This document shows positions 1-64,000 of a stretch of DNA of 64,000 bases, piece by piece. Both the position numbers and the translations under genes were made by a program. The stretch's first letter is position 1, and every line of letters starts with the position of its first letter. This DNA is from Planctomonas sp. JC2975 (GTDB lineage: Bacteria > Actinomycetota > Actinomycetes > Actinomycetales > Microbacteriaceae): positions 2,666,001 through 2,730,000 of the forward strand of contig NZ_JABEKS010000001.1 of the NCBI RefSeq assembly GCF_012985205.1. Reading direction: 5' to 3'. The notes beneath the pieces are model-generated. The model saw only the letters and a list, made by a program, of their open reading frames with translations, made no database searches and was not told the origin of the DNA.

Positions 1-1
1 G

Positions 2-508
2 CGCGCCTGGCTGCTGCGCAACCACGACTCGTCCTCGGGCGTCTGGCTGGTGTCGTGGCGACGTCCGACGGGGCGCCCTGCCATGACCTATGACGAGTCG
101 GTCACCGAGGCTGTGGCCGTCGGATGGGTGGACAGCCAGGCGAAGACGATCGACGAGGAGCGCTCCGCGCTCTGGTTCGGTCCGCGCCGACCGGGGTCGC
201 CGTGGGCAGGGACGAACAAGGTCCGCGTGACGCGGCTGGAGTCGGACGGCAGGATGACGGATGCCGGCCGGCGAGTCATCGAGATCGCCAAGGCGGACGG
301 CAGCTGGACTCTGCTCGACGACGCCGAAGCGCTGGTTGTGCCGGATGACCTCGCGGTGGCGCTAGCGGATGCAGGCGCGACGGACGCATGGTTCGCGCAG
401 ACTCAGAGCGTGCAGAAGGCCTCGCTGACGAAGCTCGCGCTCGCCAAGCGGGCGCAGACGCGCGCTAAGTACGTCGGGCAGATCGCCGAAGGACTCGAGG
501 CGCGCTGA
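2..508 (+). CDS. YdeI/OmpD-associated family protein, 5' end outside window
   Basis: The frame is open to the left edge of the window, so the gene starts upstream and only the last 168 codons are present. The reading RAWLLRNHDSSSGVWLV, then an AVAVGWVDSQ block and an ARKRA-like C-terminal tail, matches the YdeI/OmpD-associated family, in which the usual text is WL...GVWL...EAL.YGWIDGQ. Family members are small cytoplasmic proteins of poorly known role, sometimes linked to bacteriocin or peptide resistance. The GTG at 50 is internal to the domain and is not the real start. The product name is family-level only. Confidence 0.75.
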   Translation, partial: RAWLLRNHDSSSGVWLVSWRRPTGRPAMTYDESVTEAVAVGWVDSQAKTIDEERSALWFGPRRPGSPWAGTNKVRVTRLESDGRMTDAGRRVIEIAKADGSWTLLDDAEALVVPDDLAVALADAGATDAWFAQTQSVQKASLTKLALAKRAQTRAKYVGQIAEGLEAR

Positions 509-535
509 GTGCCGGCGCCCCACGATCGCTGACGT

Positions 536-1315
536 TCAGCCGAGTCCGACGGTCGGCGCGAGGGCGGAGACCCAGGCTTGCTGGGAGGGGCATCCGCCGA
601 GGATCCGTTCCAGCGCATCGTGCTCGGCCTGCGTCACCCACAGGTGATAAGCGGCCTTCACGGACACCTGCTTGGCGGCGTACGTGCACCAGTACGAGCG
701 GTTCGGCGGGAGCCAGGTGGCGGCATCCCCATCGCCCTTGGCGCTGTTCGTCGGTCCGTCGACAGCCAGGAGTTCGAGCGGATCGTTGGCCATGGTCTCG
801 CGCTGCTGCTGCGTGAGCTGCTGTGCGCCGGTCTCCCAGGCATCCGACAGCGGCACGACGTGGTCGATCTGCACGAGCAGCGATGTCTGCACCCCGCGCT
901 GGAAGTCGATGGTCTTGCCGGTGTACGGGTCGTTCAGCACACCCGTCTCGACGGTGCACGACCCCTTCTTCACGACCTGCAGGAGGTCGCGCGACAACAC
1001 ATCATCGCGGGTGTCGCAGTGGTTGCCGTCGATGTCCTTCCACGCCTCGCCGAAATCGCCGACGCGATCGTATCCGGTGTGCGGTGCACGTCCCTTGACC
1101 GGGATGGTGTCCAGCGCGGCCAGAGCTGTGCCCGACGCAGCAGGTGCGGCTGTCGAGATCGTGGCCGATGGGTTGGAGCCGTCCGAGGAGCCCTCCGACA
1201 GAGCGGATGCCACGCTCGAGCACGCCGCCAGCGACAGGGCCGCCGCGGTGACGACGATCAGCGCAAGGGTGCCACGAGCGGTGCGAAGAGCGCGGCGAGC
1301 AGGAGCAGGGGGCAT
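536..1315 (-). CDS. HNH endonuclease family (DUF1524/GmrSD C-terminal-like) predicted lipoprotein
   Basis: A 259-residue protein with an N-terminal hydrophobic signal ending in a lipobox, LSLAAC with Cys at about residue 32, so it is probably anchored on the outer face of the membrane. A Ser/Thr-rich linker follows, then a nuclease-like core: IDHVVPLSDAW (His about 152) and NDPLELLAV...TNSAKGD (Asn about 190), the HNH pattern of DUF1524 proteins. Such secreted proteins are common in actinobacteria and are usually called HNH endonuclease family; their substrates are unknown. I chose the ATG at 1315 because it is preceded by GGAAGA and makes the lipoprotein signal N-terminal; the frame extends further upstream without coding character. 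The gene runs convergent to the YdeI-type gene. Confidence 0.8.
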   Translation of the reverse strand: MPPAPARRALRTARGTLALIVVTAAALSLAACSSVASALSEGSSDGSNPSATISTAAPAASGTALAALDTIPVKGRAPHTGYDRVGDFGEAWKDIDGNHCDTRDDVLSRDLLQVVKKGSCTVETGVLNDPYTGKTIDFQRGVQTSLLVQIDHVVPLSDAWETGAQQLTQQQRETMANDPLELLAVDGPTNSAKGDGDAATWLPPNRSYWCTYAAKQVSVKAAYHLWVTQAEHDALERILGGCPSQQAWVSALAPTVGLG

Positions 1316-1542
1316 GCGGATCTTCCTGGCCGTGGCGCCGTCGGGCCGACGCTCTTGACGAGGGTAGCGGCATCCGCAGACACGAGGACGAAGGCAGTCC
1401 GGACAGCGCACGGCGCCGGCGGGGCCATCGCCATCCGCCGAACGCCGGCGTCTCGCCCGGTGGCGGGGAGACGCCGCGCCGACCGGAAAAACGTGCTGAG
1501 AGACTACGCCGCTGCGGCCGTCGGGTAAAGAAGGATGCTCGA

Positions 1543-2244
1543 CTATTCGGTGTGCGCTGCCCCCGCCGCGGTGCGGGCCGGCCGGCGTTCTGGACTGAGC
1601 AGCGCCTGCGGCATGACACTACGCGGCCACTTCCAGATGAGCGTGAACCCGAGCGTGATGACGGCACCCACCGTCGCGGCGATGATGTCTCCCATGGTGT
1701 CCGTGTTGCCGTTCTGCGCGTGCGTGCCGAACAGGTGATCGCTCGTGAACTCGCAGATCTCCCAGGCGGCGGCGAACGCCATCGGCGTGAGGATTCCGAT
1801 CGTCAGCGAGAACCACCGCGGCAGCACGATGTCCACGTGTTCCTCGACGCGGCGCACCGCGAGCCATCCGGCCCAGGCGAGCATGATGCCGGAGTCGAAG
1901 TGCACGAGCTTGTCCCAGTGCGGAATGTATCCGTAGACCCCGAGCGCGCTCCCCGCGAACGGGCCGGCAGTCATGAAGATCAGGAAATGAAGCTGCAGAG
2001 CACGCGGCACGACCGTGCGGAACACGATCTGAGCTATAGCCGGCACCCAGAGCGCCGGAACCAACAGGACCGCGACGATCATGTCGGTCCGCAGGCCGAG
2101 CAGCGAGAACACGACGGTCAGCACGATGAACCCGATCTGGAACGGCAGAGCCAGGAGAGCGGATGCCCAGGCCGCGCGCAGCACTTCGGCCGGGCGTCCG
2201 GTCCGACGGGGTCTTTCGGGTGCGGCGGCCTCCGAATTCTCCAT
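1543..2244 (-). CDS. YjdF/DUF2238-like integral membrane protein
   Basis: 233 residues with about six hydrophobic segments. Characteristic blocks are YIPHWDKLVHFDSG in the middle and AAWEICEFTSDHLFG...NTDTMGDI later, which carry conserved acidic and His residues facing helices; this is the pattern of the YjdF/DUF2238 family, whose function is unknown. The start is the ATG at 2244 (MENSEAA). The open frame runs further upstream to 2673, but that stretch overlaps the divergent gene at 2375 and lacks protein-like composition. The C-terminus is Arg/Ala-rich. Confidence 0.72.
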   Translation of the reverse strand: MENSEAAAPERPRRTGRPAEVLRAAWASALLALPFQIGFIVLTVVFSLLGLRTDMIVAVLLVPALWVPAIAQIVFRTVVPRALQLHFLIFMTAGPFAGSALGVYGYIPHWDKLVHFDSGIMLAWAGWLAVRRVEEHVDIVLPRWFSLTIGILTPMAFAAAWEICEFTSDHLFGTHAQNGNTDTMGDIIAATVGAVITLGFTLIWKWPRSVMPQALLSPERRPARTAAGAAHTE

Positions 2245-2374
2245 GGTGCCACTCTGCGCTCCCGGCACCCGGAAGGTGTCCAGGCGCGACGGCTTCACCG
2301 GTGAGTGATAGGTCGAATGCGCGCTGCAGGTCATCTCAGCGTGCTCTGAGTACCTGCCATCGAGACTCGGATCC

Positions 2375-3004
2375 ATGAAGGACCCCGGACCCGGCGACAA
2401 CCCGGCCGGTAACGCTGCGGCGCGAGGCTCTCGTAGCGGCGACCATGGGCCGCGCGATCTCCGGCGCGGTCGGCTGCTCGATCTCGCCTTCCTGATCGGT
2501 GTCGCCTTGAAGGCCGTCGACGGTCTGTTCGAAGTGGTGTTCGGCATCCTGCTGCTCGTGCTCGGTCCCGCCCAGCTGATGCATCTGGCGCAGCTGCTGA
2601 CGGCCGAGGAGCTGCAGGAGGATCCGGACGACTTCGTCGCCCACCTTCTGCTGCGGGCGGCATCGACCCTCACGCCGTCCGGGGCACGGATCGCGGCCGC
2701 CTACCTGCTGCTGCACGGCGTCGTGAAACTGGTGATCGTGGTGGCCGTCATCCGCGGATCGGCGAAGGTGTACCCGTGGGTGCTGGTCGCACTCGGCGTG
2801 TTCCTGGTGTGGCAGGTGGCCGAGCTGGTCCTCCATCCGACGGTCGGAATCGTCGTGCTGACGGTGCTCGACGCTGCGATCATCGCGCTGACGTGGCGCG
2901 AGTGGCGGGAGCACCGCAGCTTCGCATCCGCGTTCCGTTCCGTTTTTCCTCCGCGCAGAAGACCGGCCGCGATGCTCTCGGCCGACGGCGGAGACACGCC
3001 CTAG
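2375..3004 (+). CDS. DUF2127-type membrane protein
   Basis: 209 residues. A polar N-terminus of about 30 residues leads into [23 protein letters not shown], then three further membrane segments including [17 protein letters not shown] and [20 protein letters not shown]. The placement of HG, K and P residues within the helices is typical of DUF2127 proteins, whose function is not known. The gene ends 10 bp before glpK and points the same way, so the two may be co-transcribed, although nothing in the sequence links it to glycerol. Confidence 0.75.
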
Positions 3005-3014
3005 CCTGACGAGC

Positions 3015-4517
3015 ATGTCGACCCATATCCTCGCCATCGACCAGGGGACCACCAGCACCCGTGCGATCGTCTTCGACCACACCGGCAGCGTCGTCTCCGT
3101 CGGCCAGTTGGAGCACAAGCAGATCTTCCCCAAGGCCGGCTGGGTCGAGCACGACCCGATGGAGATCTGGCGCAACGTGCGAGAGGTCATCGGCATCGCG
3201 CTCGCCAAGGCGAACCTGACCAGACACGATCTCGCGGGCGTCGGCATCACGAACCAGCGCGAGACGACCGTGGTCTGGGACAAGGCCACAGGCAAGCCGG
3301 TCTACAACGCGATCGTCTGGCAGGACACCCGCACGCAACCGATCGTGGACCGACTGGCCGTCGACGGAGGTCTGGATCGCTTCTCCCACGACGTGGGGCT
3401 TCCGCTGGCGACGTACTTCGCCGGCACCAAGATCGCCTGGATCCTGGAGAACGTCGACGGCGCGCGCGAGCGTGCAGAGCGCGGCGAGCTGCTCTTCGGC
3501 ACCACCGACACCTGGGTGCTCTGGAACCTCACGGGCGGTAAGCACGGTGGCGTGCACGCCACGGATGTGACCAACGCGTCCCGCACCCTGTTCATGGATC
3601 TGACGACGCTGGACTGGCGGGACGACATCCTGGATGTCTTCGGGGTGCCGCGGTCGATGCTGCCGCAGATCCGTTCGTCCAGCGAGGTGTACGGCGAGGC
3701 GGAGACCCACAGCCTGCTTCGGGAGGCGCCGATCGCGGGCATCCTGGGCGACCAGCAGGCGGCGACCTTCGGTCAGGCCGCCTTCGGCGCCGGCGAGTCG
3801 AAGAACACGTACGGCACCGGAAACTTCCTCATCGTGGGCACCGGTGAGGAGATCGTGCACAGCAGCAACGGCCTCATCACCACGCTCGCGTACCGGCTCG
3901 GCGACGAGGCGCCGCGGTATGCGCTGGAAGGATCCATCGCCGTCACCGGCTCGCTCGTGCAGTGGCTGCGCGACAACCTGGGCATCATCTCCGACGCGAA
4001 GCAGGTGGAGAAGCTCGCGGCCTCTGTCGATGACAACGGCGGGGCCTACATCGTTCCGGCGTTCTCCGGCCTGTTCGCACCCTATTGGCGACCGGATGCC
4101 CGCGGCGCGATCGTAGGTCTCACCCGTTTCGTGAACAAGGCGCACCTCGCCCGTGCGGCACTGGAATCGACCGCCTACCAGACCCGCGACGTGCTCGAAG
4201 CCGTCGAACAGGACACCGGGAAGGCCATCACGGAGCTCAAGGTGGACGGCGGGATGACGGCGAACGAGCTGCTCATGCAGTTCCAGGCCGACCTGCTCGG
4301 CATCCCCGTCGTGCGTCCCACCGTCGCGGAGACGACGGCACTCGGCGCCGCCTACGCCGCCGGCCTCGCACTGGGGTTCTGGCGCGATCGCGACGAGCTC
4401 CGTGCGAACTGGCAGGAGGGCAAGCGGTGGGAGCCGGCATCGGATCGAAAGCCCGTGGAGCAGCTGTACAAGACCTGGAAGAAGGCCGTGACGAAAACGT
4501 TCGATTGGGCCCAGTAG
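3015..4517 (+). CDS. glpK: Glycerol kinase
   Basis: 500 residues, the usual length. It phosphorylates glycerol with ATP to glycerol 3-phosphate in the cytoplasm. The N-terminus [17 protein letters not shown] is the phosphate-1 loop of the FGGY sugar kinases; [22 protein letters not shown] and [15 protein letters not shown] are the expected later motifs, and the C-terminal WxxGKRWEP-like end is present. The start ATG lies 10 bp after the DUF2127 gene. No glycerol facilitator or glycerol-3-phosphate dehydrogenase is adjacent, so uptake is encoded elsewhere or is passive. Confidence 0.97.
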
Positions 4518-4608
4518 CGGGGGCGAAGCATCCGGTGGTCGGCCTGCGTTCACACGTCGCACACACCGCGCAGGTATCATCGCTCCACCCGACCGCACCG
4601 ATGAAGAA

Positions 4609-5307
4609 GTGATCGTCCTGATACGCGTACTGAGTTACAACCTCCGCAAGAACCGAGCGACAGGCGAGCTCATCGACCTCGCCACGGCCACCTCGGCCGA
4701 CGTGATGTGCCTGCAGGAAGCCGACACCACGGTGCTGCCTGAGGAGGTCGGAACGCTCCGGCTCGCCGATTCCACCAAGCGCAACCGCCTCGGCCTCGCC
4801 GTTTACTACCGCGCCGACCGGTTCCACCTGCGAGAGACCGACACGTTCGAGCTGAAGAAGTCGCTGCACGACCGCGTGCTGGCTCCTGCTCACGAGCGGC
4901 TCGTCGGGACGCTGCTCCAGGATGCCGCGACCGGCCACGAGGTCGTCGTCGCGTCGTTCCACGCTGCACCGCTCACCGCGCTCAACTCGTTGCGCCGCAC
5001 GCAGATCCATGCCGCGCACGCCGAGCTGTTGCGGCTGGGACGCGGAGCGCCCACGCTCATGATCGGCGACTACAACTATCCGTTCTTCACCCAGTCGCTG
5101 GGTGAGAAGGTCAAGGCGGCCGGGTACGACATGTCGCTCAGCGACCGCAAGACGTACACGCGCTACAAGTTCTTCAAGGGACACTTCGACTTCGTCACCT
5201 CGGCCGGGCTCGACGTGCGCACCGTCGAGACGCTGCCAAGGGGAGACTCCGACCACTTTCCGATCGTGGTCTCCGCCGACTACGGCAGCCTCGCGAAGGC
5301 GAGCTAG
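4609..5307 (+). CDS. Endonuclease/exonuclease/phosphatase-fold family hydrolase
   Basis: 232 residues with the full set of metal-site motifs of the EEP (DNase I-like) fold: LSYNLR (Asn 11), CLQEAD (Glu 37), GDYN (Asp 154, Asn 156) and SDHFPI (Asp 215, His 216). The substrate could be a nucleic acid, a phosphoinositide or another phosphodiester; the sequence does not decide it. There is no signal peptide, so it is probably cytoplasmic. The start is a GTG at 4609, preceded by ATGAAGAA; no better start exists before the LSYN motif. A TATCAT hexamer at 4573-4578 could be its -10. Confidence 0.82.
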   Translation: MIVLIRVLSYNLRKNRATGELIDLATATSADVMCLQEADTTVLPEEVGTLRLADSTKRNRLGLAVYYRADRFHLRETDTFELKKSLHDRVLAPAHERLVGTLLQDAATGHEVVVASFHAAPLTALNSLRRTQIHAAHAELLRLGRGAPTLMIGDYNYPFFTQSLGEKVKAAGYDMSLSDRKTYTRYKFFKGHFDFVTSAGLDVRTVETLPRGDSDHFPIVVSADYGSLAKAS

Positions 5308-5336
5308 CGGCATACGAGGCTGACTACGATCGAAGG

Positions 5337-6611
5337 GTGGCCGCCCTCACCGAATTGTCATCAGCAGAGCTCCGCGAACTGCACGCGCAGCTGACCGCCG
5401 ACTACGCCGCGCTCGTCGAACGCGGACTGTCCCTCGACATCACGCGCGGCAAGCCGTCAGCCGAGCAACTCGACCTGTCGAACGCCCTGCTGACGCTGCC
5501 CGGCGAGGGGAACTACCGCGACGCTGCGGGAACGGATCTCCGCAACTACGGCAACCCGCAGGGCCTCCCCGGTCTGCGCGCCATCTTCAGCGACGTGCTG
5601 CGAGTGCCGGTTCCTCAACTCCTCGCCCTCGGCAGCTCGAGCCTCACGATCATGCACGACGTGGTCGTGCACGCTTTGCTGCACGGGCTCCCAGAGAGCG
5701 AGCGCCCGTGGTCCCGCGAGGAGACCGTGTCGTTCATCTGTCCTGTTCCCGGGTACGACCGCCACTTCGCGATCACGGAGCACCTCGGCATTCGCATGAT
5801 CCCGGTTGCGATGACGGATGCCGGACCCGACGTCGCACAGGTCGAACGTCTTCTCGCCGAGGACCCGACGATCCGCGGCATGTGGTGCGTCCCGGTGCAT
5901 TCCAACCCCACGGGTGCCGTCTACACCGAAGAGGTCGCGCGCGCTCTGGTTTCGCTGCCCGCGGCATCCGACTTCCGCATCTTCTGGGACAACGCCTACG
6001 CCGTGCACCACCTCACGGACGACGTGCCAGAGCCCATCGACATCCTGTCGCTGGCGGCAGAGGCCGGTAACCCGGACCGCGTGTTCGTGTTCGCTTCCAC
6101 CTCCAAGGTGACGTACGCGGGCGCAGGCGTTGCGTTCTTCGGGTCGTCGCCGGAGAACGTGTCGTGGTACCTCAGTCACGCGGCCGTGCAGTCGATCGGA
6201 CCGGACAAGCTGAACCAACTGCGCCACGTGCAGTTCCTGAAGGACGAGGCAGGCGTCAAGGCGCACATGCTTCGCCATCGCGCACTGATCGAGCCGAAGT
6301 TCACGGCCGTGAGCGAGGTCTTCGAGCGGCGGCTCTCACCTTATGGGGCCGGCTCCTGGACCACTCCGACCGGTGGCTACTTCGTGAGCCTCGACGTGCA
6401 CGACGGATGCGCAGAGCGAGCCGTCGCACTCGCCGCTCAGGCGGGCATCGCGGTGACTCCTGCAGGGTCGACGTATCCGTACCACCGCGATCCGAGGGAC
6501 GCGAACATCCGGATCGCTCCGACCATGCCGTCGCTCGCGGAGCTGGTGGATGCGCTCGAGGGCATGTGCACCGCCATCCTGCTCGCGGAGGTCGAGCAGC
6601 TGCTCGGCTGA
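5337..6611 (+). CDS. Aspartate aminotransferase, subgroup Ic (AspT type)
   Basis: 424 residues, PLP fold type I. Visible sites are NYGNPQGLPGLR, HSNPTG (Asn 190), the FWDNAYAVHH block (Asp 218, Tyr 221), and FASTSKVTYAGAGVAF with the Schiff-base lysine at 257. This text matches the actinobacterial AspT-type aminotransferases (Corynebacterium AspT, Mycobacterium subgroup Ic enzymes), which transfer the amino group between aspartate and 2-oxoglutarate; substrate preference is inferred from family. The start GTG at 5337 follows a TACGAT hexamer (5325-5330) by seven bases, so the transcript may be leaderless. Confidence 0.85.
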   Translation: MAALTELSSAELRELHAQLTADYAALVERGLSLDITRGKPSAEQLDLSNALLTLPGEGNYRDAAGTDLRNYGNPQGLPGLRAIFSDVLRVPVPQLLALGSSSLTIMHDVVVHALLHGLPESERPWSREETVSFICPVPGYDRHFAITEHLGIRMIPVAMTDAGPDVAQVERLLAEDPTIRGMWCVPVHSNPTGAVYTEEVARALVSLPAASDFRIFWDNAYAVHHLTDDVPEPIDILSLAAEAGNPDRVFVFASTSKVTYAGAGVAFFGSSPENVSWYLSHAAVQSIGPDKLNQLRHVQFLKDEAGVKAHMLRHRALIEPKFTAVSEVFERRLSPYGAGSWTTPTGGYFVSLDVHDGCAERAVALAAQAGIAVTPAGSTYPYHRDPRDANIRIAPTMPSLAELVDALEGMCTAILLAEVEQLLG

Positions 6612-6621
6612 CGCCTCTCCC

Positions 6622-6675
6622 GCGGTGCACGTTCACCCCGCGGTGCGGGCTCAGCCAGCGGTGCAGACTCAGCCC
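6622..6675. repeat. Three imperfect 18-bp tandem repeats at a convergent gene junction
   Basis: Three units of 18 bp each begin with GCGGTGC (6622, 6640, 6658) and share a TCA(C/G)CC ending. They fill the gap between the stops of the aminotransferase and the convergent MFS gene, and the last unit supplies the final codons of the MFS protein. It is probably replication slippage; no function is evident. Confidence 0.55.
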
Positions 6676-8159
6676 GCTGGTTCGGTCGCGAGCTTCGACG
6701 GACCGGTCTCAGACGCGACGACCGCGAGCGGCTCCGCCGTGCGCTGCCGTCCGGGAAGCGTGAACGAGAGCACCGAGGCCACGGCGGTGAAGCCGATGGA
6801 CCACCAGAACGCCTGGTCGTAGGCGGTCGCGACGCCGTTCGTGCCCTGCGACGCGTGCGCGACGAGCGCCGACTGGAGGATGACGGCGAGCACGGCCGTG
6901 CCGAACGATCCGCCGAGCTGCTGTGCCGTTCGCGTGATGATGCTCGAGTGCGGGATGTCCGCCTTGTCGAGCCCGACGAATGAGGCGACCATCAGCGGCA
7001 TCACGACGGCGCCGAGTCCGAATCCGCGCACGAAGAGCATCGCCATCAGGTACCACTCGTTCGTCGTGGCCGTGCTGAAAGCGAACGGGATCGTGGCCAG
7101 GCCGACGATCGCGAAGCCGACGACGCCCACCCAGCGCGCGCCGATGGCATCCGTCAGTCGTCCCGCGAGGGATCTGCTGGCCAGCGTGCCGACGCCCTGC
7201 GGGATGAGGAACAGCCCTGCCGCGAGCACGTCTGCGCCGCGCAACTGCTGCAGATAGAGAGGGAGCAGCAACATGATGCCGTAGGCGGCAAGCCCGGAGA
7301 GGAACAACAGGCTCGAAGCGGACCACACCGACCTCTTGCGGAAGAGACGGATGTCCACCAGCGCCTTGTCTCCCCGCGCGAGTGCGTAGACGACGAACGC
7401 GACGAGGAGTGCGCCGCCGATCGCGAGCGGCAGCCAGGCATCCGTGGCGGCGAAGCCGTCGGATCCGGCGGAGTTGCTGAGCCCGAGCAGCAGGGCGACG
7501 AGTGATGGAAGAAGCAGGATCATGCCGACCACGTCGAGGCGTGCACGCGAGGTGCGCGCGGCGTCGCGGGGGAGCATCCGCCAGGCGAGGAAGAGGCCGA
7601 CGACGCAGAACGGAACGTTGACCCAGAAGATCCACTGCCAAGGGAGCCAGTTGAGGATGATCCCACCGACCGCAGGTCCGAGGATCGGGCCGAGCATGGC
7701 GGGCAGTCCGACCGTTGCGGCGAGGCGTCCGAGGTTCTTGCCGCCGGCGGCCTGCATCACGATGGTCTGGAGCAGCGGCAGCATGAGCCCGCCGCCGACG
7801 CCCTGAACGACGCGGAAGGCGATGAGGCTCGGCGCGTCCCAGGCCAGGCTGCAGAGGATGGAGCCGACGAGGAAGAGGGTGAGCGCGAGCATCCACGCGC
7901 GTTTGCCGCCGAGAAGCCGCTGCACCCAGGCGCTCAGCGGAACCGTCGCGGCTAGGGCGAGCACGTAGCCGGTGGTCACCCATTGGATCGTCGAGACCGG
8001 CACCTTGAGGTCGATCGAGAGCGTGTGCAGTGCGACGCTCATGATGGTGGTGTCGAAGACGACCGCGAGCACGCCGACGACGAGAGCGGTCGTGGTCCGC
8101 TTCAGTTCTCGATCGGCGCCAGGTGCCGGTGCCGGATCCGAGTGGGTTGCCGTGCTCAT
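6669..8159 (-). CDS. MFS drug exporter, DHA2 (14-TM) type
   Basis: 496 residues with about 14 membrane segments. FDTTIMSVALHTL in helix 1 and the GWV.G..L motif region TTGYVLALAATVPLSAWVQRLLG, followed by VVQGVGGGLMLPLLQTIV, are hallmarks of DHA2 proton/drug antiporters (EmrB/QacA-like). The start ATG at 8159 has a clear GGAGGAG site. The gene is divergent from a TetR gene, and a perfect palindrome lies 11 bases upstream of the start, so substrate-induced derepression by that TetR is the likely control. The transported compound is unknown. Confidence 0.9.
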   Translation of the reverse strand: MSTATHSDPAPAPGADRELKRTTTALVVGVLAVVFDTTIMSVALHTLSIDLKVPVSTIQWVTTGYVLALAATVPLSAWVQRLLGGKRAWMLALTLFLVGSILCSLAWDAPSLIAFRVVQGVGGGLMLPLLQTIVMQAAGGKNLGRLAATVGLPAMLGPILGPAVGGIILNWLPWQWIFWVNVPFCVVGLFLAWRMLPRDAARTSRARLDVVGMILLLPSLVALLLGLSNSAGSDGFAATDAWLPLAIGGALLVAFVVYALARGDKALVDIRLFRKRSVWSASSLLFLSGLAAYGIMLLLPLYLQQLRGADVLAAGLFLIPQGVGTLASRSLAGRLTDAIGARWVGVVGFAIVGLATIPFAFSTATTNEWYLMAMLFVRGFGLGAVVMPLMVASFVGLDKADIPHSSIITRTAQQLGGSFGTAVLAVILQSALVAHASQGTNGVATAYDQAFWWSIGFTAVASVLSFTLPGRQRTAEPLAVVASETGPSKLATEPAG

Positions 8160-8169
8160 CACTCCTCCA

Positions 8170-8193
8170 TTTAGATACACGACTGTATCTAAA
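8170..8193. promoter_or_regulatory. Palindromic operator upstream of the MFS exporter
   Basis: Two perfect 10-bp arms, TTTAGATACA and TGTATCTAAA, are separated by CGAC. It is AT-rich against a GC-rich background and sits between the MFS ribosome binding site and the TetR gene. On the minus strand it also contains TAGATA, a possible -10. This is the typical size and shape of a TetR-family operator; binding by the neighbour is inferred. Confidence 0.75.
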
Positions 8194-8215
8194 GCCCAGA
8201 GTAGATCATCGCGAT

Positions 8216-8235
8216 AAGATACACAAGTGGATCTT
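8216..8235. promoter_or_regulatory. Second TetR operator overlapping the tetR start codon
   Basis: AAGATACAC and GTGGATCTT flank AA; the arms match with one mismatch and share the AGATACA/GATCT core with the site at 8170-8193. The right arm begins exactly at the GTG start codon of the regulator (8227). TAAGAT at 8215-8220 would serve as -10, giving a leaderless transcript. Together this suggests autorepression. Confidence 0.65.
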
Positions 8236-8856
8236 GAATCGGATGCCTCACCCACCCGCCGGCGCGGCGCGGAGCTCGAGGACGCCCTGCTCGAGGCCGC
8301 GTGGGAGGAACTGACCGAGAAGGGCTACAACGGGCTGACCTTCGACGCCGTCGCCGAGCGGGCCCGCACGAGTCGTCCTGTGCTCTACCGCCGCTGGCCG
8401 GATCGCGCGTCGCTGGTGCTCGCCGCGATCGGGCGGCACTACGACAACGACCCCGTCGAGATTCCCGACACCGGAACGCTGCGCGACGACCTGAAAGAGC
8501 TGATCCGCATCGCCAGCGGGCGGCGCATCGAGATGGTCGTCATGCTCAGCGCGCAGCTGAGCGGGCTGTTCAGCGAATCCGGGATGTCGTTGGGCGACCT
8601 TCGCGAGCGCCTGCTCGGCGGCCAGCGCACGGTCTGGAGCTCGATCATCCTCGCGCGCGCTCAGGAACGCGGCGAGATCGATCTGGATGTCGTTCCCGAG
8701 CGGGTGCAGAACCTCCCGTTCGATCTGTTCCGGCACGAACTCTTGATGACGCACACGCCGGTGACGGAGGAATTCGTCAGCTCCACCGTTGACGGGATCT
8801 TCCTGCCCCTCGTGGACCACTACATGCAGAAGGCGTCGAATTCGAAGAGCGGCTGA
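8227..8856 (+). CDS. TetR/AcrR family transcriptional regulator
   Basis: 209 residues. The N-terminal helix-turn-helix reads ALLEAAWEELTEKGYNGLTFDAVAERARTSRPVLYRRWPD (about residues 18-58), the standard TetR DNA-binding text; the C-terminal ligand domain is of the TetR_C type with the FDLFRHELL segment. It starts with GTG at 8227; no Shine-Dalgarno is visible and a -10 hexamer lies six bases upstream, so translation is probably leaderless. It is divergent from the MFS exporter and most likely represses it and itself through the two palindromes between them. Confidence 0.92.
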   Translation: MDLESDASPTRRRGAELEDALLEAAWEELTEKGYNGLTFDAVAERARTSRPVLYRRWPDRASLVLAAIGRHYDNDPVEIPDTGTLRDDLKELIRIASGRRIEMVVMLSAQLSGLFSESGMSLGDLRERLLGGQRTVWSSIILARAQERGEIDLDVVPERVQNLPFDLFRHELLMTHTPVTEEFVSSTVDGIFLPLVDHYMQKASNSKSG

Positions 8857-8941
8857 AGAACTCGCCTTGACGCGCGTTCCTCCCGAGCCAGACGTCCCGA
8901 TCGGGCCCTGACGTGATGTCTAGCTCCAGCGCGCCTTCCGG

Positions 8942-8952
8942 CAGACTGTCTG
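8942..8952. promoter_or_regulatory. Short palindrome directly before a GTG start
   Basis: CAGAC-T-GTCTG, a perfect 11-bp inverted repeat, ends one base before the GTG start of the second MFS gene. It could be a repressor half-site pair or a chance event; support is weak. Confidence 0.3.
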
Positions 8953-8953
8953 A

Positions 8954-10348
8954 GTGCCCCGCTCCGCCACGCTGAACCGACCGCTCGCCCTGCTCGCTGC
9001 GGTCGGCCTGTCGATGGAGAACCTCGACGGCACGATCATCCAGACCGCGGCACCCGCGATGGCGCACGACTTCGGTGTGCGAGCTGTCGACCTGAATATA
9101 GCCATGACGGCATATCTCCTCACGGTCGCCGTCTGCGTCCCCGTGAGCGGATGGCTCGCCGACCGTTTCGGAGAGCGGCGCATCTTCGCGACGGCGCTGG
9201 CCGTGTTCACCATCGCGTCAGCCCTGTGCGCCTTCGCGCCCAGCTTGCCGCTGCTCACTGCTGCGCGCGTGCTGCAGGGTATCGGCGGCGCGATGATGGT
9301 CCCGGTCGGCCGGCTGGCCGTGCTGCGCGGCCTCGACCGACGGGACCTCCTGGATGCCATTGCCTACCTCACGTGGCCGGGTTTGCTGGCGCCGGTGGTA
9401 GCGCCCGCACTCGGCGGCATCCTTACGGACACCGTCGGGTGGCCATGGATCTTCCTCATCAACATCCCGTTCGGCATCGGTGCGTTCGTCGTCGCGCTGA
9501 GGATCGTGCCCAACACGCCGAGCCAGGAGGCCCGGCGGCTCGACTGGGCCGGATTCGGGCTCACCGGCGTCGCGCTCGCGGCGCTCGTACTCGGCATGGA
9601 GCAGATCGGATCCGCGCCGACGAACTGGGGATGGGCCATCTCCTACCTGGTCGTAGCAGCGGGGGCCGGCGTTGCCGGGGTGGTCTGGATGCGGAGGGCG
9701 CGGCATCCGCTGTTGAACTTCGCCGCTCTGCGAATCGATACATTCCGGGTGGGGAATGTGGGTGGCGGCGTGTACCGCCTGATCATCAGCGCCGCCCCGT
9801 TCCTCTTCACGCTGCTGTTCCAGGTGGGCTTCGGATGGAACGCGGCCCAGGCCGGCCTGCTCGTCGGCGCCGTGTTCGTGGGCAACATCGCGATCAAGCC
9901 ACTGACCACACCGCTCATCCGCCGGTTCGGATTCAAGAACGTGATCGTCGGCAGCAATCTGCTGGGCGCGCTGGTCTACGTGGCGTGCGTCTTCATCGAC
10001 CCCACCACCCCTCTGTGGCTGATCGCCGTGCTGCTGTTCCTGAGCGGGGTGTTCCGCTCCATCGGGTTCAGCGGATACAACTCCCTGCAGTTCGCCGACG
10101 TGCCGAGCGAGCTGATGACCTCGGCGAACACGCTGGCCTCGACCATGCAGCAGGTCGCTGTCGGTATCGGTATCGCTGTCGCCGCCCTCATCGTGCGACT
10201 CACGACCGCCGCCGCGTCCACGCTCGGCCCATCGGATGCCTGGCTCGGCTACCGCTGGGCGCTCGCGGTCGTCGCTGTGCTGCTCGTCTTCCCCATCGTG
10301 GAGGCCGCCCTGCTGCCGCGCCACGCGGGCTCCGCCGCCCGGCGGTGA
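8954..10348 (+). CDS. MFS multidrug exporter, DHA2-like
   Basis: 464 residues. The N-terminus MENLDGTIIQTAAPAMAHDFGV places the charged D motif in helix 1; SGWLADRFGERRIFATAL is the loop 2-3 motif and AARVLQGIGGAMMVPVGRLAVLR the motif of helix 5, all as in DHA2/EmrB transporters. It is predicted to export small hydrophobic compounds by proton antiport. It starts with a GTG 97 bp after the TetR gene and in the same direction, so the TetR may also affect it, but it has its own upstream space. Confidence 0.88.
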   Translation: MPRSATLNRPLALLAAVGLSMENLDGTIIQTAAPAMAHDFGVRAVDLNIAMTAYLLTVAVCVPVSGWLADRFGERRIFATALAVFTIASALCAFAPSLPLLTAARVLQGIGGAMMVPVGRLAVLRGLDRRDLLDAIAYLTWPGLLAPVVAPALGGILTDTVGWPWIFLINIPFGIGAFVVALRIVPNTPSQEARRLDWAGFGLTGVALAALVLGMEQIGSAPTNWGWAISYLVVAAGAGVAGVVWMRRARHPLLNFAALRIDTFRVGNVGGGVYRLIISAAPFLFTLLFQVGFGWNAAQAGLLVGAVFVGNIAIKPLTTPLIRRFGFKNVIVGSNLLGALVYVACVFIDPTTPLWLIAVLLFLSGVFRSIGFSGYNSLQFADVPSELMTSANTLASTMQQVAVGIGIAVAALIVRLTTAAASTLGPSDAWLGYRWALAVVAVLLVFPIVEAALLPRHAGSAARR

Positions 10349-10403
10349 CGACCCGGGCGGTGAACCGGCGTCGACACGCGCAGCGTGGATCCCGCGACCG
10401 TAC

Positions 10404-10458
10404 TCAGGACATCCGCAGAGATGTCCACCCAGAGTCGGTTCGTCGGCACATGTCCTGA
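10404..10458. promoter_or_regulatory. Triple ATGTCC half-site / inverted repeat upstream of ABC ATPase
   Basis: TCAGGACAT (10404-10412) and ATGTCCTGA (10450-10458) are perfect inverted copies; a third half-site ATGTCC lies at 10421-10426 and pairs with the first as a tight 6-bp hairpin. The set lies 37 bp upstream of the ABC gene start. It may be a regulator binding region or an RNA switch between two alternative hairpins; no regulator is adjacent. Confidence 0.45.
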
Positions 10459-10494
10459 ATTGGGCCGTGGCCGGGGTGCGACCAGAATGGATCG

Positions 10495-11298
10495 GTGTCC
10501 GAACGAATCCTCACCGTGTCCGATGTCGCCTTCGTCCGACAGGGCCGGGCGATCCTCTCCGACATCTCACTGACGGTCGACCGCGGTGAACACTGGGCTC
10601 TGATCGGAGCGAACGGCGCTGGAAAGTCGACGCTGCTCAGCCTGCTCGGCGCGGTGCAGCATCCAACGCGCGGCAGCGTCGATGTGCTCGGCAAGCGACT
10701 CGGCAAGGTCGACCTGCGTGAGCTGCGCTCGATCATCGGCCATGTGAACCCGAGGCACCAGGTGCGTTCACCGCTCACCGTGCGCGAGGTCGTCGCTACC
10801 GGGGCGACAGGCACGCAGGAGCTCATGATGCGGTGGGAGCCGACGAGCCACGAGCGCATCCGCATCGACGGACTGATCGCGCTCATGGGCATGACGGCCA
10901 GACGGGATGCCCGCTGGCCGAACCTGTCCCAGGGCGAGCGCGGACGCACCTTGATCGCCCGCGCTCTGATGCCGGATCCGCACCTGCTGTTGCTCGATGA
11001 GCCCACGACGGGTCTCGACATCGCCGCACGCGAGCACCTGCTCGACCGGGTGGACGAGCTGCGGGAGCGGCATCCTGATCTGGCCAGCGTTCTCGTCACT
11101 CATCACCTCGAGGAGCTGCCGGCCTCGACGACGCACGCCATGCTGCTGCGCGACGGCCGAGTGCTGGCGCAGGGCGAGGCGGATGCTGTGCTCACAGGGT
11201 CCCTGGTCAGCGAGGCCCTCGACTACCCACTGACCATCACGCGGGTTGAGGGTCGCTGGAGCGTGCGCACGGACAAGACCGTCGCGCGAACCCGCTGA
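10495..11298 (+). CDS. ABC transporter ATP-binding protein, stand-alone
   Basis: 267 residues. Walker A is GANGAGKST (38-46), the signature is LSQGERGR, Walker B is HLLLLDEPTTGLD and the switch His lies in LVTHHLEEL. Text and length resemble the YlmA/ModF-like single ATPases and the iron/molybdate group of importers (IIGHVNPRHQ, TVREVVATG). No permease or binding protein is adjacent, so the partner is unknown. The start is GTG at 10495; sequence after the ATPase core (about 240-267) is a short tail. Confidence 0.85.
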   Translation: MSERILTVSDVAFVRQGRAILSDISLTVDRGEHWALIGANGAGKSTLLSLLGAVQHPTRGSVDVLGKRLGKVDLRELRSIIGHVNPRHQVRSPLTVREVVATGATGTQELMMRWEPTSHERIRIDGLIALMGMTARRDARWPNLSQGERGRTLIARALMPDPHLLLLDEPTTGLDIAAREHLLDRVDELRERHPDLASVLVTHHLEELPASTTHAMLLRDGRVLAQGEADAVLTGSLVSEALDYPLTITRVEGRWSVRTDKTVARTR

Positions 11299-11368
11299 GC
11301 GTCGCTGCACTCACTCGGGGATCTCGTGCCTTCGACCGTTGCGTGAGTCTTCGGCCGGCGCCTCGGCG

Positions 11369-11926
11369 TCAGAACGCGTCGTCGCCGCGACGCGCGGGGT
11401 CCGCTCCCTCGATCGTGTGCGCGACCGGAATGACGATCACGGGACGCGCCTGGTTGTGGGCGAGTGCGACCGCGATGGATCCGGCGAGGAACTCCTCGAG
11501 ACTCGCCCGGAAACCGGGTTTGCGAGTGCCTACCGCGATGGCGCGCGCGTCCAGCTCGTCGGCGAGCCTGGCCAGTTCGATCGCAGGATCGCCTGCGCGT
11601 GCGACGTACCGCACCGACGCGTCTGGAACCCCGGGGGCCTTCGCGAGCAGGGCGCTGATGCGCCCCGCCAGCTCAGGATCGAACCGTTCCTCCTGCGGGT
11701 CGGTGGCGTCCGGATCCAGCGGCATCGAGAGCACCGACCCGTCAGGCAACGTGCTTATCGAGTAGCGCAGCGGCTCGACGGTGACGAAGACCAGAGCCGC
11801 GCCGAGCTGGCGTGCGAGCGACGCCGACTCGGTGATGACGACGTCGGGGACATCGGCCACGACGCCGACGACCACGGGTTGGGCGGATGCCGCGCCGCCA
11901 CTCTGCGAACCTGCTGCCTCGCTCAT
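11369..11926 (-). CDS. Universal stress protein (UspA) family, single domain
   Basis: 185 residues. The N-terminal VVVGVVADVPDVVITESASLARQLGAALVFVTVEP gives the first beta-alpha unit, and the C-terminal AIAVGTRKPGFRASLEEFLAGSIAVALAHNQARPVIVIP carries the G-x2-G-x9-GS region typical of ATP-binding Usp proteins in a partly altered form. An insert (about 55-85) rich in Asp/Pro is longer than usual. The start ATG at 11926 lies 8 bp after the WYL regulator stop, so the two are co-transcribed from the promoter upstream of the regulator. Confidence 0.8.
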   Translation of the reverse strand: MSEAAGSQSGGAASAQPVVVGVVADVPDVVITESASLARQLGAALVFVTVEPLRYSISTLPDGSVLSMPLDPDATDPQEERFDPELAGRISALLAKAPGVPDASVRYVARAGDPAIELARLADELDARAIAVGTRKPGFRASLEEFLAGSIAVALAHNQARPVIVIPVAHTIEGADPARRGDDAF

Positions 11927-11934
11927 GGTTCGCA

Positions 11935-12936
11935 CTATACCGACGCACCGTCGGCGAGTCCCTGTGCTTCCTCGGCGGCGCGCGCCGCGGTCGCCGGTCG
12001 CCGCGCGGCCCTGGCGATCTCGGCCAGCAGGTGACCGTCGGCACGGAGCTCGTAACCGACGTCGCCGGGAATCCACGCGAGAGCGGAGACGACGTGCGCG
12101 ACCGTCTCGCCGGTGAGTGGCCAGACGCAGCGATCGTCGCCGTCCGCGACCATCCCGGCGTCCCATCCGCCCATCCGCGAACGCATCTCGGGGAGCGGAA
12201 CCTGCAGCACGACGTCGACCCGAAGCGGCGCGCGCAGCGAGCGGATGCTGCTGCGCACGTATCCCACCGCGTCGCCTCCCGGAACCTCTCGCGGCTGGAA
12301 TCGAACCCGCGTTCCGAACACGTCGGCGACGCGGTCGATGCGGAACGTTCGCCACCCTTCCCGGTCGCGGTCCCAGGCGACGAGGAACCAGCTGCGACCC
12401 TGCGACACCAACGCGTGCGGCTCCACGCTGCGTTGCGATTCGGTGCCGTCTGCGCTGCGGTAGCGGAACCGGATCCGCTCCTGGTCGCGGCACGCCAGCG
12501 CGAGCGCCCCTATCAGCTCGGCGCCGACGGGCACGCCGCCCGACGGCGAGGTGTGCAGGGCGGCGGCCAGGGCATCCGTTCTGGCGCGCAGCGCTGGTGG
12601 AAGGAGTTGCTCGAACTTGGCGAGAGCGCTCAGCGTCGTTTGCTCGCCGTCGACGAGCCCCTGAGCGACGGCGGAGCGCAGACCCACCGCCACCGTTACC
12701 GCCTCCTCTTCGGTGAGCAGCAGTGGCGGGAGGTGCGCTCCGGCCTCGAGCCGATAGCCACCGGCCGACCCGCGCACGGCGTCGATGCGGTAGCCGAGCT
12801 CGCGGAGTCGCTCGACGTCGCGGCGCAGAGTGCGCTCGGTGATCTCGAGGCGCTCCGCGAGCTCGGGGCCCGGCCACTGGCGATGGGTCTGCAGCAGGGA
12901 GAGCAGTTCGAGGACGCGGGATGCTGTGGCTGCCAT
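11935..12936 (-). CDS. HTH-WYL transcriptional regulator
   Basis: 333 residues. An N-terminal winged helix (ASRVLELLSLLQTHRQWPGPELAERLEITERTLRRDVERLRELGY, about 5-50) of the HTH_11/DeoR type is followed by a WYL domain around 140-215 (IRFRYRSADG...EPHALVSQGRSWFLVAWD...WRTFRIDRV) and a WCX C-terminal extension. WYL proteins sense nucleotides or other ligands. It is divergent from the VOC gene at 13050 across an intergenic palindrome and is the likely regulator of that gene and of itself. Confidence 0.9.
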   Translation of the reverse strand: MAATASRVLELLSLLQTHRQWPGPELAERLEITERTLRRDVERLRELGYRIDAVRGSAGGYRLEAGAHLPPLLLTEEEAVTVAVGLRSAVAQGLVDGEQTTLSALAKFEQLLPPALRARTDALAAALHTSPSGGVPVGAELIGALALACRDQERIRFRYRSADGTESQRSVEPHALVSQGRSWFLVAWDRDREGWRTFRIDRVADVFGTRVRFQPREVPGGDAVGYVRSSIRSLRAPLRVDVVLQVPLPEMRSRMGGWDAGMVADGDDRCVWPLTGETVAHVVSALAWIPGDVGYELRADGHLLAEIARAARRPATAARAAEEAQGLADGASV

Positions 12937-12952
12937 GCATCCATTCTCTTGT

Positions 12953-12979
12953 CCATCAGGACAGAATCTGACCTGATGG
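12953..12979. promoter_or_regulatory. Inverted repeat between WYL regulator and VOC gene
   Basis: CCATCAGG (12953-12960) and CCTGATGG (12972-12979) are perfect 8-bp arms, centred 19 bp apart (about two helical turns), 17 bp upstream of the regulator start. Position and symmetry fit the operator of the divergent WYL regulator; binding is inferred. Confidence 0.6.
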
Positions 12980-13049
12980 CTCCGTAACGTTCTTCACATC
13001 AGCACGGCGGACCGAACGGCGGCCGCCGATGACGCGAAAGGGATCCGCC

Positions 13050-13421
13050 ATGGACTTCAAGATCGAACTCGTCTTCGTGCCCGTCTCCGACGTCGACCGT
13101 GCCAAGCACTTCTACGCCGACCAGCTCGGCTGGCACGTGGACTTCGACTCAACGGTGAACGAGGAGATCCGGTTCGTCCAGATCACCCCGCAGGGCTCGG
13201 CGTGCTCCATCGCGTTCGGCCGCGGCCTGATCGACATGCCCGTCGGCAGCCAGCACAGCGTGCAGCTCGTGGTCGACGACGCGGATGCCGCGCGCCGGCA
13301 CCTGCTCGACGGAGGCGTCGACGCCAGTGAGGTGGACGACCAGCCGTGGGGCCGCTTCGTCACCTTCTCCGACCCGGACGGCAACAGCTGGACGCTCCAG
13401 CAGCTTCCGAAGCGCGGCTGA
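13050..13421 (+). CDS. VOC (glyoxalase/bleomycin resistance) family protein
   Basis: 123 residues, one VOC module pair: KIELVFVPVSDVDRAKHFYADQLGWHVDFD at the start and the HSVQLVVDDADAARRHLLDGG...PWGRFVTFSDPDGNSWTLQQLP half at the end, with the terminal Glu of metal-binding members replaced in context by a TLQQ ending. Members are lyases, dioxygenases or drug-binding proteins; the role here is open. I chose the ATG at 13050 because GAAAGGGA precedes it at correct spacing; an upstream ATG at 13029 would add only seven residues. A WYL regulator is divergent to it. Confidence 0.85.
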   Translation: MDFKIELVFVPVSDVDRAKHFYADQLGWHVDFDSTVNEEIRFVQITPQGSACSIAFGRGLIDMPVGSQHSVQLVVDDADAARRHLLDGGVDASEVDDQPWGRFVTFSDPDGNSWTLQQLPKRG

Positions 13422-13461
13422 TGCCCAGCGGGGCGCAGGGGCGCGGTGATACCGTCCACCT

Positions 13462-14529
13462 GTGTCCCGTATCGTGGCGGCCGCGCCGGCCGTCCCCGCG
13501 TTCCGCTACTCGCAGGCGGAGATAACGACAGCGCTCGAACCGCTGCTGACCCACGATCCGGCTCGGGCCGCCTTGTTGCGGCGCATCCACGCGTCGGCCG
13601 GAGTGCAGACGCGCAACCTGGTGATGGAGCTCGATCGGTACGCGACCCTCGATTCGTTCCACGAGGCGAACGATTTGTTCATCGCCGCCGGAGCCGATCT
13701 TGCGGAGAAGGCGACCAGGGATGCGCTGGATGCCGCGGGCATCGGTGCGAACGAAGTGGACTTCGTGCTCTTCACGTCCGTGACCGGCGTCGCCGCGCCG
13801 TCGATCGATGCGCAGCTCGTGACACGCCTTGGCATGCGTCCCGACGTGAAGCGGCTGCCGTCGTTCGGGCTCGGATGCGTCGCGGGCGCCTCGGGACTGG
13901 CGAGGGTGCACGACTACCTGGTCGGGCATCCGAACGACATCGCCGTGCTCGTCTCCGTCGAACTGTGCTCGCTGACGGTGCAGCGCGGGGACGACTCGAT
14001 GGCCAACATCGTGGCCAGCGGCCTGTTCGGCGACGGGGCCGCTGCGGTCGTGGTGGCGGGGGATGCCGTGGCTCGCGAACGCGGGCTGACCGGTCCGGAC
14101 GTGCTCGACACCCGCAGCAGCCTGTACCCGCAGACCGAAGACGTCATCGGCTGGGACATCGGCGGCAGCGGATTCCGCATCGTGCTCAGTGCCGGCGTTC
14201 CCGACGTGATCGGACGCCATTTCGCCGGAGACGTGCACGCGCTGCTCGGCGCCAACGGACTCACCGTCGCCGACGTCGGCACGTGGCTCGCGCATCCCGG
14301 CGGCCCCAAGGTCCTGGAGGCGTTCGCGCAGGCGCTCGGGATCGAGGATGCCGCGCTCGAGCCGAGCTGGCGCGCGCTCGCGGCGGCGGGCAACCAGTCG
14401 TCGGCCGCGGTGCTGGGCGTTCTCGCGGAGGCACTGCGCACTCCGGTGCCACGGGATGTCGGGCTGTTGTTCGCCTTGGGTCCTGGCGTCACCGCGGAGC
14501 TCGTGCTGCTGCGCTGGGCCGCCGCGTGA
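13462..14529 (+). CDS. Type III polyketide synthase (alkylpyrone/alkylresorcinol-type)
   Basis: 355 residues, thiolase fold. The catalytic triad of chalcone-synthase-like enzymes is visible: Cys 139 in GLGCVAGASGL, His 278 in WLAHPGGPKVLEAF and Asn 311 in AAGNQSSAAVL; FabH enzymes would have a different His/Asn context (IPHQAN, GNTSAAS). The C-terminal LLFALGPGVTAELVLLRW is also type III PKS-like. It should extend a fatty acyl starter with malonyl-CoA to an alkylpyrone or alkylresorcinol. It heads an operon with a methyltransferase and a flavin monooxygenase. Start GTG at 13462; no ribosome site, possible GATACC -10 nine bases upstream. Confidence 0.88.
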   Translation: MSRIVAAAPAVPAFRYSQAEITTALEPLLTHDPARAALLRRIHASAGVQTRNLVMELDRYATLDSFHEANDLFIAAGADLAEKATRDALDAAGIGANEVDFVLFTSVTGVAAPSIDAQLVTRLGMRPDVKRLPSFGLGCVAGASGLARVHDYLVGHPNDIAVLVSVELCSLTVQRGDDSMANIVASGLFGDGAAAVVVAGDAVARERGLTGPDVLDTRSSLYPQTEDVIGWDIGGSGFRIVLSAGVPDVIGRHFAGDVHALLGANGLTVADVGTWLAHPGGPKVLEAFAQALGIEDAALEPSWRALAAAGNQSSAAVLGVLAEALRTPVPRDVGLLFALGPGVTAELVLLRWAAA

Positions 14530-14629
14530 TGCTGCGGGTCCGGGGACGGGTGCGAATCAGGGGTCGAGGCCGCGTGGACGGACCGGAATCCCGCTTGATC
14601 ATGCTCAGTCGCCCGACGGGAGTCGTCCG

Positions 14630-15163
14630 ATGATCTGGTACGTCGCACTGGTGCTCCTCGTGGGCGTCGACCGCATCGTCGAAGTCGTGCTCTCAGCGCG
14701 CCACGCTCGATGGTCGTTCGCGCAAGGAGGCAGGGAGTACGGCCGCGCACAGTTCGTTCCGATGGTCGTGCTGCACGTCGGACTGCTGATCGGATGCGTC
14801 GCAGAGGCATGGTTCGCGCAGCGTCCGTTCCTCCCGTGGCTGGGCTGGCCGATGTTCGCCCTCGTCGTGCTCGCGCTGGTGCTCCGGTGGTGGTGCATCG
14901 GCGTGCTCGGAAGGCAATGGAACACCCGCGTCATCGTCGTGCCCGGGCTGACGGCCGTGCGGCGCGGACCGTATCGATGGTTGCGGCATCCGAACTACCT
15001 CGCAGTCGTGATCGAGGGATTCGCCCTCCCGCTCGTGCACACGGCCTGGATCACCGCTGTCGCCTTCACCGTGCTGAACGCCGTGTTCCTCTACGCATTC
15101 CGCATCCCGACGGAGAACAGGGCGCTCGCCGAGCTGTCCGAGCCGGTGCACGCGCGGAGATGA
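14630..15163 (+). CDS. Isoprenylcysteine carboxyl methyltransferase-like membrane methyltransferase
   Basis: 177 residues with four to five membrane segments. The C-terminal half, GLTAVRRGPYRWLRHPNYLAVVIEGFALPL, contains the RHPNY motif that in ICMT-family enzymes binds S-adenosylmethionine. Small ICMT homologues next to type III PKS genes (BpsB in Bacillus, SrsB in Streptomyces) O-methylate the polyketide product, so the substrate here is probably the alkylpyrone or resorcinol and not a prenylated protein. ATG at 14630; a 100-bp spacer separates it from the PKS, and it overlaps the next gene by four bases. Confidence 0.85.
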   Translation: MIWYVALVLLVGVDRIVEVVLSARHARWSFAQGGREYGRAQFVPMVVLHVGLLIGCVAEAWFAQRPFLPWLGWPMFALVVLALVLRWWCIGVLGRQWNTRVIVVPGLTAVRRGPYRWLRHPNYLAVVIEGFALPLVHTAWITAVAFTVLNAVFLYAFRIPTENRALAELSEPVHARR

Positions 15164-16224
15164 CCACGGACACCCAGCTCGCCATCGTCGGCGGTGGACC
15201 GATCGGACTGGTCACGGCCCTGCTCGCTGCGAATGCCGGGCTCGAGCCGGTGATCATCGAGCCGCGCGCGACGCCGATCGACAAGGCGTGCGGCGAGGGT
15301 CTGATGCCAGGGGCGTGGCGGATGCTCCACGAACTGGGCCTGGACCCGTCTGGCGCCGAACTCCACGGGATCGCGTACGTGCAGGGGCGGAGCCGGGCCG
15401 AGCACCGGTTCCGCGATGGATGCGGTCGCGGCGTCGAGCGTACGGTGCTGCACGCGACGATCGCGGCGCGCGTTGCCGAGCGGGGCATCCCAGTGGTGGA
15501 AGGCCGCATCGATCGCCTCGACCAGAACGACGCGGGCGTGACGATCGGCGGGCCGGGTCTCGATCTGCTCGGTGCGCGGTATGTGATCGGCGCAGACGGG
15601 TTGCACTCGCGCGTGCGGGAACTCGCGGGGTTGGCAGGGCGCACGCAGCGCGCATCCAGGAGACGGTTCGGCCTGCGCAGGCACTACGCGATCGCGCCGT
15701 GGAGCGATCTCGTCGAAGTGCGCTGGACGCCCAAGGCCGAGCTGTATGTCACGCCGCTGGGTCCCGAGCGGGTCGGCGTCGCGGTTCTCGCTCGACGCGG
15801 CGTCGACTTCGACCGGGCGGTGGGCGACGACCGCGAACTGGCGGAGCTTCTGAGAGCGGATGCCGCCGGCGGCTCCCGAGCGCGGCTCGGCAACGTGCGC
15901 GGCGCGGGTCCGCTGCTGCAGCGCACCTCGGCGCGGACCGCCGGCCGCGTGCTGCTCGTCGGCGACGCCTCCGGCTACGTCGATGCGCTGACCGGCGAGG
16001 GGCTCCGCGTGGGGATCGCCCAGGCCCGCGCCGCGATCGCGGCGATCTCCGCGGGCGATCCGTCCCGTTACGAACGGGACTGGATGCGGATCACGCGCGA
16101 CTTCCGTCGTCTCACGACCGGACTCGTCGTCGCGGCCGGTTCACCGCTCAGGGGAACGATCGTCCCCATGGCTGTCCTCGTCCCCCCGCTGTACGGCGGG
16201 ATCGTGGAACGCCTGGCACGCTGA
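15160..16224 (+). CDS. FAD-dependent monooxygenase / geranylgeranyl-reductase-like flavoprotein
   Basis: 354 residues. The N-terminal Rossmann motif is AIVGGGPIGLVTALLAANAGLEPVIIE, the middle motif is VIGADGLHSRVRELAG, and the C-terminal FAD motif is VLLVGDASGYVDALTGEGLRVGIAQA, which resembles geranylgeranyl-reductase and phenol-hydroxylase relatives. In Streptomyces srsABC a flavoprotein hydroxylates the methylated alkylresorcinol to a quinone-type phenolic lipid; the same step is inferred here from gene order. ATG at 15160 overlaps the stop of the methyltransferase (ATGA), so translation is coupled. Confidence 0.85.
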   Translation: MTTDTQLAIVGGGPIGLVTALLAANAGLEPVIIEPRATPIDKACGEGLMPGAWRMLHELGLDPSGAELHGIAYVQGRSRAEHRFRDGCGRGVERTVLHATIAARVAERGIPVVEGRIDRLDQNDAGVTIGGPGLDLLGARYVIGADGLHSRVRELAGLAGRTQRASRRRFGLRRHYAIAPWSDLVEVRWTPKAELYVTPLGPERVGVAVLARRGVDFDRAVGDDRELAELLRADAAGGSRARLGNVRGAGPLLQRTSARTAGRVLLVGDASGYVDALTGEGLRVGIAQARAAIAAISAGDPSRYERDWMRITRDFRRLTTGLVVAAGSPLRGTIVPMAVLVPPLYGGIVERLAR

Positions 16225-16293
16225 CCGCCATCGAAGCGGCCAGGCGAATTCACCGAACTCGCGCGATCGTCTTCACTGGGACTGCGACCGCGG

Positions 16294-16311
16294 CTGCGCC
16301 GAATGGCGCAG
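16294..16311. terminator. Hairpin between convergent genes
   Basis: CTGCGCC-GAAT-GGCGCAG forms a perfect 7-bp stem with a 4-base loop in the 102-bp gap between the PKS operon and the convergent HAD gene. There is no T-run, so it would be a weak, bidirectional terminator at best. Confidence 0.4.
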
Positions 16312-16326
16312 TCACGCGGAAAACGT

Positions 16327-17022
16327 TCAGCCGATCAGCAGGTTGCGGAGCTGATCCACCGAGTGCACGACAGCCATCGCGCCGACGGCTTCGACCGGGG
16401 ATCCGTATCCCCACTCGACGACGATCGACGGAACGTCGTTGGCTTCGGCACCGAGCACGTCGTGTCCGCGGTCGCCGATCATCACGAGGTGCGAGGTGTC
16501 GACACCGCGTTCGGCGAGCTGCTCGCTCACCCAGCGGATGACATCAGCCTTGGTCGTGTTGTGGCCGGATTCCGGTGAACCGCCGACCACGTCGAAGTAC
16601 GGCAGCAAACCGAAGTGCTCGAGGATGCGCGTGGCACGCTTCGTCGGCTTGCTCGTCGCAAGCGCGATCGGGATGCCCGCCTCCCGCAGGGAGTGCAGCA
16701 GGCCCAGCATTCCAGGGAACACGGCGTTGCCGTGCAGGTCGGTGAAGTCGGCGCGCGAACGGTAGGCGGCGACAGCGGCCTCCACCTCGCCATCCGTCAG
16801 GCCGAAGGATGCGAGCGTCTCGTGCAGCGGAGGACCGACGTGCACGGTGAGGGAGTCGGGGTCGGAGACGGGATGGCCCACCTCCTCCAGCGCAGCAGCC
16901 AGCGATTCGGTGATGCCGGGGGCGGAGTCGGTCAGGGTGCCGTCGAGATCGAACAGCACGGCGGACCAAGTACGGGTGGTCTGGGGGGACTGTTCGCTCA
17001 TGATCGAAGTCGGGATAGTCAT
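16327..17022 (-). CDS. HAD-superfamily phosphatase, phosphoglycolate phosphatase-like
   Basis: 231 residues. HAD motif I is VLFDLDGTLTDS, motif II falls in IALATSKPTKRA, motif III at Lys in TTKADVIRW and motif IV in VMIGDRGHDVLGAEAND; the helical cap is of the PGP type (C1). It dephosphorylates a small phosphometabolite; phosphoglycolate is only the family default. Two starts are possible, ATG at 17022 or at 17001 (MSEQSPQ); neither has a good ribosome site, and the motif begins about 20 residues in either way. Confidence 0.85.
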   Translation of the reverse strand: MTIPTSIMSEQSPQTTRTWSAVLFDLDGTLTDSAPGITESLAAALEEVGHPVSDPDSLTVHVGPPLHETLASFGLTDGEVEAAVAAYRSRADFTDLHGNAVFPGMLGLLHSLREAGIPIALATSKPTKRATRILEHFGLLPYFDVVGGSPESGHNTTKADVIRWVSEQLAERGVDTSHLVMIGDRGHDVLGAEANDVPSIVVEWGYGSPVEAVGAMAVVHSVDQLRNLLIG

Positions 17023-17292
17023 GGCCGGGCCATGCTACGACTTTTTGCCGAGCGCCGCCTCCACGTGGTCGCCGGCCACGACCTGACCCCGGGATCGAGG
17101 ATTGAACTCCATGGCGGCGAAGTCTGCCGTGGCGATGAGTGAAAGAGCCAAGTGAGCCGGATGATCGGCTTAGTCCAGCGTGAATGGCGAGCCGTTTCAC
17201 TGCGACAATTGCCGGACTGCAAAGAAAGCGTCGGCGGTTCGGGTATTCGTATCCACATTTCGTCGACGCGGTGTTTTCCGTATGGTTATCTC

Positions 17293-17631
17293 ATGGCTAA
17301 GAAAACCACAGTGGTTCTCGTCGACGATATCGACGGCGATGAAATCGAGAACGGAAAGGGCGAAACCGTCTATTTCGCTCTCGACGGCGTCTCCTATGAG
17401 ATCGACCTGACCACCACGAATGCAAGCCGATTGCGGGACGCGTTGCAGGAATTCGTGGAAGCCGGACGCCGCACAGCACGCGGCACGCGCTCGGTGGCCA
17501 CCGGCCGCACCTCCCGCTCGAAGGAAGACCTCGGTGCCGTCCGCGAGTGGCTGCGGGCACACGGACACACCGTCTCCGACCGCGGCCGTATTCCGGCGGC
17601 ACTTCTGGACGAGTACCACGCCAACGCCTGA
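17293..17631 (+). CDS. lsr2: Lsr2 nucleoid-associated protein
   Basis: 112 residues. The N-terminal dimerisation domain is MAKKTTVVLVDDIDGDEIENGKGETVYFALDGVSYEIDL (1-40), and the C-terminal domain REWLRAHGHTVSDRGRIPAALLDEY carries the RGR loop that reads the minor groove of AT-rich DNA. Lsr2 is the actinobacterial H-NS analogue: it bridges DNA and silences AT-rich and acquired genes. I chose the ATG at 17293 because it begins the canonical sequence. The DNA around the gene (17,150-17,450) is visibly richer in A/T than its neighbours, which fits self-binding. Confidence 0.97.
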   Translation: MAKKTTVVLVDDIDGDEIENGKGETVYFALDGVSYEIDLTTTNASRLRDALQEFVEAGRRTARGTRSVATGRTSRSKEDLGAVREWLRAHGHTVSDRGRIPAALLDEYHANA

Positions 17632-17829
17632 ATACGATCGAGTCGCCTTCGACAGGACTCGAAACGGCAGTTCGACGGAGCAGTTCCGAAGGATATCCGC
17701 GCCACAAGCGTGCGCCGCGCGGCCCGGTCCTTCGGGACTGCTGTCGGCTTTAGAGAAGGATACCCGACTATTGCGGAGGCCACTTCAGAACGCTCGGCGC
17801 GCGTCAGAGCCGTATGCCGGAGTCGCGTG

Positions 17830-18525
17830 TCAGAACAAACGACTCAACGAGTCATCGATTCCGCGCATTTCGTCGTAGTCGAGCACCACACAGCGGATAC
17901 CGCGATCCTCGGCCAGGGTGCGTGCCTGCGGTTTGATCTCCTGTGCTGCGAAAACGCCGGCGACCGGCGCGAGCAGCGGATCCCTGTTCATCAGCTCCAA
18001 GTAGCGCGTGAGCTGTTCGACGCCGTCGATGTCGCCCCTTCGCTTGAGCTCGACGGCGACCGAGTGGCCGTCGGCATCTCGGGCGAGGATGTCCACCGGC
18101 CCGATCGCCGTCATGTACTCGCGTCGCACGAGGGTGTGTCCGTCGCCGAGGAGATGTATCTGCTCGGCGAGGAGCTTCTGCAGGTGGGCCTCGACACCAT
18201 CCTTCTGCAGTCCGGGATCGATGCCGAGCTCATGGCTCGAGTCGTGCAGCAGCTCGTGCACGCTGACGATCAGGCGATCGGAGGTCTTGGAGTTGGTGAC
18301 GGTCCAGATTTCAGTGGCGCCGGCATCGGCTTGGTCGGAGTCGGGGTCCGAGACCGTGAGGGTGCAGGGCGGGCTCATCCAGTTCAGCGGCTTGTAGGAG
18401 CCTCCGTCGGAGTGCACGAGCACGCTGCCGTCCGATTTCAGCACCAGCAGTCTGGTGGCGAGCGGGAGGTGGGCGCTCAGGCGTCCCGCGTAGTCGACGG
18501 AACAGCGGGCAACAACCAGACGCAC
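17830..18525 (-). CDS. nucS: Mismatch-specific endonuclease NucS (EndoMS)
   Basis: 231 residues. The C-terminal RecB-like nuclease core contains [36 protein letters not shown], with the D-ExK catalytic set, and the N-terminal beta domain [21 protein letters not shown] binds DNA. The last residues, DSLSRLF, fit the sliding-clamp-binding tail known in this family. NucS cuts both strands at mismatches and is the core of the MutS/MutL-independent repair of actinobacteria. It is transcribed convergently to lsr2. Confidence 0.96.
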
Positions 18526-18610
18526 CTGTTGAGGCTAACGGATGCGCGCACGTCGTTCGCGCGCTGCCACCGGTATCCCCGGCACGGCGCGACGAGCGCT
18601 GCGTGTGCAG

Positions 18611-19927
18611 CTAGGCCGCGTTCCGCTGCGGGTCGGGCTGCGGCATCCGCTCTCCCACGTGGTGTTCGCGATGCCGCAGTGCTGGGGCGCAGACGAACGC
18701 GGCGACGAGAAGGATGAGCACGACGTAAAGAGCGTTGAGGATGCCGAACTGCTGACCGAGGAAACCGATGACCGGCGGCCCGGCGAGGAACGCGAGGTAG
18801 CCGATCATGGCGACGGCGGAGACGCGAGCCGTGGCGTTCTGCTCGTCATCTGCTGCCGCCGACATGCCGAGCGGGAAGCCGAGCGACGCGCCGAGACCCC
18901 AGAGCACGACGCCCGTGATGTATGCCGCCGGATGCGGCAGCAGGATGAACGCCAGGAGCCCGATCACGCCGAGTCCCGCTGTGAGACGGATCGACCACAC
19001 TCGTCCGATGCGATCGACGGCCGGACCGCCGATGACGCGCCCGAGGGTCATCGCTGCGACGAACACGTCGAGTACGAGCGCACCGCCGGCATTCGTGAGG
19101 CCGTGGCCGTCGACCGATGCCAGGGCGATCCAGTCGTTGGCGGATCCCTCCGCGAACGCCATGCCGAGCATGACGACGCCGATCAGCACGAGGCGCCAGT
19201 CCGCCCAGACCGTGATCTGCGACTTGATCGTCTCGCCGAACGAGCGGCGGCGCGGAGCGACGGCCATCGCCGGGTCGTCGAAGGAGTCGAGGCCGCCCGC
19301 GGCCTCCTTGTCCAGCACGTCCTGGGTGTTCGGCACGTAGCGGACCGCATACGCCGCAGCAGCGATCGTGATCACGGCCATCACGGTGAAGTGCCAGAAG
19401 ATGGAGATTCCGAGCGCCGCGCAGGCGGCGCCGATGCCGGCACCGACCACCGTTCCGATGCTGAAGCAGGCATGCATGAGCGGCATGATCGTGCGGCCGA
19501 TCCGCTTCTCGACCGCGGCGGCCGAGACGTTCATCATCACGTCGATCGCACCGTTGCCGAGTCCGAGCAGCGCGAGTCCGACGACAACGATCGGGAACGA
19601 CACGAGGACGGTGGCGCCGAACCCGACGACGGCCAGTCCGAGTGCAGCGGTGACGGCCACGATCGCGATGCCCCGCTTCGTGCCGACCCGTGCCTGCAGC
19701 GGCGGAGCCACCACGAGACCGACGATCGCTCCGATCGAGACGCCGAGCAGGATGAGCCCCACCACGTCGGTCGGCAGCTTCAGCGAGTCGCGCACGCCGG
19801 GAACGCGGGAGACCCAGCTGGAGAGGAACAGTCCGCTGACGATGAAGATGGCGAAGAGCGCGTTGCGCCAACGACGCAACTCGGGTGCGACGCGGGCGCG
19901 GGGAGCGGTGGTGTCGGTACGTGCCAT
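18611..19927 (-). CDS. MFS transporter, sugar-porter/FucP-like, under LacI control
   Basis: 438 residues with 12 membrane segments. Key segments are LFLSSWVSRVPGVRDSLKLP in loop 1, MPLMHACFSIGTVVGAGIGA in helix 5 and GKxxDRxGR-like PAVDRIGRVWSIRLTAG in the second half. The H-ACFS and W-RVP pattern is that of the YbjJ/FucP-related MFS branch. The divergent LacI-type regulator and shared palindromes suggest a carbohydrate substrate or a derived effector. ATG at 19927; the frame extends upstream to 20290, but that part lacks transporter character. Confidence 0.85.
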   Translation of the reverse strand: MARTDTTAPRARVAPELRRWRNALFAIFIVSGLFLSSWVSRVPGVRDSLKLPTDVVGLILLGVSIGAIVGLVVAPPLQARVGTKRGIAIVAVTAALGLAVVGFGATVLVSFPIVVVGLALLGLGNGAIDVMMNVSAAAVEKRIGRTIMPLMHACFSIGTVVGAGIGAACAALGISIFWHFTVMAVITIAAAAYAVRYVPNTQDVLDKEAAGGLDSFDDPAMAVAPRRRSFGETIKSQITVWADWRLVLIGVVMLGMAFAEGSANDWIALASVDGHGLTNAGGALVLDVFVAAMTLGRVIGGPAVDRIGRVWSIRLTAGLGVIGLLAFILLPHPAAYITGVVLWGLGASLGFPLGMSAAADDEQNATARVSAVAMIGYLAFLAGPPVIGFLGQQFGILNALYVVLILLVAAFVCAPALRHREHHVGERMPQPDPQRNAA

Positions 19928-20345
19928 GGGGAATCGATCGTGACGGCGCCGGTCGGCGGTGATGGAAGAAGGTCGTTTGCGGGAGATAGGGCGTGGCATC
20001 CGCTCCGCCCGCGACCCGGACGGCCGTCGGAACCCGGGCGGCCGTCCGAGACGGGTTGCGGACTGTGCCCGCCACGGCGCCCCCGCCGTTGCGGTGCACG
20101 GACGCGGTAACCGCAACTCACCGGAGGATGAGTCTGATGGATCGATTCGAGACGTTCGCGTTCTCGAATCGATTCGACCGCGTCTTTCGCCTAAGCTAGC
20201 GAATCGGATGCCGACCGTCAAGACGACAGGTGTCCGCGGCTCGCCCGCAGTCCGGTGTGCGAGACGTGCCCGCCGTCCGTTGGGCGGCATCCATGCATCC
20301 GGCCGATGACGCGCACCCGCGGATCGGCCGCACGAAGGGAGTCGG
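19928..20345. other. 418-bp divergent intergenic region between MFS and LacI genes
   Basis: No credible gene is present. The left part (19,928-20,100) is plain GC-rich sequence. At 20,141-20,201 it is AT-richer and holds a cluster of TCGATTCGA-type palindromes. The LacI gene has a good GAAGGGAG ribosome site at its end. Confidence 0.6.
20141..20177. promoter_or_regulatory. LacI-family operator cluster
   Basis: ATCGATTCGAG (20141-20151) and CTCGAATCGAT (20163-20173) are perfect 11-bp inverted arms 22 bp apart centre to centre, and the right arm is part of a 14-bp perfect palindrome TCGAATCGATTCGA (20164-20177). A palindrome with central CG is the classic LacI/GalR operator shape. It most likely binds the adjacent LacI protein. 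Confidence 0.7.
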
Positions 20346-21449
20346 ATGCCCGATCACGATTCCAGCCGCCCGACCCTCGCCGACGTCGCCGCGAAGGCCG
20401 GCGTCTCGGCGTCGACCGCGTCGCTGGCGTTCAGCGGATCCGGTCCGGTCGCAGAGTCCACCAGGGAGCGCGTGCTCCAGGCCGCGAGGGATCTGCACTA
20501 CGCCGGTCCCGACCCGCGGGCCAGGTCGCTGCGCCGAGGGCGCTCCGGCATCATCGGCGTCGTCATCGAGGAGCGGGTGCGCGAGGCGTTCAGGGACCCG
20601 ATCGCCATCGCCCAGTTCGACGGCCTCTCCGAGGAGATCGGCCACATCGACGCTGCGCTGCTGATCCTCGCGGCCGCGGGTCCCGCCCAGCCGCTGGCCG
20701 GCGTGAAGGCGATGCCGTCGCAATCGACCCAGGCGGTCACGGTGGAGGACGCCCCGATCGATGCCGCGGTACTGATGGGATGCTCGCCCCGGCTCGCCGA
20801 CAGCATCTCCGCACTGCGCAACCGGGGCCTGCCCGTCGTGGCGATCGAGGGATACCCGGCGGACGGCATCCTGGTGATCGAGCAGGACAACAAGGATGCG
20901 ACCGAGCGCGGTGCCAAGCACCTCGAGCAGCTCGGCCACGAGCGGGTAGCGATCGTCACGTTGCCGCTCGACCTGTTCCACCACCGGGGGTTCGTCACCG
21001 ACGAACTGCTCGCGATCAGTTCGTCTGCAACGGCGCTGCAGCGGCTGGAGGGCGCGCGCGCGATCTTCCCGGATGCCCCTGCCTACGCCGCCGCCGGAAG
21101 CTACGTCGACGAAGGACGCCGTGCAGCGCGCGAGATCCTCTCCGTGCCGCCCCAGGACCGGCCGACCGCGATCATCGCGCAGAGCGATCTGCTCGCCGTC
21201 GGAGTGATCCGGGCAGCTGAGGAGCTGGGCATCTCGGTTCCCGACGAACTGAGCGTGATCGGCTTCGACGGCGTGCGTGTCGACGGGTTGTGGCCGTACG
21301 AGCTCACCACGCTCGAGCAGCCGGCCTACGAGAAGGGTCGGGCTGCAGGGCGCGCGATCGTGCGGATGCTCGCCGGCGGCGAGGCGGAGCCCGTCGCGTT
21401 CACGAGCGTGCTCCACGTCGGCAACACGACGGCGCCGCCCCACCCCTGA
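20346..21449 (+). CDS. LacI/GalR family transcriptional regulator
   Basis: 367 residues. The N-terminal HTH reads TLADVAAKAGVSASTASLAFSGSGPVAESTRERVLQAARDLHY (about 10-52), followed by a periplasmic-binding-like domain ending GVRVDGLWPYELTTLEQPAYEKGRAAGRAIVRML. The hinge-helix region carries RARSLRRGRSG. The ATG at 20346 has GAAGGGAG upstream. It is divergent from an MFS transporter and is the likely repressor of it; the ligand is unknown. Confidence 0.93.
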   Translation: MPDHDSSRPTLADVAAKAGVSASTASLAFSGSGPVAESTRERVLQAARDLHYAGPDPRARSLRRGRSGIIGVVIEERVREAFRDPIAIAQFDGLSEEIGHIDAALLILAAAGPAQPLAGVKAMPSQSTQAVTVEDAPIDAAVLMGCSPRLADSISALRNRGLPVVAIEGYPADGILVIEQDNKDATERGAKHLEQLGHERVAIVTLPLDLFHHRGFVTDELLAISSSATALQRLEGARAIFPDAPAYAAAGSYVDEGRRAAREILSVPPQDRPTAIIAQSDLLAVGVIRAAEELGISVPDELSVIGFDGVRVDGLWPYELTTLEQPAYEKGRAAGRAIVRMLAGGEAEPVAFTSVLHVGNTTAPPHP

Positions 21450-21515
21450 CCGTCCGCCTCGTCACTCTGCCCGTACCCCGCGCCGTGGGCGCGTTCCGCG
21501 CACCCTCTCGCGAGA

Positions 21516-21669
21516 GTGCCCGATTCCTCCGCCCCAGGGTGCCCGAACCTCCTCCCGAGAGTGCCCGAATCTCCGCGCGAGAGTGCCCGATTCTCCGCGC
21601 GAGAGTGCCCGATTCTCCGCGCGAGAGTGCCCGAATCTCAGCGTGAGGTGCCCGAATCTCCGCGCGTGA
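21516..21669 (+). repeat. 22-bp minisatellite array 1 (7 copies), downstream of MATE and LacI genes
   Basis: Seven units begin with GTGCCCG at 21516, 21539, 21561, 21583, 21605, 21627 and 21648; spacing is 22 bp except 23 for the first and 21 for the sixth. The unit continues as AATCTCCGCGCGAGA or GATTCTCCGCGCGAG. Degenerate half-copies flank it. It fills the convergent gap between lacI and the MATE gene. Since 22 is not a multiple of three and no start or ribosome site fits, it is not coding. Confidence 0.9.
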
Positions 21670-21687
21670 GTGCACAAATCCGCTCGG

Positions 21688-23010
21688 TCAGGCGCGGACG
21701 GCGCCCGTGACCACCCAACGGCTGCCATGGGCCCGCACGCCGAGGGTGACGGCGCGAGCCCCGAGGTATCCGAGCGCGAATGCCAGTGTCAGCCACGAAA
21801 GCGCGTGGCTACCGCCGAACGCGACCGCCAGCCACGCCAACGGCACGAAGACCGCGAGGTTCGCTAGGCCCGTCGCGGCGAGGTAGCGGGCGTCCCCGGC
21901 CCCGATGAGCACGCCGTCGAGCACGAACACGTAGCCGCCCAGCGGCGTCGTGGCGCCGAGGATCGCCAGCGGTACGGGGAGCAGAGCCAGCACGTCCGGG
22001 TCGGTCGTGAAGACCCATCCGAACACCGGACTGATGGCGATCAGCAGCACGCCGACGACCGTGCCGCCGCCGACGCCCCACCACAGACACCGTCGGAGCA
22101 CCGCGCGAACGGACTCGAGATCCCCGCGGCCGAGATCCCGTCCGATGAGAGCCTGAGCAGCGATCGCCAGCGCGTCGAGCGCCAGCGCCACAGCGTTGTA
22201 GACGGCCATTGTCACCTGCCAGGCGGCGAGGGCATCAGACGAGATATCCGTCGCGAGGAAGACGGCGAGCACGATCGCGGCCCTCAGGCTCGCGGTGCGC
22301 AAGAACAGCCACCAGCCCGTTCCGGAGAGTCCACGGATCCCGGCCATCCGTGCGCGCAGCGACGCGCCGACGCGTCGCGCGTGCCGCACGGCGACGCCGA
22401 GGTAAACGGCGGCCATGCCCCACTGCGCGATCACGGTTCCGACCGCCGATCCCTCGACGCCGAGTCCGACTCCGTAGATGAAGACGCCGTTCAGCGCGAT
22501 GTTCGCCGCGAAGCCGCCGGATGCCACCCACAGCGGTGTGCGCGTGTCCTGCAGTCCGCGCAGCAGACCGGCAGCCGCATACACGATGAGCATCGCCGGC
22601 AACCCGGCCATGGACACCGTGAGATAGACGGATGCCGGCTCCGCGACATCCTGCTGCGCCCCGAACAGGCCGACCAGGGTCGGGGCCAGCGCCGCGCCGA
22701 CGACCGCGAGCACGACTCCGATGCCTGCCGCGAGCCACATCCCGTCGATGCCCGCTTCGACGGCCTCGCGCTCGCTACCCGCGCCGAGACGCCGCGCAAC
22801 CGTGGGCGTCGTGCCGTAGGCGAGGAACACCATGAGCCCGACGATCGTCTGCAAAATGGCGCCCGCGATGCCCAGGGCTGCCAGCGGAGCGGATCCGAGG
22901 TGGCCGACCATGGCGGAGTCGGCCAGCAGGAAGAGGGGCTCCGCCACCAGAGCGCCGAATGCCGGGATCGTCAGCCGCATGATCTCGCGGTCGATGGCGC
23001 GGCGGGGCAT
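21688..23010 (-). CDS. MATE family efflux protein (DinF-like)
   Basis: 440 residues with about 12 membrane segments in two MatE halves. The first half contains IPAFGALVAEPLFLLADSAMVGHLG and the LVFLAYGTTPTVARRLGAG segment; the second contains AAWQVTMAVYNAVALALDALAIAAQALIGRDLG, both hallmarks of MATE antiporters of the DinF type. It exports drugs or other organic ions in exchange for Na+ or H+. The gene is bracketed on both sides by related 22-bp repeat arrays, which in its transcript would be complementary to each other. Confidence 0.9.
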   Translation of the reverse strand: MPRRAIDREIMRLTIPAFGALVAEPLFLLADSAMVGHLGSAPLAALGIAGAILQTIVGLMVFLAYGTTPTVARRLGAGSEREAVEAGIDGMWLAAGIGVVLAVVGAALAPTLVGLFGAQQDVAEPASVYLTVSMAGLPAMLIVYAAAGLLRGLQDTRTPLWVASGGFAANIALNGVFIYGVGLGVEGSAVGTVIAQWGMAAVYLGVAVRHARRVGASLRARMAGIRGLSGTGWWLFLRTASLRAAIVLAVFLATDISSDALAAWQVTMAVYNAVALALDALAIAAQALIGRDLGRGDLESVRAVLRRCLWWGVGGGTVVGVLLIAISPVFGWVFTTDPDVLALLPVPLAILGATTPLGGYVFVLDGVLIGAGDARYLAATGLANLAVFVPLAWLAVAFGGSHALSWLTLAFALGYLGARAVTLGVRAHGSRWVVTGAVRA

Positions 23011-23081
23011 CCCACGACTGTATCCGCGGCCGGGAGGACGCGAGTCCTACGCACGAGACCAGACGCGGCGAGCAGGGTTTC

Positions 23082-23279
23082 GCACTTTGGGGCGTAGGTA
23101 CGGGCACTGTGGGGCGTAGGTACGGGCACTGTGGGGCGTAGGTACGGGCACTTTGGGGCGGAGGGACGCACACCCTGGGGAGGAGAAACGGGCACTTTCG
23201 GAAGGAGGAACGGGCACTTTCGGGAGGAGGAACGGGCACTTTGGGGAGGAGGGACGCGCACCCTCGGGAGAGGGCGTTG
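23082..23279 (-). repeat. 22-bp minisatellite array 2 (8-9 copies), upstream of MATE and ABC genes
   Basis: Units start at 23082 and repeat every 22 bp exactly through 23257, with a degenerate ninth copy. The plus-strand unit is GCACTTTGGGG plus CGTAGGTACGG, drifting to GCACTTTCGGG plus AGGAGGAACGG. Read on the minus strand the core GTGCCCG is the same as in array 1, so the two arrays are related and inverted. It occupies most of the 369-bp gap between two divergent genes; no gene is seen in this gap. Confidence 0.9.
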
Positions 23280-23343
23280 CGGACGGCGGGGGAGAAGAGG
23301 AATATCGGCGTTCGGTACGGCCGTTAGCGTTCCGTTAGGAAGA

Positions 23344-23379
23344 TTCACAATTTTGTGAAACGAGCGTAATGTCACGCTC
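23344..23379 (+). promoter_or_regulatory. Promoter with 16-bp palindromic operator for the ABC exporter
   Basis: A perfect palindrome, TTCACAA-TT-TTGTGAA (23344-23359), overlaps a -35 TTCACA (23344-23349) that is 17 bp from a -10 TAATGT (23367-23372). The ATG follows at 23380, seven bases after the -10, so the transcript would be leaderless. A second short inverted repeat GAGCGT/ACGCTC spans the -10. A dimeric repressor here would block RNA polymerase; the GbsR/MarR-type gene at 26107 is the nearest candidate. Confidence 0.75.
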
Positions 23380-24321
23380 ATGACCTCAGTGATAGAGACC
23401 CGGGGACTGCTCAAGCGGTTCGGACGGGTCCACGCTCTCGACGGACTCGACCTCACGGTGGGGGAAGGCGAAGTACACGGCTTCCTCGGGCCGAACGGCG
23501 CAGGCAAGTCCACCACCATCCGCGTGCTGCTCGGGCTGATCCGGCCATCGGGCGGTGAGGCGAAGGTCTTCGGCGAAGACCCGTGGGGCAAGGCCAGCCG
23601 TCTGCACGAGCGGATCGCCTACGTCCCGGGCGACGTCGCGCTCTGGCCGAACCTGACCGGCGGCGAGACCATCGATTTCATGGCTCGGCTGCGCGGCGCG
23701 GACACGCGCTCGTCCGACTACAAGCAGCGTCGCGCCCGCCTCGTGGAGGCATTCCAGTTCGACCCGCGCAAGAAGGCGGGCACGTACTCCAAGGGCAACC
23801 GGCAGAAGGTGTCCCTCATCGCGGCATTCGCGGTGCCCGCGAGCCTGTACATCCTCGACGAACCCACCAGCGGCCTCGACCCCGTGATGGAGGCCGTGTT
23901 CTCGGAGGAGGTCGAGAGCATCAAGAGGAACGACGGCGCGAGCATCCTGCTCTCCAGCCACATCCTCTCCGAGGTGGAGGCGCTCTGCGATCGGGTGACC
24001 ATCATCCGCGCGGGAGCCGCCGTCGAGTCCGGCAGCCTCGCAGACCTGCGCCACCTGACCCGCACCGAGGTGTCGTTCCTCGCCGAAGGCGTCGAGCTCG
24101 CCTCGGTCGAGGCCATCCCCGGAGCGCACGACGTTACCGTCGAATCCGACCGCATCCACTTCACCGTCGACAGCTCGGAGGTCGCCGCAATGCTCCCGTC
24201 GCTCGGCGCACTGCACGTGCAGGCGCTGACCGTGACGCCTCCGTCACTGGAAGAGCTGTTCCTGCGGCACTACGGCGACGAGATCACGGCTGCGGACAAC
24301 TCGCTGGAACGGGTCTCGTGA
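23380..24321 (+). CDS. ABC exporter ATP-binding protein (multidrug/polyketide-antibiotic type)
   Basis: 313 residues. Walker A is GPNGAGKSTT near residue 40, Walker B is LYILDEPTSGLDP and the switch His is in LLSSHILSEVEALCD. The signature is YSKGNRQK where LSGGQ is usual, a variant common in actinobacterial drug ABC-2 ATPases. The C-terminal 80 residues form a DrrA-like regulatory tail. It overlaps the permease gene by one base (TGATG) and should form a complex with it. The start ATG is preceded by a promoter at leaderless spacing. Confidence 0.92.
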   Translation: MTSVIETRGLLKRFGRVHALDGLDLTVGEGEVHGFLGPNGAGKSTTIRVLLGLIRPSGGEAKVFGEDPWGKASRLHERIAYVPGDVALWPNLTGGETIDFMARLRGADTRSSDYKQRRARLVEAFQFDPRKKAGTYSKGNRQKVSLIAAFAVPASLYILDEPTSGLDPVMEAVFSEEVESIKRNDGASILLSSHILSEVEALCDRVTIIRAGAAVESGSLADLRHLTRTEVSFLAEGVELASVEAIPGAHDVTVESDRIHFTVDSSEVAAMLPSLGALHVQALTVTPPSLEELFLRHYGDEITAADNSLERVS

Positions 24322-25937
24322 TGAGTGCGACAGCAGTACTCCTCCGGTTCCGGTTGCGCCGCGACCGAATACTCGTCCCGGTCTGGGTCGTCGTCATGGC
24401 GTTCAGCGTGCTGTTCGTCGCAGCGGCGCTCGCCTCCACGTACAACACCGAGTCGTTGCGGGTGGCCGTCATCAGGCTGGCCAGCGTCGATCCGACGCTG
24501 CTTGCGCTGCGCGGGGACCCCGACGGGCCGTCGGCCGGCTCGTTCTTCGTGATGGAGATCGGCGCCTACCTCCTCATCCTCGTCGGCTTCATGAACACGT
24601 TCCTCGCCGTGCGGCACACGCGTGCCGACGAGCAGGCCGGACGCGCCGAGCTCGTCCTCGCCACGCGGGCGTCGCGTCCGTCGATGACCGCTTCCACGCT
24701 CATGCTCGCGGTCATCGCCAACGTGGGCGTCGGACTGTTCGGCGCGCTCGCCGCGATGGCGACCGGATACGACGTCCCTGGCTCCATCGTGCTCGGCTGG
24801 GCGCTCGCCACGACGGGCATGGCGTTCTTCGGCATCGGGCTCCTGTTCGGCCAGATCTTCTCCACCTCGCGTGCGGCGAACGGATGGGGCTCAGCGGCCG
24901 TCGCGTTCTTCTGGGTCGTTGCCGCAGCCGGGAACGCTGCAGGCAAAGTCTCCAGCGACGGATTGCACGTGACGCCCGGTGCCGCCATCTGGTTCACGCC
25001 CATCGGATGGGGTCTGCGCACCCTCCCGTACACGCAGAATCTGTGGTGGCCGGGTCTGCTGAGCCTGGCGCTCGCCGCCGTGCTCATCGTCGTGTCGGTG
25101 CTCCTGCAGGGTGTGCGCGACACCGGCGCGGGACTCGTCGCGGCGCGGCTCGGGCGAGGAACGGCATCCGCCGTGCTGCGTGGCCCGATCGGACTGGCAT
25201 GGCGGCTGCAGCGCGGATCGATCATCGGCTGGGGCATCGGCGCGGTGCTCGGCGGCGCCGCCATCGGAGGCCTTGGCAAGACGCTCAACGACAGCATCAG
25301 CCAGAACAAGGACCTGTCGAAGGCGATCGACGAGATGGGCACAGGACACGGCACCGTGTTCGAGGTGTTCATCGGCGTGATGATCGCGCTGATCGGACTG
25401 GTGGTGGCCGGTGCCGCCATCCAGACGGCCATGCGGATGCGTCAGGAGGAGGCCGCGACGACCGCGGAGCTCGTGCTGGCCACGCCCGTGTCGCGACTGC
25501 GCTGGTTCCTGTCGTACGTGATCGTCGGGCTGGTGGCATCCGCCGTCATCCTCACGGTGGCCGGGATCGTCGCGGGAAGCGCCCTGGCGACCATCGATCA
25601 GAGCCTCGTCGGACAGACGATCCTGCTCTCGATCGCCCAGCTGCCTGCCGTTGCCGTGTACATGGGGGTCACCGCCCTCGTGTTCGCCGTGATCCCGAAG
25701 CTCACGATCGCCGCCGGATGGATCGTGTTCGGCGTCGGCGTCGTGCTCGGCGAGTTCGGCAGCCTGCTGAACCTGCCTGACTGGGTGCGACAGGTGGCGC
25801 CGACCGCACACACGGCCGTTCCGCCGATGTCGTCCGCCGACTGGAGCGGAACCTGGTGGCTCATCGGGATCGCCGTGGTCGCCTTCGCCCTCGCGGCGAT
25901 CGTGTTCACGAGGCGGGGGTTGGTATCGCAGTCCTGA
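24321..25937 (+). CDS. ABC exporter permease, 12-TM fused type
   Basis: 538 residues. Two homologous halves, each with about six membrane segments, are visible: RADEQAGRAELVLATRASR in the first and RQEEAATTAELVLATPVSRLRWFLSY in the second, both with the E-x-G/TAELVLATP loop of ABC-2 permeases. Actinobacterial proteins of this type are called polyketide antibiotic transporters; the substrate here is unknown. The ATG shares its A with the stop of the ATPase. The open frame begins much earlier, inside the ATPase gene, but that part is a frame shadow. Confidence 0.9.
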   Translation: MSATAVLLRFRLRRDRILVPVWVVVMAFSVLFVAAALASTYNTESLRVAVIRLASVDPTLLALRGDPDGPSAGSFFVMEIGAYLLILVGFMNTFLAVRHTRADEQAGRAELVLATRASRPSMTASTLMLAVIANVGVGLFGALAAMATGYDVPGSIVLGWALATTGMAFFGIGLLFGQIFSTSRAANGWGSAAVAFFWVVAAAGNAAGKVSSDGLHVTPGAAIWFTPIGWGLRTLPYTQNLWWPGLLSLALAAVLIVVSVLLQGVRDTGAGLVAARLGRGTASAVLRGPIGLAWRLQRGSIIGWGIGAVLGGAAIGGLGKTLNDSISQNKDLSKAIDEMGTGHGTVFEVFIGVMIALIGLVVAGAAIQTAMRMRQEEAATTAELVLATPVSRLRWFLSYVIVGLVASAVILTVAGIVAGSALATIDQSLVGQTILLSIAQLPAVAVYMGVTALVFAVIPKLTIAAGWIVFGVGVVLGEFGSLLNLPDWVRQVAPTAHTAVPPMSSADWSGTWWLIGIAVVAFALAAIVFTRRGLVSQS

Positions 25938-25961
25938 CGCACTGTCGGCGATGAAGGTCGA

Positions 25962-26002
25962 GCCGCACGGTGATTCCGCATTCCGGCGGAAGACCGTGCG
26001 GC
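25962..26002. terminator. Long two-part hairpin after the exporter operon
   Basis: GCCGCACGGT (25962-25971) pairs with ACCGTGCGGC (25993-26002), and inside it TTCCGC (25974-25979) pairs with GCGGAA (25986-25991): 16 base pairs in all with a small internal loop. It starts 25 bp after the permease stop. No T-run follows. It probably ends exporter transcription and insulates the regulator gene. Confidence 0.65.
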
Positions 26003-26106
26003 GGACCGGCAGAATCTAGGGTGGGCTGCCGAATCCATGGTCGGGTGAGGATGCAAAGGCGCCGCAGCCCAGCAGGAATTCGTAGCAGCCCTGAGGGGGA
26101 GGTGTC

Positions 26107-26592
26107 GTGGCACACGACGATGACAAGTTGCGCGAGTACGCCGAGCACGCCTCGGCGCTTCTGAATGGGGCAGGATTCCCGCGGATGCCCTCGAGAGTCC
26201 TGCTCGCACTCACCGTGGCCGACGGCGGTCTCACCGCTGCGGAGATCGCCGATCGACTGGATGTGAGCGCAGCTGCCGTCTCGGGTGCCGTCCGCTATCT
26301 GCAGACGCTCACCATGGTGCGCCGCGTCTCGCAGCCTGGCAGCCGGCGGGATGTCTACGAGCTGCCGAACAACTCCTGGTACGCCGCGAGCATGTCGGAG
26401 ACCCGTATCTTCGACGCGATGATCACGCTGACCGCCGGCGTGCTGCCGTCCGTGGGCGAAGAACACGGCGAGGTGGTGCAGCGCCTCGAGGAGATGCTCG
26501 GATTCTTCACCTTCATCCGGGGTCGGCTCCCGGATCTCCTGCAGGAATGGGACACGATGCGCAGGCAGGAGCACGAAGCGCCCGCCACGTAG
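26107..26592 (+). CDS. GbsR/MarR-type transcriptional regulator
   Basis: 161 residues. The winged-helix block is MPSRVLLALTVADGGLTAAEIADRLDVSAAAVSGAVRYLQTLTMVRRVSQPGSRRDVYEL (about 27-85), followed by a helical dimerisation region. The YELPNNSWYAAS segment and the length fit the GbsR-like MarR branch. GTG at 26107 has GGGGGAGG upstream. It follows an ABC drug exporter whose promoter carries a 16-bp palindrome and is the best candidate regulator of it; only a hairpin lies between them. Confidence 0.85.
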   Translation: MAHDDDKLREYAEHASALLNGAGFPRMPSRVLLALTVADGGLTAAEIADRLDVSAAAVSGAVRYLQTLTMVRRVSQPGSRRDVYELPNNSWYAASMSETRIFDAMITLTAGVLPSVGEEHGEVVQRLEEMLGFFTFIRGRLPDLLQEWDTMRRQEHEAPAT

Positions 26593-26620
26593 GGTCCGTT
26601 GAATCCGTAGGCTGGAGCGC

Positions 26621-28642
26621 ATGACTGACGCGGCGCAGAAGCCAGCAGAGACCGGTACCGACTCCGTGCTCGATTCGGGCATCCTGCTCGACGAGCTCGA
26701 CCCGGGCATCCGTCCCCAGGACGATCTCTTCCGGCACGTGAACGGCAAGTGGATCAACCGCACCGACATACCGGCGGACAAGGCCAGGTGGGGGTCGTTC
26801 ATGATCCTGGCCGAAGAGTCGGAGAAGGCCGTGCGCGAGATCATCGACGCCGCCCAGGATGCGCAGGAGGGCACAGAGGCGCGCAAGTTCGGTGACCTCT
26901 ACTCAAGTTTCATGGACACGGAGCGCATCGAGCAACTCGGCGTCAGTCCTGTCGAGTCCCGTCTCGCCCTCGCGGGCAATGTCGCCTCGATCGACGACCT
27001 GCTCGAGACCATCGGACACCTGGAGAAGAGCGGACTGAGCGGCTTCTACCAGCTCTTCGTCGACAACGATCCCGGCAACCCCGAGCGCTACCTCGTGTTC
27101 GTCGAGCAGGGCGGCATCTCGCTTCCCGACGAGAGCTACTACCGCGAGGAGCAGTTCGCGCCCATCCGTGCAGCGTTCGTCGCGCACGTGCAGCGCATGT
27201 TCGAGCTCGCCGGATTCCAGGATGCCCCGCGTCGCGCGCAGAACGTCTTCGACCTCGAGACGGCCATCGCGAAGCATCACTGGGACAACGTCGCCAGCCG
27301 CGACAGCGAGAAGACCTACAACCTCTTCAGCTGGACGGATGCCGCATCCCTCGCCCCCGAGGTGGCCCTCGGCGTGTGGCGGAACGCGCTCGGCGCCCCC
27401 GACGGATCCCTCGACGAACTCGTGCTCCGACAGCCGAGCTTCACGACCGGTCTCGCCTCGCTCCTCACCGCGAACCGTCTCACCCAGTGGACGGACTGGC
27501 TGAGCTGGCGGGTGCTGCACGACGCGGCGCCGTACCTCAGCGGCGACTTCGTCGACGCGAACTTCGACTTCTACGGCCGCACCCTCACCGGCACCCCGCA
27601 GATCCGCGAGCGGTGGAAGCGCGGCGTCTCGCTCGTCGAGGGTGCGATGGGGGAGGCCGTCGGTCGCGTCTACGTGGAGGAGCACTTCCCGCCTGAGTCG
27701 AAGCGGCGCATGGACATCCTCGTCGGCAACCTCATCACCGCGTACGAGAAGTCCATCCGCACGCTGGACTGGATGGGCGAGGACACCCGCAACCGTGCGC
27801 TCGACAAGCTCGCCAAGTTCACGCCCAAGATCGGCTACCCGGTGAAGTGGCGCGACTACTCGAGCCTGCTCGTCGATCCGACGGATCTCATCGGCAACGT
27901 CCGTCGCTCAGCCGAGTTCGAGTTCCACCGCGAGCTGGGCAAGATCGGCAAGCCGCTCGACCGCGACGAGTGGTTCATGACGCCGCAGACCATCAACGCC
28001 TACTACAACCCGGGGTTCAACGAGATCGTGTTCCCTGCGGCCATCCTGCAGTTCCCGTTCTTCGAGCCGAATCGGGATGACGCGGCCAACTACGGCGCGA
28101 TCGGCGCGGTCATCGGGCACGAGATCGGGCACGGCTTCGACGACCAAGGCTCCAAGTTCGACGGCGACGGCAAGCTCGATGACTGGTGGACCGGAGCGGA
28201 TCGCGCTGCGTTCGAGAAGCGCACGCACGCGCTGATCGCGCAGTACGACGCGCTCGCCCCGGCCCAGGTGCCGGAGAACCACGTCAACGGAGCCCTCACG
28301 ATCGGCGAGAACATCGGCGACCTCGGCGGGCTCGGCATCGCCTGGAAGGCGTACCTGCTCTCGTTGAACCCGTCGACGGGCGCTGGACACAAGGCCGAGG
28401 AGCCTCCGGTGATCGACGGCCTGACCGGCGCACAGCGGTTCTTCCTCTCGTGGGCCCAGGCGTGGCAGCAGAAGGGTCGCGACGCTGAGGTCGTGCGACT
28501 GCTGGCCATCGATCCGCATTCGCCGAACGAGTTCCGCTGCAATCAGATCGTGCGCAACATCGACGCGTTCTACGACGCGTTCGACGTGCAGGGGACGGAT
28601 GTCGCGTGGCTCGATCCCGAGGCTCGCGTAAGCATCTGGTGA
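26621..28642 (+). CDS. M13 (neprilysin-like) zinc metallopeptidase, PepO type
   Basis: 673 residues, normal for M13. The zinc site is HEIGH with His 500 and His 504, and the third ligand Glu 563 lies in GENIGDLGG with Asp 567; the NAYYNP substrate-binding motif (INAYYNPGFNEIVFPAAILQ) precedes it. The C-terminus RCNQIVRNIDAFYDAFDVQ matches M13 ends. There is no signal peptide, so it acts in the cytoplasm or leaves by an unknown route, and probably cleaves oligopeptides. It starts 28 bp after the MarR gene, with which it may share a transcript. Confidence 0.95.
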   Translation: MTDAAQKPAETGTDSVLDSGILLDELDPGIRPQDDLFRHVNGKWINRTDIPADKARWGSFMILAEESEKAVREIIDAAQDAQEGTEARKFGDLYSSFMDTERIEQLGVSPVESRLALAGNVASIDDLLETIGHLEKSGLSGFYQLFVDNDPGNPERYLVFVEQGGISLPDESYYREEQFAPIRAAFVAHVQRMFELAGFQDAPRRAQNVFDLETAIAKHHWDNVASRDSEKTYNLFSWTDAASLAPEVALGVWRNALGAPDGSLDELVLRQPSFTTGLASLLTANRLTQWTDWLSWRVLHDAAPYLSGDFVDANFDFYGRTLTGTPQIRERWKRGVSLVEGAMGEAVGRVYVEEHFPPESKRRMDILVGNLITAYEKSIRTLDWMGEDTRNRALDKLAKFTPKIGYPVKWRDYSSLLVDPTDLIGNVRRSAEFEFHRELGKIGKPLDRDEWFMTPQTINAYYNPGFNEIVFPAAILQFPFFEPNRDDAANYGAIGAVIGHEIGHGFDDQGSKFDGDGKLDDWWTGADRAAFEKRTHALIAQYDALAPAQVPENHVNGALTIGENIGDLGGLGIAWKAYLLSLNPSTGAGHKAEEPPVIDGLTGAQRFFLSWAQAWQQKGRDAEVVRLLAIDPHSPNEFRCNQIVRNIDAFYDAFDVQGTDVAWLDPEARVSIW

Positions 28643-28711
28643 TTCGGCTCCGACGGCCGACCGCGGCAGATCCGCCCGGTCGGTCGTCGTGGTTTGATGG
28701 AGGGAATCGGG

Positions 28712-29683
28712 ATGCCGCGACGGGGGGAGCAGCATCCGTCTTACGTCCGCACGTCGATGAGGAATGACCAGATCGTGAGCGCTCCCGTCCAGGGTTCTGA
28801 ACGTCGAGCCAGGCACAACGGGGGCCGCCGCGGCAAGCACCGCGGCCACGAGCCGGGCGAGAGTTTCAGCCGCGGATTCGCAGCGCTCGGCGAACTCGCA
28901 CTGGCGGGAGTGCAGGTCTCGGCGCGCGCCGTCGACCTCGCCACCGGAGCCGTGCTGTTCTCCGTCGACGACCACGTGGTCATGCCGACGGCGTCGATCG
29001 GCAAGGTGCTGCTGCTCATCGAGCTGGCGGCACGTCTGGAGTCCCGCGAGACGAGCTCGCTCAGCCTGGTCGATCGCACCCAGTCGGATGCCGTGGCCGA
29101 CTCGGGCATCTGGCAGCACCTCGCTGCTCCCTCCCTTCCGCTCGCCGACCTCGCGGCGCTGGTCGGTGCGACCAGCGACAACCTCGCCACCAATGTGCTG
29201 CTGCGTCGCATCGGACTCGCCTCCGTGCGCGTTCGCACCGAGCAACTCGGCCTGAAGCACACGGCGATGCTGGATCTCGTGCGCGACCATCGCGGACCGG
29301 ATGACGCACCGCAGCTCTCGGTAGGAAGCGCCAAGGAGCTCACCTGGCTGTTCTCCGCACTGGCAAGGGGAGAGGTGGTCGACGCCGCAACGAGCAAACG
29401 GGTCATCGGCTGGCTCTCGCTCGGTCACGACCTCTCGATGGTGGCCAGCGCGTTCGGACTGGATCCGCTTGCGCACCGCGCACCCGATCACGGATTGCTG
29501 CTCGTCAACAAGACCGGCACGGATTCCGGCGTGCGCGGCGAGGTCGGCGTTCTCCGAGGTCCGCGCGCGGGCGTGGCGTACACGGTGTGCACGGCGTTCG
29601 ACGACACGGATCTGTCCGCGCGGCTCGCTGTGCTGGACGGCATGCGGGCGGTCGGCCGCGACCTGCTCGACTACGTGCACTGA
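28712..29683 (+). CDS. Serine beta-lactamase-like protein (class A fold)
   Basis: 323 residues. The active-site set is present: Ser 95-x-x-Lys 98 in PTASIGK, Ser 155-Asp-Asn in TSDNLA and Lys 267-Thr-Gly in NKTGTD. A clear ExxLN omega loop of true class A beta-lactamases is not seen. The first 45 residues are polar and Arg-rich with no signal peptide, so the protein may be cytoplasmic or a peptidase/esterase relative. I chose the ATG at 28712 because GGAGGG lies seven bases upstream; an earlier ATG at 28694 lacks a site. Its stop codon is the first three bases of an 80-bp repeat. Confidence 0.8.
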   Translation: MPRRGEQHPSYVRTSMRNDQIVSAPVQGSERRARHNGGRRGKHRGHEPGESFSRGFAALGELALAGVQVSARAVDLATGAVLFSVDDHVVMPTASIGKVLLLIELAARLESRETSSLSLVDRTQSDAVADSGIWQHLAAPSLPLADLAALVGATSDNLATNVLLRRIGLASVRVRTEQLGLKHTAMLDLVRDHRGPDDAPQLSVGSAKELTWLFSALARGEVVDAATSKRVIGWLSLGHDLSMVASAFGLDPLAHRAPDHGLLLVNKTGTDSGVRGEVGVLRGPRAGVAYTVCTAFDDTDLSARLAVLDGMRAVGRDLLDYVH

Positions 29684-29920
29684 CGACTGAGGCGAGAGCC
29701 GAGCGAGCTTGCTCGCTCGGCCGAGTCGATGGAGTCAGTCGAGCGCTGTACCGCGACTACTGACGACTGAGGCGAGAGCCGAGCGAGCTTGCTCGCTCGG
29801 CCGAGTCGATGGAGTCAGTCGAGCGCTGTACCGCGACTACTGACGACTGAGGTGAGCGTCGAGCGAGCTTGCTTGCTCGGCCGAGTCGATGGAGTCAGTC
29901 GAGCGGCGCACCGCGACTAC
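29681..29920. repeat. Three tandem copies of an 80-bp structured repeat
   Basis: Units start at 29681, 29761 and 29841. The first two are identical over 80 bp; the third differs at about ten positions. Each holds an inner stem of 10-bp arms (CCGAGCGAGC, GCTCGCTCGG) and an outer stem CGACTGA/TCAGTCG. In copy 3 the inner stem is kept through a G-T wobble. The first three bases of copy 1 are the stop of the beta-lactamase-like gene. This is a REP-like palindromic element; it may terminate or stabilise transcripts. Confidence 0.95.
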
Positions 29921-30361
29921 TGACGGGGCTGCGCCGACCGCTTCAGGCCCGATCGGGCGCGGCGGTCCGGTTGGTGTCGATAGTGCAGAGTGCCTTAGCG
30001 TCCGGGCATATGCCCGAGCCGGAATACTCGGCGACCCGACCGCCGTCGACCGGCCTCGGACGGACGGACCCGGGGTCCTGGACGATGTTTTCGGCACGCG
30101 CTTTTCCGGGTGTCCGACGCGGCCCGACGCTCCCGGATCCCGCTCGCCGTCTACTGACTCGGAGTCAACACGACCCGGACGAAGACGGCCGGATCTGCAC
30201 GGAACGTGGCCGTGCGACCGTGTAATCACTTTGTAAAGATTTGGCACAATGCCTGCCCGATCCGTTGCGGCGCGTGAGAACACTCGTCTACGGTTCTTGA
30301 ACATTGCAACCGTGTAATACGGGGCCCGACACCCCGGCACAGACGCGTGAAAGGCATTTTC
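29921..30361 (+). promoter_or_regulatory. 441-bp leader/promoter region of the liv operon
   Basis: No gene with coding character is seen. It holds two perfect palindromes, GCCCGATCGGGC (29947-29958) and CGGGCATATGCCCG (30003-30016), and a direct repeat ACCGTGTAAT at 30217-30226 and 30309-30318. DNA from about 30,215 is AT-richer. TAATAC at 30315-30320 is a candidate -10 without a good -35. The long spacer suggests activator or repressor control of the uptake operon. Confidence 0.45.
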
Positions 30362-31582
30362 ATGGCATCCAAGAGGATCATCGGGGCGCTCGCCGCAGCA
30401 GCAGCGGTGGCGCTCCTGACGGCTGGTTGTGTGAACCAGGCGTCGACCGGAGGCTCGACCTCCGCAACGAGCAAAGTCGACCTTCCGGTCCAGACGACGA
30501 TCGACGTCCCGAAGGACGCCGTCCTGCCTGCCGGTGATGGCAAGGCGACGTGCGACAGCAACCTGACCCTCGCCTACATCGGTGCGGAGACGGGCCCGAA
30601 TGCTCAGCTGGGCATCAACATCTACAACGGCGTACAGCTCGCGATCGACCAGCACAACAAGGCAAACCCGGGCTGCCAGGTTCAGTTCAAGAAGTTCGAC
30701 ACAGAGGGCGACCCGACCAAGGCGACCGGCCCTGTGACGCAGGCCGTCAACGAGCCGGACATCATCGGCGTCGTCGGCCTTCCGTTCTCCGGTGAGTCGC
30801 AGGCGACCGGTGGCATCTTCGAGCAGGCCGGCCTCGTTCACATCACGGCGTCGGCCACCAACCCTGGCCTGACCAAGAACGGTTGGACGACGTTCTTCCG
30901 TGCCCTCGGCAACGACAACGTGCAGGGACCGGCAGCAGCGACCTTCATCACCAAGGAGCTGAAGCTCCCGAAGGTGTACGTCGTTCAGGACGACTCCGAC
31001 TACGGCATCGGCCTCTCCACCGCCATCCAGAAGGCGCTCGGTTCGAAGGTCGACGGCACCGACAAGGTGACGACCGGCCAGAAGGACTTCTCCGCGACGG
31101 TCAGCAAGATCATCAACGCGAAGCCCGACGCGGTGTTCTACTCCGGCTACTACGCGGAGGGCGCGCCGTTCGACCAGCAGCTGGTCAACAAGGGTTACAA
31201 GGGCGTGTTCGTCGGTCCCGACGGCGTGAAGGACGACCAGTTCATCAAGCTGGCCGGCAACGCATCCGACAACGCGTACTTCACCTGCCCCTGCATCCCG
31301 GGCGAGCTGATCAAGTCGTTCTCCGACCAGTACCAGGCGGCGTTCAACGCGGCTCCTGGCACGTACTCGATCGAGGGCTACGACTCGGCGACCATCCTGC
31401 TTGCCGGTATCGACAAGGGGAACACCGACCGGGCCAAGCTCAAGGACTGGGTCAAGAACTACAACGCCGATGGCCTGAGCAAGCACTACCAGTGGGACTC
31501 CACAGGTGAGCTCGCGAAGTCGACGGTGTACGGCTACAAGGTCGACAGCGGCAAGATCGTGTCGGTGGGAGCCATCGGATAG
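30362..31582 (+). CDS. livK: Branched-chain amino acid ABC transporter substrate-binding lipoprotein
   Basis: 406 residues. The signal peptide ends in a lipobox, LLTAGC with Cys 23, so it is tethered outside the membrane. The mature part has the periplasmic-binding type I fold: NLTLAYIGAETGPNAQLGINIYNGVQLAIDQHNKANPG at its start and KPDAVFYSGYYAEGAPFDQQLVNKGYKG in the second lobe. It should bind leucine, isoleucine, valine or a related amino acid. I chose the ATG at 30362, with GAAAGG upstream, over a GTG at 30347. First gene of livKHMGF. Confidence 0.94.
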   Translation: MASKRIIGALAAAAAVALLTAGCVNQASTGGSTSATSKVDLPVQTTIDVPKDAVLPAGDGKATCDSNLTLAYIGAETGPNAQLGINIYNGVQLAIDQHNKANPGCQVQFKKFDTEGDPTKATGPVTQAVNEPDIIGVVGLPFSGESQATGGIFEQAGLVHITASATNPGLTKNGWTTFFRALGNDNVQGPAAATFITKELKLPKVYVVQDDSDYGIGLSTAIQKALGSKVDGTDKVTTGQKDFSATVSKIINAKPDAVFYSGYYAEGAPFDQQLVNKGYKGVFVGPDGVKDDQFIKLAGNASDNAYFTCPCIPGELIKSFSDQYQAAFNAAPGTYSIEGYDSATILLAGIDKGNTDRAKLKDWVKNYNADGLSKHYQWDSTGELAKSTVYGYKVDSGKIVSVGAIG

Positions 31583-31599
31583 CTGAAGCGCGAGATATC

Positions 31600-31642
31600 G
31601 GCCGCGCCGTGGGGCGTCACGATGAAGCCCCACGGCGCGGCC
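31600..31642 (+). terminator. 16-bp stem hairpin between livK and livH
   Basis: GGCCGCGCCGTGGGGC (31600-31615) and GCCCCACGGCGCGGCC (31627-31642) are perfect 16-bp arms with an 11-base loop, 17 bp after livK. No T-run follows. It is likely a partial terminator or a 3'-end stabiliser that makes binding protein in excess over the membrane parts. Confidence 0.8.
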
Positions 31643-31662
31643 ATGCTTGACCCGAACACCCG

Positions 31663-31684
31663 ATCCCGACGACGAAGTCGGGAT
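31663..31684 (+). promoter_or_regulatory. Second hairpin in the livK-livH gap
   Basis: ATCCCGAC (31663-31670) and GTCGGGAT (31677-31684) form an 8-bp stem with a 6-base loop, ending 23 bp before the livH ATG and just before its GGAAGAA site. It may modulate livH translation or act with the larger upstream hairpin. Confidence 0.5.
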
Positions 31685-31707
31685 GGACACGGCACCGGAA
31701 GAACCAC

Positions 31708-32732
31708 ATGCTCGCAACCCTCCTTTCCCTGCCGGCTGCACTGCCGGCATCCGTCGCCACCGACAACAGCTGGATCAGCTTCGACGTCAACTCACTGATT
31801 CAGAACTTCTGGCCCGCCACTTTCGACGGACTGACCTTCGGCGCCATCTATGCATTGATCGCACTGGGTTACACGCTCGTCTACGGCGTGCTCAACCTCA
31901 TCAACTTCGCGCACTCCGAGGTGTTCATCATGGGGTGCTACGGGGTGGTGGCGACGCTGACCACCCTCGGATTCGGTCCCAGCGCGCCGAACCTCTCCAT
32001 CTGGGCCATCGTGCTGAACCTGACGCTGGCGATGATCGTCGGCATGGTGTTCTCGGTCGTCACCGCGTTCATCGTCGAGCGGGTCGCCTACCGTCCGCTT
32101 CGGCGCCGTGGTGCGTCGCGGCTGGCGTTCCTCATCACTGCCATCGGTGCGTCGTTCACCATCCAGTACACGATCTTCCTGATCAGGGGCGGCAATGCCG
32201 AGCCGGCAGTGACGATGTTCATTCCGACCCCGGTGTTCCAGGTGTTCGGTGCGATCATCGACAGTCAGCAGCTGACCATCGTGATCGCGGCGATCGTGTT
32301 GATGATCGCGACGGATCAGTACATCCGTCGCACCCGAGTGGGACGAGGCATCCGCGCCGTCGCCCAGGATCCCGACACAGCCACTCTCATGGGCGTGAAC
32401 AAGGACCGGATCATCGTCACCACCTTCGTCATCGGCGGCATCCTCGCGGGTGCCGCCGCTTTGTTCTACGTGATGAAGGTGCCGAGCGGTGTCATCTACA
32501 ACGGCGGATTCGTGCTCGGCATCAAGGCGTTCGCGGCAGCCGTGCTCGGCGGTATCGGCAACGTCAGGGGCGCGCTCCTCGGCGGTCTGTTGATCGGCGT
32601 CATCGGCAACTACGGGCAGCTGCTGCTCGGCGACTCGCAATGGACCGACGTCGTCGCCTTCATCGTGCTCGTGCTGGTGCTTCTGGTGCGGCCGTCCGGA
32701 TTGCTCGGACAGACCCTCGGAAGGAGCCGCGC

Positions 32733-32736
<4 letters not shown>
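31708..32736 (+). CDS. livH: Branched-chain amino acid ABC transporter permease LivH
   Basis: 342 residues with about eight membrane segments. GLTFGAIYALIALGYTLVYGVLNLINFAHSEVFIMG at 40-75 and the EAA-like GGIGNVRGALLGGLLIGVIGNYG region near 285 are diagnostic for LivH. The N-terminus carries an extra hydrophobic segment. It forms the channel with LivM. The ATG at 31708 has GGAAGAA upstream, and its stop overlaps the livM start (ATGA). Confidence 0.95.
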
Positions 32737-34051
<1,315 letters not shown>

Positions 34052-34055
<4 letters not shown>

Positions 34056-35098
34056 GCGAGCCACGCGACGGCATCCCAGAGGGCGAACGTCCCGAGCAGG
34101 TGCCGGTCGAGAACGACCCGAACATCGGCGCCATTCCGGAGCCGGTCCCGAACCGGGGGCCTGAGGATGCCGACCTGACCGACATCGGGCCGGATCCGTC
34201 GCCGGCCGCCGACGCCGACGTGCCCGACGAAGCCGAGAATGCGGCGATACTCGCCGAGGCCGGCGTCGACGAGGAGCTCGCGGAGGCGGCGGCATCCGAA
34301 CGCGACATCGCCGTCGAAGTGGGAGAGAAACTCGTCGAGGTGAAGGCCGTCACGGTGAAGTTCGGCGGCCTCACGGCCCTCGACGACGTGACGTTCCACA
34401 TCAACCGCGGCGAGATCCTCGGTTTGATCGGGCCCAATGGCGCGGGCAAAACGACGGCGTTCAACGCGATGACAGGCGTCTACAAGCCGACCAACGGCGA
34501 CGTGCTCATGGAGGGCGCGTCGATCAAGGGCAAGAAGCAGCACAAGATCACGCGCGCCGGCCTCGCGCGCACGTTCCAGAACATCCGTCTCTTCGGTGAG
34601 ATGACGGCGCTGGAGAACGTCGTCGTGGGCCTGGACGCCCGTCACAAGACGAGCGTGCCCGGCGCCCTGGTGCGCAGCCCACGTCACTATCGGGAGGAGA
34701 AGTCCTCGATCGAGCGCGGCATGGCGCTCCTGGAGTTCGTCGGCATCGCGGACTCCGCCGACACGCTGTCCAGGCACCTGCCGTACGGCAGCCAGCGTCG
34801 TCTCGAGATCGCGCGTGCGCTGGCGACGGATCCGAAGGTGCTCTGCCTCGACGAACCGGCGGCCGGATTCAATCCGGCGGAGAAGGATCAGCTGATGGAC
34901 CTGATCCGCACGATCCGCGCCGACGGATACACCGTGCTGCTCATCGAGCACGACATGCGGCTCGTGATGGGCGTCTGCGACAGGATCGTCGTGCTGGAGT
35001 TCGGAAAGAAGATCGCGGACGGATCCCCCACCGAGGTGCGCAACGACCCTCGTGTGATCTCCGCCTACCTGGGAGAGCCCGATGACGACGCTGCTTGA
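34052..35098 (+). CDS. livG: Branched-chain amino acid ABC transporter ATPase LivG with long acidic N-terminal extension
   Basis: 348 residues, about 95 longer than usual. The ATPase core starts near residue 95 ([20 protein letters not shown]); Walker A is GPNGAGKTT, and [35 protein letters not shown] and [12 protein letters not shown] follow as in LivG. The first 92 residues are Pro/Glu/Asp/Ala-rich and without predicted fold. The GTG at 34052 overlaps the livM stop, and the extension keeps strong G/C third positions, so it looks translated; an internal GTG at 34340 would give a standard-length protein. Confidence 0.92.
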
Positions 35099-35798
35099 AC
35101 TGAAGGACGTCGTGGTCGGCTACGGCCGGATCGAGGCGCTGCACGGCCTGTCGTTCACCGTTCAGGAGGGCGAGATCGTCTCTCTGATCGGGGCGAACGG
35201 CGCCGGCAAGACCACGACGATGAAGGCGATCTCTGGACTGCTCAACCTGACCAAGGGCTCGATCACCTTCGACGGTCAGGACATCAGCAAGACGAAGGCG
35301 CACGTGCGGGTCGTCAGGGGGATATCGCAGGCACCGGAGGGCCGCGGGATCTTCCCAGGCATGACGGTGCTCGAGAACCTCGACATGGGGACGTACGGAC
35401 GCAAGGATCGCACGGGAGTCAAGGAGGACCTGGACCGGGTGTTCGGCCTGTTCCCGCGACTCATGGAGCGCAAAACGCAGCTCGGCGGCACGATGTCCGG
35501 CGGCGAGCAGCAGATGCTCGCGATCGGCAGGGCGCTCATGGGCCGCCCGCGGCTGTTGCTGCTGGACGAGCCGTCGATGGGTCTCGCGCCCCAGTTCATC
35601 AAGCAGATCTTCCGCATCATCTCCGAGATCAACGAGCAGGGCACCACGATCCTGCTCGTCGAGCAGAACGCGAACCAGGCGCTGGCTCGCGCGGACCGCG
35701 CCTTCGTGCTGGAGACCGGCACGATCACACACAGTGGGACGGGCAAGGAACTGCTGGCGAACACCGCCATCAAGGAGGCGTACCTGGGCGTCGCGTGA
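35082..35798 (+). CDS. livF: Branched-chain amino acid ABC transporter ATPase LivF
   Basis: 238 residues, normal for LivF. Walker A is GANGAGKTTT, the signature is MSGGEQQMLAIGRALM and Walker B is LLLLDEPSMGLAP; APEGRGIFPGMTVLENLDMG is a LivF block. With LivG it powers the transporter. Its ATG lies within the last codons of livG (17-base overlap) with GGGAGAG upstream, so the two are translationally coupled. It ends the operon. Confidence 0.95.
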   Translation: MTTLLELKDVVVGYGRIEALHGLSFTVQEGEIVSLIGANGAGKTTTMKAISGLLNLTKGSITFDGQDISKTKAHVRVVRGISQAPEGRGIFPGMTVLENLDMGTYGRKDRTGVKEDLDRVFGLFPRLMERKTQLGGTMSGGEQQMLAIGRALMGRPRLLLLDEPSMGLAPQFIKQIFRIISEINEQGTTILLVEQNANQALARADRAFVLETGTITHSGTGKELLANTAIKEAYLGVA

Positions 35799-35903
35799 CG
35801 CCGGGCATCCTTCTTCGGGTGTCGTCGGTCGGGCTCGTCGAAACCAGGGCGCAGGCGCTGTGTGTGCCAGCGGGGTTCCGGCAAGCTCGACCGGTGGCGG
35901 GGA

Positions 35904-36959
35904 TCAGCGATGCGCGAGGAACTCGTCTTCCGCTTCGTAGTCGAACCAGGCATCCGCACCGTATCGCCGCACGAGATGTGGAAAGAGCGCGCGCCAGGAT
36001 GTCTGGCGCCGGTTCGCCCCGTTGACGACGTCGACGATCCATTCGACGTCGTCGTGCACCGCCGTACGGTACGGCGCGGGAGCCGTGTACCCGAGCTCGT
36101 CCTCGGCGCGGCGCGTGCTCAGCACGATCGGATGCGGCGTCGACCACGGCGTGCTGCCCACGCCGCGCGCCGGAGCGCCTGGAACGGGGACGAGTTCCAC
36201 GCTGTGTCCCATCGCGTCGAACACGGCATTCGCGATGTCCGCCACCGTCACGTCGTCGTCGGCCACGTTGAGCACGCGTTTGGCGGGAACCTCTGCGCAC
36301 AGCCGCGCGAGCTCCGCGATCGCGGCCGTCGAGGTCGGGCTGAACCGGCTCGTGCCGTCGTAGGCGAGCACCGCTTGCTCGCGATGGTCGCGTGCCCGCT
36401 TCACGAAGTACCACTCGCGCAGCGCGACGCTGAACGGTCCGTGCACCGCGCCCGGCCGCAGGATGCTCACCGGCAGCTCGTCCGCATCGAGGAGCGTCCG
36501 TTCCAGCCGCGCCTTGAGCACGCCGTACGTCGGGGCGCCTTCCGTGACGGTGGGCTGCGATTCGTCGATGGGGTCGGGGAAGCGCGGCATGGCATCCTCG
36601 CTGGTCGCCGTGTCGAGGCTGCGTCCGTCGGCATCCTGGTAGACGGCGCCGGTAGAGATGACGACGAGGGATCCGACCAGCCCGGCCAGCTGCGCGAGCT
36701 GCTGAGCGTGCCGCGGTTCGTAGGCCACGGCATCCAGCACGAGGTCGTGGCCGTCGGCGAGCGGGATGAGCGTCTCCGTGTCATTGCGGTCGAGGCGCAC
36801 GGTGGTCACGTCGAGGTCGGTCAGCATCGAATCACCCTCGTGAGCGCCGCGATGGGCGATCATCACCGACCAGCCGTGCTCGGCGAGCCGGCGAGCCGTT
36901 GCGGCCCCGATCTGTCCGGTGCCGCCGATGATGAAAGCCGTCTTGACCCCGCCCGCCAT
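35904..36959 (-). CDS. NAD-dependent epimerase/dehydratase (extended SDR) family protein
   Basis: 351 residues. The N-terminal Rossmann motif is AFIIGGTGQIGAATARRLAEHGW, the active-site region reads VVISTGAVYQD...PTYGVLKARLE (YxxxK equivalent at Tyr-Gly-Val-Leu-Lys), and LRPGAVHGP follows, as in nucleotide-sugar and isoflavone-reductase-like SDRs. The C-terminal part WRALFPHLVRRYGADAWFDYEAEDEFL is unusual and may be a family-specific lid. Substrate unknown. It converges on the liv operon. Confidence 0.8.
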   Translation of the reverse strand: MAGGVKTAFIIGGTGQIGAATARRLAEHGWSVMIAHRGAHEGDSMLTDLDVTTVRLDRNDTETLIPLADGHDLVLDAVAYEPRHAQQLAQLAGLVGSLVVISTGAVYQDADGRSLDTATSEDAMPRFPDPIDESQPTVTEGAPTYGVLKARLERTLLDADELPVSILRPGAVHGPFSVALREWYFVKRARDHREQAVLAYDGTSRFSPTSTAAIAELARLCAEVPAKRVLNVADDDVTVADIANAVFDAMGHSVELVPVPGAPARGVGSTPWSTPHPIVLSTRRAEDELGYTAPAPYRTAVHDDVEWIVDVVNGANRRQTSWRALFPHLVRRYGADAWFDYEAEDEFLAHR

Positions 36960-37101
36960 ACGACAACGCTAGTCGTGGCGGGAATGACGGGGGTATGCCG
37001 GTTCGTCGGCCGAAATGGTCACCCAGCGGCTTCGTGGACACCGTCGAGCGGCGGTTCCTCGTCGTGGTCGGGCGGCGGTCCGCACGGCTTCCGCGCTACG
37101 T

Positions 37102-37836
37102 CTACTGCGGGGGAGCGACCGGAGAAATGACCGTGAGCAGATGCACGTTCGCGTTCTGGCAGGCGGTCAGGTTCGACGCCTTCACGAACACGGCTTTCGT
37201 GGAGTGCGGCGGATAGATGCGCAGCCCGTCGGCCGCGAGGGGCTGGCATTCGCTCGGGTCGTAGTTGCCCGCTTGCGCGATCTTGAGGTTCGACACCACG
37301 ACGGTTCCCGGCTGGAGCGTGTTCTGCACGATGGTCTGCGACGTGTCCCAGTCGGCCGGCGCGCCGAGCTGCGTGCCGTTCCCGTTGCCGACGAACGAGA
37401 CGCCGGGGAACCCGTGCAACTCGCACGCCTTCGAGGACGTGTTGGTGAAGTCGATCGGCAGGTACTCGCTGCCGGCCGCGCCGCTCGGGGTTCCGAGCGT
37501 AACGGACAGGTCGTCCACCGAGCACGTGGGCGTCGCACCCGAGGTGGCCGTTGAGGTGGGAGTCGCCGTACTCGTCTGCGTCGGGCTCGCGGTGGGCGTG
37601 ACCGTCGGGCTCGACGTCGGCGATCCCTTGCTCCCGTTCGCGAACGCCATGACGGCGATCAGTACGAGCAGGGCGACCACAACGACCGCCAGGACGATGA
37701 TCGCGATCGTGCGACCGCGGATGCCCTTGCGCGCCGTGTCCGGATCTTCCGAACCATCCGGTCCGCCTGATCCGTCATCACCGCCGGTTCCGCCCCCGTC
37801 GCCGAGCGGTTCGGGGAATCCCTGCTGATCGCTCAT
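37102..37836 (-). CDS. DUF4232 domain membrane-anchored protein
   Basis: 244 residues: a Gly/Asp-rich cytoplasmic N-terminus of about 40, one membrane helix (TIAIIVLAVVVVALLVLIAVMAFANG), a Ser/Thr/Pro linker with TPT repeats, and an extracellular domain beginning CSVDDLSVTLGTPSGAAGSEYLPIDFTNTSSKACELHGFPGVSF, the DUF4232 signature with two to four cysteines likely paired. Function unknown; the family is common in actinobacteria. I chose the ATG at 37836 (MSDQQGF); an ATG at 37851 would add five residues. Confidence 0.8.
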   Translation of the reverse strand: MSDQQGFPEPLGDGGGTGGDDGSGGPDGSEDPDTARKGIRGRTIAIIVLAVVVVALLVLIAVMAFANGSKGSPTSSPTVTPTASPTQTSTATPTSTATSGATPTCSVDDLSVTLGTPSGAAGSEYLPIDFTNTSSKACELHGFPGVSFVGNGNGTQLGAPADWDTSQTIVQNTLQPGTVVVSNLKIAQAGNYDPSECQPLAADGLRIYPPHSTKAVFVKASNLTACQNANVHLLTVISPVAPPQ

Positions 37837-37950
37837 TGCCCCATCGTGCACCGGATCCGTGAAGCAGCCCCGGCGAATCGCCCCGCTGGTTCATAGGCGA
37901 TACCGAAGTCGGTGCCGCCGCGAACATCGCGTCGGATCGTCATCCGCTCG

Positions 37951-39091
37951 TCATCCCGCCTGACGCGCGCTTCCCTGTGCCACCGATTCTTCGAACTCGA
38001 TGCGATGGTCGGAGGGATCGAAGGTGACGACCGGTGCCTCCGAGGTCTTGCCGGCCTTGTTTCGGTTCGCTGCTGCGGCCATCTCGGCGACCGCTTCGAC
38101 GCGAGGACGTCGAAGGTCTTCGTAGGTGCTGATGGCCAGGCCGATGTCAGGCAGGTCCCGAAGACACCTGGCGAGCTCGAGCGCACTCTCCAGCGCCAGC
38201 GATGCCCCTTGTCCAGAGGTGGAGGACGGCGCATGAGCGGAATCGCCGACGAGCACCATGCCAGTGCGGAACCGGTGGCATGCGCAGCATGGGACCCGTG
38301 GTGACCAGGTCGTCCGGCGTGGACAGGGCGAGCAGGTCCTCTGCCGGGTAGAGGCCGGCGTACTCGGCACGCAGCCGAGCGAGCCACGACGAGCTCGGCG
38401 TCCCCTCGATCTGCCGCCAGGAGGTCTCCTCCGCACGGGGAAGTGCCGCATACCAGCAGATGCGTCCGTCCGGCAGTCTCCAGTAGCCGAGGAACCGCCG
38501 GCCGAAGGCGAAGTTCATGACCCCTGGGTCGGCAGACGTGGCGCCCGCGTCCGTGATCCCACCGAAACCGAGGACGCCCTCGTAGACGGGATCGGGGGCG
38601 TCCGGATCGATGATGCCGCGCACGGTGGAATGGATGCCGTCCGCGCCCACGACGAGGTCCGTCGCGAGCTCGGCGCCGTCCTCGAAATGGGCGACGACCC
38701 CGTCGGACGCAGCCTCGGCACCGACGAGCCGACGACCGTATTCGACGCGGGATCCGGCCCGAGCGGCATGGTCGGCGAGTATGCCGGACAGTGCGTCTCG
38801 TGCCATGACGAAACCGCTGCTCGGATACCGGGCGAAGGTCTGCCCGCCCGCATCGGACATGTGAACCTCGAAGGTCCGCTGTGCTTCGGCATCCACGGAC
38901 GAGGCCACCCCGAGGGTTCGCAGTACGTCGTAGCCGTTGGACGCGAGCGTGATGACGGCACCGACGCCGTCGGCGGGCCCTGGATGCGATTCGACGATCG
39001 TGGAACGGATGCCGACCTTCGCGAGAGCGAGAGCAGCTGCCGGGCCGGCGACACCGGCGCCGACGATGAGAGCTGACCGAACGGAACTCAT
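37951..39091 (-). pseudogene. Frameshifted FAD-dependent monooxygenase
   Basis: From the ATG at 39091 the frame reads SALIVGAGVAGPAAALALAKVG (FAD Rossmann motif), VVGADGIHSTVRG and LRMPPVPHW as in PHBH/TetX-type monooxygenases. At about 38,258-38,266 it leaves frame. The missing C-terminal part, MVLVGDSAHAPSSTSGQGASLALESALELARCL, continues in another frame to 37951. Together they make one standard protein of about 375 residues. Relatives have two or three extra residues at the junction, so a small deletion or a sequencing error is likely. The SD is AGGAG. A PadR gene is divergent. Confidence 0.85.
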
Positions 39092-39103
39092 GATGCACGC
39101 TCC

Positions 39104-39137
39104 TATAGTTGATTTCAACTAATCGAATTCAACTATA
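39104..39137. promoter_or_regulatory. Divergent operator between monooxygenase and PadR gene
   Basis: TAGTTGATTTCAACTA (39106-39121) is a perfect 16-bp palindrome. TATAGTTGA (39104-39112) also pairs with TCAACTATA (39129-39137), giving three TCAACT-type half-sites. TATAAC at 39134-39139 may be the PadR -10, and CTATAG serves the other strand. The regulator next door is the obvious ligand; binding is inferred. Confidence 0.7.
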
Positions 39138-39153
39138 ACTCTGATACCCTCGG

Positions 39154-39726
39154 ATGGTGTCCCGACGACAACTGCGCACGCCGCTCGCCGTCGTCGTGCT
39201 CGGCATGCTGACCGAGGAGCCGCTCCACGGATACGCCATGCGCCGCCGTATCGAGGAACGTGCGTACGACCGGCTGCCCGGCGTGAAGACGTCGTCGCTG
39301 TACGACGCGATCCGTCGCCTCGACGCGGCGGGTCTCATCGACAGCGGCGGGACCGACCGAGACGGCAACCGTCCGGACCGCACGCGCTTCGCGATCACGC
39401 CTCAGGGGGCTGCCGCTCTGACCGCGTGGCTGCAGGAAACCCTCTCCGACGACTCCGACGCCGACGGATTGCCCGCGGCACTGAGCTTCATGTATCCGCT
39501 GGGCCGGGAGCAGACGATCGAACTCCTCGGCGGTCGTCTCGAACGGATGTCCGCAACCTTGGAAGCGGACGAGACCGCGCTCCGGAACGCGAATGCCGAG
39601 GCGACGAACCCGATCTTCCTGTCGGAGCACGAGTACCAGCTGGCGCGGCGCCGCGCCGAGCGCGCATGGCTCGCGGACTTGCTCACGTCGCTGGAGAGCG
39701 GCGCGCTCGTCTGGCCCGTCCGCTGA
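39154..39726 (+). CDS. PadR family transcriptional regulator
   Basis: 190 residues. The winged-helix domain TPLAVVVLGMLTEEPLHGYAMRRRIEERAYDRLPGVKTSSLYDAIRRLDAAGLID (about 9-62) is the PadR signature, followed by a Vir_C-like helical dimerisation domain ending in SEHEYQLARRRAERAWLADLLTSLE. It is divergent from the broken monooxygenase gene and presumably represses it through the palindromes between them. Confidence 0.92.
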   Translation: MVSRRQLRTPLAVVVLGMLTEEPLHGYAMRRRIEERAYDRLPGVKTSSLYDAIRRLDAAGLIDSGGTDRDGNRPDRTRFAITPQGAAALTAWLQETLSDDSDADGLPAALSFMYPLGREQTIELLGGRLERMSATLEADETALRNANAEATNPIFLSEHEYQLARRRAERAWLADLLTSLESGALVWPVR

Positions 39727-39785
39727 GTTATCTAGCCGGGCGACGGGAGGGCGTGCACCAGGTGCAGGGTCACCGGGCCCTCTCC

Positions 39786-40409
39786 CTAGCTCTGCTGTGC
39801 CGCCGTGAACTCCGACTCGAGAAGGCCGAAGATGGCGACATCGTGCCACTCGCCCTCGATGTTGTCGCGCTCCCGCAGCAGTGCCTCGCGCGTCATGCCG
39901 AGGATCTCGCACAGGCGGGCGGACGCCTCGTTCGCGGCATCCAGTTCCGCGTAGACGCGATGTGCCCCGAGCTCGCCGAAGGCGATACCGAGCAGGGCCG
40001 TTGTGGCCTCGGTGGCGAAGCCGCGACCGTGGACGGCCGGATGGAACACCCATCCGATCTCCATCTGGGCGTCCTTCGCGCTCTTGACGGAAATGCTGAC
40101 GTCGCCGATCACGCGGTGGTCGGTCGAGCCGTCGGTCGCGCTGAGCTCGACCGCGAAGATGAGGCCGTCGCCGTCGCGCGACAGGCGCTCCAGCGCGATG
40201 CGCTTCTCGAGGTTCTTGGCCGGCTCGTCGTGGTCGTGCGCCTCCCAGCGGAGGTAGCGGACGACATCCGTGCGCTTCTGGTAGTTCTCGCTGCGGTGCT
40301 CGAGGTCCGCCTTGGTGAGCGGGCGCAGTCGCAGTCGCTCGGTGGCGATCTCGCGAGTCTCGAAGGGAAGTGCCAGCAATCCGGCCCCGATCGTCGTCTC
40401 GGATGTCAT
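39786..40409 (-). CDS. GNAT family N-acetyltransferase (RimJ/RimL-like)
   Basis: 207 residues. REIATERLRLRPLTKADL at the start and MEIGWVFHPAVHGRGFATEATTALLGIAFGELGAHRVYAELDAANEASARLCEILGMTREA, with the R-G-x-G-x-A acetyl-CoA loop (HGRGFA), are the standard pattern of Acetyltransf_3 proteins that modify N-terminal or aminoacyl groups. The substrate is unknown. ATG at 40409; the open frame upstream to 40523 lacks GNAT character. Confidence 0.87.
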   Translation of the reverse strand: MTSETTIGAGLLALPFETREIATERLRLRPLTKADLEHRSENYQKRTDVVRYLRWEAHDHDEPAKNLEKRIALERLSRDGDGLIFAVELSATDGSTDHRVIGDVSISVKSAKDAQMEIGWVFHPAVHGRGFATEATTALLGIAFGELGAHRVYAELDAANEASARLCEILGMTREALLRERDNIEGEWHDVAIFGLLESEFTAAQQS

Positions 40410-40497
40410 GGTCTGGTCCGTCCCCTCGTCGATGCTCCCGACGGGTCGCACAGTCTCGCTCGCACGTCGTCGGGAAGCTTCTACGGCATCCGCCCGA

Positions 40498-41784
40498 TCA
40501 GGATGCCGTGCCTTCGTCAGCAACGATACGCAGGGTGGGCCGTGCTTCCGAATCGAGGCCGAACACGGCGTTCACACCGGCGATGAACGCCTCCGCCTCG
40601 CCGTCCCTTGCGAGCTCGCGGGCGCGTGATGACGGCGTGTGGAGGAGCACTCCGACGAGGTGGCGCAAGGCGGCCTCTGCCTGGCCTTCCGGATCCCCGC
40701 GGCGCTTGGCACGCTCGATCTCCGCGTCGAGAAGCTCGAACACGTGGGACCTCAGCGCGACGACCGCGGGCTCTGCTGTGAACTCGTCGCCCTTCGCGGC
40801 GAACTCGGCGGCCGCGTCGCTCACGATCTCGCGCGCGCGGTCGGTGGCGGTGAAGTCTTCGAGCGGTGCGTGAAGGCCGATGGTCTCAAGGTCTAGCAGC
40901 TCGGTGCCGGAGACCCAGGCGACCTCGCGGTCGACGTTGCGCGGAAGGCCGAGATCGACGATGAGCCGGTGCACGACGGCATCCGGCAGGTGGCTCGCCT
41001 TCTCCACGAGCTCGCGGTCGAGCAGCACGGTCGGGGCCACGCTGCACGTGACGACGAGATCGGATGCCGCGACGGCCTCTACGAGTCCGTCGCGATCCAC
41101 CGCGGTGATCTCGTGCTTCAGGGCGAATGCCTGCGCTCGTCCGGTGCGCGACCAGACGCGCACGTCCTCTGCACCGCGATCGCGAAGCGCTTTGAGGCTC
41201 GCGGCCGCGTAGTTGCCTGTGCCGACGAGCAGGATGCGGGCGGTGGACCAGTCGGCGATGCGGCTTTCGGCGAGTTCCAGGGCGAGGCGGACGATCGAAC
41301 GTCCGGCCGACCCGACCTTCGTGCCGTTCTTGACGTCGCGCGAGACACGCGATGCGTTCTGGAACAGGCGCTCGAGTTCACGGGTCGAGCTGCCATGGTG
41401 TCGCGCATTCTCGAGGGCGCGCCGCACCTGTCCGGCGATCTCGCCCTCACCCACGACGAGAGACTCGAGACCGCTGGCCACGGAGAAGAGATGGTCGGCG
41501 ACGGCGCGGTGGTGAACCACGGCTGTGGATGCGCGCAGCTCATCGGACGCGACGCCGGTGGCGTCGCTGACGGCGGCGAGGGCGAGGTCGGCGGCATTCG
41601 CTGCGGTGGCATCCGTCACCTCGAGGTAGGCCTCGAAGCGGTTGCAGGTGGCCAGCACGACGGAGCCCGCGAAGGCATCCGTGCGCGCTCGCAGTGCAGC
41701 GTCGACGTCACCCGCGTGCCGTTCGAGCCGCTCGAGGAGTTCGAAGTCAGCCGTGCGGTGGCTCGCGGTGAAGCAGAGAAGCAC
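40498..41784 (-). CDS. hemA: Glutamyl-tRNA reductase
   Basis: 428 residues. It reduces glutamyl-tRNA to glutamate 1-semialdehyde, the first step of tetrapyrrole synthesis from glutamate. The nucleophile is Cys 47 in VVLATCNRFEAYLEV; HLFSVASGLESLVVGEGEIAGQVRRAL and the NADPH domain (ARILLVGTGNYAAASLKAL) follow, then the dimerisation helix. The start is a GTG at 41784. It is on the opposite strand to the rest of the haem genes and does not share their transcript. Confidence 0.96.
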   Translation of the reverse strand: MLLCFTASHRTADFELLERLERHAGDVDAALRARTDAFAGSVVLATCNRFEAYLEVTDATAANAADLALAAVSDATGVASDELRASTAVVHHRAVADHLFSVASGLESLVVGEGEIAGQVRRALENARHHGSSTRELERLFQNASRVSRDVKNGTKVGSAGRSIVRLALELAESRIADWSTARILLVGTGNYAAASLKALRDRGAEDVRVWSRTGRAQAFALKHEITAVDRDGLVEAVAASDLVVTCSVAPTVLLDRELVEKASHLPDAVVHRLIVDLGLPRNVDREVAWVSGTELLDLETIGLHAPLEDFTATDRAREIVSDAAAEFAAKGDEFTAEPAVVALRSHVFELLDAEIERAKRRGDPEGQAEAALRHLVGVLLHTPSSRARELARDGEAEAFIAGVNAVFGLDSEARPTLRIVADEGTAS

Positions 41785-41976
41785 GGGTTAGATGGTACGC
41801 CGCGAAAACTGTGCGTTTCACCGTCATGACGCTGATGGTCGGGTGGGTCCGGGGCGGATCCCGGCGTGCGGTATCCGATCGGCCACCCCCGGACGGGTGA
41901 TATCCGACAGGTGTCCCCGATCTTAAAATGCGAGGAACTCTCACGTTTGGGTGCCTTTCGGCGATCGGAGGATGCC

Positions 41977-44661
41977 GTGGCCCGGCTCCCTGCCCAACGG
42001 CGCCGCCCGTCCCCGGATGCGGAACGCCACGTCCTGACCTCGCCCGGGCAGCTCGCGCCGGATGTGACGCCTCCGACTCCGACCGGCTTGCGGCCGACGC
42101 ACGGCACGAACCCGGCGCGCATGAGGGGGCGAACGGGAAGAGGTCGGATCCTCGTGGCCGCGCTGATCGGAGCGCTGCTCTGCGCTCCTGCTCTCCTCGC
42201 GGGCATCGCCCCCGCTTCGGCCCACGACGGATCCGGAGACGGAGATCACCTGGTTCCCGTCGTCATCACCTCGCCGGCGGACGGATCGACGGTGCCTGGA
42301 CCCGTTTCCACCATCGCCGGACAGGGCGGACCGGCCACCGCACTGGTGGTCTTCGTCGACTGGCGTCCCTGGTGCGCGACGCCGACCGCCGGGCGTTCCT
42401 GGTCGTGCTCCGGATCCGCGATCACCGCGCCGGGCCTCCACCACGTCGAGGTCTTCCGCCGCGCCGACGACGATCACCGCGACGGTGGGAACGAAGGCGA
42501 CGACAACGACTGGTGGAACCACGACGGTGGCCGGCTGGGATTCTCCACCTTCACCATCGCGACGCCGCCTCCGGCCCCCCTGGCACCCGGCATCCGCTCC
42601 ATCGCGAACGTGTCGGGCGGGGTGATGCGCGTTGCGGCGTCGGCCGCGGCGTCAGGGATCACGATCAGCGGAACGGCCGTGTACGACCCGCACTATGCGG
42701 CATCCGTCGCTGTCTCGGGCGCCGGCAGTTGTTCGGCCGGCGTCGCCGCCAATGGAACGTTCTCGTGCACGCTGCCCGGGACGGGCCCCGGCTCGTATCC
42801 GGTCACGGTGCGCGAGACGATCGCGGGGGCATGCGCCTCCGCAGGCTTCACCCTGAGCGTGCGCGACGACACGCCTGCACCGACGCCCGAAAAGCCCGAT
42901 GTGCTGAGCGTCACGGGTGCGCACGCCGGGGTGGAGTCCATTTCCGCGTCGTCGGAGGCGACTGGTCTGGTCGTTTCCGGCAGCGCGGTGTACGACCCGC
43001 ATTACCCGGCGACCGTCACTGTCGCGCTCACGGATGCCGGCACCGGCTGCACCGCGTCCGTCGCGCCCAACGGCACCTTCTCGTGCACCCTGCCGCCGGC
43101 CGCTGTCGGAGTGCACACCCTGACCGTGACGGAGACGATCGCCGGAGTCTCGGACACCGAGTCCGTTTCGCTCACGGTCAGCGATGACTCGGCGCACCCT
43201 GCCGGGCTGCTGACGTTCGGATCCTGGAGCCTCACCGTCACGGATCGCTTCGGCGCGGCGCTCGGATCCCGCACCGTCGCACCGGGCGGCACCATCATCG
43301 TGAACGGATACGGCGTGGCAGCCTCCGCGTCCATCACCATCGAGCTGCACTCGACGCCGGTCGTGCTCGCCCGCCTGCAGTCGGGATCCGCAGGCACATT
43401 CCGGCAGACGAGCATCGTCCCGGCCGACACGCCCGCCGGCGACCACACCGTGGTCGTACGGCTGAGCGCTCCCGGATACGCCGACGACGAACGCGACTTC
43501 CCGCTCACGGTGACCTCGCCGGCTGCGGCGGTTGCCCCGATCGCGCCAGCGGAGACGGCCAAGCAGGTGGCGGCGGCACCTCCGAGCGAGCCGTCGCCGT
43601 CGGCATCCCCGCAGGCGGATGCCCCGAAGACGTACGAGGTGCACAACACGGCGAAGCACGATCCGGGGGAGCGCACGATCCTCTCGCAGCTGCCGACGCT
43701 GAGCCAGATCCAGCTCGGGCCTCCACAGGCCGCGGCCGCTGGCGGGATCGTCGTCGGGCTGATCTTCCTCATCGCCCTTCCCGCCGTGCTGCTGGAAGCG
43801 ACCCTCCGTGAGAACTACGAGCGCATTTTCCGGTTCGCCGAACCGGTGCGCCGCGTCATGCGGCCGCTCGGCACGCGCATCACAGGGCACCGCAGCGGAT
43901 TCTGGGCCTGGGTCGCGCTCTACACCGTGATCGTGGGATTCATCCTGTCGTTCGCGGATCCCAACGCCGGGATCGACGCCGTCGGACTCCGGCTCGTGCT
44001 GGCGCTCGTGACGGCGCAGGTCGTGCACGACCTCGTGCTGGTGCTGATCACGAGCAGGCTGGCGCGATCCTCGCTGCGTGTGACGGTGACGCCGGTGCTG
44101 CGGCCGGGCGGGATCCTGTTCGTCGTCGGAGGCGTCATCCTGACCCGCGCGCTCGGCCTCGAGCCCGGCGTGCTGTTCGGCGCGTGGCTGGTGCTGATGG
44201 CGCTCAGCAGCACCGGGCGCGAACGCGGACATCTGGCCCTGACCAGGTGCATCGTGCTCCTCACCGTGGGTGTCGCAGCGTGGATCTGGTACAGCATCCT
44301 CTCCGCACCGTACGAGACGTACTGGCAGCTGCTGGGAACCGAGTCGCTCTCCGCGGTGATGGTCGGGGCGATGAGCGAGCTCGTTGTGGTCATGCTCCCG
44401 ATGCACTTCCTGGAGGGTCACGAGATCTGGGAGTGGTCGAAGAAGGCGTGGTTCGCCATCTACGCGGTCGTTGCGGTGATCTTCGCTGTCGTCGTGCTGC
44501 CGCAGCCCGAGTCGTGGATCGATCTCACCGGCCCGGCCATCGCCCTCGGCGCCGTGTTCGGCTCGTTCGGCGTGCTCTGCATCGGGGTGTGGGCGTACTT
44601 CCGATTCACGACGTCGAAGGACGCGATGGAACGCGAAGAGGAGCGCGACGTCGCCGGCTGA
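41977..44661 (+). CDS. Large secreted Ig-repeat protein with C-terminal polytopic membrane domain
   Basis: 894 residues from the GTG at 41977, chosen for its GGAGG site; an ATG at 42121 would remove 48 residues and put the signal helix (ILVAALIGALLCAPALLAG) at the N-terminus. After the signal come a His/Asp-rich stretch (about 165-190), two similar beta domains each with an AVYDPHY block and NGTFSCTLP (about 205-290 and 305-390), a third beta domain, a Pro/Ala linker and about eight membrane helices ending in a charged cytoplasmic tail. I do not recognise the membrane domain. It lies between hemA and hemE, and a role in envelope or metal binding is only a guess. Confidence 0.8.
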   Translation: MARLPAQRRRPSPDAERHVLTSPGQLAPDVTPPTPTGLRPTHGTNPARMRGRTGRGRILVAALIGALLCAPALLAGIAPASAHDGSGDGDHLVPVVITSPADGSTVPGPVSTIAGQGGPATALVVFVDWRPWCATPTAGRSWSCSGSAITAPGLHHVEVFRRADDDHRDGGNEGDDNDWWNHDGGRLGFSTFTIATPPPAPLAPGIRSIANVSGGVMRVAASAAASGITISGTAVYDPHYAASVAVSGAGSCSAGVAANGTFSCTLPGTGPGSYPVTVRETIAGACASAGFTLSVRDDTPAPTPEKPDVLSVTGAHAGVESISASSEATGLVVSGSAVYDPHYPATVTVALTDAGTGCTASVAPNGTFSCTLPPAAVGVHTLTVTETIAGVSDTESVSLTVSDDSAHPAGLLTFGSWSLTVTDRFGAALGSRTVAPGGTIIVNGYGVAASASITIELHSTPVVLARLQSGSAGTFRQTSIVPADTPAGDHTVVVRLSAPGYADDERDFPLTVTSPAAAVAPIAPAETAKQVAAAPPSEPSPSASPQADAPKTYEVHNTAKHDPGERTILSQLPTLSQIQLGPPQAAAAGGIVVGLIFLIALPAVLLEATLRENYERIFRFAEPVRRVMRPLGTRITGHRSGFWAWVALYTVIVGFILSFADPNAGIDAVGLRLVLALVTAQVVHDLVLVLITSRLARSSLRVTVTPVLRPGGILFVVGGVILTRALGLEPGVLFGAWLVLMALSSTGRERGHLALTRCIVLLTVGVAAWIWYSILSAPYETYWQLLGTESLSAVMVGAMSELVVVMLPMHFLEGHEIWEWSKKAWFAIYAVVAVIFAVVVLPQPESWIDLTGPAIALGAVFGSFGVLCIGVWAYFRFTTSKDAMEREEERDVAG

Positions 44662-44733
44662 TCCGCGTTCCTCGTACGCAGACATGAAGGCTGTGCCGGA
44701 TTCCGGCCGCGCGACGGCCGTCCAGGTGCGGGT

Positions 44734-45936
44734 GTGAGAATCGAGTACGTGACTTTCGCCGATGCGCAGCCCGGGATCGACCGCACCACAGCCCAGCGCG
44801 GGCCGTCAGGAGGTCTCGGCGCCGAGCATCCGCTCGTGAAGGGGCTCACCTCGCGGTCCCGCCTGATCACCGCGTACTCCGGCCGTCGGCCCGACGTGCT
44901 GCCCGTGTGGTTCATGCGCCAGGCGGGGCGGTCGCTGCCCGAGTACCGCGAACTGCGCATCAGCACCGGCATGCTGAACGCCTGCCTCGATCCAGCGCTG
45001 GCCAGCGAGATCACGATGCAGCCGGTGCGCAGGCATGGCGTTGACGCCGGAATCTTCTTCAGCGACATCGTGGTGCCGCTGAAGCTCGCGGGGGTCGACG
45101 TCGACATCGTTCCCGGCAAGGGGCCCGTGCTCGGCAAGCCAGTGCGGACGGCGGCGGATGTCGCAGCCCTGCCTCCTGTCCTCCCCGAGGCCCTCGCCCC
45201 CGTCGCTGACGGCGTGCGCGCGACGGTCGCCGAGCTGACCGAGCGGGGGGACACCCCGTTGATCGGATTCGCGGGAGCGCCGTTCACTCTCGCCGCATAT
45301 CTGGTCGAGGGTGGACCGTCGAAGGATCACATCCGCGCCCGCACCCTGATGCACGCGGATCCGGAGACCTGGCACGCCCTCATGGCGTGGGCCGCCGATG
45401 TCACGGGAACGTTCCTGCGCGCCCAGGTATTGGCCGGCGCGAGCGCCGCGCAGCTGTTCGACTCGTGGGCCGGCGCTCTGTCGCTGGAGGATTACACACG
45501 GCATGTGGCGCCGGCATCCGCTCGCGCGCTGTCGTTCGTGCGCGACCTGTCGTATCCCGACCCGGAACACGCCGCGGATGCCGTGTCGGCGCGCGCTGTG
45601 GAGCGGAACGTGCCGATCGTGCACTTCGGAGTCGGCACGAGCGAGCTGCTGCGCGCCATGCACGACATCGGCACCGACGTGATCGGCGTCGACTACCGGG
45701 TGCCGCTCGACGAGGCGAGTCGCAGACTCGGCAACATCGTTCCGCTGCAGGGCAACATCGACCCCGCCTATCTGGATGCCCCGTGGCCGGTTCTCGAGGC
45801 GCACGTGCGCGACGTCGTGGAGCGCGGTCGAAGCGCGCCGTCGCACGTGCTGAACCTGGGTCACGGTGTTCCGCCCGAGACGGATCCGACGGTGCTCACC
45901 CGCATCGTCGAGCTCGTGCACGGACTCGGGGAATGA
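44734..45936 (+). CDS. hemE: Uroporphyrinogen decarboxylase
   Basis: 400 residues, with about 30 extra at the N-terminus. It removes four carboxyls from uroporphyrinogen III to give coproporphyrinogen III. PVWFMRQAGRSLPEYRELR holds the substrate-binding Arg residues, and GIFFSDIVVPLKLAGVDVDIVPGKGP, IGFAGAPFTLAAYLVEGG and LQGNIDPAYLDAPW are standard. The start is uncertain between GTG 44734 and GTG 44749. The stop overlaps the hemY start (ATGA). Confidence 0.96.
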   Translation: MRIEYVTFADAQPGIDRTTAQRGPSGGLGAEHPLVKGLTSRSRLITAYSGRRPDVLPVWFMRQAGRSLPEYRELRISTGMLNACLDPALASEITMQPVRRHGVDAGIFFSDIVVPLKLAGVDVDIVPGKGPVLGKPVRTAADVAALPPVLPEALAPVADGVRATVAELTERGDTPLIGFAGAPFTLAAYLVEGGPSKDHIRARTLMHADPETWHALMAWAADVTGTFLRAQVLAGASAAQLFDSWAGALSLEDYTRHVAPASARALSFVRDLSYPDPEHAADAVSARAVERNVPIVHFGVGTSELLRAMHDIGTDVIGVDYRVPLDEASRRLGNIVPLQGNIDPAYLDAPWPVLEAHVRDVVERGRSAPSHVLNLGHGVPPETDPTVLTRIVELVHGLGE

Positions 45937-47594
45937 GCGACACCGCAGGAGGTGCCGCGCACGAAGCGGCACGCGACGCCTTCGAGCACGCCATCACGGA
46001 TCCGCCGACGCGCGTCGTCGTCATCGGCGGCGGAGCTGCGGGGCTCGTCGCCGCGCGGGAGATCGCGCGTCCCGGATTCGACGTCACCGTTCTGGAAGAG
46101 CGGCCGACGCTCGGCGGCAGCGTCGCTCGCCACGAGGTCGCAGGCATCACCCTCGACGCCGGAGCAGAGAGCTTCGCCACCCGCGGCGGACATGTCGCGG
46201 CCCTCATCGACGACCTAGGCCTGACCGAGGCTGTGGTGACCCCGCTCGCAGCGGGCGCCTGGCTGCAACTGCCGGGGCGCGCCGTCCCGACGCCCAAGGC
46301 GGGAATGCTCGGCATACCGAGCTCGCCGCTCGCGTCCGACGTGATCGCCGCGATCGGCTGGGGCGGAGCCTTGCGCGCGTATCTCGATCGGCTCATGCCC
46401 GTGCTGAAGATCGGCGAAGAGCGCAATCTCGGCCGGCTCGTACGTCGCCGCATGGGCGCCGCAGTGCTCGACGAGCTCGTCGCCCCGGTCACGACGGGCG
46501 TCTACTCCGCGTCGCCGTACGACCTCGACGTCGCTGTCGCCGCCCCCGGCCTGAACCAAGCGCTGACACGCACGGGCTCGCTGTCCGGCGCAGTGGCCGC
46601 GCTGCGCGAGTCGGCCAAGGCCGGCTCAGCCGTCGGCGGACTGATCGGCGGCATGGCCCGCCTCATCGACGTGCTCGCCGCGGATGCCACCGCTCGCGGT
46701 GCCCTGCTCCGCACCGGTGTCGACGTGGTCGGGTTGGCGCCGTCGGATACCGCGGGCGATGTGCTCGCCGCATCGGTCGACCAGGTCTTCGGCGACCCAG
46801 CGCCGGATGACGCGGCGCCCGACGGCGGCGAGAAGCCGGCTCGATCTGAGGTGGAATCCGCCCGTCCCGCCCCCTGGCGCGTGACGCTCGCCGACGGCGA
46901 GTCGATCGACGCGGATGCGGTGCTGCTCGCCGTGCCGTCGGATGCCGCTCTGCGTCTGCTGGGACAGGCATCCGCAACACTCGAACCGCTCGCCGGCCTC
47001 GGCTGGCCCGCTGCCTCGACGGTGGACATCGTCACTCTCGTGATCGACGATGCACGGCTCGACACTGCCCCGCGCGGCACAGGGATGCTCGTGGCCGAGA
47101 CCGTGCCGGCCTCGGAGGTCTCAGCGAAAGCGATGACGCACGTCACCGCGAAATGGCCGTGGGTCGCGCAGCAGCTCCCCGCCGGCCGGCACGTGCTCCG
47201 GCTCTCGTACGGACGAGCAGGATCGCCCAGCCCGCTGGAAGGCCTCGACGGCCCGGCCGTCCGCTTGCGCGCCGTGGCCGATGCGTCAACCCTCTTGAAT
47301 ATTCCGCTAGCGGAATCTAATGTCGTCGCATCGGACGTGGTGCGCTGGACCAACGCACTCCCGGTCGCCGCAGAGGGGGAGCGGGAGCGCATCGGTGCGG
47401 TGCGCGACGCGGTCGACCGCGTGGACGGACTCGAGGTGACCGGCTCCTGGCTGACCGGGACGGGACTCGCCTCGGTGGTGCCGGACGCGCGCAAGGCGGC
47501 CGAACGCGTCCGCGCACTACGCTGGAAGACGCTGACCGACACAGCCGGGACCGACGCAGACGGGCCCGGTGAAGACGCAACCGACAAGAACTGA
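45933..47594 (+). CDS. hemY: Coproporphyrinogen III oxidase (HemY/CgoX type)
   Basis: 553 residues, longer than the usual 460-480. The FAD motif is VVIGGGAAGLVAAREIARPGFDVTVLE, with GGSVARHEVAGITLDAGAESFATRGG after it; VVTTGVYSASPYDLDVAVAAPGLNQAL is typical. An Asp/Ala-rich insert near 270-310 accounts for part of the extra length. In actinobacteria this enzyme oxidises coproporphyrinogen III to coproporphyrin III, the step before iron insertion. It is translationally coupled to hemE. Confidence 0.93.
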   Translation: MSDTAGGAAHEAARDAFEHAITDPPTRVVVIGGGAAGLVAAREIARPGFDVTVLEERPTLGGSVARHEVAGITLDAGAESFATRGGHVAALIDDLGLTEAVVTPLAAGAWLQLPGRAVPTPKAGMLGIPSSPLASDVIAAIGWGGALRAYLDRLMPVLKIGEERNLGRLVRRRMGAAVLDELVAPVTTGVYSASPYDLDVAVAAPGLNQALTRTGSLSGAVAALRESAKAGSAVGGLIGGMARLIDVLAADATARGALLRTGVDVVGLAPSDTAGDVLAASVDQVFGDPAPDDAAPDGGEKPARSEVESARPAPWRVTLADGESIDADAVLLAVPSDAALRLLGQASATLEPLAGLGWPAASTVDIVTLVIDDARLDTAPRGTGMLVAETVPASEVSAKAMTHVTAKWPWVAQQLPAGRHVLRLSYGRAGSPSPLEGLDGPAVRLRAVADASTLLNIPLAESNVVASDVVRWTNALPVAAEGERERIGAVRDAVDRVDGLEVTGSWLTGTGLASVVPDARKAAERVRALRWKTLTDTAGTDADGPGEDATDKN

Positions 47595-47645
47595 CCGCGC
47601 GGCCCGGTCCGACACAGGGCCGAACGCGGCAAGGGTGGGGGCACC

Positions 47646-48119
47646 ATGAAGGGCAAGGTTCTCTTCGTCGTCGGGCTGGGGGTCGGGTACGTTCTCGGCA
47701 CCCGCGCCGGACGAGAGCGGTACGAGCAGATCAAGTCAGCTGCGCAGCGGGTGTGGGAATCTCCGACCGTGCAGAAGCAGGTGCACACGGTTCAGAACTA
47801 CGCGGCCGATCGCATCGGCGACCTGGGCACGGTCGTGACGGACGGCCTCAAGCGGGTCGTGACCAATTCGGACGGATCGCGGAGCAGCGCTGCCAGGTCG
47901 TCCGCATCCGGCACGCGGTCCGGGTCGGCACGGTCCGGGTCGTCCAGGTCCGGTTCTTCCGCCTCGAAGTCGGGTAGCGCCAAGGCGAGCGGATCGGGCT
48001 CGAGCGGATCCAAGAGCTCGGGCGGAAAGTCGTCGGGCGCCAAGTCGGGCGGAGGCTCCGCGTCGAAGTCGAGTGGATCCGGGAGCGGTTCGAGCGGATC
48101 GGACGGGCAGGCGTCCTGA
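47646..48119 (+). CDS. YtxH-like small protein with low-complexity Ser/Gly tail
   Basis: 157 residues. The first 70 resemble YtxH proteins: one membrane helix (GKVLFVVGLGVGYVLGTRAGRERYEQIKSAAQRVW) and an amphipathic stretch. Residues 75-157 are almost entirely Ser, Gly, Lys and Ala. It starts 51 bp after hemY and ends on the start of the next gene. The first of three small envelope proteins in this slot; role unknown. Confidence 0.78.
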   Translation: MKGKVLFVVGLGVGYVLGTRAGRERYEQIKSAAQRVWESPTVQKQVHTVQNYAADRIGDLGTVVTDGLKRVVTNSDGSRSSAARSSASGTRSGSARSGSSRSGSSASKSGSAKASGSGSSGSKSSGGKSSGAKSGGGSASKSSGSGSGSSGSDGQAS

Positions 48120-48547
48120 TGTCAGAGAGCACTCGGCCGTTCGGCTCGGGAACGCGCGACAAGCGCTCGCTCATCCAGCTGATCAAGGAGCTGCCCGGCC
48201 TGGTGGTGGCGCTGCTCAAGGCGGAGCTGGCGCAACTGAAGGCGGAGCTCGTCCGCAAGGCGATCAGCGCCGGTATCGGAATCGGGCTGTTCCTCGTCGC
48301 GGGCGCCGTGCTGTTCTTCATGCTCGGCACGCTCGTGGCAGCTGCCATCCTCGGCATCGCCGTTGCACTGCCCCCATGGCTGGCGGCGCTCATCGTGGCG
48401 GGTGGCCTGCTCGTGATCGCGGCGGTGCTGATCCTCATCGGAGTCGCCGTGCTGAAACGGGGCATGCCGCCCGCGCCGACCGAGACGATCGAGAGCGTGA
48501 AGCAAGACGTCAACGCGGTGAAGGGGCTGGGCGACTATGACCGCTGA
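48119..48547 (+). CDS. Phage holin-like (actinobacterial Holin-X/DUF1469) membrane protein
   Basis: 142 residues. A cytoplasmic amphipathic start (SLIQLIKELPGLVVALLKAELAQLKAELVRKA) is followed by two membrane helices (about 50-75 and 80-110) and a charged tail. This matches the Holin-X superfamily III proteins; despite the name they occur in chromosomes with no phage nearby, and no endolysin or phage gene is present here. It overlaps the previous gene's last base and the next gene's start. Confidence 0.78.
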   Translation: MSESTRPFGSGTRDKRSLIQLIKELPGLVVALLKAELAQLKAELVRKAISAGIGIGLFLVAGAVLFFMLGTLVAAAILGIAVALPPWLAALIVAGGLLVIAAVLILIGVAVLKRGMPPAPTETIESVKQDVNAVKGLGDYDR

Positions 48548-48857
48548 ACCGAGGAGCACGGGCCCGGGGACGACCGGGCAGGGGTCTAGCCCTCAGAACG
48601 CGTCCCGCGGTGTCCGGCGAGATGCCGCCGCGGGTGCCGCGAAGGGCAAGGGATCCGATCCAGCAGCCGACGTCGCGGCAGCGAGGGCCGAGCTCGCCGC
48701 CACGCTGGATGCGCTCCAGGACAAGCTCAATGTGCCCAAGCGCGTCCGCATCGCCGCTGAGGAGAACCCGATCGGCCTCGGAGCTGTCGCACTCGGCGTC
48801 GTTGCTGCGATCGCGGGAGCGGTGTGGCTGGCGATCTGGATGTCGCGGCGCACGTAG
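48537..48857 (+). CDS. DUF3618 small membrane protein
   Basis: 106 residues. An N-terminal Gly/Ala-rich segment leads to DVAAARAELAATLDALQDKLNVPKRVRIAAEENPIGLGAVALGV and one membrane helix, the DUF3618 arrangement. DUF3618, Holin-X and YtxH-like proteins often occur as a trio in actinobacteria and plausibly form a membrane assembly. It overlaps the upstream gene by 11 bases. Confidence 0.8.
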   Translation: MTAEPRSTGPGTTGQGSSPQNASRGVRRDAAAGAAKGKGSDPAADVAAARAELAATLDALQDKLNVPKRVRIAAEENPIGLGAVALGVVAAIAGAVWLAIWMSRRT

Positions 48858-48877
48858 CCAGACCTCCCTGGATCACC

Positions 48878-49447
48878 TCATCCGGCAACCGGCGGCATCC
48901 CACTGCCGATGCCCTTGACGCTGCCCGTCGTGTCACCCTGCGTGGAGAACACGACGCAGGTGGCGTGGGTCATGCCTGCTGCCCAGTCGGCCTGGCTCGG
49001 GGTGAAGGTGCTGAAGTTGAGCTGCGTGTCGTAGACGTCGACACCGACGTATCCGGCGAAGGCGTTCTGGCAGGCGTCGTCGGACTGCGCCGTCACGGTG
49101 TCGTCGCCGGGGAATGCGGGGTCGGGCAGGCCGGGCAGCGCGTACACCTCAGAGGTGTGGGCTTGCGCGCACGGCACGACGGGTGCGGTCGCGGGAGCCT
49201 GCTGGTCGGATCCGGCTGGCAGCGTGAGACAGGCGCCGACGGCGAGCGATGCGAACGCCACCGTCGAAGGGCCGGCCGTCGCAGTAGCGCTGGGGGTCGG
49301 TGTCGTCGTCGCCGGCGTCGTCGAGACGGATGTCGGCCCCTCGGTGGGTGCGGATCCCGCGGCCGAGCATCCGGCGACCGCACCGAGCACCGCGATACCG
49401 ACCAGTAGCGACGTTCCGATCCGGACGGCTGCCCTGGCGAGTCCCAT
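48878..49447 (-). CDS. Septum formation family (PF13845-like) lipoprotein
   Basis: 189 residues. The signal ends in a lipobox, GAVAGC with Cys 27; a Thr/Pro-rich linker (SVSTTPATTTPTPSATATAG) and a small domain AVGACLTLPAG...VVPCAQAHTSEVYAL...CQNAFAGYVGVDVYDTQ follow. The paired cysteines and the PCxQAHxSEVY block are seen in actinobacterial septum-formation proteins; the function is putative. It converges on the YtxH-Holin-DUF3618 run with a 20-bp gap. Confidence 0.8.
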   Translation of the reverse strand: MGLARAAVRIGTSLLVGIAVLGAVAGCSAAGSAPTEGPTSVSTTPATTTPTPSATATAGPSTVAFASLAVGACLTLPAGSDQQAPATAPVVPCAQAHTSEVYALPGLPDPAFPGDDTVTAQSDDACQNAFAGYVGVDVYDTQLNFSTFTPSQADWAAGMTHATCVVFSTQGDTTGSVKGIGSGMPPVAG

Positions 49448-49546
49448 GGAACCGCACGCTAGCGTGCGGCGGCATCAGTCGACTGGGAATCGTCTCAGGC
49501 GCACGGGAGCGGAACGCCGCGAGCCACGCGCCGCATCCGTCACATG

Positions 49547-49593
49547 AAAAGGCCGCCCGTCGCCGCGCTCGTGAGCGTCGACGTCGGTCGGCC
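49547..49593 (-). terminator. Probable intrinsic terminator of the small gene at 49633
   Basis: Read on the minus strand, GGCCG pairs with CGGCC and an inner GTCG with CGAC (imperfect stem), followed directly by TTTT (plus-strand AAAA at 49547-49550). It lies 40 bp beyond the stop of the minus-strand small ORF. Confidence 0.5.
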
Positions 49594-49632
49594 TGGTGGT
49601 GGTTTGTTCGGTTGGTGTGGCCGGGCGGGTTC

Positions 49633-49911
49633 CTATGCCGCTCGGCGGGCGCGCTGCTTCCACGACACGATCAAGGCCTCGAGCTGGCCGTTCGGGAGGT
49701 CGCGCGGATGGTGCGCGAGCTCCTCGGCGAACTGCTGCTGCTCGAGATACGACAGGTTCTGCGCCCACGGGAAGGCAGAGATCACCTTCGCACGGGCATC
49801 CATGATCGGCTTGGCCTTGGCGCGGCTCGGGCGTTTGCGCCGCGTGGTCGTGCTCGCAGAGGACTGCTCCGCGACACGGCTGGAGTTCTTCAACGATTCA
49901 GACATTTGCAT
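49633..49911 (-). CDS. Small basic hypothetical protein
   Basis: 92 residues from ATG 49911, or 90 from ATG 49905. It has a basic middle (TTTRRKRPSRAKAKP) and a helical C-terminal half, AWAQNLSYLEQQQFAEELAHH-like (FPWAQNLSYLEQQQFAEEL), with the ending SWKQRARRAA. Codon use shifts at the AT-richer N-terminus, but a following hairpin plus T-run supports a real gene. I do not recognise the family. Divergent from chdC, possibly sharing the control region. Confidence 0.6.
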   Translation of the reverse strand: MQMSESLKNSSRVAEQSSASTTTRRKRPSRAKAKPIMDARAKVISAFPWAQNLSYLEQQQFAEELAHHPRDLPNGQLEALIVSWKQRARRAA

Positions 49912-50006
49912 CTATCAACACCACGAAGCCCGGATTTATTCGGTTCATCGCAGGGGATTCCTGCCATTTGTTCAGCATGCGTCCAAAAACGGGGCCCGCC
50001 AAGGGG

Positions 50007-50035
50007 TTGACGGTGCTCACTGAGCAGTCCATAAC
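50007..50035 (+). promoter_or_regulatory. Sigma-A-like promoter of the chdC-hemHCD operon
   Basis: TTGACG (50007-50012), a 17-bp spacer and CATAAC (50030-50035) form the best -35/-10 pair in the window. It lies 50 bp upstream of the chdC start, in a slightly AT-richer stretch. Confidence 0.7.
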
Positions 50036-50084
50036 CGTGCGGCCGCTTTTGCCCGACCGGGGCGAACGGGGGAGACTGGATGCC

Positions 50085-50852
50085 ATGACTCACCCGGCGG
50101 CCGCCGTTGCGGCATCCGTTTCCCCCGATTCTCACCCGTTACCCGAGGCATCCGGCGAGTCCGGATCAGCAGTCGACCAGCCCGATGGCTTCACGCTGTG
50201 GGCCGTGCTGCGCCGGGATCCGTCCCGACCCCTTTCTCTTGACTCCTCCGAGCTCGAGGCCGCAACCGCCGAACTCTCCTCGGCCGTCTCCGACGTGGAG
50301 GCGACCGGTGTCACGATCCGCGGCTTCTACGACGTTTCGGGGCTGAAGTCCGACGCCGACCTGATGGTCTGGCTGCACGGTCCTGTGCCAGAAGACCTGC
50401 AGAGCGCATTGCGTCGCATCCGTCGCACCGCGCTGCTGCGCGAGCTGCTGCCCACCTGGAACGCGATGGGCGTTCACCGCGGCGCCGAGTTCAACAAGGC
50501 CCACATTCCCGCGTTCCTGCGCGGCAAGGAGCCGCGGGGGTGGCTCACCGTCTACCCGTTCGTGCGCAGTTACGAGTGGTATCTTCTCCCCGACGCCGAG
50601 CGCAGCCGCATGCTCGCCGACCACGGGCGAAAGGGTGCGGCATTCCGTTCGGTGCTGGCCAACACCGTCGCCGCGTTCGCCCTCGGCGACTACGAGTGGC
50701 TTCTGCCGATGGAGTCAGACAATCTCGTCGATCTCGTCGACATGATGCGCGATCTTCGCGCCACGGATGCCCGCAGGCACGTGCGCGAGGAGGTCCCCTT
50801 CTACACGGGTCGGCGCATTCCTGTGACAGACATACCCGAGGTCTTGCAATGA
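50085..50852 (+). CDS. chdC: Coproheme decarboxylase (ChdC/HemQ)
   Basis: 255 residues, chlorite-dismutase fold. It converts coproheme to haem b by two oxidative decarboxylations, the last step of the coproporphyrin route. GVTIRGFYDVSGLKSDADLMVWLHG, PAFLRGKEPRGWLTVYPFVRSYEWYLLPDAERSRMLADHG and FALGDYEWLLPMESDNLVDLVDMMRDLRATDARRHV are conserved actinobacterial ChdC text. An Ala/Pro-rich N-terminus of 45 residues precedes it. The start is ATG 50085 with GGGGGAG upstream. It overlaps hemH by four bases. Confidence 0.95.
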   Translation: MTHPAAAVAASVSPDSHPLPEASGESGSAVDQPDGFTLWAVLRRDPSRPLSLDSSELEAATAELSSAVSDVEATGVTIRGFYDVSGLKSDADLMVWLHGPVPEDLQSALRRIRRTALLRELLPTWNAMGVHRGAEFNKAHIPAFLRGKEPRGWLTVYPFVRSYEWYLLPDAERSRMLADHGRKGAAFRSVLANTVAAFALGDYEWLLPMESDNLVDLVDMMRDLRATDARRHVREEVPFYTGRRIPVTDIPEVLQ

Positions 50853-51928
50853 CGACATACGACGCGATCCTGCTCTCCAGCTTCGGCGGGCCGGAAGGCC
50901 AGGACGACGTCATCCCCTTTCTGCGCAACGTGACGCGGGGGAGGGGAATCCCCGACGAGCGGCTCGAAGAGGTTGCTCACCACTACCGCGCGCACGGTGG
51001 CGTGAGCCCGATCAACGAGCAGAACCGCCGGCTGAAGTCAGCGCTCGAGGCGGAACTGGCGCGCCGCGACATCCGCCTGCCCATCTACTGGGGCAATCGA
51101 AACTGGGACCCCTACTTCGCGGATGCCGTGCGCGAAGCCCACGACGCCGGTCACGACCGGCTGCTCGCACTCGTCACCAGCGCGTACACGTCTTACTCCG
51201 GCGTCGGTCAGTACCGGGAGGACTTCGAGAAGGCGCTCGCCGACACCGGCCTCGCCGACGAGGTCTCGATCGACCGCATCCGCGAGTACTTCGACCATCC
51301 CGGATTCGTCACCCCGCTGATCGAGGGCGTCGAGGCAGCGGTCGTCGAGCTGACGTCCGATTCGGCCGAGGGAGCTGCGGATGCCGTCGCTCGCGACGAC
51401 ATCCACGTGATGTTCGTGACCCACTCGATCCCGAGTGCTGCTGCAGAGGCATCCGGTCCGCAGTTCGGCACCGGCGGGGCGTACGTCGCCCAGCACTGCG
51501 CTGTGGCTCACGCGATCTCGGAGACGGCGGCAGCCGGCATCCCATGGTCGCTCGTCTACCAGTCGCGCTCCGGTGATCCGCGCACTCCGTGGCTGGAGCC
51601 CGACATCAACGACGCGATCGCGGACCTTGCCGCCGCAGGCCTCACGAAGGCCGTGATCATCGTGCCGTTCGGCTTCGTGAGCGACCACATGGAGGTCCTC
51701 TGGGACCTCGACAACGAGGCGACCGCGACCGCGATCGAGAACGGACTGCGTTCCGTGCGGGTGCCCACGCCCGGCACGCACCCGGCATTCGTCGCTGGAC
51801 TCGTCGACCTGATCGAGGAGCGCCTGAACGACGTGCCTCTTCAGCAGCGTCCGCACCTGACCGATCTCGGCCCGTGGCCCGACCATGAGCCGGTCGGTGC
51901 GCGCGCGGAGAAGGTCGTCGCGCGATGA
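50849..51928 (+). CDS. hemH: Coproporphyrin III ferrochelatase
   Basis: 359 residues. It inserts Fe(II) into coproporphyrin III in actinobacteria (CpfC). AILLSSFGGPEGQDDVIPFLRNVTRGRGIPDERLEEVAHHY, MFVTHSIPSAAAEASG (His of the metal site in THSIP), SLVYQSRSGDP and VPFGFVSDHMEVLWDLD (Glu in HMEVLWD) are all present. ATGA overlaps on both sides couple it to chdC and hemC. Confidence 0.96.
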   Translation: MTTYDAILLSSFGGPEGQDDVIPFLRNVTRGRGIPDERLEEVAHHYRAHGGVSPINEQNRRLKSALEAELARRDIRLPIYWGNRNWDPYFADAVREAHDAGHDRLLALVTSAYTSYSGVGQYREDFEKALADTGLADEVSIDRIREYFDHPGFVTPLIEGVEAAVVELTSDSAEGAADAVARDDIHVMFVTHSIPSAAAEASGPQFGTGGAYVAQHCAVAHAISETAAAGIPWSLVYQSRSGDPRTPWLEPDINDAIADLAAAGLTKAVIIVPFGFVSDHMEVLWDLDNEATATAIENGLRSVRVPTPGTHPAFVAGLVDLIEERLNDVPLQQRPHLTDLGPWPDHEPVGARAEKVVAR

Positions 51929-52917
51929 CCGCGGCGCGGGTCGGGGTGGTTCGGGTCGGAACGCGGGGCAGTGCCCTCGCGCTGGCTCAGACGCGTCAGG
52001 TCGCCGACCTGTTGGGGAAGGCATCCGGGCTCGAGATCGAGCTGAAGACCATCACCACTCACGGCGACACGGCGACCGAGTCGCTCTCGCAGCTCGGCGG
52101 AACCGGTGTGTTCACGTCGGCGCTGCGTGACGCTCTGCTGAACGGCGAGATCGACGTGGCGGTGCACTCGCTGAAGGACCTGCCGACGGCGCAGCATCCG
52201 CAGATCGCGCTCGCCGCGGTGCCGAAGCGCGCCGACGCGCGCGACGTGCTGTGCGCGCGAGACGGCCTGACGCTGGAGACGCTGCCGGAGGGAGCGCGGA
52301 TCGGCACGGGATCGCCTCGTCGCATCGCGCAGCTGAAGGCGGCGCGTCCCGACGTGGAGGTCGTCGACATCCGCGGCAACATCGACACCCGACTGGGCCG
52401 AGTGTTCGGCGAGGGCGATGACGACCGGAGGCTCGACGCGATCATCCTCGCCGCCGCCGGACTAGCACGCCTGGGCCGCGCGGATGCCGCCACCCAGCAC
52501 TTCGACCTCTCCGACTGGCCGACCGCACCCGGCCAGGGAGCGCTCGCCCTCGAGACCCGAGCCGAGAAGGACACCTCGGCCGACGGACGGGCACTGGCGA
52601 AGGCGCTCGGCGTCGTGAACCACGTGACGACGCACGGCAACGTCGCGGCCGAGCGAGCCGTGCTCGCCGGACTCGAAGCCGGCTGCGCCGCTCCACTGGC
52701 GGCGACCGCTCTCGTCGAGGACGGCCTGCTGTTCCTCACCGCGACGGTCTACAAGCCTGACGGATCCGAGCGCCTCACGTCGTCTCACGCCGCAAGCCTC
52801 GAGGGTAACGGCCAGGCCGCACTGCTCGAGGCCGCCGAGGATGCCGCGAAGCGCGTCGTCGACGAACTCCTCGCGGCAGGCGCCGCCGACCTCGCACCGC
52901 TCGGAGGATCCCGATGA
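51925..52917 (+). CDS. hemC: Hydroxymethylbilane synthase (porphobilinogen deaminase)
   Basis: 330 residues. It polymerises four porphobilinogens. VRVGTRGSALALAQTRQVADLL, VHSLKDLPTAQHP, IGTGSPRRIAQL and the cofactor-attachment Cys 254 in GLEAGCAAPLA are complete. Four-base overlaps join it to hemH and hemD. Confidence 0.97.
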   Translation: MTAARVGVVRVGTRGSALALAQTRQVADLLGKASGLEIELKTITTHGDTATESLSQLGGTGVFTSALRDALLNGEIDVAVHSLKDLPTAQHPQIALAAVPKRADARDVLCARDGLTLETLPEGARIGTGSPRRIAQLKAARPDVEVVDIRGNIDTRLGRVFGEGDDDRRLDAIILAAAGLARLGRADAATQHFDLSDWPTAPGQGALALETRAEKDTSADGRALAKALGVVNHVTTHGNVAAERAVLAGLEAGCAAPLAATALVEDGLLFLTATVYKPDGSERLTSSHAASLEGNGQAALLEAAEDAAKRVVDELLAAGAADLAPLGGSR

Positions 52918-53720
52918 CCGCCGGTTCGACGGGTCCGATCCCCACACAAGGTCCGAAACCTTTGGCCGGGTGGCGCGTGCTCGTGCCGCGCGGCGGTCCG
53001 TGGGGCGACTCGGTGGCCGCCGACATCCGCGCCTACGGCGGGACCCCGGTCGTGGCGCCCATGATCAACTTCGCGCCGACCTCCGATGAGGAGGCTCTGG
53101 TGCAGGCGCTGCGGGCGCTCGCCGCAGGCGAGTTCGACTGGGTGACGATCACCAGCGCCACGACGGTCGACGTGCTGGCCGCGCATCAGGCGAGGATCCC
53201 TGCCAACACGCGCATCGCTGCCGTCGGGGAGACGACAGCTGCCGCGCTCCTGGCCGCCGGCTTCCGCGCGGACTTCGTTCCTGCCGACGACAGCTCGGCG
53301 ACGGGCCTGCTCGAGGAGTGGCCGCAGGCGACGAGGGGACTCGTTCCGCTGCGGGTACTCACGCTGCGCAGCGAGATCGCGAAGACCACGCTGACCGACG
53401 GGCTCTCCGCGCTCGGCCACGACGTTCAGTCCGTCGTCGCCTATCGCACGATCGGCATCCCGGTGGCGGAGAACGTGGTCGCCGATGTCGCCTCCGGACG
53501 CATCAGCGTCATCCTCGTCACCTCGGGCAGTGTCGCCGAACAGGTGCAGGAGCAGCTCGGACCTGTGCCGGATGCGACGCTCGTCGCCGCTATCGGACCT
53601 CGCACCGCACGTGACGCCCGTGCCATCGGCCTCCGTGTGGACGCCGTCGCCGCCGACCGCACCGCGGAGTCGCTGGTGGACACGGTCGCGCGAGCCGCGG
53701 AGCGGCGCGCCGCCTCATGA
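52914..53720 (+). CDS. hemD: Uroporphyrinogen-III synthase
   Basis: 268 residues. HemD sequences are poorly conserved; the fold is recognised from WVTITSATTVDVLAAHQ, IAAVGETTAAALLAAGF, a middle VLTLRSEIAKTTLTDGLSALGHDVQSVVAYRT and VILVTSGSVAEQVQEQLG...VAAIGPRTARDARAIGL. It closes and isomerises hydroxymethylbilane to uroporphyrinogen III. Position directly after hemC supports the call. A 43-bp gap separates it from idi, so hemB and hemL, which often follow here, are absent. Confidence 0.92.
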   Translation: MTAGSTGPIPTQGPKPLAGWRVLVPRGGPWGDSVAADIRAYGGTPVVAPMINFAPTSDEEALVQALRALAAGEFDWVTITSATTVDVLAAHQARIPANTRIAAVGETTAAALLAAGFRADFVPADDSSATGLLEEWPQATRGLVPLRVLTLRSEIAKTTLTDGLSALGHDVQSVVAYRTIGIPVAENVVADVASGRISVILVTSGSVAEQVQEQLGPVPDATLVAAIGPRTARDARAIGLRVDAVAADRTAESLVDTVARAAERRAAS

Positions 53721-53763
53721 GCTCAGCCTCGGCGTTCGGGATCATGCAGCGAGACGAGCGCCG

Positions 53764-54321
53764 ATGAGCGATCATCGCGCCGACCCGTCGACGCCCGCCG
53801 TCGACCCGACCCGCGTCGTGCTGATCGATGACGCGGGAACGCCGATCGGAACCGCTGAGAAGGCGTCGGTCCACGGTGCCGATACTCCTCTTCACCTGGG
53901 CTTCTCGTGCCACGTTCTGCTCGAGGACGGTCGCCTGCTCGTCACGCGACGGGCGCTGTCGAAGCGCACGTTCGCCGGCGTGTGGACCAACGCGTTCTGC
54001 GGGCATCCGGCGCCAGGCGAGGAGTTCGCGGCCGCCGCGCGACGGCACGCGCAGCACGAGCTGGGCATCGGTCTCGGGCAGCTCGAGCTCGCGCTGCCCG
54101 ACTTCCGCTATCAGGCGACGGATTCGACCGGCATCGTGGAGTACGAGCTCTGTCCGGTTTTCGTCGCGCGAGCCGTCGGCGATCCGATGCCGAACCCGGA
54201 GGAGGTCGCCGAGTTCGCGGCGGTGACCCCGCGCGACCTCGCCGCGGCGCTGCGCAGCACGCCGTGGGCGTTCAGCCCGTGGCTGGTGGAGCAGGCGAAG
54301 CTGCTGCCGCTCTACGCCTAG
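53764..54321 (+). CDS. idi: Isopentenyl-diphosphate delta-isomerase, type I (Nudix)
   Basis: 185 residues. Interconverts IPP and DMAPP for isoprenoid and carotenoid synthesis. LHLGFSCHVLLEDGRLLVTRRALSKRTFAGVWTNAFCGHPAPGE holds the active-site Cys in NAFCGHP and the Nudix-type box follows with RRHAQHELGIG; YELCPVFVA and WLVEQAKLLPLY are typical ends. The start is ATG 53764; same direction as hemD with a 43-bp gap, so it may be read from the haem operon. The carotenoid operon lies 1.7 kb downstream. Confidence 0.95.
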   Translation: MSDHRADPSTPAVDPTRVVLIDDAGTPIGTAEKASVHGADTPLHLGFSCHVLLEDGRLLVTRRALSKRTFAGVWTNAFCGHPAPGEEFAAAARRHAQHELGIGLGQLELALPDFRYQATDSTGIVEYELCPVFVARAVGDPMPNPEEVAEFAAVTPRDLAAALRSTPWAFSPWLVEQAKLLPLYA

Positions 54322-55358
54322 AGCTCTCGCACCAGCGCGCGGCGGGCGACGAGGTCGACGAGGACGTCCACGTTGTCGGTGCGCTGCTCGACGGACCCGC
54401 GCCCCCTGGGCAGCGCGCGAACCTTCGGATCCCGGATGCCGGCGAGCAGCTGGCGCTCGATGTCCGGATCCGGATGCACGTACGGCCGGTCCCAGAACGG
54501 TATGGCCGCCTGTTGCACATCGGTCAGACCGAGCCCGTTCTGCACGGTCGCCAGGGCGCGCATCGCGTCGCCGAGGGCGAGCTGGCGGTCTTGCCAGGCA
54601 TCCGCTTGCAGCGCTCGGTCCACGGATGCGCCGACCTCTGCCGAGCAGGACAGCTGTCGGAACATCGTGCCGAACCACTTCGCGTACGGCGGCCAGCGGC
54701 GTTCGAGCAGGAAGGCGAGGTGCATGACGACGTGGGCGAGGCGGCCGGCGATGATGCGTGATCCGCGGTCGTCGCCGACGTCGCCTGCACGACTCATCAA
54801 GGGGAGTTCCTGCGCCAGTCGTGCCCAGTCGCAGGCGAGCACGTAGCGCCACACGTCATCCGGATACCACTCCAGCACGGCGCGCGCGGCGGCGAAGTCG
54901 CCGCTGTCGTCGGCGAACACCGGGCCGGCGACCACCTCGAGCACGGCCTGCCCGGAGAGTGACAGCCACTGGTCGACGGAGAGGCTGGCGCGAGGGTCGA
55001 AGCCGAGGTGGGCGTCCAGGAAACCGGCAACGGTGGTGACATCGACGTGATGACGGTCGACGGTCTGGCCGGTGAATGCGAAGCGAGTCGGCAGGCCGTG
55101 GAATAGGGCTGGGAGCTCCTCGGAAAGCGCATCGTCGACGGCCCTCACGTCTTCCTGCGGCACGAAGAGCGACAACCGGAGGCCCCAGTCGTGATCGCGC
55201 GATGTGGCGTCGTCGAGGCCGAGCACGTCGGAGCCTGCGCCGACGCGCCCTGCCGTGTGCGGCATGCGGGGAAAGCGCTCGGCGAGCAGCGGGGCGACGA
55301 CCTCGTCGTAGTAGGCGCTGGAGAGGTCGACGCCGCTCGAGGCTGATGACGTGGGCAT
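54318..55358 (-). CDS. DUF4037 protein (nucleotidyltransferase-like)
   Basis: 346 residues. The N-terminal GRVGAGSDVLGLDDATSRDHDWGLRLSLFVP contains a G-S-D and D-H-D set, as in DUF4037 proteins related to nucleotidyltransferases. The C-terminal part is helical with WPPYAKWFGTMFRQL. The function is unknown. Its stop shares CTAG with the stop of idi on the other strand (4-base tail-to-tail overlap). Confidence 0.8.
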   Translation of the reverse strand: MPTSSASSGVDLSSAYYDEVVAPLLAERFPRMPHTAGRVGAGSDVLGLDDATSRDHDWGLRLSLFVPQEDVRAVDDALSEELPALFHGLPTRFAFTGQTVDRHHVDVTTVAGFLDAHLGFDPRASLSVDQWLSLSGQAVLEVVAGPVFADDSGDFAAARAVLEWYPDDVWRYVLACDWARLAQELPLMSRAGDVGDDRGSRIIAGRLAHVVMHLAFLLERRWPPYAKWFGTMFRQLSCSAEVGASVDRALQADAWQDRQLALGDAMRALATVQNGLGLTDVQQAAIPFWDRPYVHPDPDIERQLLAGIRDPKVRALPRGRGSVEQRTDNVDVLVDLVARRALVREL

Positions 55359-55379
55359 CCGGCCATTCTGCCCGGAGCG

Positions 55380-55403
55380 ACGAGCCTGTCGATACCGGCT
55401 CGT
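55380..55403. terminator. Hairpin between DUF4037 and crtR-like genes
   Basis: ACGAGCC (55380-55386) and GGCTCGT (55397-55403) are perfect 7-bp arms with a 10-base loop TGTCGATACC. On the minus strand it follows the MarR gene stop. No T-run. The arm-loop text (GGTATCGACAGGCTCG) resembles a small palindromic element found between genes in many actinobacteria (from memory). Confidence 0.45.
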
Positions 55404-55447
55404 TCTCCCCGTCTCGTCCCCGTCGGTCCGCGGCGGACGGCTTTGTC

Positions 55448-55996
55448 TCAGGTCTCGCTGAGCCTGTTCAGAAAGCGGATGACCGTCTCGCGCTCGTCGG
55501 GCCGCAAGTCCTTCGCGAGCTCGAAGCGTCGTCCGTGTCGTCGGCCGATCACCTCGCGGACGCGCAGGTGCGAGTCGGCGGCGAGCGTGATCACGATGCC
55601 TCGCCGATCGGTCGGATGCCGCTGTCGCTGGATGTGCCCCGCCGCCTCCAGTCGATCGAGGAGCTTCGTGACCGACGCCGTCGAGATGCCGAGGTGGGTC
55701 GCCAGCCCGCTCGGCGTTGCCAGGTCTCCCCGGCCCTTCAGGACCACCAGGTAGCGCATGGCCCGCATGTCGGTCGGACCCAGTTGCATCGTCCGTCTGG
55801 ATTCGTCGAGCGACGCTTCCTCCGACTCGCGCCAGCGCCGGAGCGCGGCAAGAACCCTCACAATCTGGTCGACCTCGTCATCGGCCAGACCGGAGGTGTC
55901 GACAACGGCGCGTTCCGGATCCAGTGTCCGCGGGTCGATGAACGGATCAGGGCGGCCTCCATCGTCGCCGGTGGTCGGTGCATCCTGAGCATTCAT
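55448..55996 (-). CDS. MarR family regulator, CrtR-like
   Basis: 182 residues. The winged helix MRAMRYLVVLKGRGDLATPSGLATHLGISTASVTKLLDRLEAAGHIQRQRHPTDRRGIVITLA (about 75-140) is MarR text. It is divergent from crtE. In Corynebacterium glutamicum a MarR protein, CrtR, encoded divergently upstream of crtE represses the carotenoid operon and responds to prenyl diphosphates; the same position and family make this the likely orthologue. Ligand binding is inference. Confidence 0.88.
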   Translation of the reverse strand: MNAQDAPTTGDDGGRPDPFIDPRTLDPERAVVDTSGLADDEVDQIVRVLAALRRWRESEEASLDESRRTMQLGPTDMRAMRYLVVLKGRGDLATPSGLATHLGISTASVTKLLDRLEAAGHIQRQRHPTDRRGIVITLAADSHLRVREVIGRRHGRRFELAKDLRPDERETVIRFLNRLSET

Positions 55997-56007
55997 CCTG
56001 GAGAGCC

Positions 56008-56043
56008 TTGCTGAATATCGCTAGCCTTACTAGTGTCTAGACA
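56008..56043 (+). promoter_or_regulatory. crtE promoter with overlapping palindromic operator
   Basis: TTGCTG (56008-56013), a 17-bp spacer and TAGTGT (56031-56036) form a sigma-A-like promoter. A perfect palindrome, TGTCTAGACA (56034-56043), overlaps the -10 and start point, 35 bp upstream of the crtE ATG. A repressor there would block polymerase; the divergent MarR protein is the candidate. Confidence 0.65.
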
Positions 56044-56077
56044 GACTAACTATTGAGTATGGGGACGGGCTGACGAA

Positions 56078-57100
56078 ATGAGCGTACTGACTCCACTCGC
56101 CGCCAGTTCGCCGGCGACCCTGAGCGAGGTCGAGGATCGCTTGAAGCGCTACTTCGACGAGCAGGAAGCTAGGGCCTCGCGGCTCGGCGGTCGTTACGTC
56201 GAGCTCTGGCGTGCCATGCGGCAGAGCGCTCGCGGTGGAAAGAAGCTGCGGCCGGCACTCGTCGTCGAGACGTTCACTGCGCTTCACGGCGAAGCGACCG
56301 AGGTTCTCCCCGCCGCAGTGGCCGACGTCGCTGCGGCTTTCGAGCTGTTGCACACGGCGTTCCTGCTGCACGACGACGTGCTGGACGGCGACACGATGCG
56401 GCGCGGTCGCGCCAACCTGATCGGTGCGCTGGCCGCGGATGCCGAACGCCGTGGCGTCGACGCCGATCGCGCACGGGGCTGGGGTGAGGCATCCGCGATT
56501 CTTGCGGGGGACCTGCTCATCCACGGCGCGCACACGCTCATCTACGATGCGAACCTGCCGGATGCGTTGCGGCGGCGCATCCAGGACGTGCTCGATGACG
56601 CCATCTTCCGCACGGCTGCGGGGGAGCAGAGCGACATGGCGTTCGCCTGCTCGATCACGACCCCCAGCCTGGCCGGCGTGCTGGCGATGACCGAGGACAA
56701 GACCGCTCACTACTCGTTCGGCGATCCGCTCCGGGCCGGCGCACTGCTCGCCGGCGCGAGCGACGACCTGGTGTCCTTGCTCGGCGAGTTCGGCAGCGCG
56801 GTCGGCGTGGCGTTCCAGCTTCGCGACGATGTGCTCGGCACGTTCGGCGACGAACGCGTGCTCGGCAAGAGCGTGGCGAGCGACCGGCGCAACGGCAAGG
56901 TCACGGTGCTGACGGCAATGGACCACGGAGCGATCGATGCCCGTGACGCGGTCGGCGGGCATCCTCGCGACATGGCCGAGCGGCTGATCGTGCGCAACCG
57001 GGATGCTGCTCTACGACTGGCGACCGAATCGATCGTTCCCGACCGGCTGCGCTCGGTGCTCGAGGAGTGCGCAGCCCGCGCGACGGAGCGCCGCTCATGA
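56078..57100 (+). CDS. crtE: Geranylgeranyl diphosphate synthase
   Basis: 340 residues. The first Asp-rich motif is HDDVLDGDTMRRGR (Asp 99-103) and the second is LRDDVLGTFGDERVLGK, the DDxxG form frequent in actinobacterial prenyl synthases. ARGGKKLRPALVVETF is the usual binding block. It makes C20 GGPP from IPP, the precursor of phytoene. First gene of crtE-crtB-crtI-crtYe-crtYf-crtEb; ends ATGA on crtB. Confidence 0.95.
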   Translation: MSVLTPLAASSPATLSEVEDRLKRYFDEQEARASRLGGRYVELWRAMRQSARGGKKLRPALVVETFTALHGEATEVLPAAVADVAAAFELLHTAFLLHDDVLDGDTMRRGRANLIGALAADAERRGVDADRARGWGEASAILAGDLLIHGAHTLIYDANLPDALRRRIQDVLDDAIFRTAAGEQSDMAFACSITTPSLAGVLAMTEDKTAHYSFGDPLRAGALLAGASDDLVSLLGEFGSAVGVAFQLRDDVLGTFGDERVLGKSVASDRRNGKVTVLTAMDHGAIDARDAVGGHPRDMAERLIVRNRDAALRLATESIVPDRLRSVLEECAARATERRS

Positions 57101-58110
57101 CGGTGTCCCTCGGCGGGGCCGGACCGTCCGGCGCATCGGAGGATGCTGCTGATCCCGTGGTCGGCGAGACCGACGCCCGTCACGACGGTCGAACGGCGAC
57201 CGATCTCGAGCTGTACACCCGTACCGCGGAAGACAGCGCGGCCATGGTCATCCGGCGGTACTCCACGTCCTTCGGCGCAGCGGTGCGACTCCTCGCACCC
57301 GAGTACCGAACGGGGATCACATCCGTCTATGCTCTGGTGCGCGTCGCGGACGAGCTCGTCGATGGGGCGGCGGAACAGGCCGGGCTCCTGCTGGAGGCGC
57401 AACGTTCAGCCCTCGACGAGCTGGAGACGGAGACCGAACACGCGATGAGCTGCGGATTCAGCGCGAATCTCGTCGTGCACGCGTTCGCCCGCACCGCGAA
57501 GAGGGCAGGCATCGGACGCGACCTCACCGCGCCGTTCTTCGCCTCGATGCGCGCGGATCTCGGGAGCACGCGCTACACGAGCGCGGAGCTCGACGAATAC
57601 GTCTACGGCTCTGCGGAGGTGGTGGGCCTGATGTGCCTTCGGGTGTTCCTCGCCGAGACGCCGACGGGAGAACGACCTGATGCCGCGACCTGCGCGCGGT
57701 TGGCCTACGGCGCTCGACGCCTCGGATCCGCGTTTCAGAAGGTCAACTTCCTGCGCGACCTCGGCAGCGATGTCGGCGATCGCGGCCGCGACTACTTCGG
57801 TGAGGTGGCGGGCGGTGTGCTCCCCGACGAGCTCAAGCATGCGCTCATCGAAGAGATCGACGACGACCTGAGGGCCGCTGCGAGGGTCATCCCCGACCTG
57901 CCGGCCGGATGCCGCACGGCTGTCGGCGTCGCTCACGACCTGTTCGCCGCGCTAGGCCGTCGCATCGACCGCACGCCGGCGGACGAGTTGATGCGCACAC
58001 GGGTGAGAGTGCCCGACGTGCAGAAGCTGGCCATCCTGCTCCGGGCGATCAGCACCCGCCCCGGCCGCGGTTCGGCCTCATGGCGACCGACGGCAAAAGT
58101 CGCACCATGA
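57097..58110 (+). CDS. crtB: Phytoene synthase
   Basis: 337 residues. Joins two GGPP to phytoene. YSTSFGAAVRLLAPEYRTGITSVYALVRVADELVDGAAEQ contains the first Asp-rich DELVD; YVYGSAEVVGLMCLRVF and FQKVNFLRDLGSDVGDRGRDYFGE contain the second. About 45 residues precede the fold. Coupled by ATGA overlaps to crtE and crtI. Confidence 0.96.
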   Translation: MTVSLGGAGPSGASEDAADPVVGETDARHDGRTATDLELYTRTAEDSAAMVIRRYSTSFGAAVRLLAPEYRTGITSVYALVRVADELVDGAAEQAGLLLEAQRSALDELETETEHAMSCGFSANLVVHAFARTAKRAGIGRDLTAPFFASMRADLGSTRYTSAELDEYVYGSAEVVGLMCLRVFLAETPTGERPDAATCARLAYGARRLGSAFQKVNFLRDLGSDVGDRGRDYFGEVAGGVLPDELKHALIEEIDDDLRAAARVIPDLPAGCRTAVGVAHDLFAALGRRIDRTPADELMRTRVRVPDVQKLAILLRAISTRPGRGSASWRPTAKVAP

Positions 58111-59747
58111 AGGCCCGGAGCGGGCGGCAGCGGCACGACGAGCGTGGCGCAGCCACGCGCACGATCGTCATCGGCGGCGGCATAGCGGGGATCGCAACGG
58201 CGGCGTTGCTGGCACGCGATGGCCATTCTGTGACGCTGCTGGAGGCATCCTCGACCCTCGGCGGTCGTGTCGGAACGTGGTCGAGCGGTGGCTTCCGATT
58301 CGACACCGGACCATCGTGGTATCTGATGCCCGAGGTGTTCGAGCACTTCTACCGCATGCTCGGGACCGAAGCGCGCGCAGAGCTCGATCTCGTCGAACTC
58401 GATCCCGGGTACCGCGTCTTCTACGAAGGACAGCCCGAGCCGGTCGACGTGCCGAAGGGGAGAGCGCGCGTCCGCGAACTGTTCGAGGAGTTCGAGGCGG
58501 GCAGCGGACCGGCGCTGGATGCCTTCCTCGACTCCGCGGCTGACACCTACGACCTCGCGCTTCGCCGCTTTCTCTACACCTCGTTCGAGTCGAAGCGCTC
58601 GCTTCTCTCGTCGGACCTGCTCGCGCGCTCGCCCCGTCTCACTCGGATGCTGCTGCGATCCCTCGAAGAGCACACGGCGCGCTCGTTCACCGATCCCCGC
58701 CTTCGGCAGCTGCTCGAGTATCCAGCCGTGTTCCTCGGCTCGTCCCCTGCCATGACACCGGCGCTCTACCACCTGATGAGTCACCTCGACCTGGATGCAG
58801 GTGTGCTCTACCCTCGTGGGGGCTTCCGGTCGATCATCGACGGGCTGGAGCGGCTCGCCGAGTCGGCAGGCGTCGCGATCATCCGCGGTGCCAGAGCCAC
58901 GCGCATCCTCACTCGTGAGGATGGAACGGCCACGCTCGGCCAGCGAGCGGTCGTGAGAGGCGTGCTCTATCGGCACGACGGGGTGGATCGGATCATGCCT
59001 GCCGATGTGGTGGTGAGCGCCGCCGACCTGCATCACAGCGAGACATCGTTGCTTCCGGAAAGGTTGCAGACCTACCCGGAGCCGTGGTGGCAGCGCCGCA
59101 CGGCCGGCCCAGGCGCTGTGCTGCTCATGGCCGGCGTGCGCGGGCAGCTGCCCAGGCTCGCGCACCACACCCTGTTCTTCACGCGGGAGTGGCAGGCGAA
59201 CTTCAACGCGATCTTCCACGAGCCGACGCACGTGCCCGACCCCGCGTCCATCTACGTCTGCCGGCCGAGCGCCACCGACCCGTCCGTCGCGCCGGAGGGC
59301 CACGACAATCTCTTCGTTCTGGTGCCGGTACCTGCCGACCCTTCGATCGGGATCGGCGGGATCGACGGCACCGGCTCGCCGGCGGTGGAGGCCGTTGCCG
59401 ATGCCGCGATCAGGCAGATCGCGACCTGGGCGGGCATCCCGGATCTCGCCGATCGCATCGTCGTGCGCCGCACGCTCGGGCCAGGCGACTTCGAGCTCGA
59501 CCTGCACGCGTGGAGGGGAACGGCTCTCGGGCCGGCGCACACCCTTCGGCAAAGTGCATTCCTTCGTGCCGGAAACATCTCGAAGCGGGTCGCAGGCTTG
59601 TACTACGCGGGCGGGTCGACGCTGCCGGGCATCGGCCTGCCGATGTGCCTGATCAGCGCGGAGCTCGTGCTCAAGCGGCTGCGCGGCGATCGGAGCACGT
59701 CGCCGTCTCCCGAGCCGGTGGCGGCGGGGGAGATGGTGCGCGAGTGA
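58107..59747 (+). CDS. crtI: Phytoene desaturase
   Basis: 546 residues. Desaturates phytoene to lycopene. FAD motif IVIGGGIAGIATAALLARDGHSVTLLEASSTLGGRVGTWSSGGFRFDTGPSWYLMPEVFEHFY at the start, and GLYYAGGSTLPGIGLPMCLISAELVLKRL at the end, are complete. ATG at 58107 overlaps the crtB stop; an in-frame ATG at 58080 is also possible. Product lycopene is inferred from the downstream elongase and cyclases. Confidence 0.96.
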   Translation: MKARSGRQRHDERGAATRTIVIGGGIAGIATAALLARDGHSVTLLEASSTLGGRVGTWSSGGFRFDTGPSWYLMPEVFEHFYRMLGTEARAELDLVELDPGYRVFYEGQPEPVDVPKGRARVRELFEEFEAGSGPALDAFLDSAADTYDLALRRFLYTSFESKRSLLSSDLLARSPRLTRMLLRSLEEHTARSFTDPRLRQLLEYPAVFLGSSPAMTPALYHLMSHLDLDAGVLYPRGGFRSIIDGLERLAESAGVAIIRGARATRILTREDGTATLGQRAVVRGVLYRHDGVDRIMPADVVVSAADLHHSETSLLPERLQTYPEPWWQRRTAGPGAVLLMAGVRGQLPRLAHHTLFFTREWQANFNAIFHEPTHVPDPASIYVCRPSATDPSVAPEGHDNLFVLVPVPADPSIGIGGIDGTGSPAVEAVADAAIRQIATWAGIPDLADRIVVRRTLGPGDFELDLHAWRGTALGPAHTLRQSAFLRAGNISKRVAGLYYAGGSTLPGIGLPMCLISAELVLKRLRGDRSTSPSPEPVAAGEMVRE

Positions 59748-60082
59748 GGTTCGTCTATCTCGCGGCGCTGCTCGGCGCATCCGGATGCCTGTGCCTGCTC
59801 GACGCGCGCTGGCGACTCTACTTCTGGCGTGCTCCGGTGCGGGCCGCAGTGGTCACCGCCGCGGTGACGGCCTTCCTCCTGCTCTGGGATGCCGCCGGTA
59901 TCGCGGCCGGGATCTTCCTTCGCGGGTTCTCGCCGCTCACGACGGGCGTGAAGCTCGCTCCACAGCTGCCGCTCGAGGAGCCTGTCTTCCTCGCCTTTCT
60001 GGTCTACCTCGTCGCGGTTCTGCTGTTCGGCGCGCGCCGCATGCTCGACGCTCGGCGCTCGCCGGGAGGACGACGAGCATGA
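59744..60082 (+). CDS. crtYe: C50 carotenoid epsilon-cyclase subunit (CrtYe-like)
   Basis: 112 residues with three membrane segments. The QLPLEEPVFLAFLVYL block is the PxE(E/D) motif of heterodimeric cyclase subunits. It needs CrtYf as partner; together they cyclise the ends of the C50 backbone flavuxanthin. The GTG at 59744 overlaps the crtI stop. The epsilon ring type follows corynebacterial order and is not proved by sequence; a gamma or beta form (CrtYg/CrtYh or CrtYc/CrtYd) is possible. Confidence 0.85.
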   Translation: MRFVYLAALLGASGCLCLLDARWRLYFWRAPVRAAVVTAAVTAFLLLWDAAGIAAGIFLRGFSPLTTGVKLAPQLPLEEPVFLAFLVYLVAVLLFGARRMLDARRSPGGRRA

Positions 60083-60561
60083 GGGGAGCCGGTGGTCCGG
60101 TCTCCGGTATGGTGCTGGTCGGAGCGAGCGTCGTGCGATCGGATGCCTATCCGCTCCTGGCCCTGGCCTTCCTGCTCGCCGCAGCGGCCATCGCTGCCAT
60201 GGCCATCGCGCTGCGCCGTCGAGAACGCCGGGAGGCGCTGCGACAGTGGTGGGCACCTGCTCTGATTGCGGCGGTCGTCGTCATCGTGCTCACCGCGGTG
60301 TTCGACTCGCTGCTGATCATCGCGGATGTGATCCGATACGACGAGCGCCTCCTCTCGGGCATCCGAGTCTGGATGGCGCCCGTCGAGGACTTCGCCTACC
60401 CCTTGGCGGCCATTCTGCTCGTGCCGTCGCTGTGGTCCATCGCCGGTGCGATGCTCAGACCGAGGCGGCCGATCGATGAGCCGCCGGTGACCGGCTCAGT
60501 CCCCGCCGAGGAGGCTCCGGAACGAGCAGTGCCCATGGGCGAGGGAGGACACGGCCGATGA
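60079..60561 (+). CDS. crtYf: C50 carotenoid cyclase subunit (CrtYf-like)
   Basis: 160 residues with three membrane segments. The middle VWMAPVEDFAYPLAAILLVPSLW contains the PxEDFxYP motif of CrtYd/CrtYf subunits. N-terminal MRGAGGPVSG and a 35-residue acidic C-terminal tail are extra. The start is ATG 60079 (ATGA overlap), or ATG 60109 (MVLVGAS). Partner of CrtYe. Confidence 0.83.
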   Translation: MRGAGGPVSGMVLVGASVVRSDAYPLLALAFLLAAAAIAAMAIALRRRERREALRQWWAPALIAAVVVIVLTAVFDSLLIIADVIRYDERLLSGIRVWMAPVEDFAYPLAAILLVPSLWSIAGAMLRPRRPIDEPPVTGSVPAEEAPERAVPMGEGGHGR

Positions 60562-61451
60562 CGACCGTGACCGCGCCGAGAGGAACGGTGCGCCGCCTGT
60601 TCGTGGCATCTCGCCCGGTGAGTTGGATCAACACGGCCTATCCGTTCGCCGCCGCATACCTCCTCGTGGCCGGCGAGCTCGACGCGGCATTCGTGGCGGG
60701 TACGCTCTTCTTCCTCGTGCCGTACAACCTCGCGATGTACGGCATCAACGACGTCTTCGACTACGAATCGGATGCCGCCAATCCGCGCAAGGGCGGCGTC
60801 GAGGGCGCGCTGCTCGATCGGCGGCTGCACGGCACCACGCTCGTCGCATCCGTCGCGCTCTGCCTGCCGTTCATCGTGGTTCTGGTGGCGATCGGCAACC
60901 CCGTGTCATGGATCGTGCTCGCCGTCAGCGTCTTCGCGGTCGCCGCTTACTCGGTGCCCGGGCTGCGCTTCAAGGAGGTGCCGTTCCTCGACTCGGCCAC
61001 TTCGAGCATCCATTTCGTCTCGCCGGCGGTCTACGGGCTGGTTCTGGCGGGCGCGGTGTTCACTCCGCGGCTCGTGGTGCTGCTTCTCGCATTCTTCCTC
61101 TGGGGGGTGGCGTCGCATGCGTTCGGAGCTGTGCAGGACATCGAACCTGATCGCGCAGGAGGGATCTCGTCCGTCGCCACGGTGATGGGTGCGGCGTGGA
61201 CCGTGCGCTTCGCCATCGGCTGCTGGGCAGCGGCCGGAGTGCTGATGCTGTTCACCGCGTGGCCCGGCCAGCTCGCCTCGGCGCTGGTGATTCCGTACAT
61301 CGGTTTGAGCGTTCCGTACGTGGCGATCTCTGACGCCGACTCGGCGCGCGCGCACCACGGATGGCGGTGGTTCTTGGCCGCGAACTACCTCTGCGGCTTC
61401 CTGGCCACCGTCTTGCTCATCGTCTACTGGTGGGAAGGGGCGAGACCCTGA
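60558..61451 (+). CDS. crtEb: Lycopene elongase (UbiA family, CrtEb)
   Basis: 297 residues with about eight membrane segments. The first Asp-rich motif is MYGINDVFDYESDAANPRKGG and the second lies in FGAVQDIEPDRAGGISSVATVMG, as in UbiA prenyltransferases of the CrtEb branch. It adds two C5 units from DMAPP to lycopene, giving the C50 flavuxanthin. The call depends on neighbourhood, since other UbiA enzymes share the motifs. It ends the carotenoid operon. Confidence 0.9.
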   Translation: MTTVTAPRGTVRRLFVASRPVSWINTAYPFAAAYLLVAGELDAAFVAGTLFFLVPYNLAMYGINDVFDYESDAANPRKGGVEGALLDRRLHGTTLVASVALCLPFIVVLVAIGNPVSWIVLAVSVFAVAAYSVPGLRFKEVPFLDSATSSIHFVSPAVYGLVLAGAVFTPRLVVLLLAFFLWGVASHAFGAVQDIEPDRAGGISSVATVMGAAWTVRFAIGCWAAAGVLMLFTAWPGQLASALVIPYIGLSVPYVAISDADSARAHHGWRWFLAANYLCGFLATVLLIVYWWEGARP

Positions 61452-61512
61452 CTGCCGAAGCCTGAGGCTGACCGCGCCGCCGCTGTTGTGCTCGTGCGAT
61501 TGGCGTCGTTGG

Positions 61513-62706
61513 TCACGCCTCGGCCCACATGGCGTCCTTCGGGAGCTTGCGCACCTTGGCCCGTCGCAGGCGACGCGCGGGAATCATCGACCGCATCTCC
61601 TCGAGCCTTCCGAAGCAGAGCAGCCGGTCGCCGGCCTCGAGCTCCGTGTTGCCGCGAGGATTCGGGATGACGGCCGCCCCGCGATGCAGCGTGAGCACCG
61701 TGATATCGCGGTCGCCGAGACCCGAGTCGCGCAGCGGCTTTCCAACGAGGTCCGCGCCCACGCCGACAGTCAACTCGGCGACGCCGTAGCCCGTGGAGAC
61801 GCTGAGGCGCTGCCGCACGTCGATCTCGGGGAACGCCACCTGGTTGTCGATGTGGTCGACGATGGCACCGGCGACATCGAGGCCGGTCGCGGCCTCGATA
61901 CCCTGCAGACCAGGCGACGAGTTGACCTCCATCACCAGCGGTCCGTCATTGCCTTCCAGCATGTCCACACCGGCGACGCGCAGTCCCATGATCTGGGCCG
62001 AGCGCACCGCGGCCTGCTCGTACGCGGGCTCCAGCGTCACGCGCTCGACGGACCCGCCGCGGTGCACGTTGGAGCGGAACTCGTCTCCGCTCGCCACCCG
62101 GCGCATCGCGGCGACGACGCGGTCGCCGACGACGAGTGCACGGATGTCCCGTCCCCTGCTCTCCGAGATGAACGACTGCACGAGCACGTTCTGCTTCGTC
62201 GAGTGCAGGGTCTCGATGATCGCCTCCGCGATCTTCGCCTCGGGAGCGAGGATGACGCCGATCCCCTGGGTGCCCTCCAGGAGTTTGATCACCACCGGCG
62301 CACCGCCGACGGATTCGATCGCCGTTCGCACATCCGCTCGGCTGTGCACGAAGGCCGTTGCAGGCATGCCGATGTTGTGGCGGGACAAAATCTGGTTCGC
62401 ACGCAGCTTGTCGCGCGAATTCGTGATGCCGTTCGCGGTGTTGGGGGTGTACACGTCCATCTGCTCGAACTGGCGCACGACGGCCGTGCCGAAGTACGTG
62501 ATCGAGTTGCCGATTCGCGGCAGCACGGCGTCGTAGTCGGAGAGCAGGCGTCCTCGGTACTGCAGGTCGGGCTCGTCGCCGGAGAGGTCGATCGAGAACC
62601 GCAGCGTGTCCAGCACCTTCACCCGGTGCCCGCGATCCGCCGCAGCATTGCGGAGGCGCTGGGTCGAGTACGACTGCGGTGCACGCGAGAGAATCGCCAA
62701 CTTCAA
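61513..62706 (-). CDS. RimK-type ATP-grasp ligase with C-terminal TrkA_C-like domain
   Basis: 397 residues. The first 300 are RimK: MKLAILSRAPQSYSTQRL, RIGNSITYFGTAVVRQFE, PATAFVHS, VIKLLEGTQGIGVIL and VAGVDMLEGNDGPLVMEVNSSPGLQGIE. They would ligate glutamate to ribosomal protein S6 or another substrate. After a linker, residues about 310-385 (ELTVGVGADLVGKPLRDSGLGDRDITVLTLHRGAAVIPNPRGNTELEAGDRLLCFGRLEEM) form a TrkA_C (RCK_C) domain that in transport proteins binds nucleotides or small ligands. Starts 25 bp from the divergent RimB-like gene. Confidence 0.9.
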   Translation of the reverse strand: MKLAILSRAPQSYSTQRLRNAAADRGHRVKVLDTLRFSIDLSGDEPDLQYRGRLLSDYDAVLPRIGNSITYFGTAVVRQFEQMDVYTPNTANGITNSRDKLRANQILSRHNIGMPATAFVHSRADVRTAIESVGGAPVVIKLLEGTQGIGVILAPEAKIAEAIIETLHSTKQNVLVQSFISESRGRDIRALVVGDRVVAAMRRVASGDEFRSNVHRGGSVERVTLEPAYEQAAVRSAQIMGLRVAGVDMLEGNDGPLVMEVNSSPGLQGIEAATGLDVAGAIVDHIDNQVAFPEIDVRQRLSVSTGYGVAELTVGVGADLVGKPLRDSGLGDRDITVLTLHRGAAVIPNPRGNTELEAGDRLLCFGRLEEMRSMIPARRLRRAKVRKLPKDAMWAEA

Positions 62707-62731
62707 CGTGGGCTCCTGGAAAGATGGGGGA

Positions 62732-63277
62732 ATGGGACAAACGGGTGAATCGACGGCGCGTGCGGCGACTCACCGTGCACGCCAGACGAGTGCGGGGGGT
62801 TCGACGGGATCAGTCCATTCAAGCACCGTCGTGGGCTGGCGCGAATGGGTCACTCTTCCGCGCATCGACGTTCCCTGGGTCAAGGCCAAGATCGACACCG
62901 GCGCGCGCAGCTCCGCGTTGCACGCCTTCGACATCGAGGAGCTCGACGGTGGTGCGCGCGTGCGTTTCCGGGTGCGGCCGTGGCAGGACTCGAACCGCGA
63001 CGCGGTCGTCGTGGAGTGTCCCGTGCACGACCGACGGATGGTGCGCAGCTCGTCCGGCCACACCCAGCGTCGCTATGTCGTGGTGCTCGAGCTCGAGCTG
63101 TTCGGACGCACCGTGAAGGCGGAGACGACGCTCACCAATCGGGACCAGATGGGCTTCCGCATGCTCGTCGGCCGACAGGCGCTCCGCCAGGGCGGATTCG
63201 TCGTGGACCCCGGCCGCTCCTTCGTCGGCGGACGCGCGCCTCGCCCGGTCAGGCGCCGCAACCGCGGCCGCGCGTGA
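62732..63277 (+). CDS. RimB-like retropepsin-fold protease (ATP-dependent zinc protease family, PF05618)
   Basis: 181 residues. VGWREWVTLPRIDVPWVKAKIDTGARSSALHAFDIEE contains the aspartic-protease-like D-T-G-A at Asp 55; TLTNRDQMGFRMLVGRQAL follows. RimB in Escherichia/Pseudomonas partners RimK and affects its polyglutamylation. Some members regulate glutamate chain length. The start is ATG 62732 with GGGGG upstream. The basic C-terminus (RRRNRGRA) is unusual. Divergent from RimK with almost no spacer, implying a shared control region. Confidence 0.85.
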   Translation: MGQTGESTARAATHRARQTSAGGSTGSVHSSTVVGWREWVTLPRIDVPWVKAKIDTGARSSALHAFDIEELDGGARVRFRVRPWQDSNRDAVVVECPVHDRRMVRSSSGHTQRRYVVVLELELFGRTVKAETTLTNRDQMGFRMLVGRQALRQGGFVVDPGRSFVGGRAPRPVRRRNRGRA

Positions 63278-63290
63278 GCGCGTCGTAGCC

Positions 63291-64000
63291 TCAGCGCGCC
63301 GTCGGGTTGCCTGCGGTGTCGCGCTCCTCGTACTCGCGCGGATGCCATGACGCGAGAAGCACCGCATGCACGATGGCCAGCCCGGTCGCGATGCCGATCA
63401 CGACGATCCATTGCGTCGGCGCCTCCGGACCAGTGCCTGACGTGAAAACGACGCCGAGCACGGTGGTTGCGGCGATGGCACCCACGTAGCGGGAGGTCTG
63501 GAAGATGCCGGCGGCGACGCCGGCGTCCTGCGGTCGCGCCGAGGCGTAGAGCGCCTGGCTCATGGCGATGCTCACGATGCAGTACGGCGCGCCCATCGCC
63601 GCGGTGATGAGCAGGATAGCGATCGGGTTCACGGTCACCGCGGCCAGGGTGAGGAGAGCTGCTCCGACGATGAGTCCCAGACCGCCGACGATCAGGGTGA
63701 AGCGCAGCCCGCGGCGCTCGATCAGGCGAGCACCCAGCGGCGTGAGGCCGATCGTCACTGCGGCCAGCGGGAACATCAGCAGGCCGGTGACGCCTGCGTT
63801 GTATCCGCCGTGCTCCTGCAGCAACTGCGGCAGGCCGAAGAACGCCGTGTAGTACACGAGGTTGAACACCGCGAAGCACAGGTACACCATCATCAGCGAC
63901 CGGTTGGCGGCGAGCAGGCGCAGGTCGATGAACGGGACGGATGCCGTCAGCTCCCGCCACACGAACAGGCCGCCGGCCACCACCGCGGTCGCGAGCAACC
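63291..64000 (-). CDS. MFS exporter, DHA2-like, 5' end outside window
   Basis: Only the C-terminal 235 or so residues are present; the frame is open at the window edge, and the TTG at 63998 is not a real start. About seven membrane segments are visible, with FIDLRLLAANRSLMMVYLCFAVFNLVYYTAFFGLPQLLQ and GAPYCIVSIAMSQALYASARPQDAGVAAGIFQTSRYVGAI, as in EmrB/QacA-type drug antiporters. It converges on the RimB-like gene with a 13-bp gap. Confidence 0.82.
   Translation of the reverse strand, partial: LLATAVVAGGLFVWRELTASVPFIDLRLLAANRSLMMVYLCFAVFNLVYYTAFFGLPQLLQEHGGYNAGVTGLLMFPLAAVTIGLTPLGARLIERRGLRFTLIVGGLGLIVGAALLTLAAVTVNPIAILLITAAMGAPYCIVSIAMSQALYASARPQDAGVAAGIFQTSRYVGAIAATTVLGVVFTSGTGPEAPTQWIVVIGIATGLAIVHAVLLASWHPREYEERDTAGNPTAR

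Follow-up and report, generated by a model that had tools for sequence, protein, structure and literature searches.

Two 22-bp arrays around a MATE gene

The window, the whole 64,000-nucleotide stretch of DNA that was analysed, corresponds to C1:2666001-2730000 of the source genome (G000; 4.36 Mb in 11 contigs). The features of the locus, in window coordinates, are as follows.

20346-21449, + strand: LacI-family regulator gene, left neighbour (Pfam LacI and Peripla_BP_3)
21516-21669, + strand: array 1, seven GTGCCCG units, lying in the convergent gap past the 3' ends of the LacI-family gene, whose sense orientation it shares, and of MATE
21688-23010, - strand: MATE exporter gene, bracketed by the arrays (Pfam MatE, E 4e-44)
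23017-23022, - strand: leaderless-like candidate -10 element of MATE, TACAGT, at 6 nt before the start codon, proposed from its conservation
23082-23279, - strand: array 2, nine GTGC-type sites, GTGCCCG on this strand, between the start codons of the divergent MATE and ABC genes
23380-24321, + strand: ABC transporter ATP-binding gene, right neighbour (Pfam ABC_tran)

TRF placed array 1 at 21509-21680 (period 22, 7.8 copies) and array 2 at 23082-23261 (period 22, 8.2 copies). The seven GTGCCCG copies of array 1 start at 21516, 21539, 21561, 21583, 21605, 21627 and 21648, in steps of 23, 22, 22, 22, 22 and 21 bp. GTGCCCG pairs at 22-bp spacing, with up to two mismatches, numbered 19 in the window, whereas 100 shuffles averaged 3.2 and reached at most 9. 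The two arrays account for 12 of the 19. These results bear out, far above chance, the reading of the first-pass annotation that two 22-bp arrays on opposite strands enclose MATE as the sole gene between them. A separate tandem repeat is present at 29679-29925 of the window: 3.1 copies of an 80-bp unit, with 95% matches, and a palindrome inside it (GAGCGAGCTTGCTCGCTC).

MATE copies 83-87% identical to that of the window were found in all four genus-mates (G001 to G004). The LacI gene adjoins MATE in all four and the ABC gene in three (the exception is G002), and the order LacI-MATE-ABC is kept in G001, G003 and G004. Between 21400 and 23420 no sigma-70 consensus site was found, and the search for intrinsic terminators (GC-rich hairpin plus T run) gave 0, compared with 0.7 in shuffles; an Rfam search of 20300-24400 gave no match up to E 1. 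Inspection by eye showed that the position of the candidate -10 element, at the same distance, reads TACAGT in G001 and G003, TACGTT in G004 and TACTGT in G002. Because TACAGT is conserved before the MATE start codon, array 2 is likely to lie upstream of the MATE promoter and outside the MATE mRNA. Just before the ABC gene, at 23344-23359, there is a palindrome, TTCACAATTTTGTGAA, conserved with minor differences in G001, G003 and G004, which is likely to be an operator.

The MATE-locus gaps of G001 (by scan) and of G002, G003 and G004 (by eye) held no 22-bp array. The simpler reading is that the arrays at this locus were gained in the line leading to the window; alternatively, there may have been a loss. 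The LacI-MATE gap that holds array 1 in G000 holds in G002 an unrelated repeat of the GGTTGAGCTTGTCGAAACC type (L126, 1260-1500), and this gap is a single acceptor site for two repeat families. We also considered whether the arrays could be the ends of mobile gene cassettes. This idea was rejected for MATE, which is present in five of five genus genomes and adjoins LacI in relatives without arrays, and for L079, where the bracketed gene occurs in G001 with one of its two arrays.

A dispersed family with a conserved core and a free spacer

A search of the rest of the genome, as the first-pass annotation had proposed, showed that the MATE pair is one of many. The pattern GTGCCCG-15-GTGCCCG occurred 97 times in G000, the reversed pattern 0 times, and each of the other 98 genomes held at most 3. 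We counted 51 arrays of at least two units in 36 stretches plus the window, and 0 in reversed controls; the arrays are dispersed over four contigs and 36 of the 37 stretches, L071 holding none. Many other genes also adjoin arrays in G000, and a special link between the arrays and MATE is not supported. Among the matches listed, about 690 kb of G000 contig C1 (62600-753300) is without an array and later parts of the contig have one array per about 100 kb; in G001 none is listed between about 130 kb and 1380 kb.

We then asked how widely the family occurs. The looser pattern of four GTGC copies at 22-bp intervals had 135 matches in G000; the genus-mate G001 had 6, and 24 of 398 family genomes matched in all, several via other 22-bp repeats, while the core pattern matched three of the 398 (G000 107, G001 16, G042 1). 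A sequence-only profile built from 47 three-unit stretches, with at most 150 candidates scored per genome, gave at least 147 matches in G000 and at least 33 in G001; of the remaining genus-mates, G003 had one marginal match (E 0.009) and G002 and G004 had 0. At E 1e-5, and with stricter filters and 13 candidates scored per genome, which made this search much less sensitive, G000 (20) and G001 (11) alone matched among the 398 family genomes. In a species-genome collection, from which the window's own or very near genomes are possibly omitted, there was one pattern match in Microbacterium lacus SDZm4, and this genome gave 50 profile matches. The median identity to G000 of matched genes above 55% was 63% for M. 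lacus (n = 15) and 82% for G001, as taken from the fetched stretches alone and with some M. lacus matches perhaps not orthologues, so that M. lacus seems far from G000. The family is present in two genus-mates, G000 and G001, and in M. lacus, and with matches in so few family genomes it is therefore patchy. The array sets of G001 and M. lacus have diverged from that of G000. A BLAST search of plasmids and phages with one 504-bp array pair (low-complexity filter on) and a search of viral contigs with one exact array pattern gave no match, and searches of the open-access PMC literature brought up no paper whose title or opening abstract lines concerned this family.

For G001, the G000 motif found 10 arrays in 15 stretches and 0 in the control, and a core scan of 36 loci found 26 arrays, compared with 7 in the control. 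The spacing, column and pair analyses of G001 used core-scan arrays with a top score of at least 11, and site mapping used all 26. A G001-specific motif was over-iterated (126 arrays, compared with 19 in the control) and was dropped.

The unit has a nearly constant length. In G000 258 of 271 steps were 22 bp, and in M. lacus, with 98 units, 67 of 71 steps were 21 or 22 bp, in agreement with the earlier suggestion that spacing matters. The claim that copies drift but keep the period also stood as made, with the refinement that the drift is uneven: the core is kept and the spacer is free. In M. lacus neighbouring units mismatched in 0-19% at the core columns CGARRGTGCCCGTT and in 0-18% at the GTGCCCGTT columns. 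For the step counts, for these mismatch values and for the column comparison of G000 and G001, units were found via motif similarity (in G001 via the core scan), which inflates core conservation to some degree. The CGA triplet, which lies outside the search anchor, mismatched in 1-6%, and five spacer columns in 43-61%. This analysis covered 27 of the 33 M. lacus arrays: L185, L187, L192, L193 and L196 (long called ORFs) and one unfetched array were left out, and the pairs of L188 and L191 were kept, although they lie within called ORFs. When G000 arrays were cut blindly every 22 bp, the mismatch among 268 neighbour pairs was 12% in the core, compared with 27% in other columns. Column conservation correlated between G000 and G001 (rho 0.62, p 0.002), and the core consensus is CGARRGTGCCCGTT in M. 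lacus and about CGAnnGTGCnnnTTYC across the three genomes.

In G000 unit identity was 81% between neighbours (lag 1), fell slowly to 77% at lag 6, and was 72% between different arrays. Neighbouring units were thus the most alike, and the columns did not all drift alike, as they would under simple slippage. The spacer is free in sequence and fixed in length, as phased protein sites predict and slippage does not. A test of hairpins or pairing within the unit, with 13 column pairs compared with shuffles, gave no consistent signal: 12 of the 13 were below z 2, one reached z 3.3 (an effect of 1.3 points) and one z -3.2.

Gene context, inward facing and turnover

Genes in the stretches were called with a codon-usage script made for this analysis. 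The 51 G000 arrays lie in convergent (32), tandem (16) and divergent (3, including array 2) settings. Arrays occupied 24 of 101 convergent gaps, compared with 16 of 406 other gaps (odds ratio 7.6, p 6e-9), an enrichment that is a relative figure because the stretches were chosen for holding arrays. The first-pass annotation had reckoned that random scatter without a conserved period, or loss of the period in close relatives, would speak for simple slippage, and the outcome was mixed: the arrays are dispersed, yet enriched in convergent gaps, and the period is kept in two other species, whereas the MATE locus of four genus-mates lacks arrays. In M. lacus 32 of 33 arrays could be classified (8 convergent, 20 tandem, 4 divergent), and several of them overlap a called ORF.

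In G000 42 of the 51 arrays lie in sense orientation 3' of a gene, 32 of these in convergent gaps. As a main rule, sense-3' orientation is weakened because in convergent gaps either orientation counts as sense, and in tandem gaps sense arrays numbered 10, compared with 6 that are not, one of the 6 lying within a gene (in M. lacus 9, compared with 11).

The mutual orientation of neighbours followed a strict pattern. Opposite-strand neighbours at most 3 kb apart all face inward, in 14 of 14 cases in G000, 12 of 12 in M. lacus and 2 of 2 in G001, and no outward-facing pair was seen among neighbours within this distance in the three genomes. Fifteen neighbouring pairs in G000 comprised 14 with + then - and one with both on the - strand; those of G001 comprised two and one, respectively. 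Half of the 14 inward pairs in G000 are spaced 31-151 bp and half 537-1595 bp, with MATE within one of the wide pairs, and 9 of the 12 in M. lacus are spaced 7-71 bp. One M. lacus pair (L188, 7390-7511) falls within the ORF of an ABC transporter; judged from Pfam positions, it occupies the linker that joins the membrane and ATPase domains.

We also asked whether arrays keep their places. The site comparison covers 18 of the 51 G000 arrays, the other 33 being not fully mappable to the fetched G001 stretches. Twelve of the 18 have no array at the G001 site (9 gaps), five have one in matching orientation (4 gaps), an outcome favoured by the choice of 15 of the 35 G001 stretches on account of their matches, and one lies within a gene in both genomes. 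Two partly mapped cases outside this count, L081/L143 and L075/L136, look shared by eye. Identity between arrays at matching sites was 0.573 (8 pairs, including the two by-eye cases), compared with 0.547 between unrelated arrays. Matching-site arrays are hardly more alike than unrelated ones, and therefore place, core and period can outlast the sequence of the unit, which turns over.

The array within a gene lies in a gene of L067 (2777-5326) with Pfam matches to Radical_SAM and CofH_C, which by our reading is fbiC-like. The array is present in G000 and G001 and not in G002-G004; between two conserved motifs the protein has 56 residues in G000 and 55 in G001, compared with 27 in G003 and 23 in both G002 and G004. 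It occupies what we take to be the place expected for the second cysteine cluster of FbiC proteins, and no second cysteine cluster was seen in the aligned stretch of the protein from the five genomes (L067 and L199-L202). The protein had a single Radical_SAM match in G000 and G001, the two genomes tested.

Gaps of G001 carry other inverted elements (L164, 14520-14790 and 16230-16580; L167, 7710-8100; L123, 2830-2960; L151, 16080-17400). These include GTCGCGATTTTCGCCCTTATG palindromes and, at two places, GCAGGATATG..ATATCCTGC sites. The arms of one G001 palindrome hold GTGCCCGTTCC or a close form, which is part of the 22-bp array core.

Possible roles of the arrays and comparison with known systems

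We tentatively favour, with a probability of about 0.4, the explanation that the arrays are tandem, helically phased sites at gene boundaries for a putative sequence-specific DNA-binding protein. Each unit would be one site with the core CGARRGTGCCCGTT or CGAnnGTGCnnnTTYC, and sites two helical turns apart (21-22 bp) would align the bound proteins on one face of the DNA. A bound array would work directionally as a boundary, for example a roadblock or an insulator that prevents the transcription of a gene from running into its neighbour. At the MATE locus, array 1 would keep the transcription of LacI and MATE apart, and array 2 would do likewise for the two divergent promoters, those of MATE and ABC. 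We infer from sequence that a protein may account for the constraint on the core, that it would act on DNA and not on RNA, and that the boundary role would be directional. The result that weighs most is the combination of a constrained core with a spacer free in sequence but fixed in length, repeated in two-turn steps; together with the inward pairs, it favours a directional protein-binding array. The persistence of some arrays at the same G001 gene ends, despite differing unit sequence, also appears to argue for protein sites, as do the enrichment in convergent gaps and the correlated column conservation of G000 and G001. Against them stand the positions, which are often not conserved (12 of the 18 comparable arrays have no counterpart in G001), the absence of matches in G002 and G004 with one marginal match in G003, and the unbiased orientation in tandem gaps of M. 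lacus. Some arrays lie inside coding genes, and this argues against a roadblock, which should do harm there.

The main rival, close in probability to protein sites and in our view a real possibility, is a neutral or selfish dispersed repeat, whose short units reach new sites, grow in number by slippage and are retained mainly at places where they are nearly harmless, such as convergent gene ends and protein linkers. It would account for the array-free MATE locus of the four genus-mates, the unrelated repeat in the same LacI-MATE gap of G002, the in-gene array of the Radical_SAM/CofH_C gene confined to two of five genomes, the 12 of 18 comparable sites not common to G001, and the patchy occurrence (2 of 398 family genomes at E 1e-5 under strict filters, plus M. 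lacus). However, slippage and drift alone predict neither strict inward facing nor a core that is conserved next to a spacer free in sequence but fixed in length, and Y1_Tnp, the REP-associated transposase, was found in 0 of 5 genus genomes and in 5 of 14 control genomes. That the arrays act on RNA as terminators, their C-rich, poorly structured transcripts loading Rho (rut-like) and stopping transcripts from both sides in the gap, we consider unlikely. The GTGC strand of G000 arrays is C-rich: C minus G is +0.115 in 51 arrays, and 250 other 3' flanks average +0.006. As RNA this strand folds weakly (-0.286, compared with -0.416 kcal/nt). The C-richness is, however, weak in G001 (+0.048, with other 3' flanks at +0.019), and M. 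lacus lacks it (+0.002). The review PMC12288462 states that Rho-dependent termination dominates in mycobacteria and that M. tuberculosis Rho recognizes purine-rich sequences, so that composition is a poor test of Rho either way. The strict 21-22 bp phasing is unexpected for Rho, and the sense orientation of 42 of 51 arrays, which agrees with it, is partly automatic in convergent gaps and reduced to 10 versus 6 in tandem gaps.

Pairing of the arrays as RNA or cruciform DNA, giving a hairpin or an RNase III site, or the 5'-3' pairing around MATE that the first-pass annotation had proposed for the MATE mRNA, is very improbable. Long, imperfect stems could form between close inward pairs (7 of 14 in G000, 9 of 12 in M. 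lacus), but the two arms of a pair resemble each other no more than unrelated arrays do (0.724 vs 0.721, p 0.37) and the pairing signal within the unit is not consistent. The conserved -10-like TACAGT, moreover, points to a transcription start downstream of array 2, which would then likely lie outside the mRNA in which it would have to pair.

The protein-site explanation can be extended to a wider and more doubtful proposal: that directional phased protein arrays mark gene boundaries chromosome-wide in some Microbacterium-like bacteria, as an insulator system that has a dedicated protein and spreads between species as short DNA. Because the arrays face inward, transcription would meet them in one and the same polarity whichever side it came from. 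To our knowledge, few protein-based boundary elements have been described for the ends of bacterial genes, and if a protein binds the arrays, they would show how directional boundaries arise and spread. Even if neutral, they are a clear-cut example of dispersed repeats that combine inward pairing and strict two-turn phasing with constraint on the core, in a family that occurs in two genus-mates and M. lacus and hardly or not in three other genus members.

Several known systems share part of this organization. In plasmid iterons, direct repeats that share a conserved core follow each other at about two helical turns, and a single protein binds them cooperatively; they sit at an origin beside the rep gene. 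The arrays described here are likewise direct repeats at about two helical turns with a conserved core; unlike iterons, they are dispersed over the chromosome, not placed at one origin, and their opposite-strand neighbours face inward. REP and BIME elements are extragenic, often at gene ends, and patchy between species, and they are short palindromes tied to Y1 transposases. Our arrays resemble them in being extragenic, often at gene ends and patchy, but lack a consistent palindrome signal within the unit, and Y1_Tnp is missing from the five genus genomes. The MIRU-VNTR of mycobacteria are, like the present arrays, interspersed tandem repeats in an actinobacterium, with units longer than those of the 22-bp arrays; we know of no inward pairing or two-turn phasing among them. 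The TAACTGA repeats of Beggiatoaceae and others are described in PMC4679880 as dispersed short direct repeats, patchy in distant taxa, with no evident spreading mechanism and thought to be binding sites; the unit is 7 bp and lies mostly directly upstream of start codons. The arrays resemble the TAACTGA repeats in being dispersed, patchy, putative binding sites, and differ from them in their 21-22 bp unit, their location mainly between gene ends and their inward pairing.
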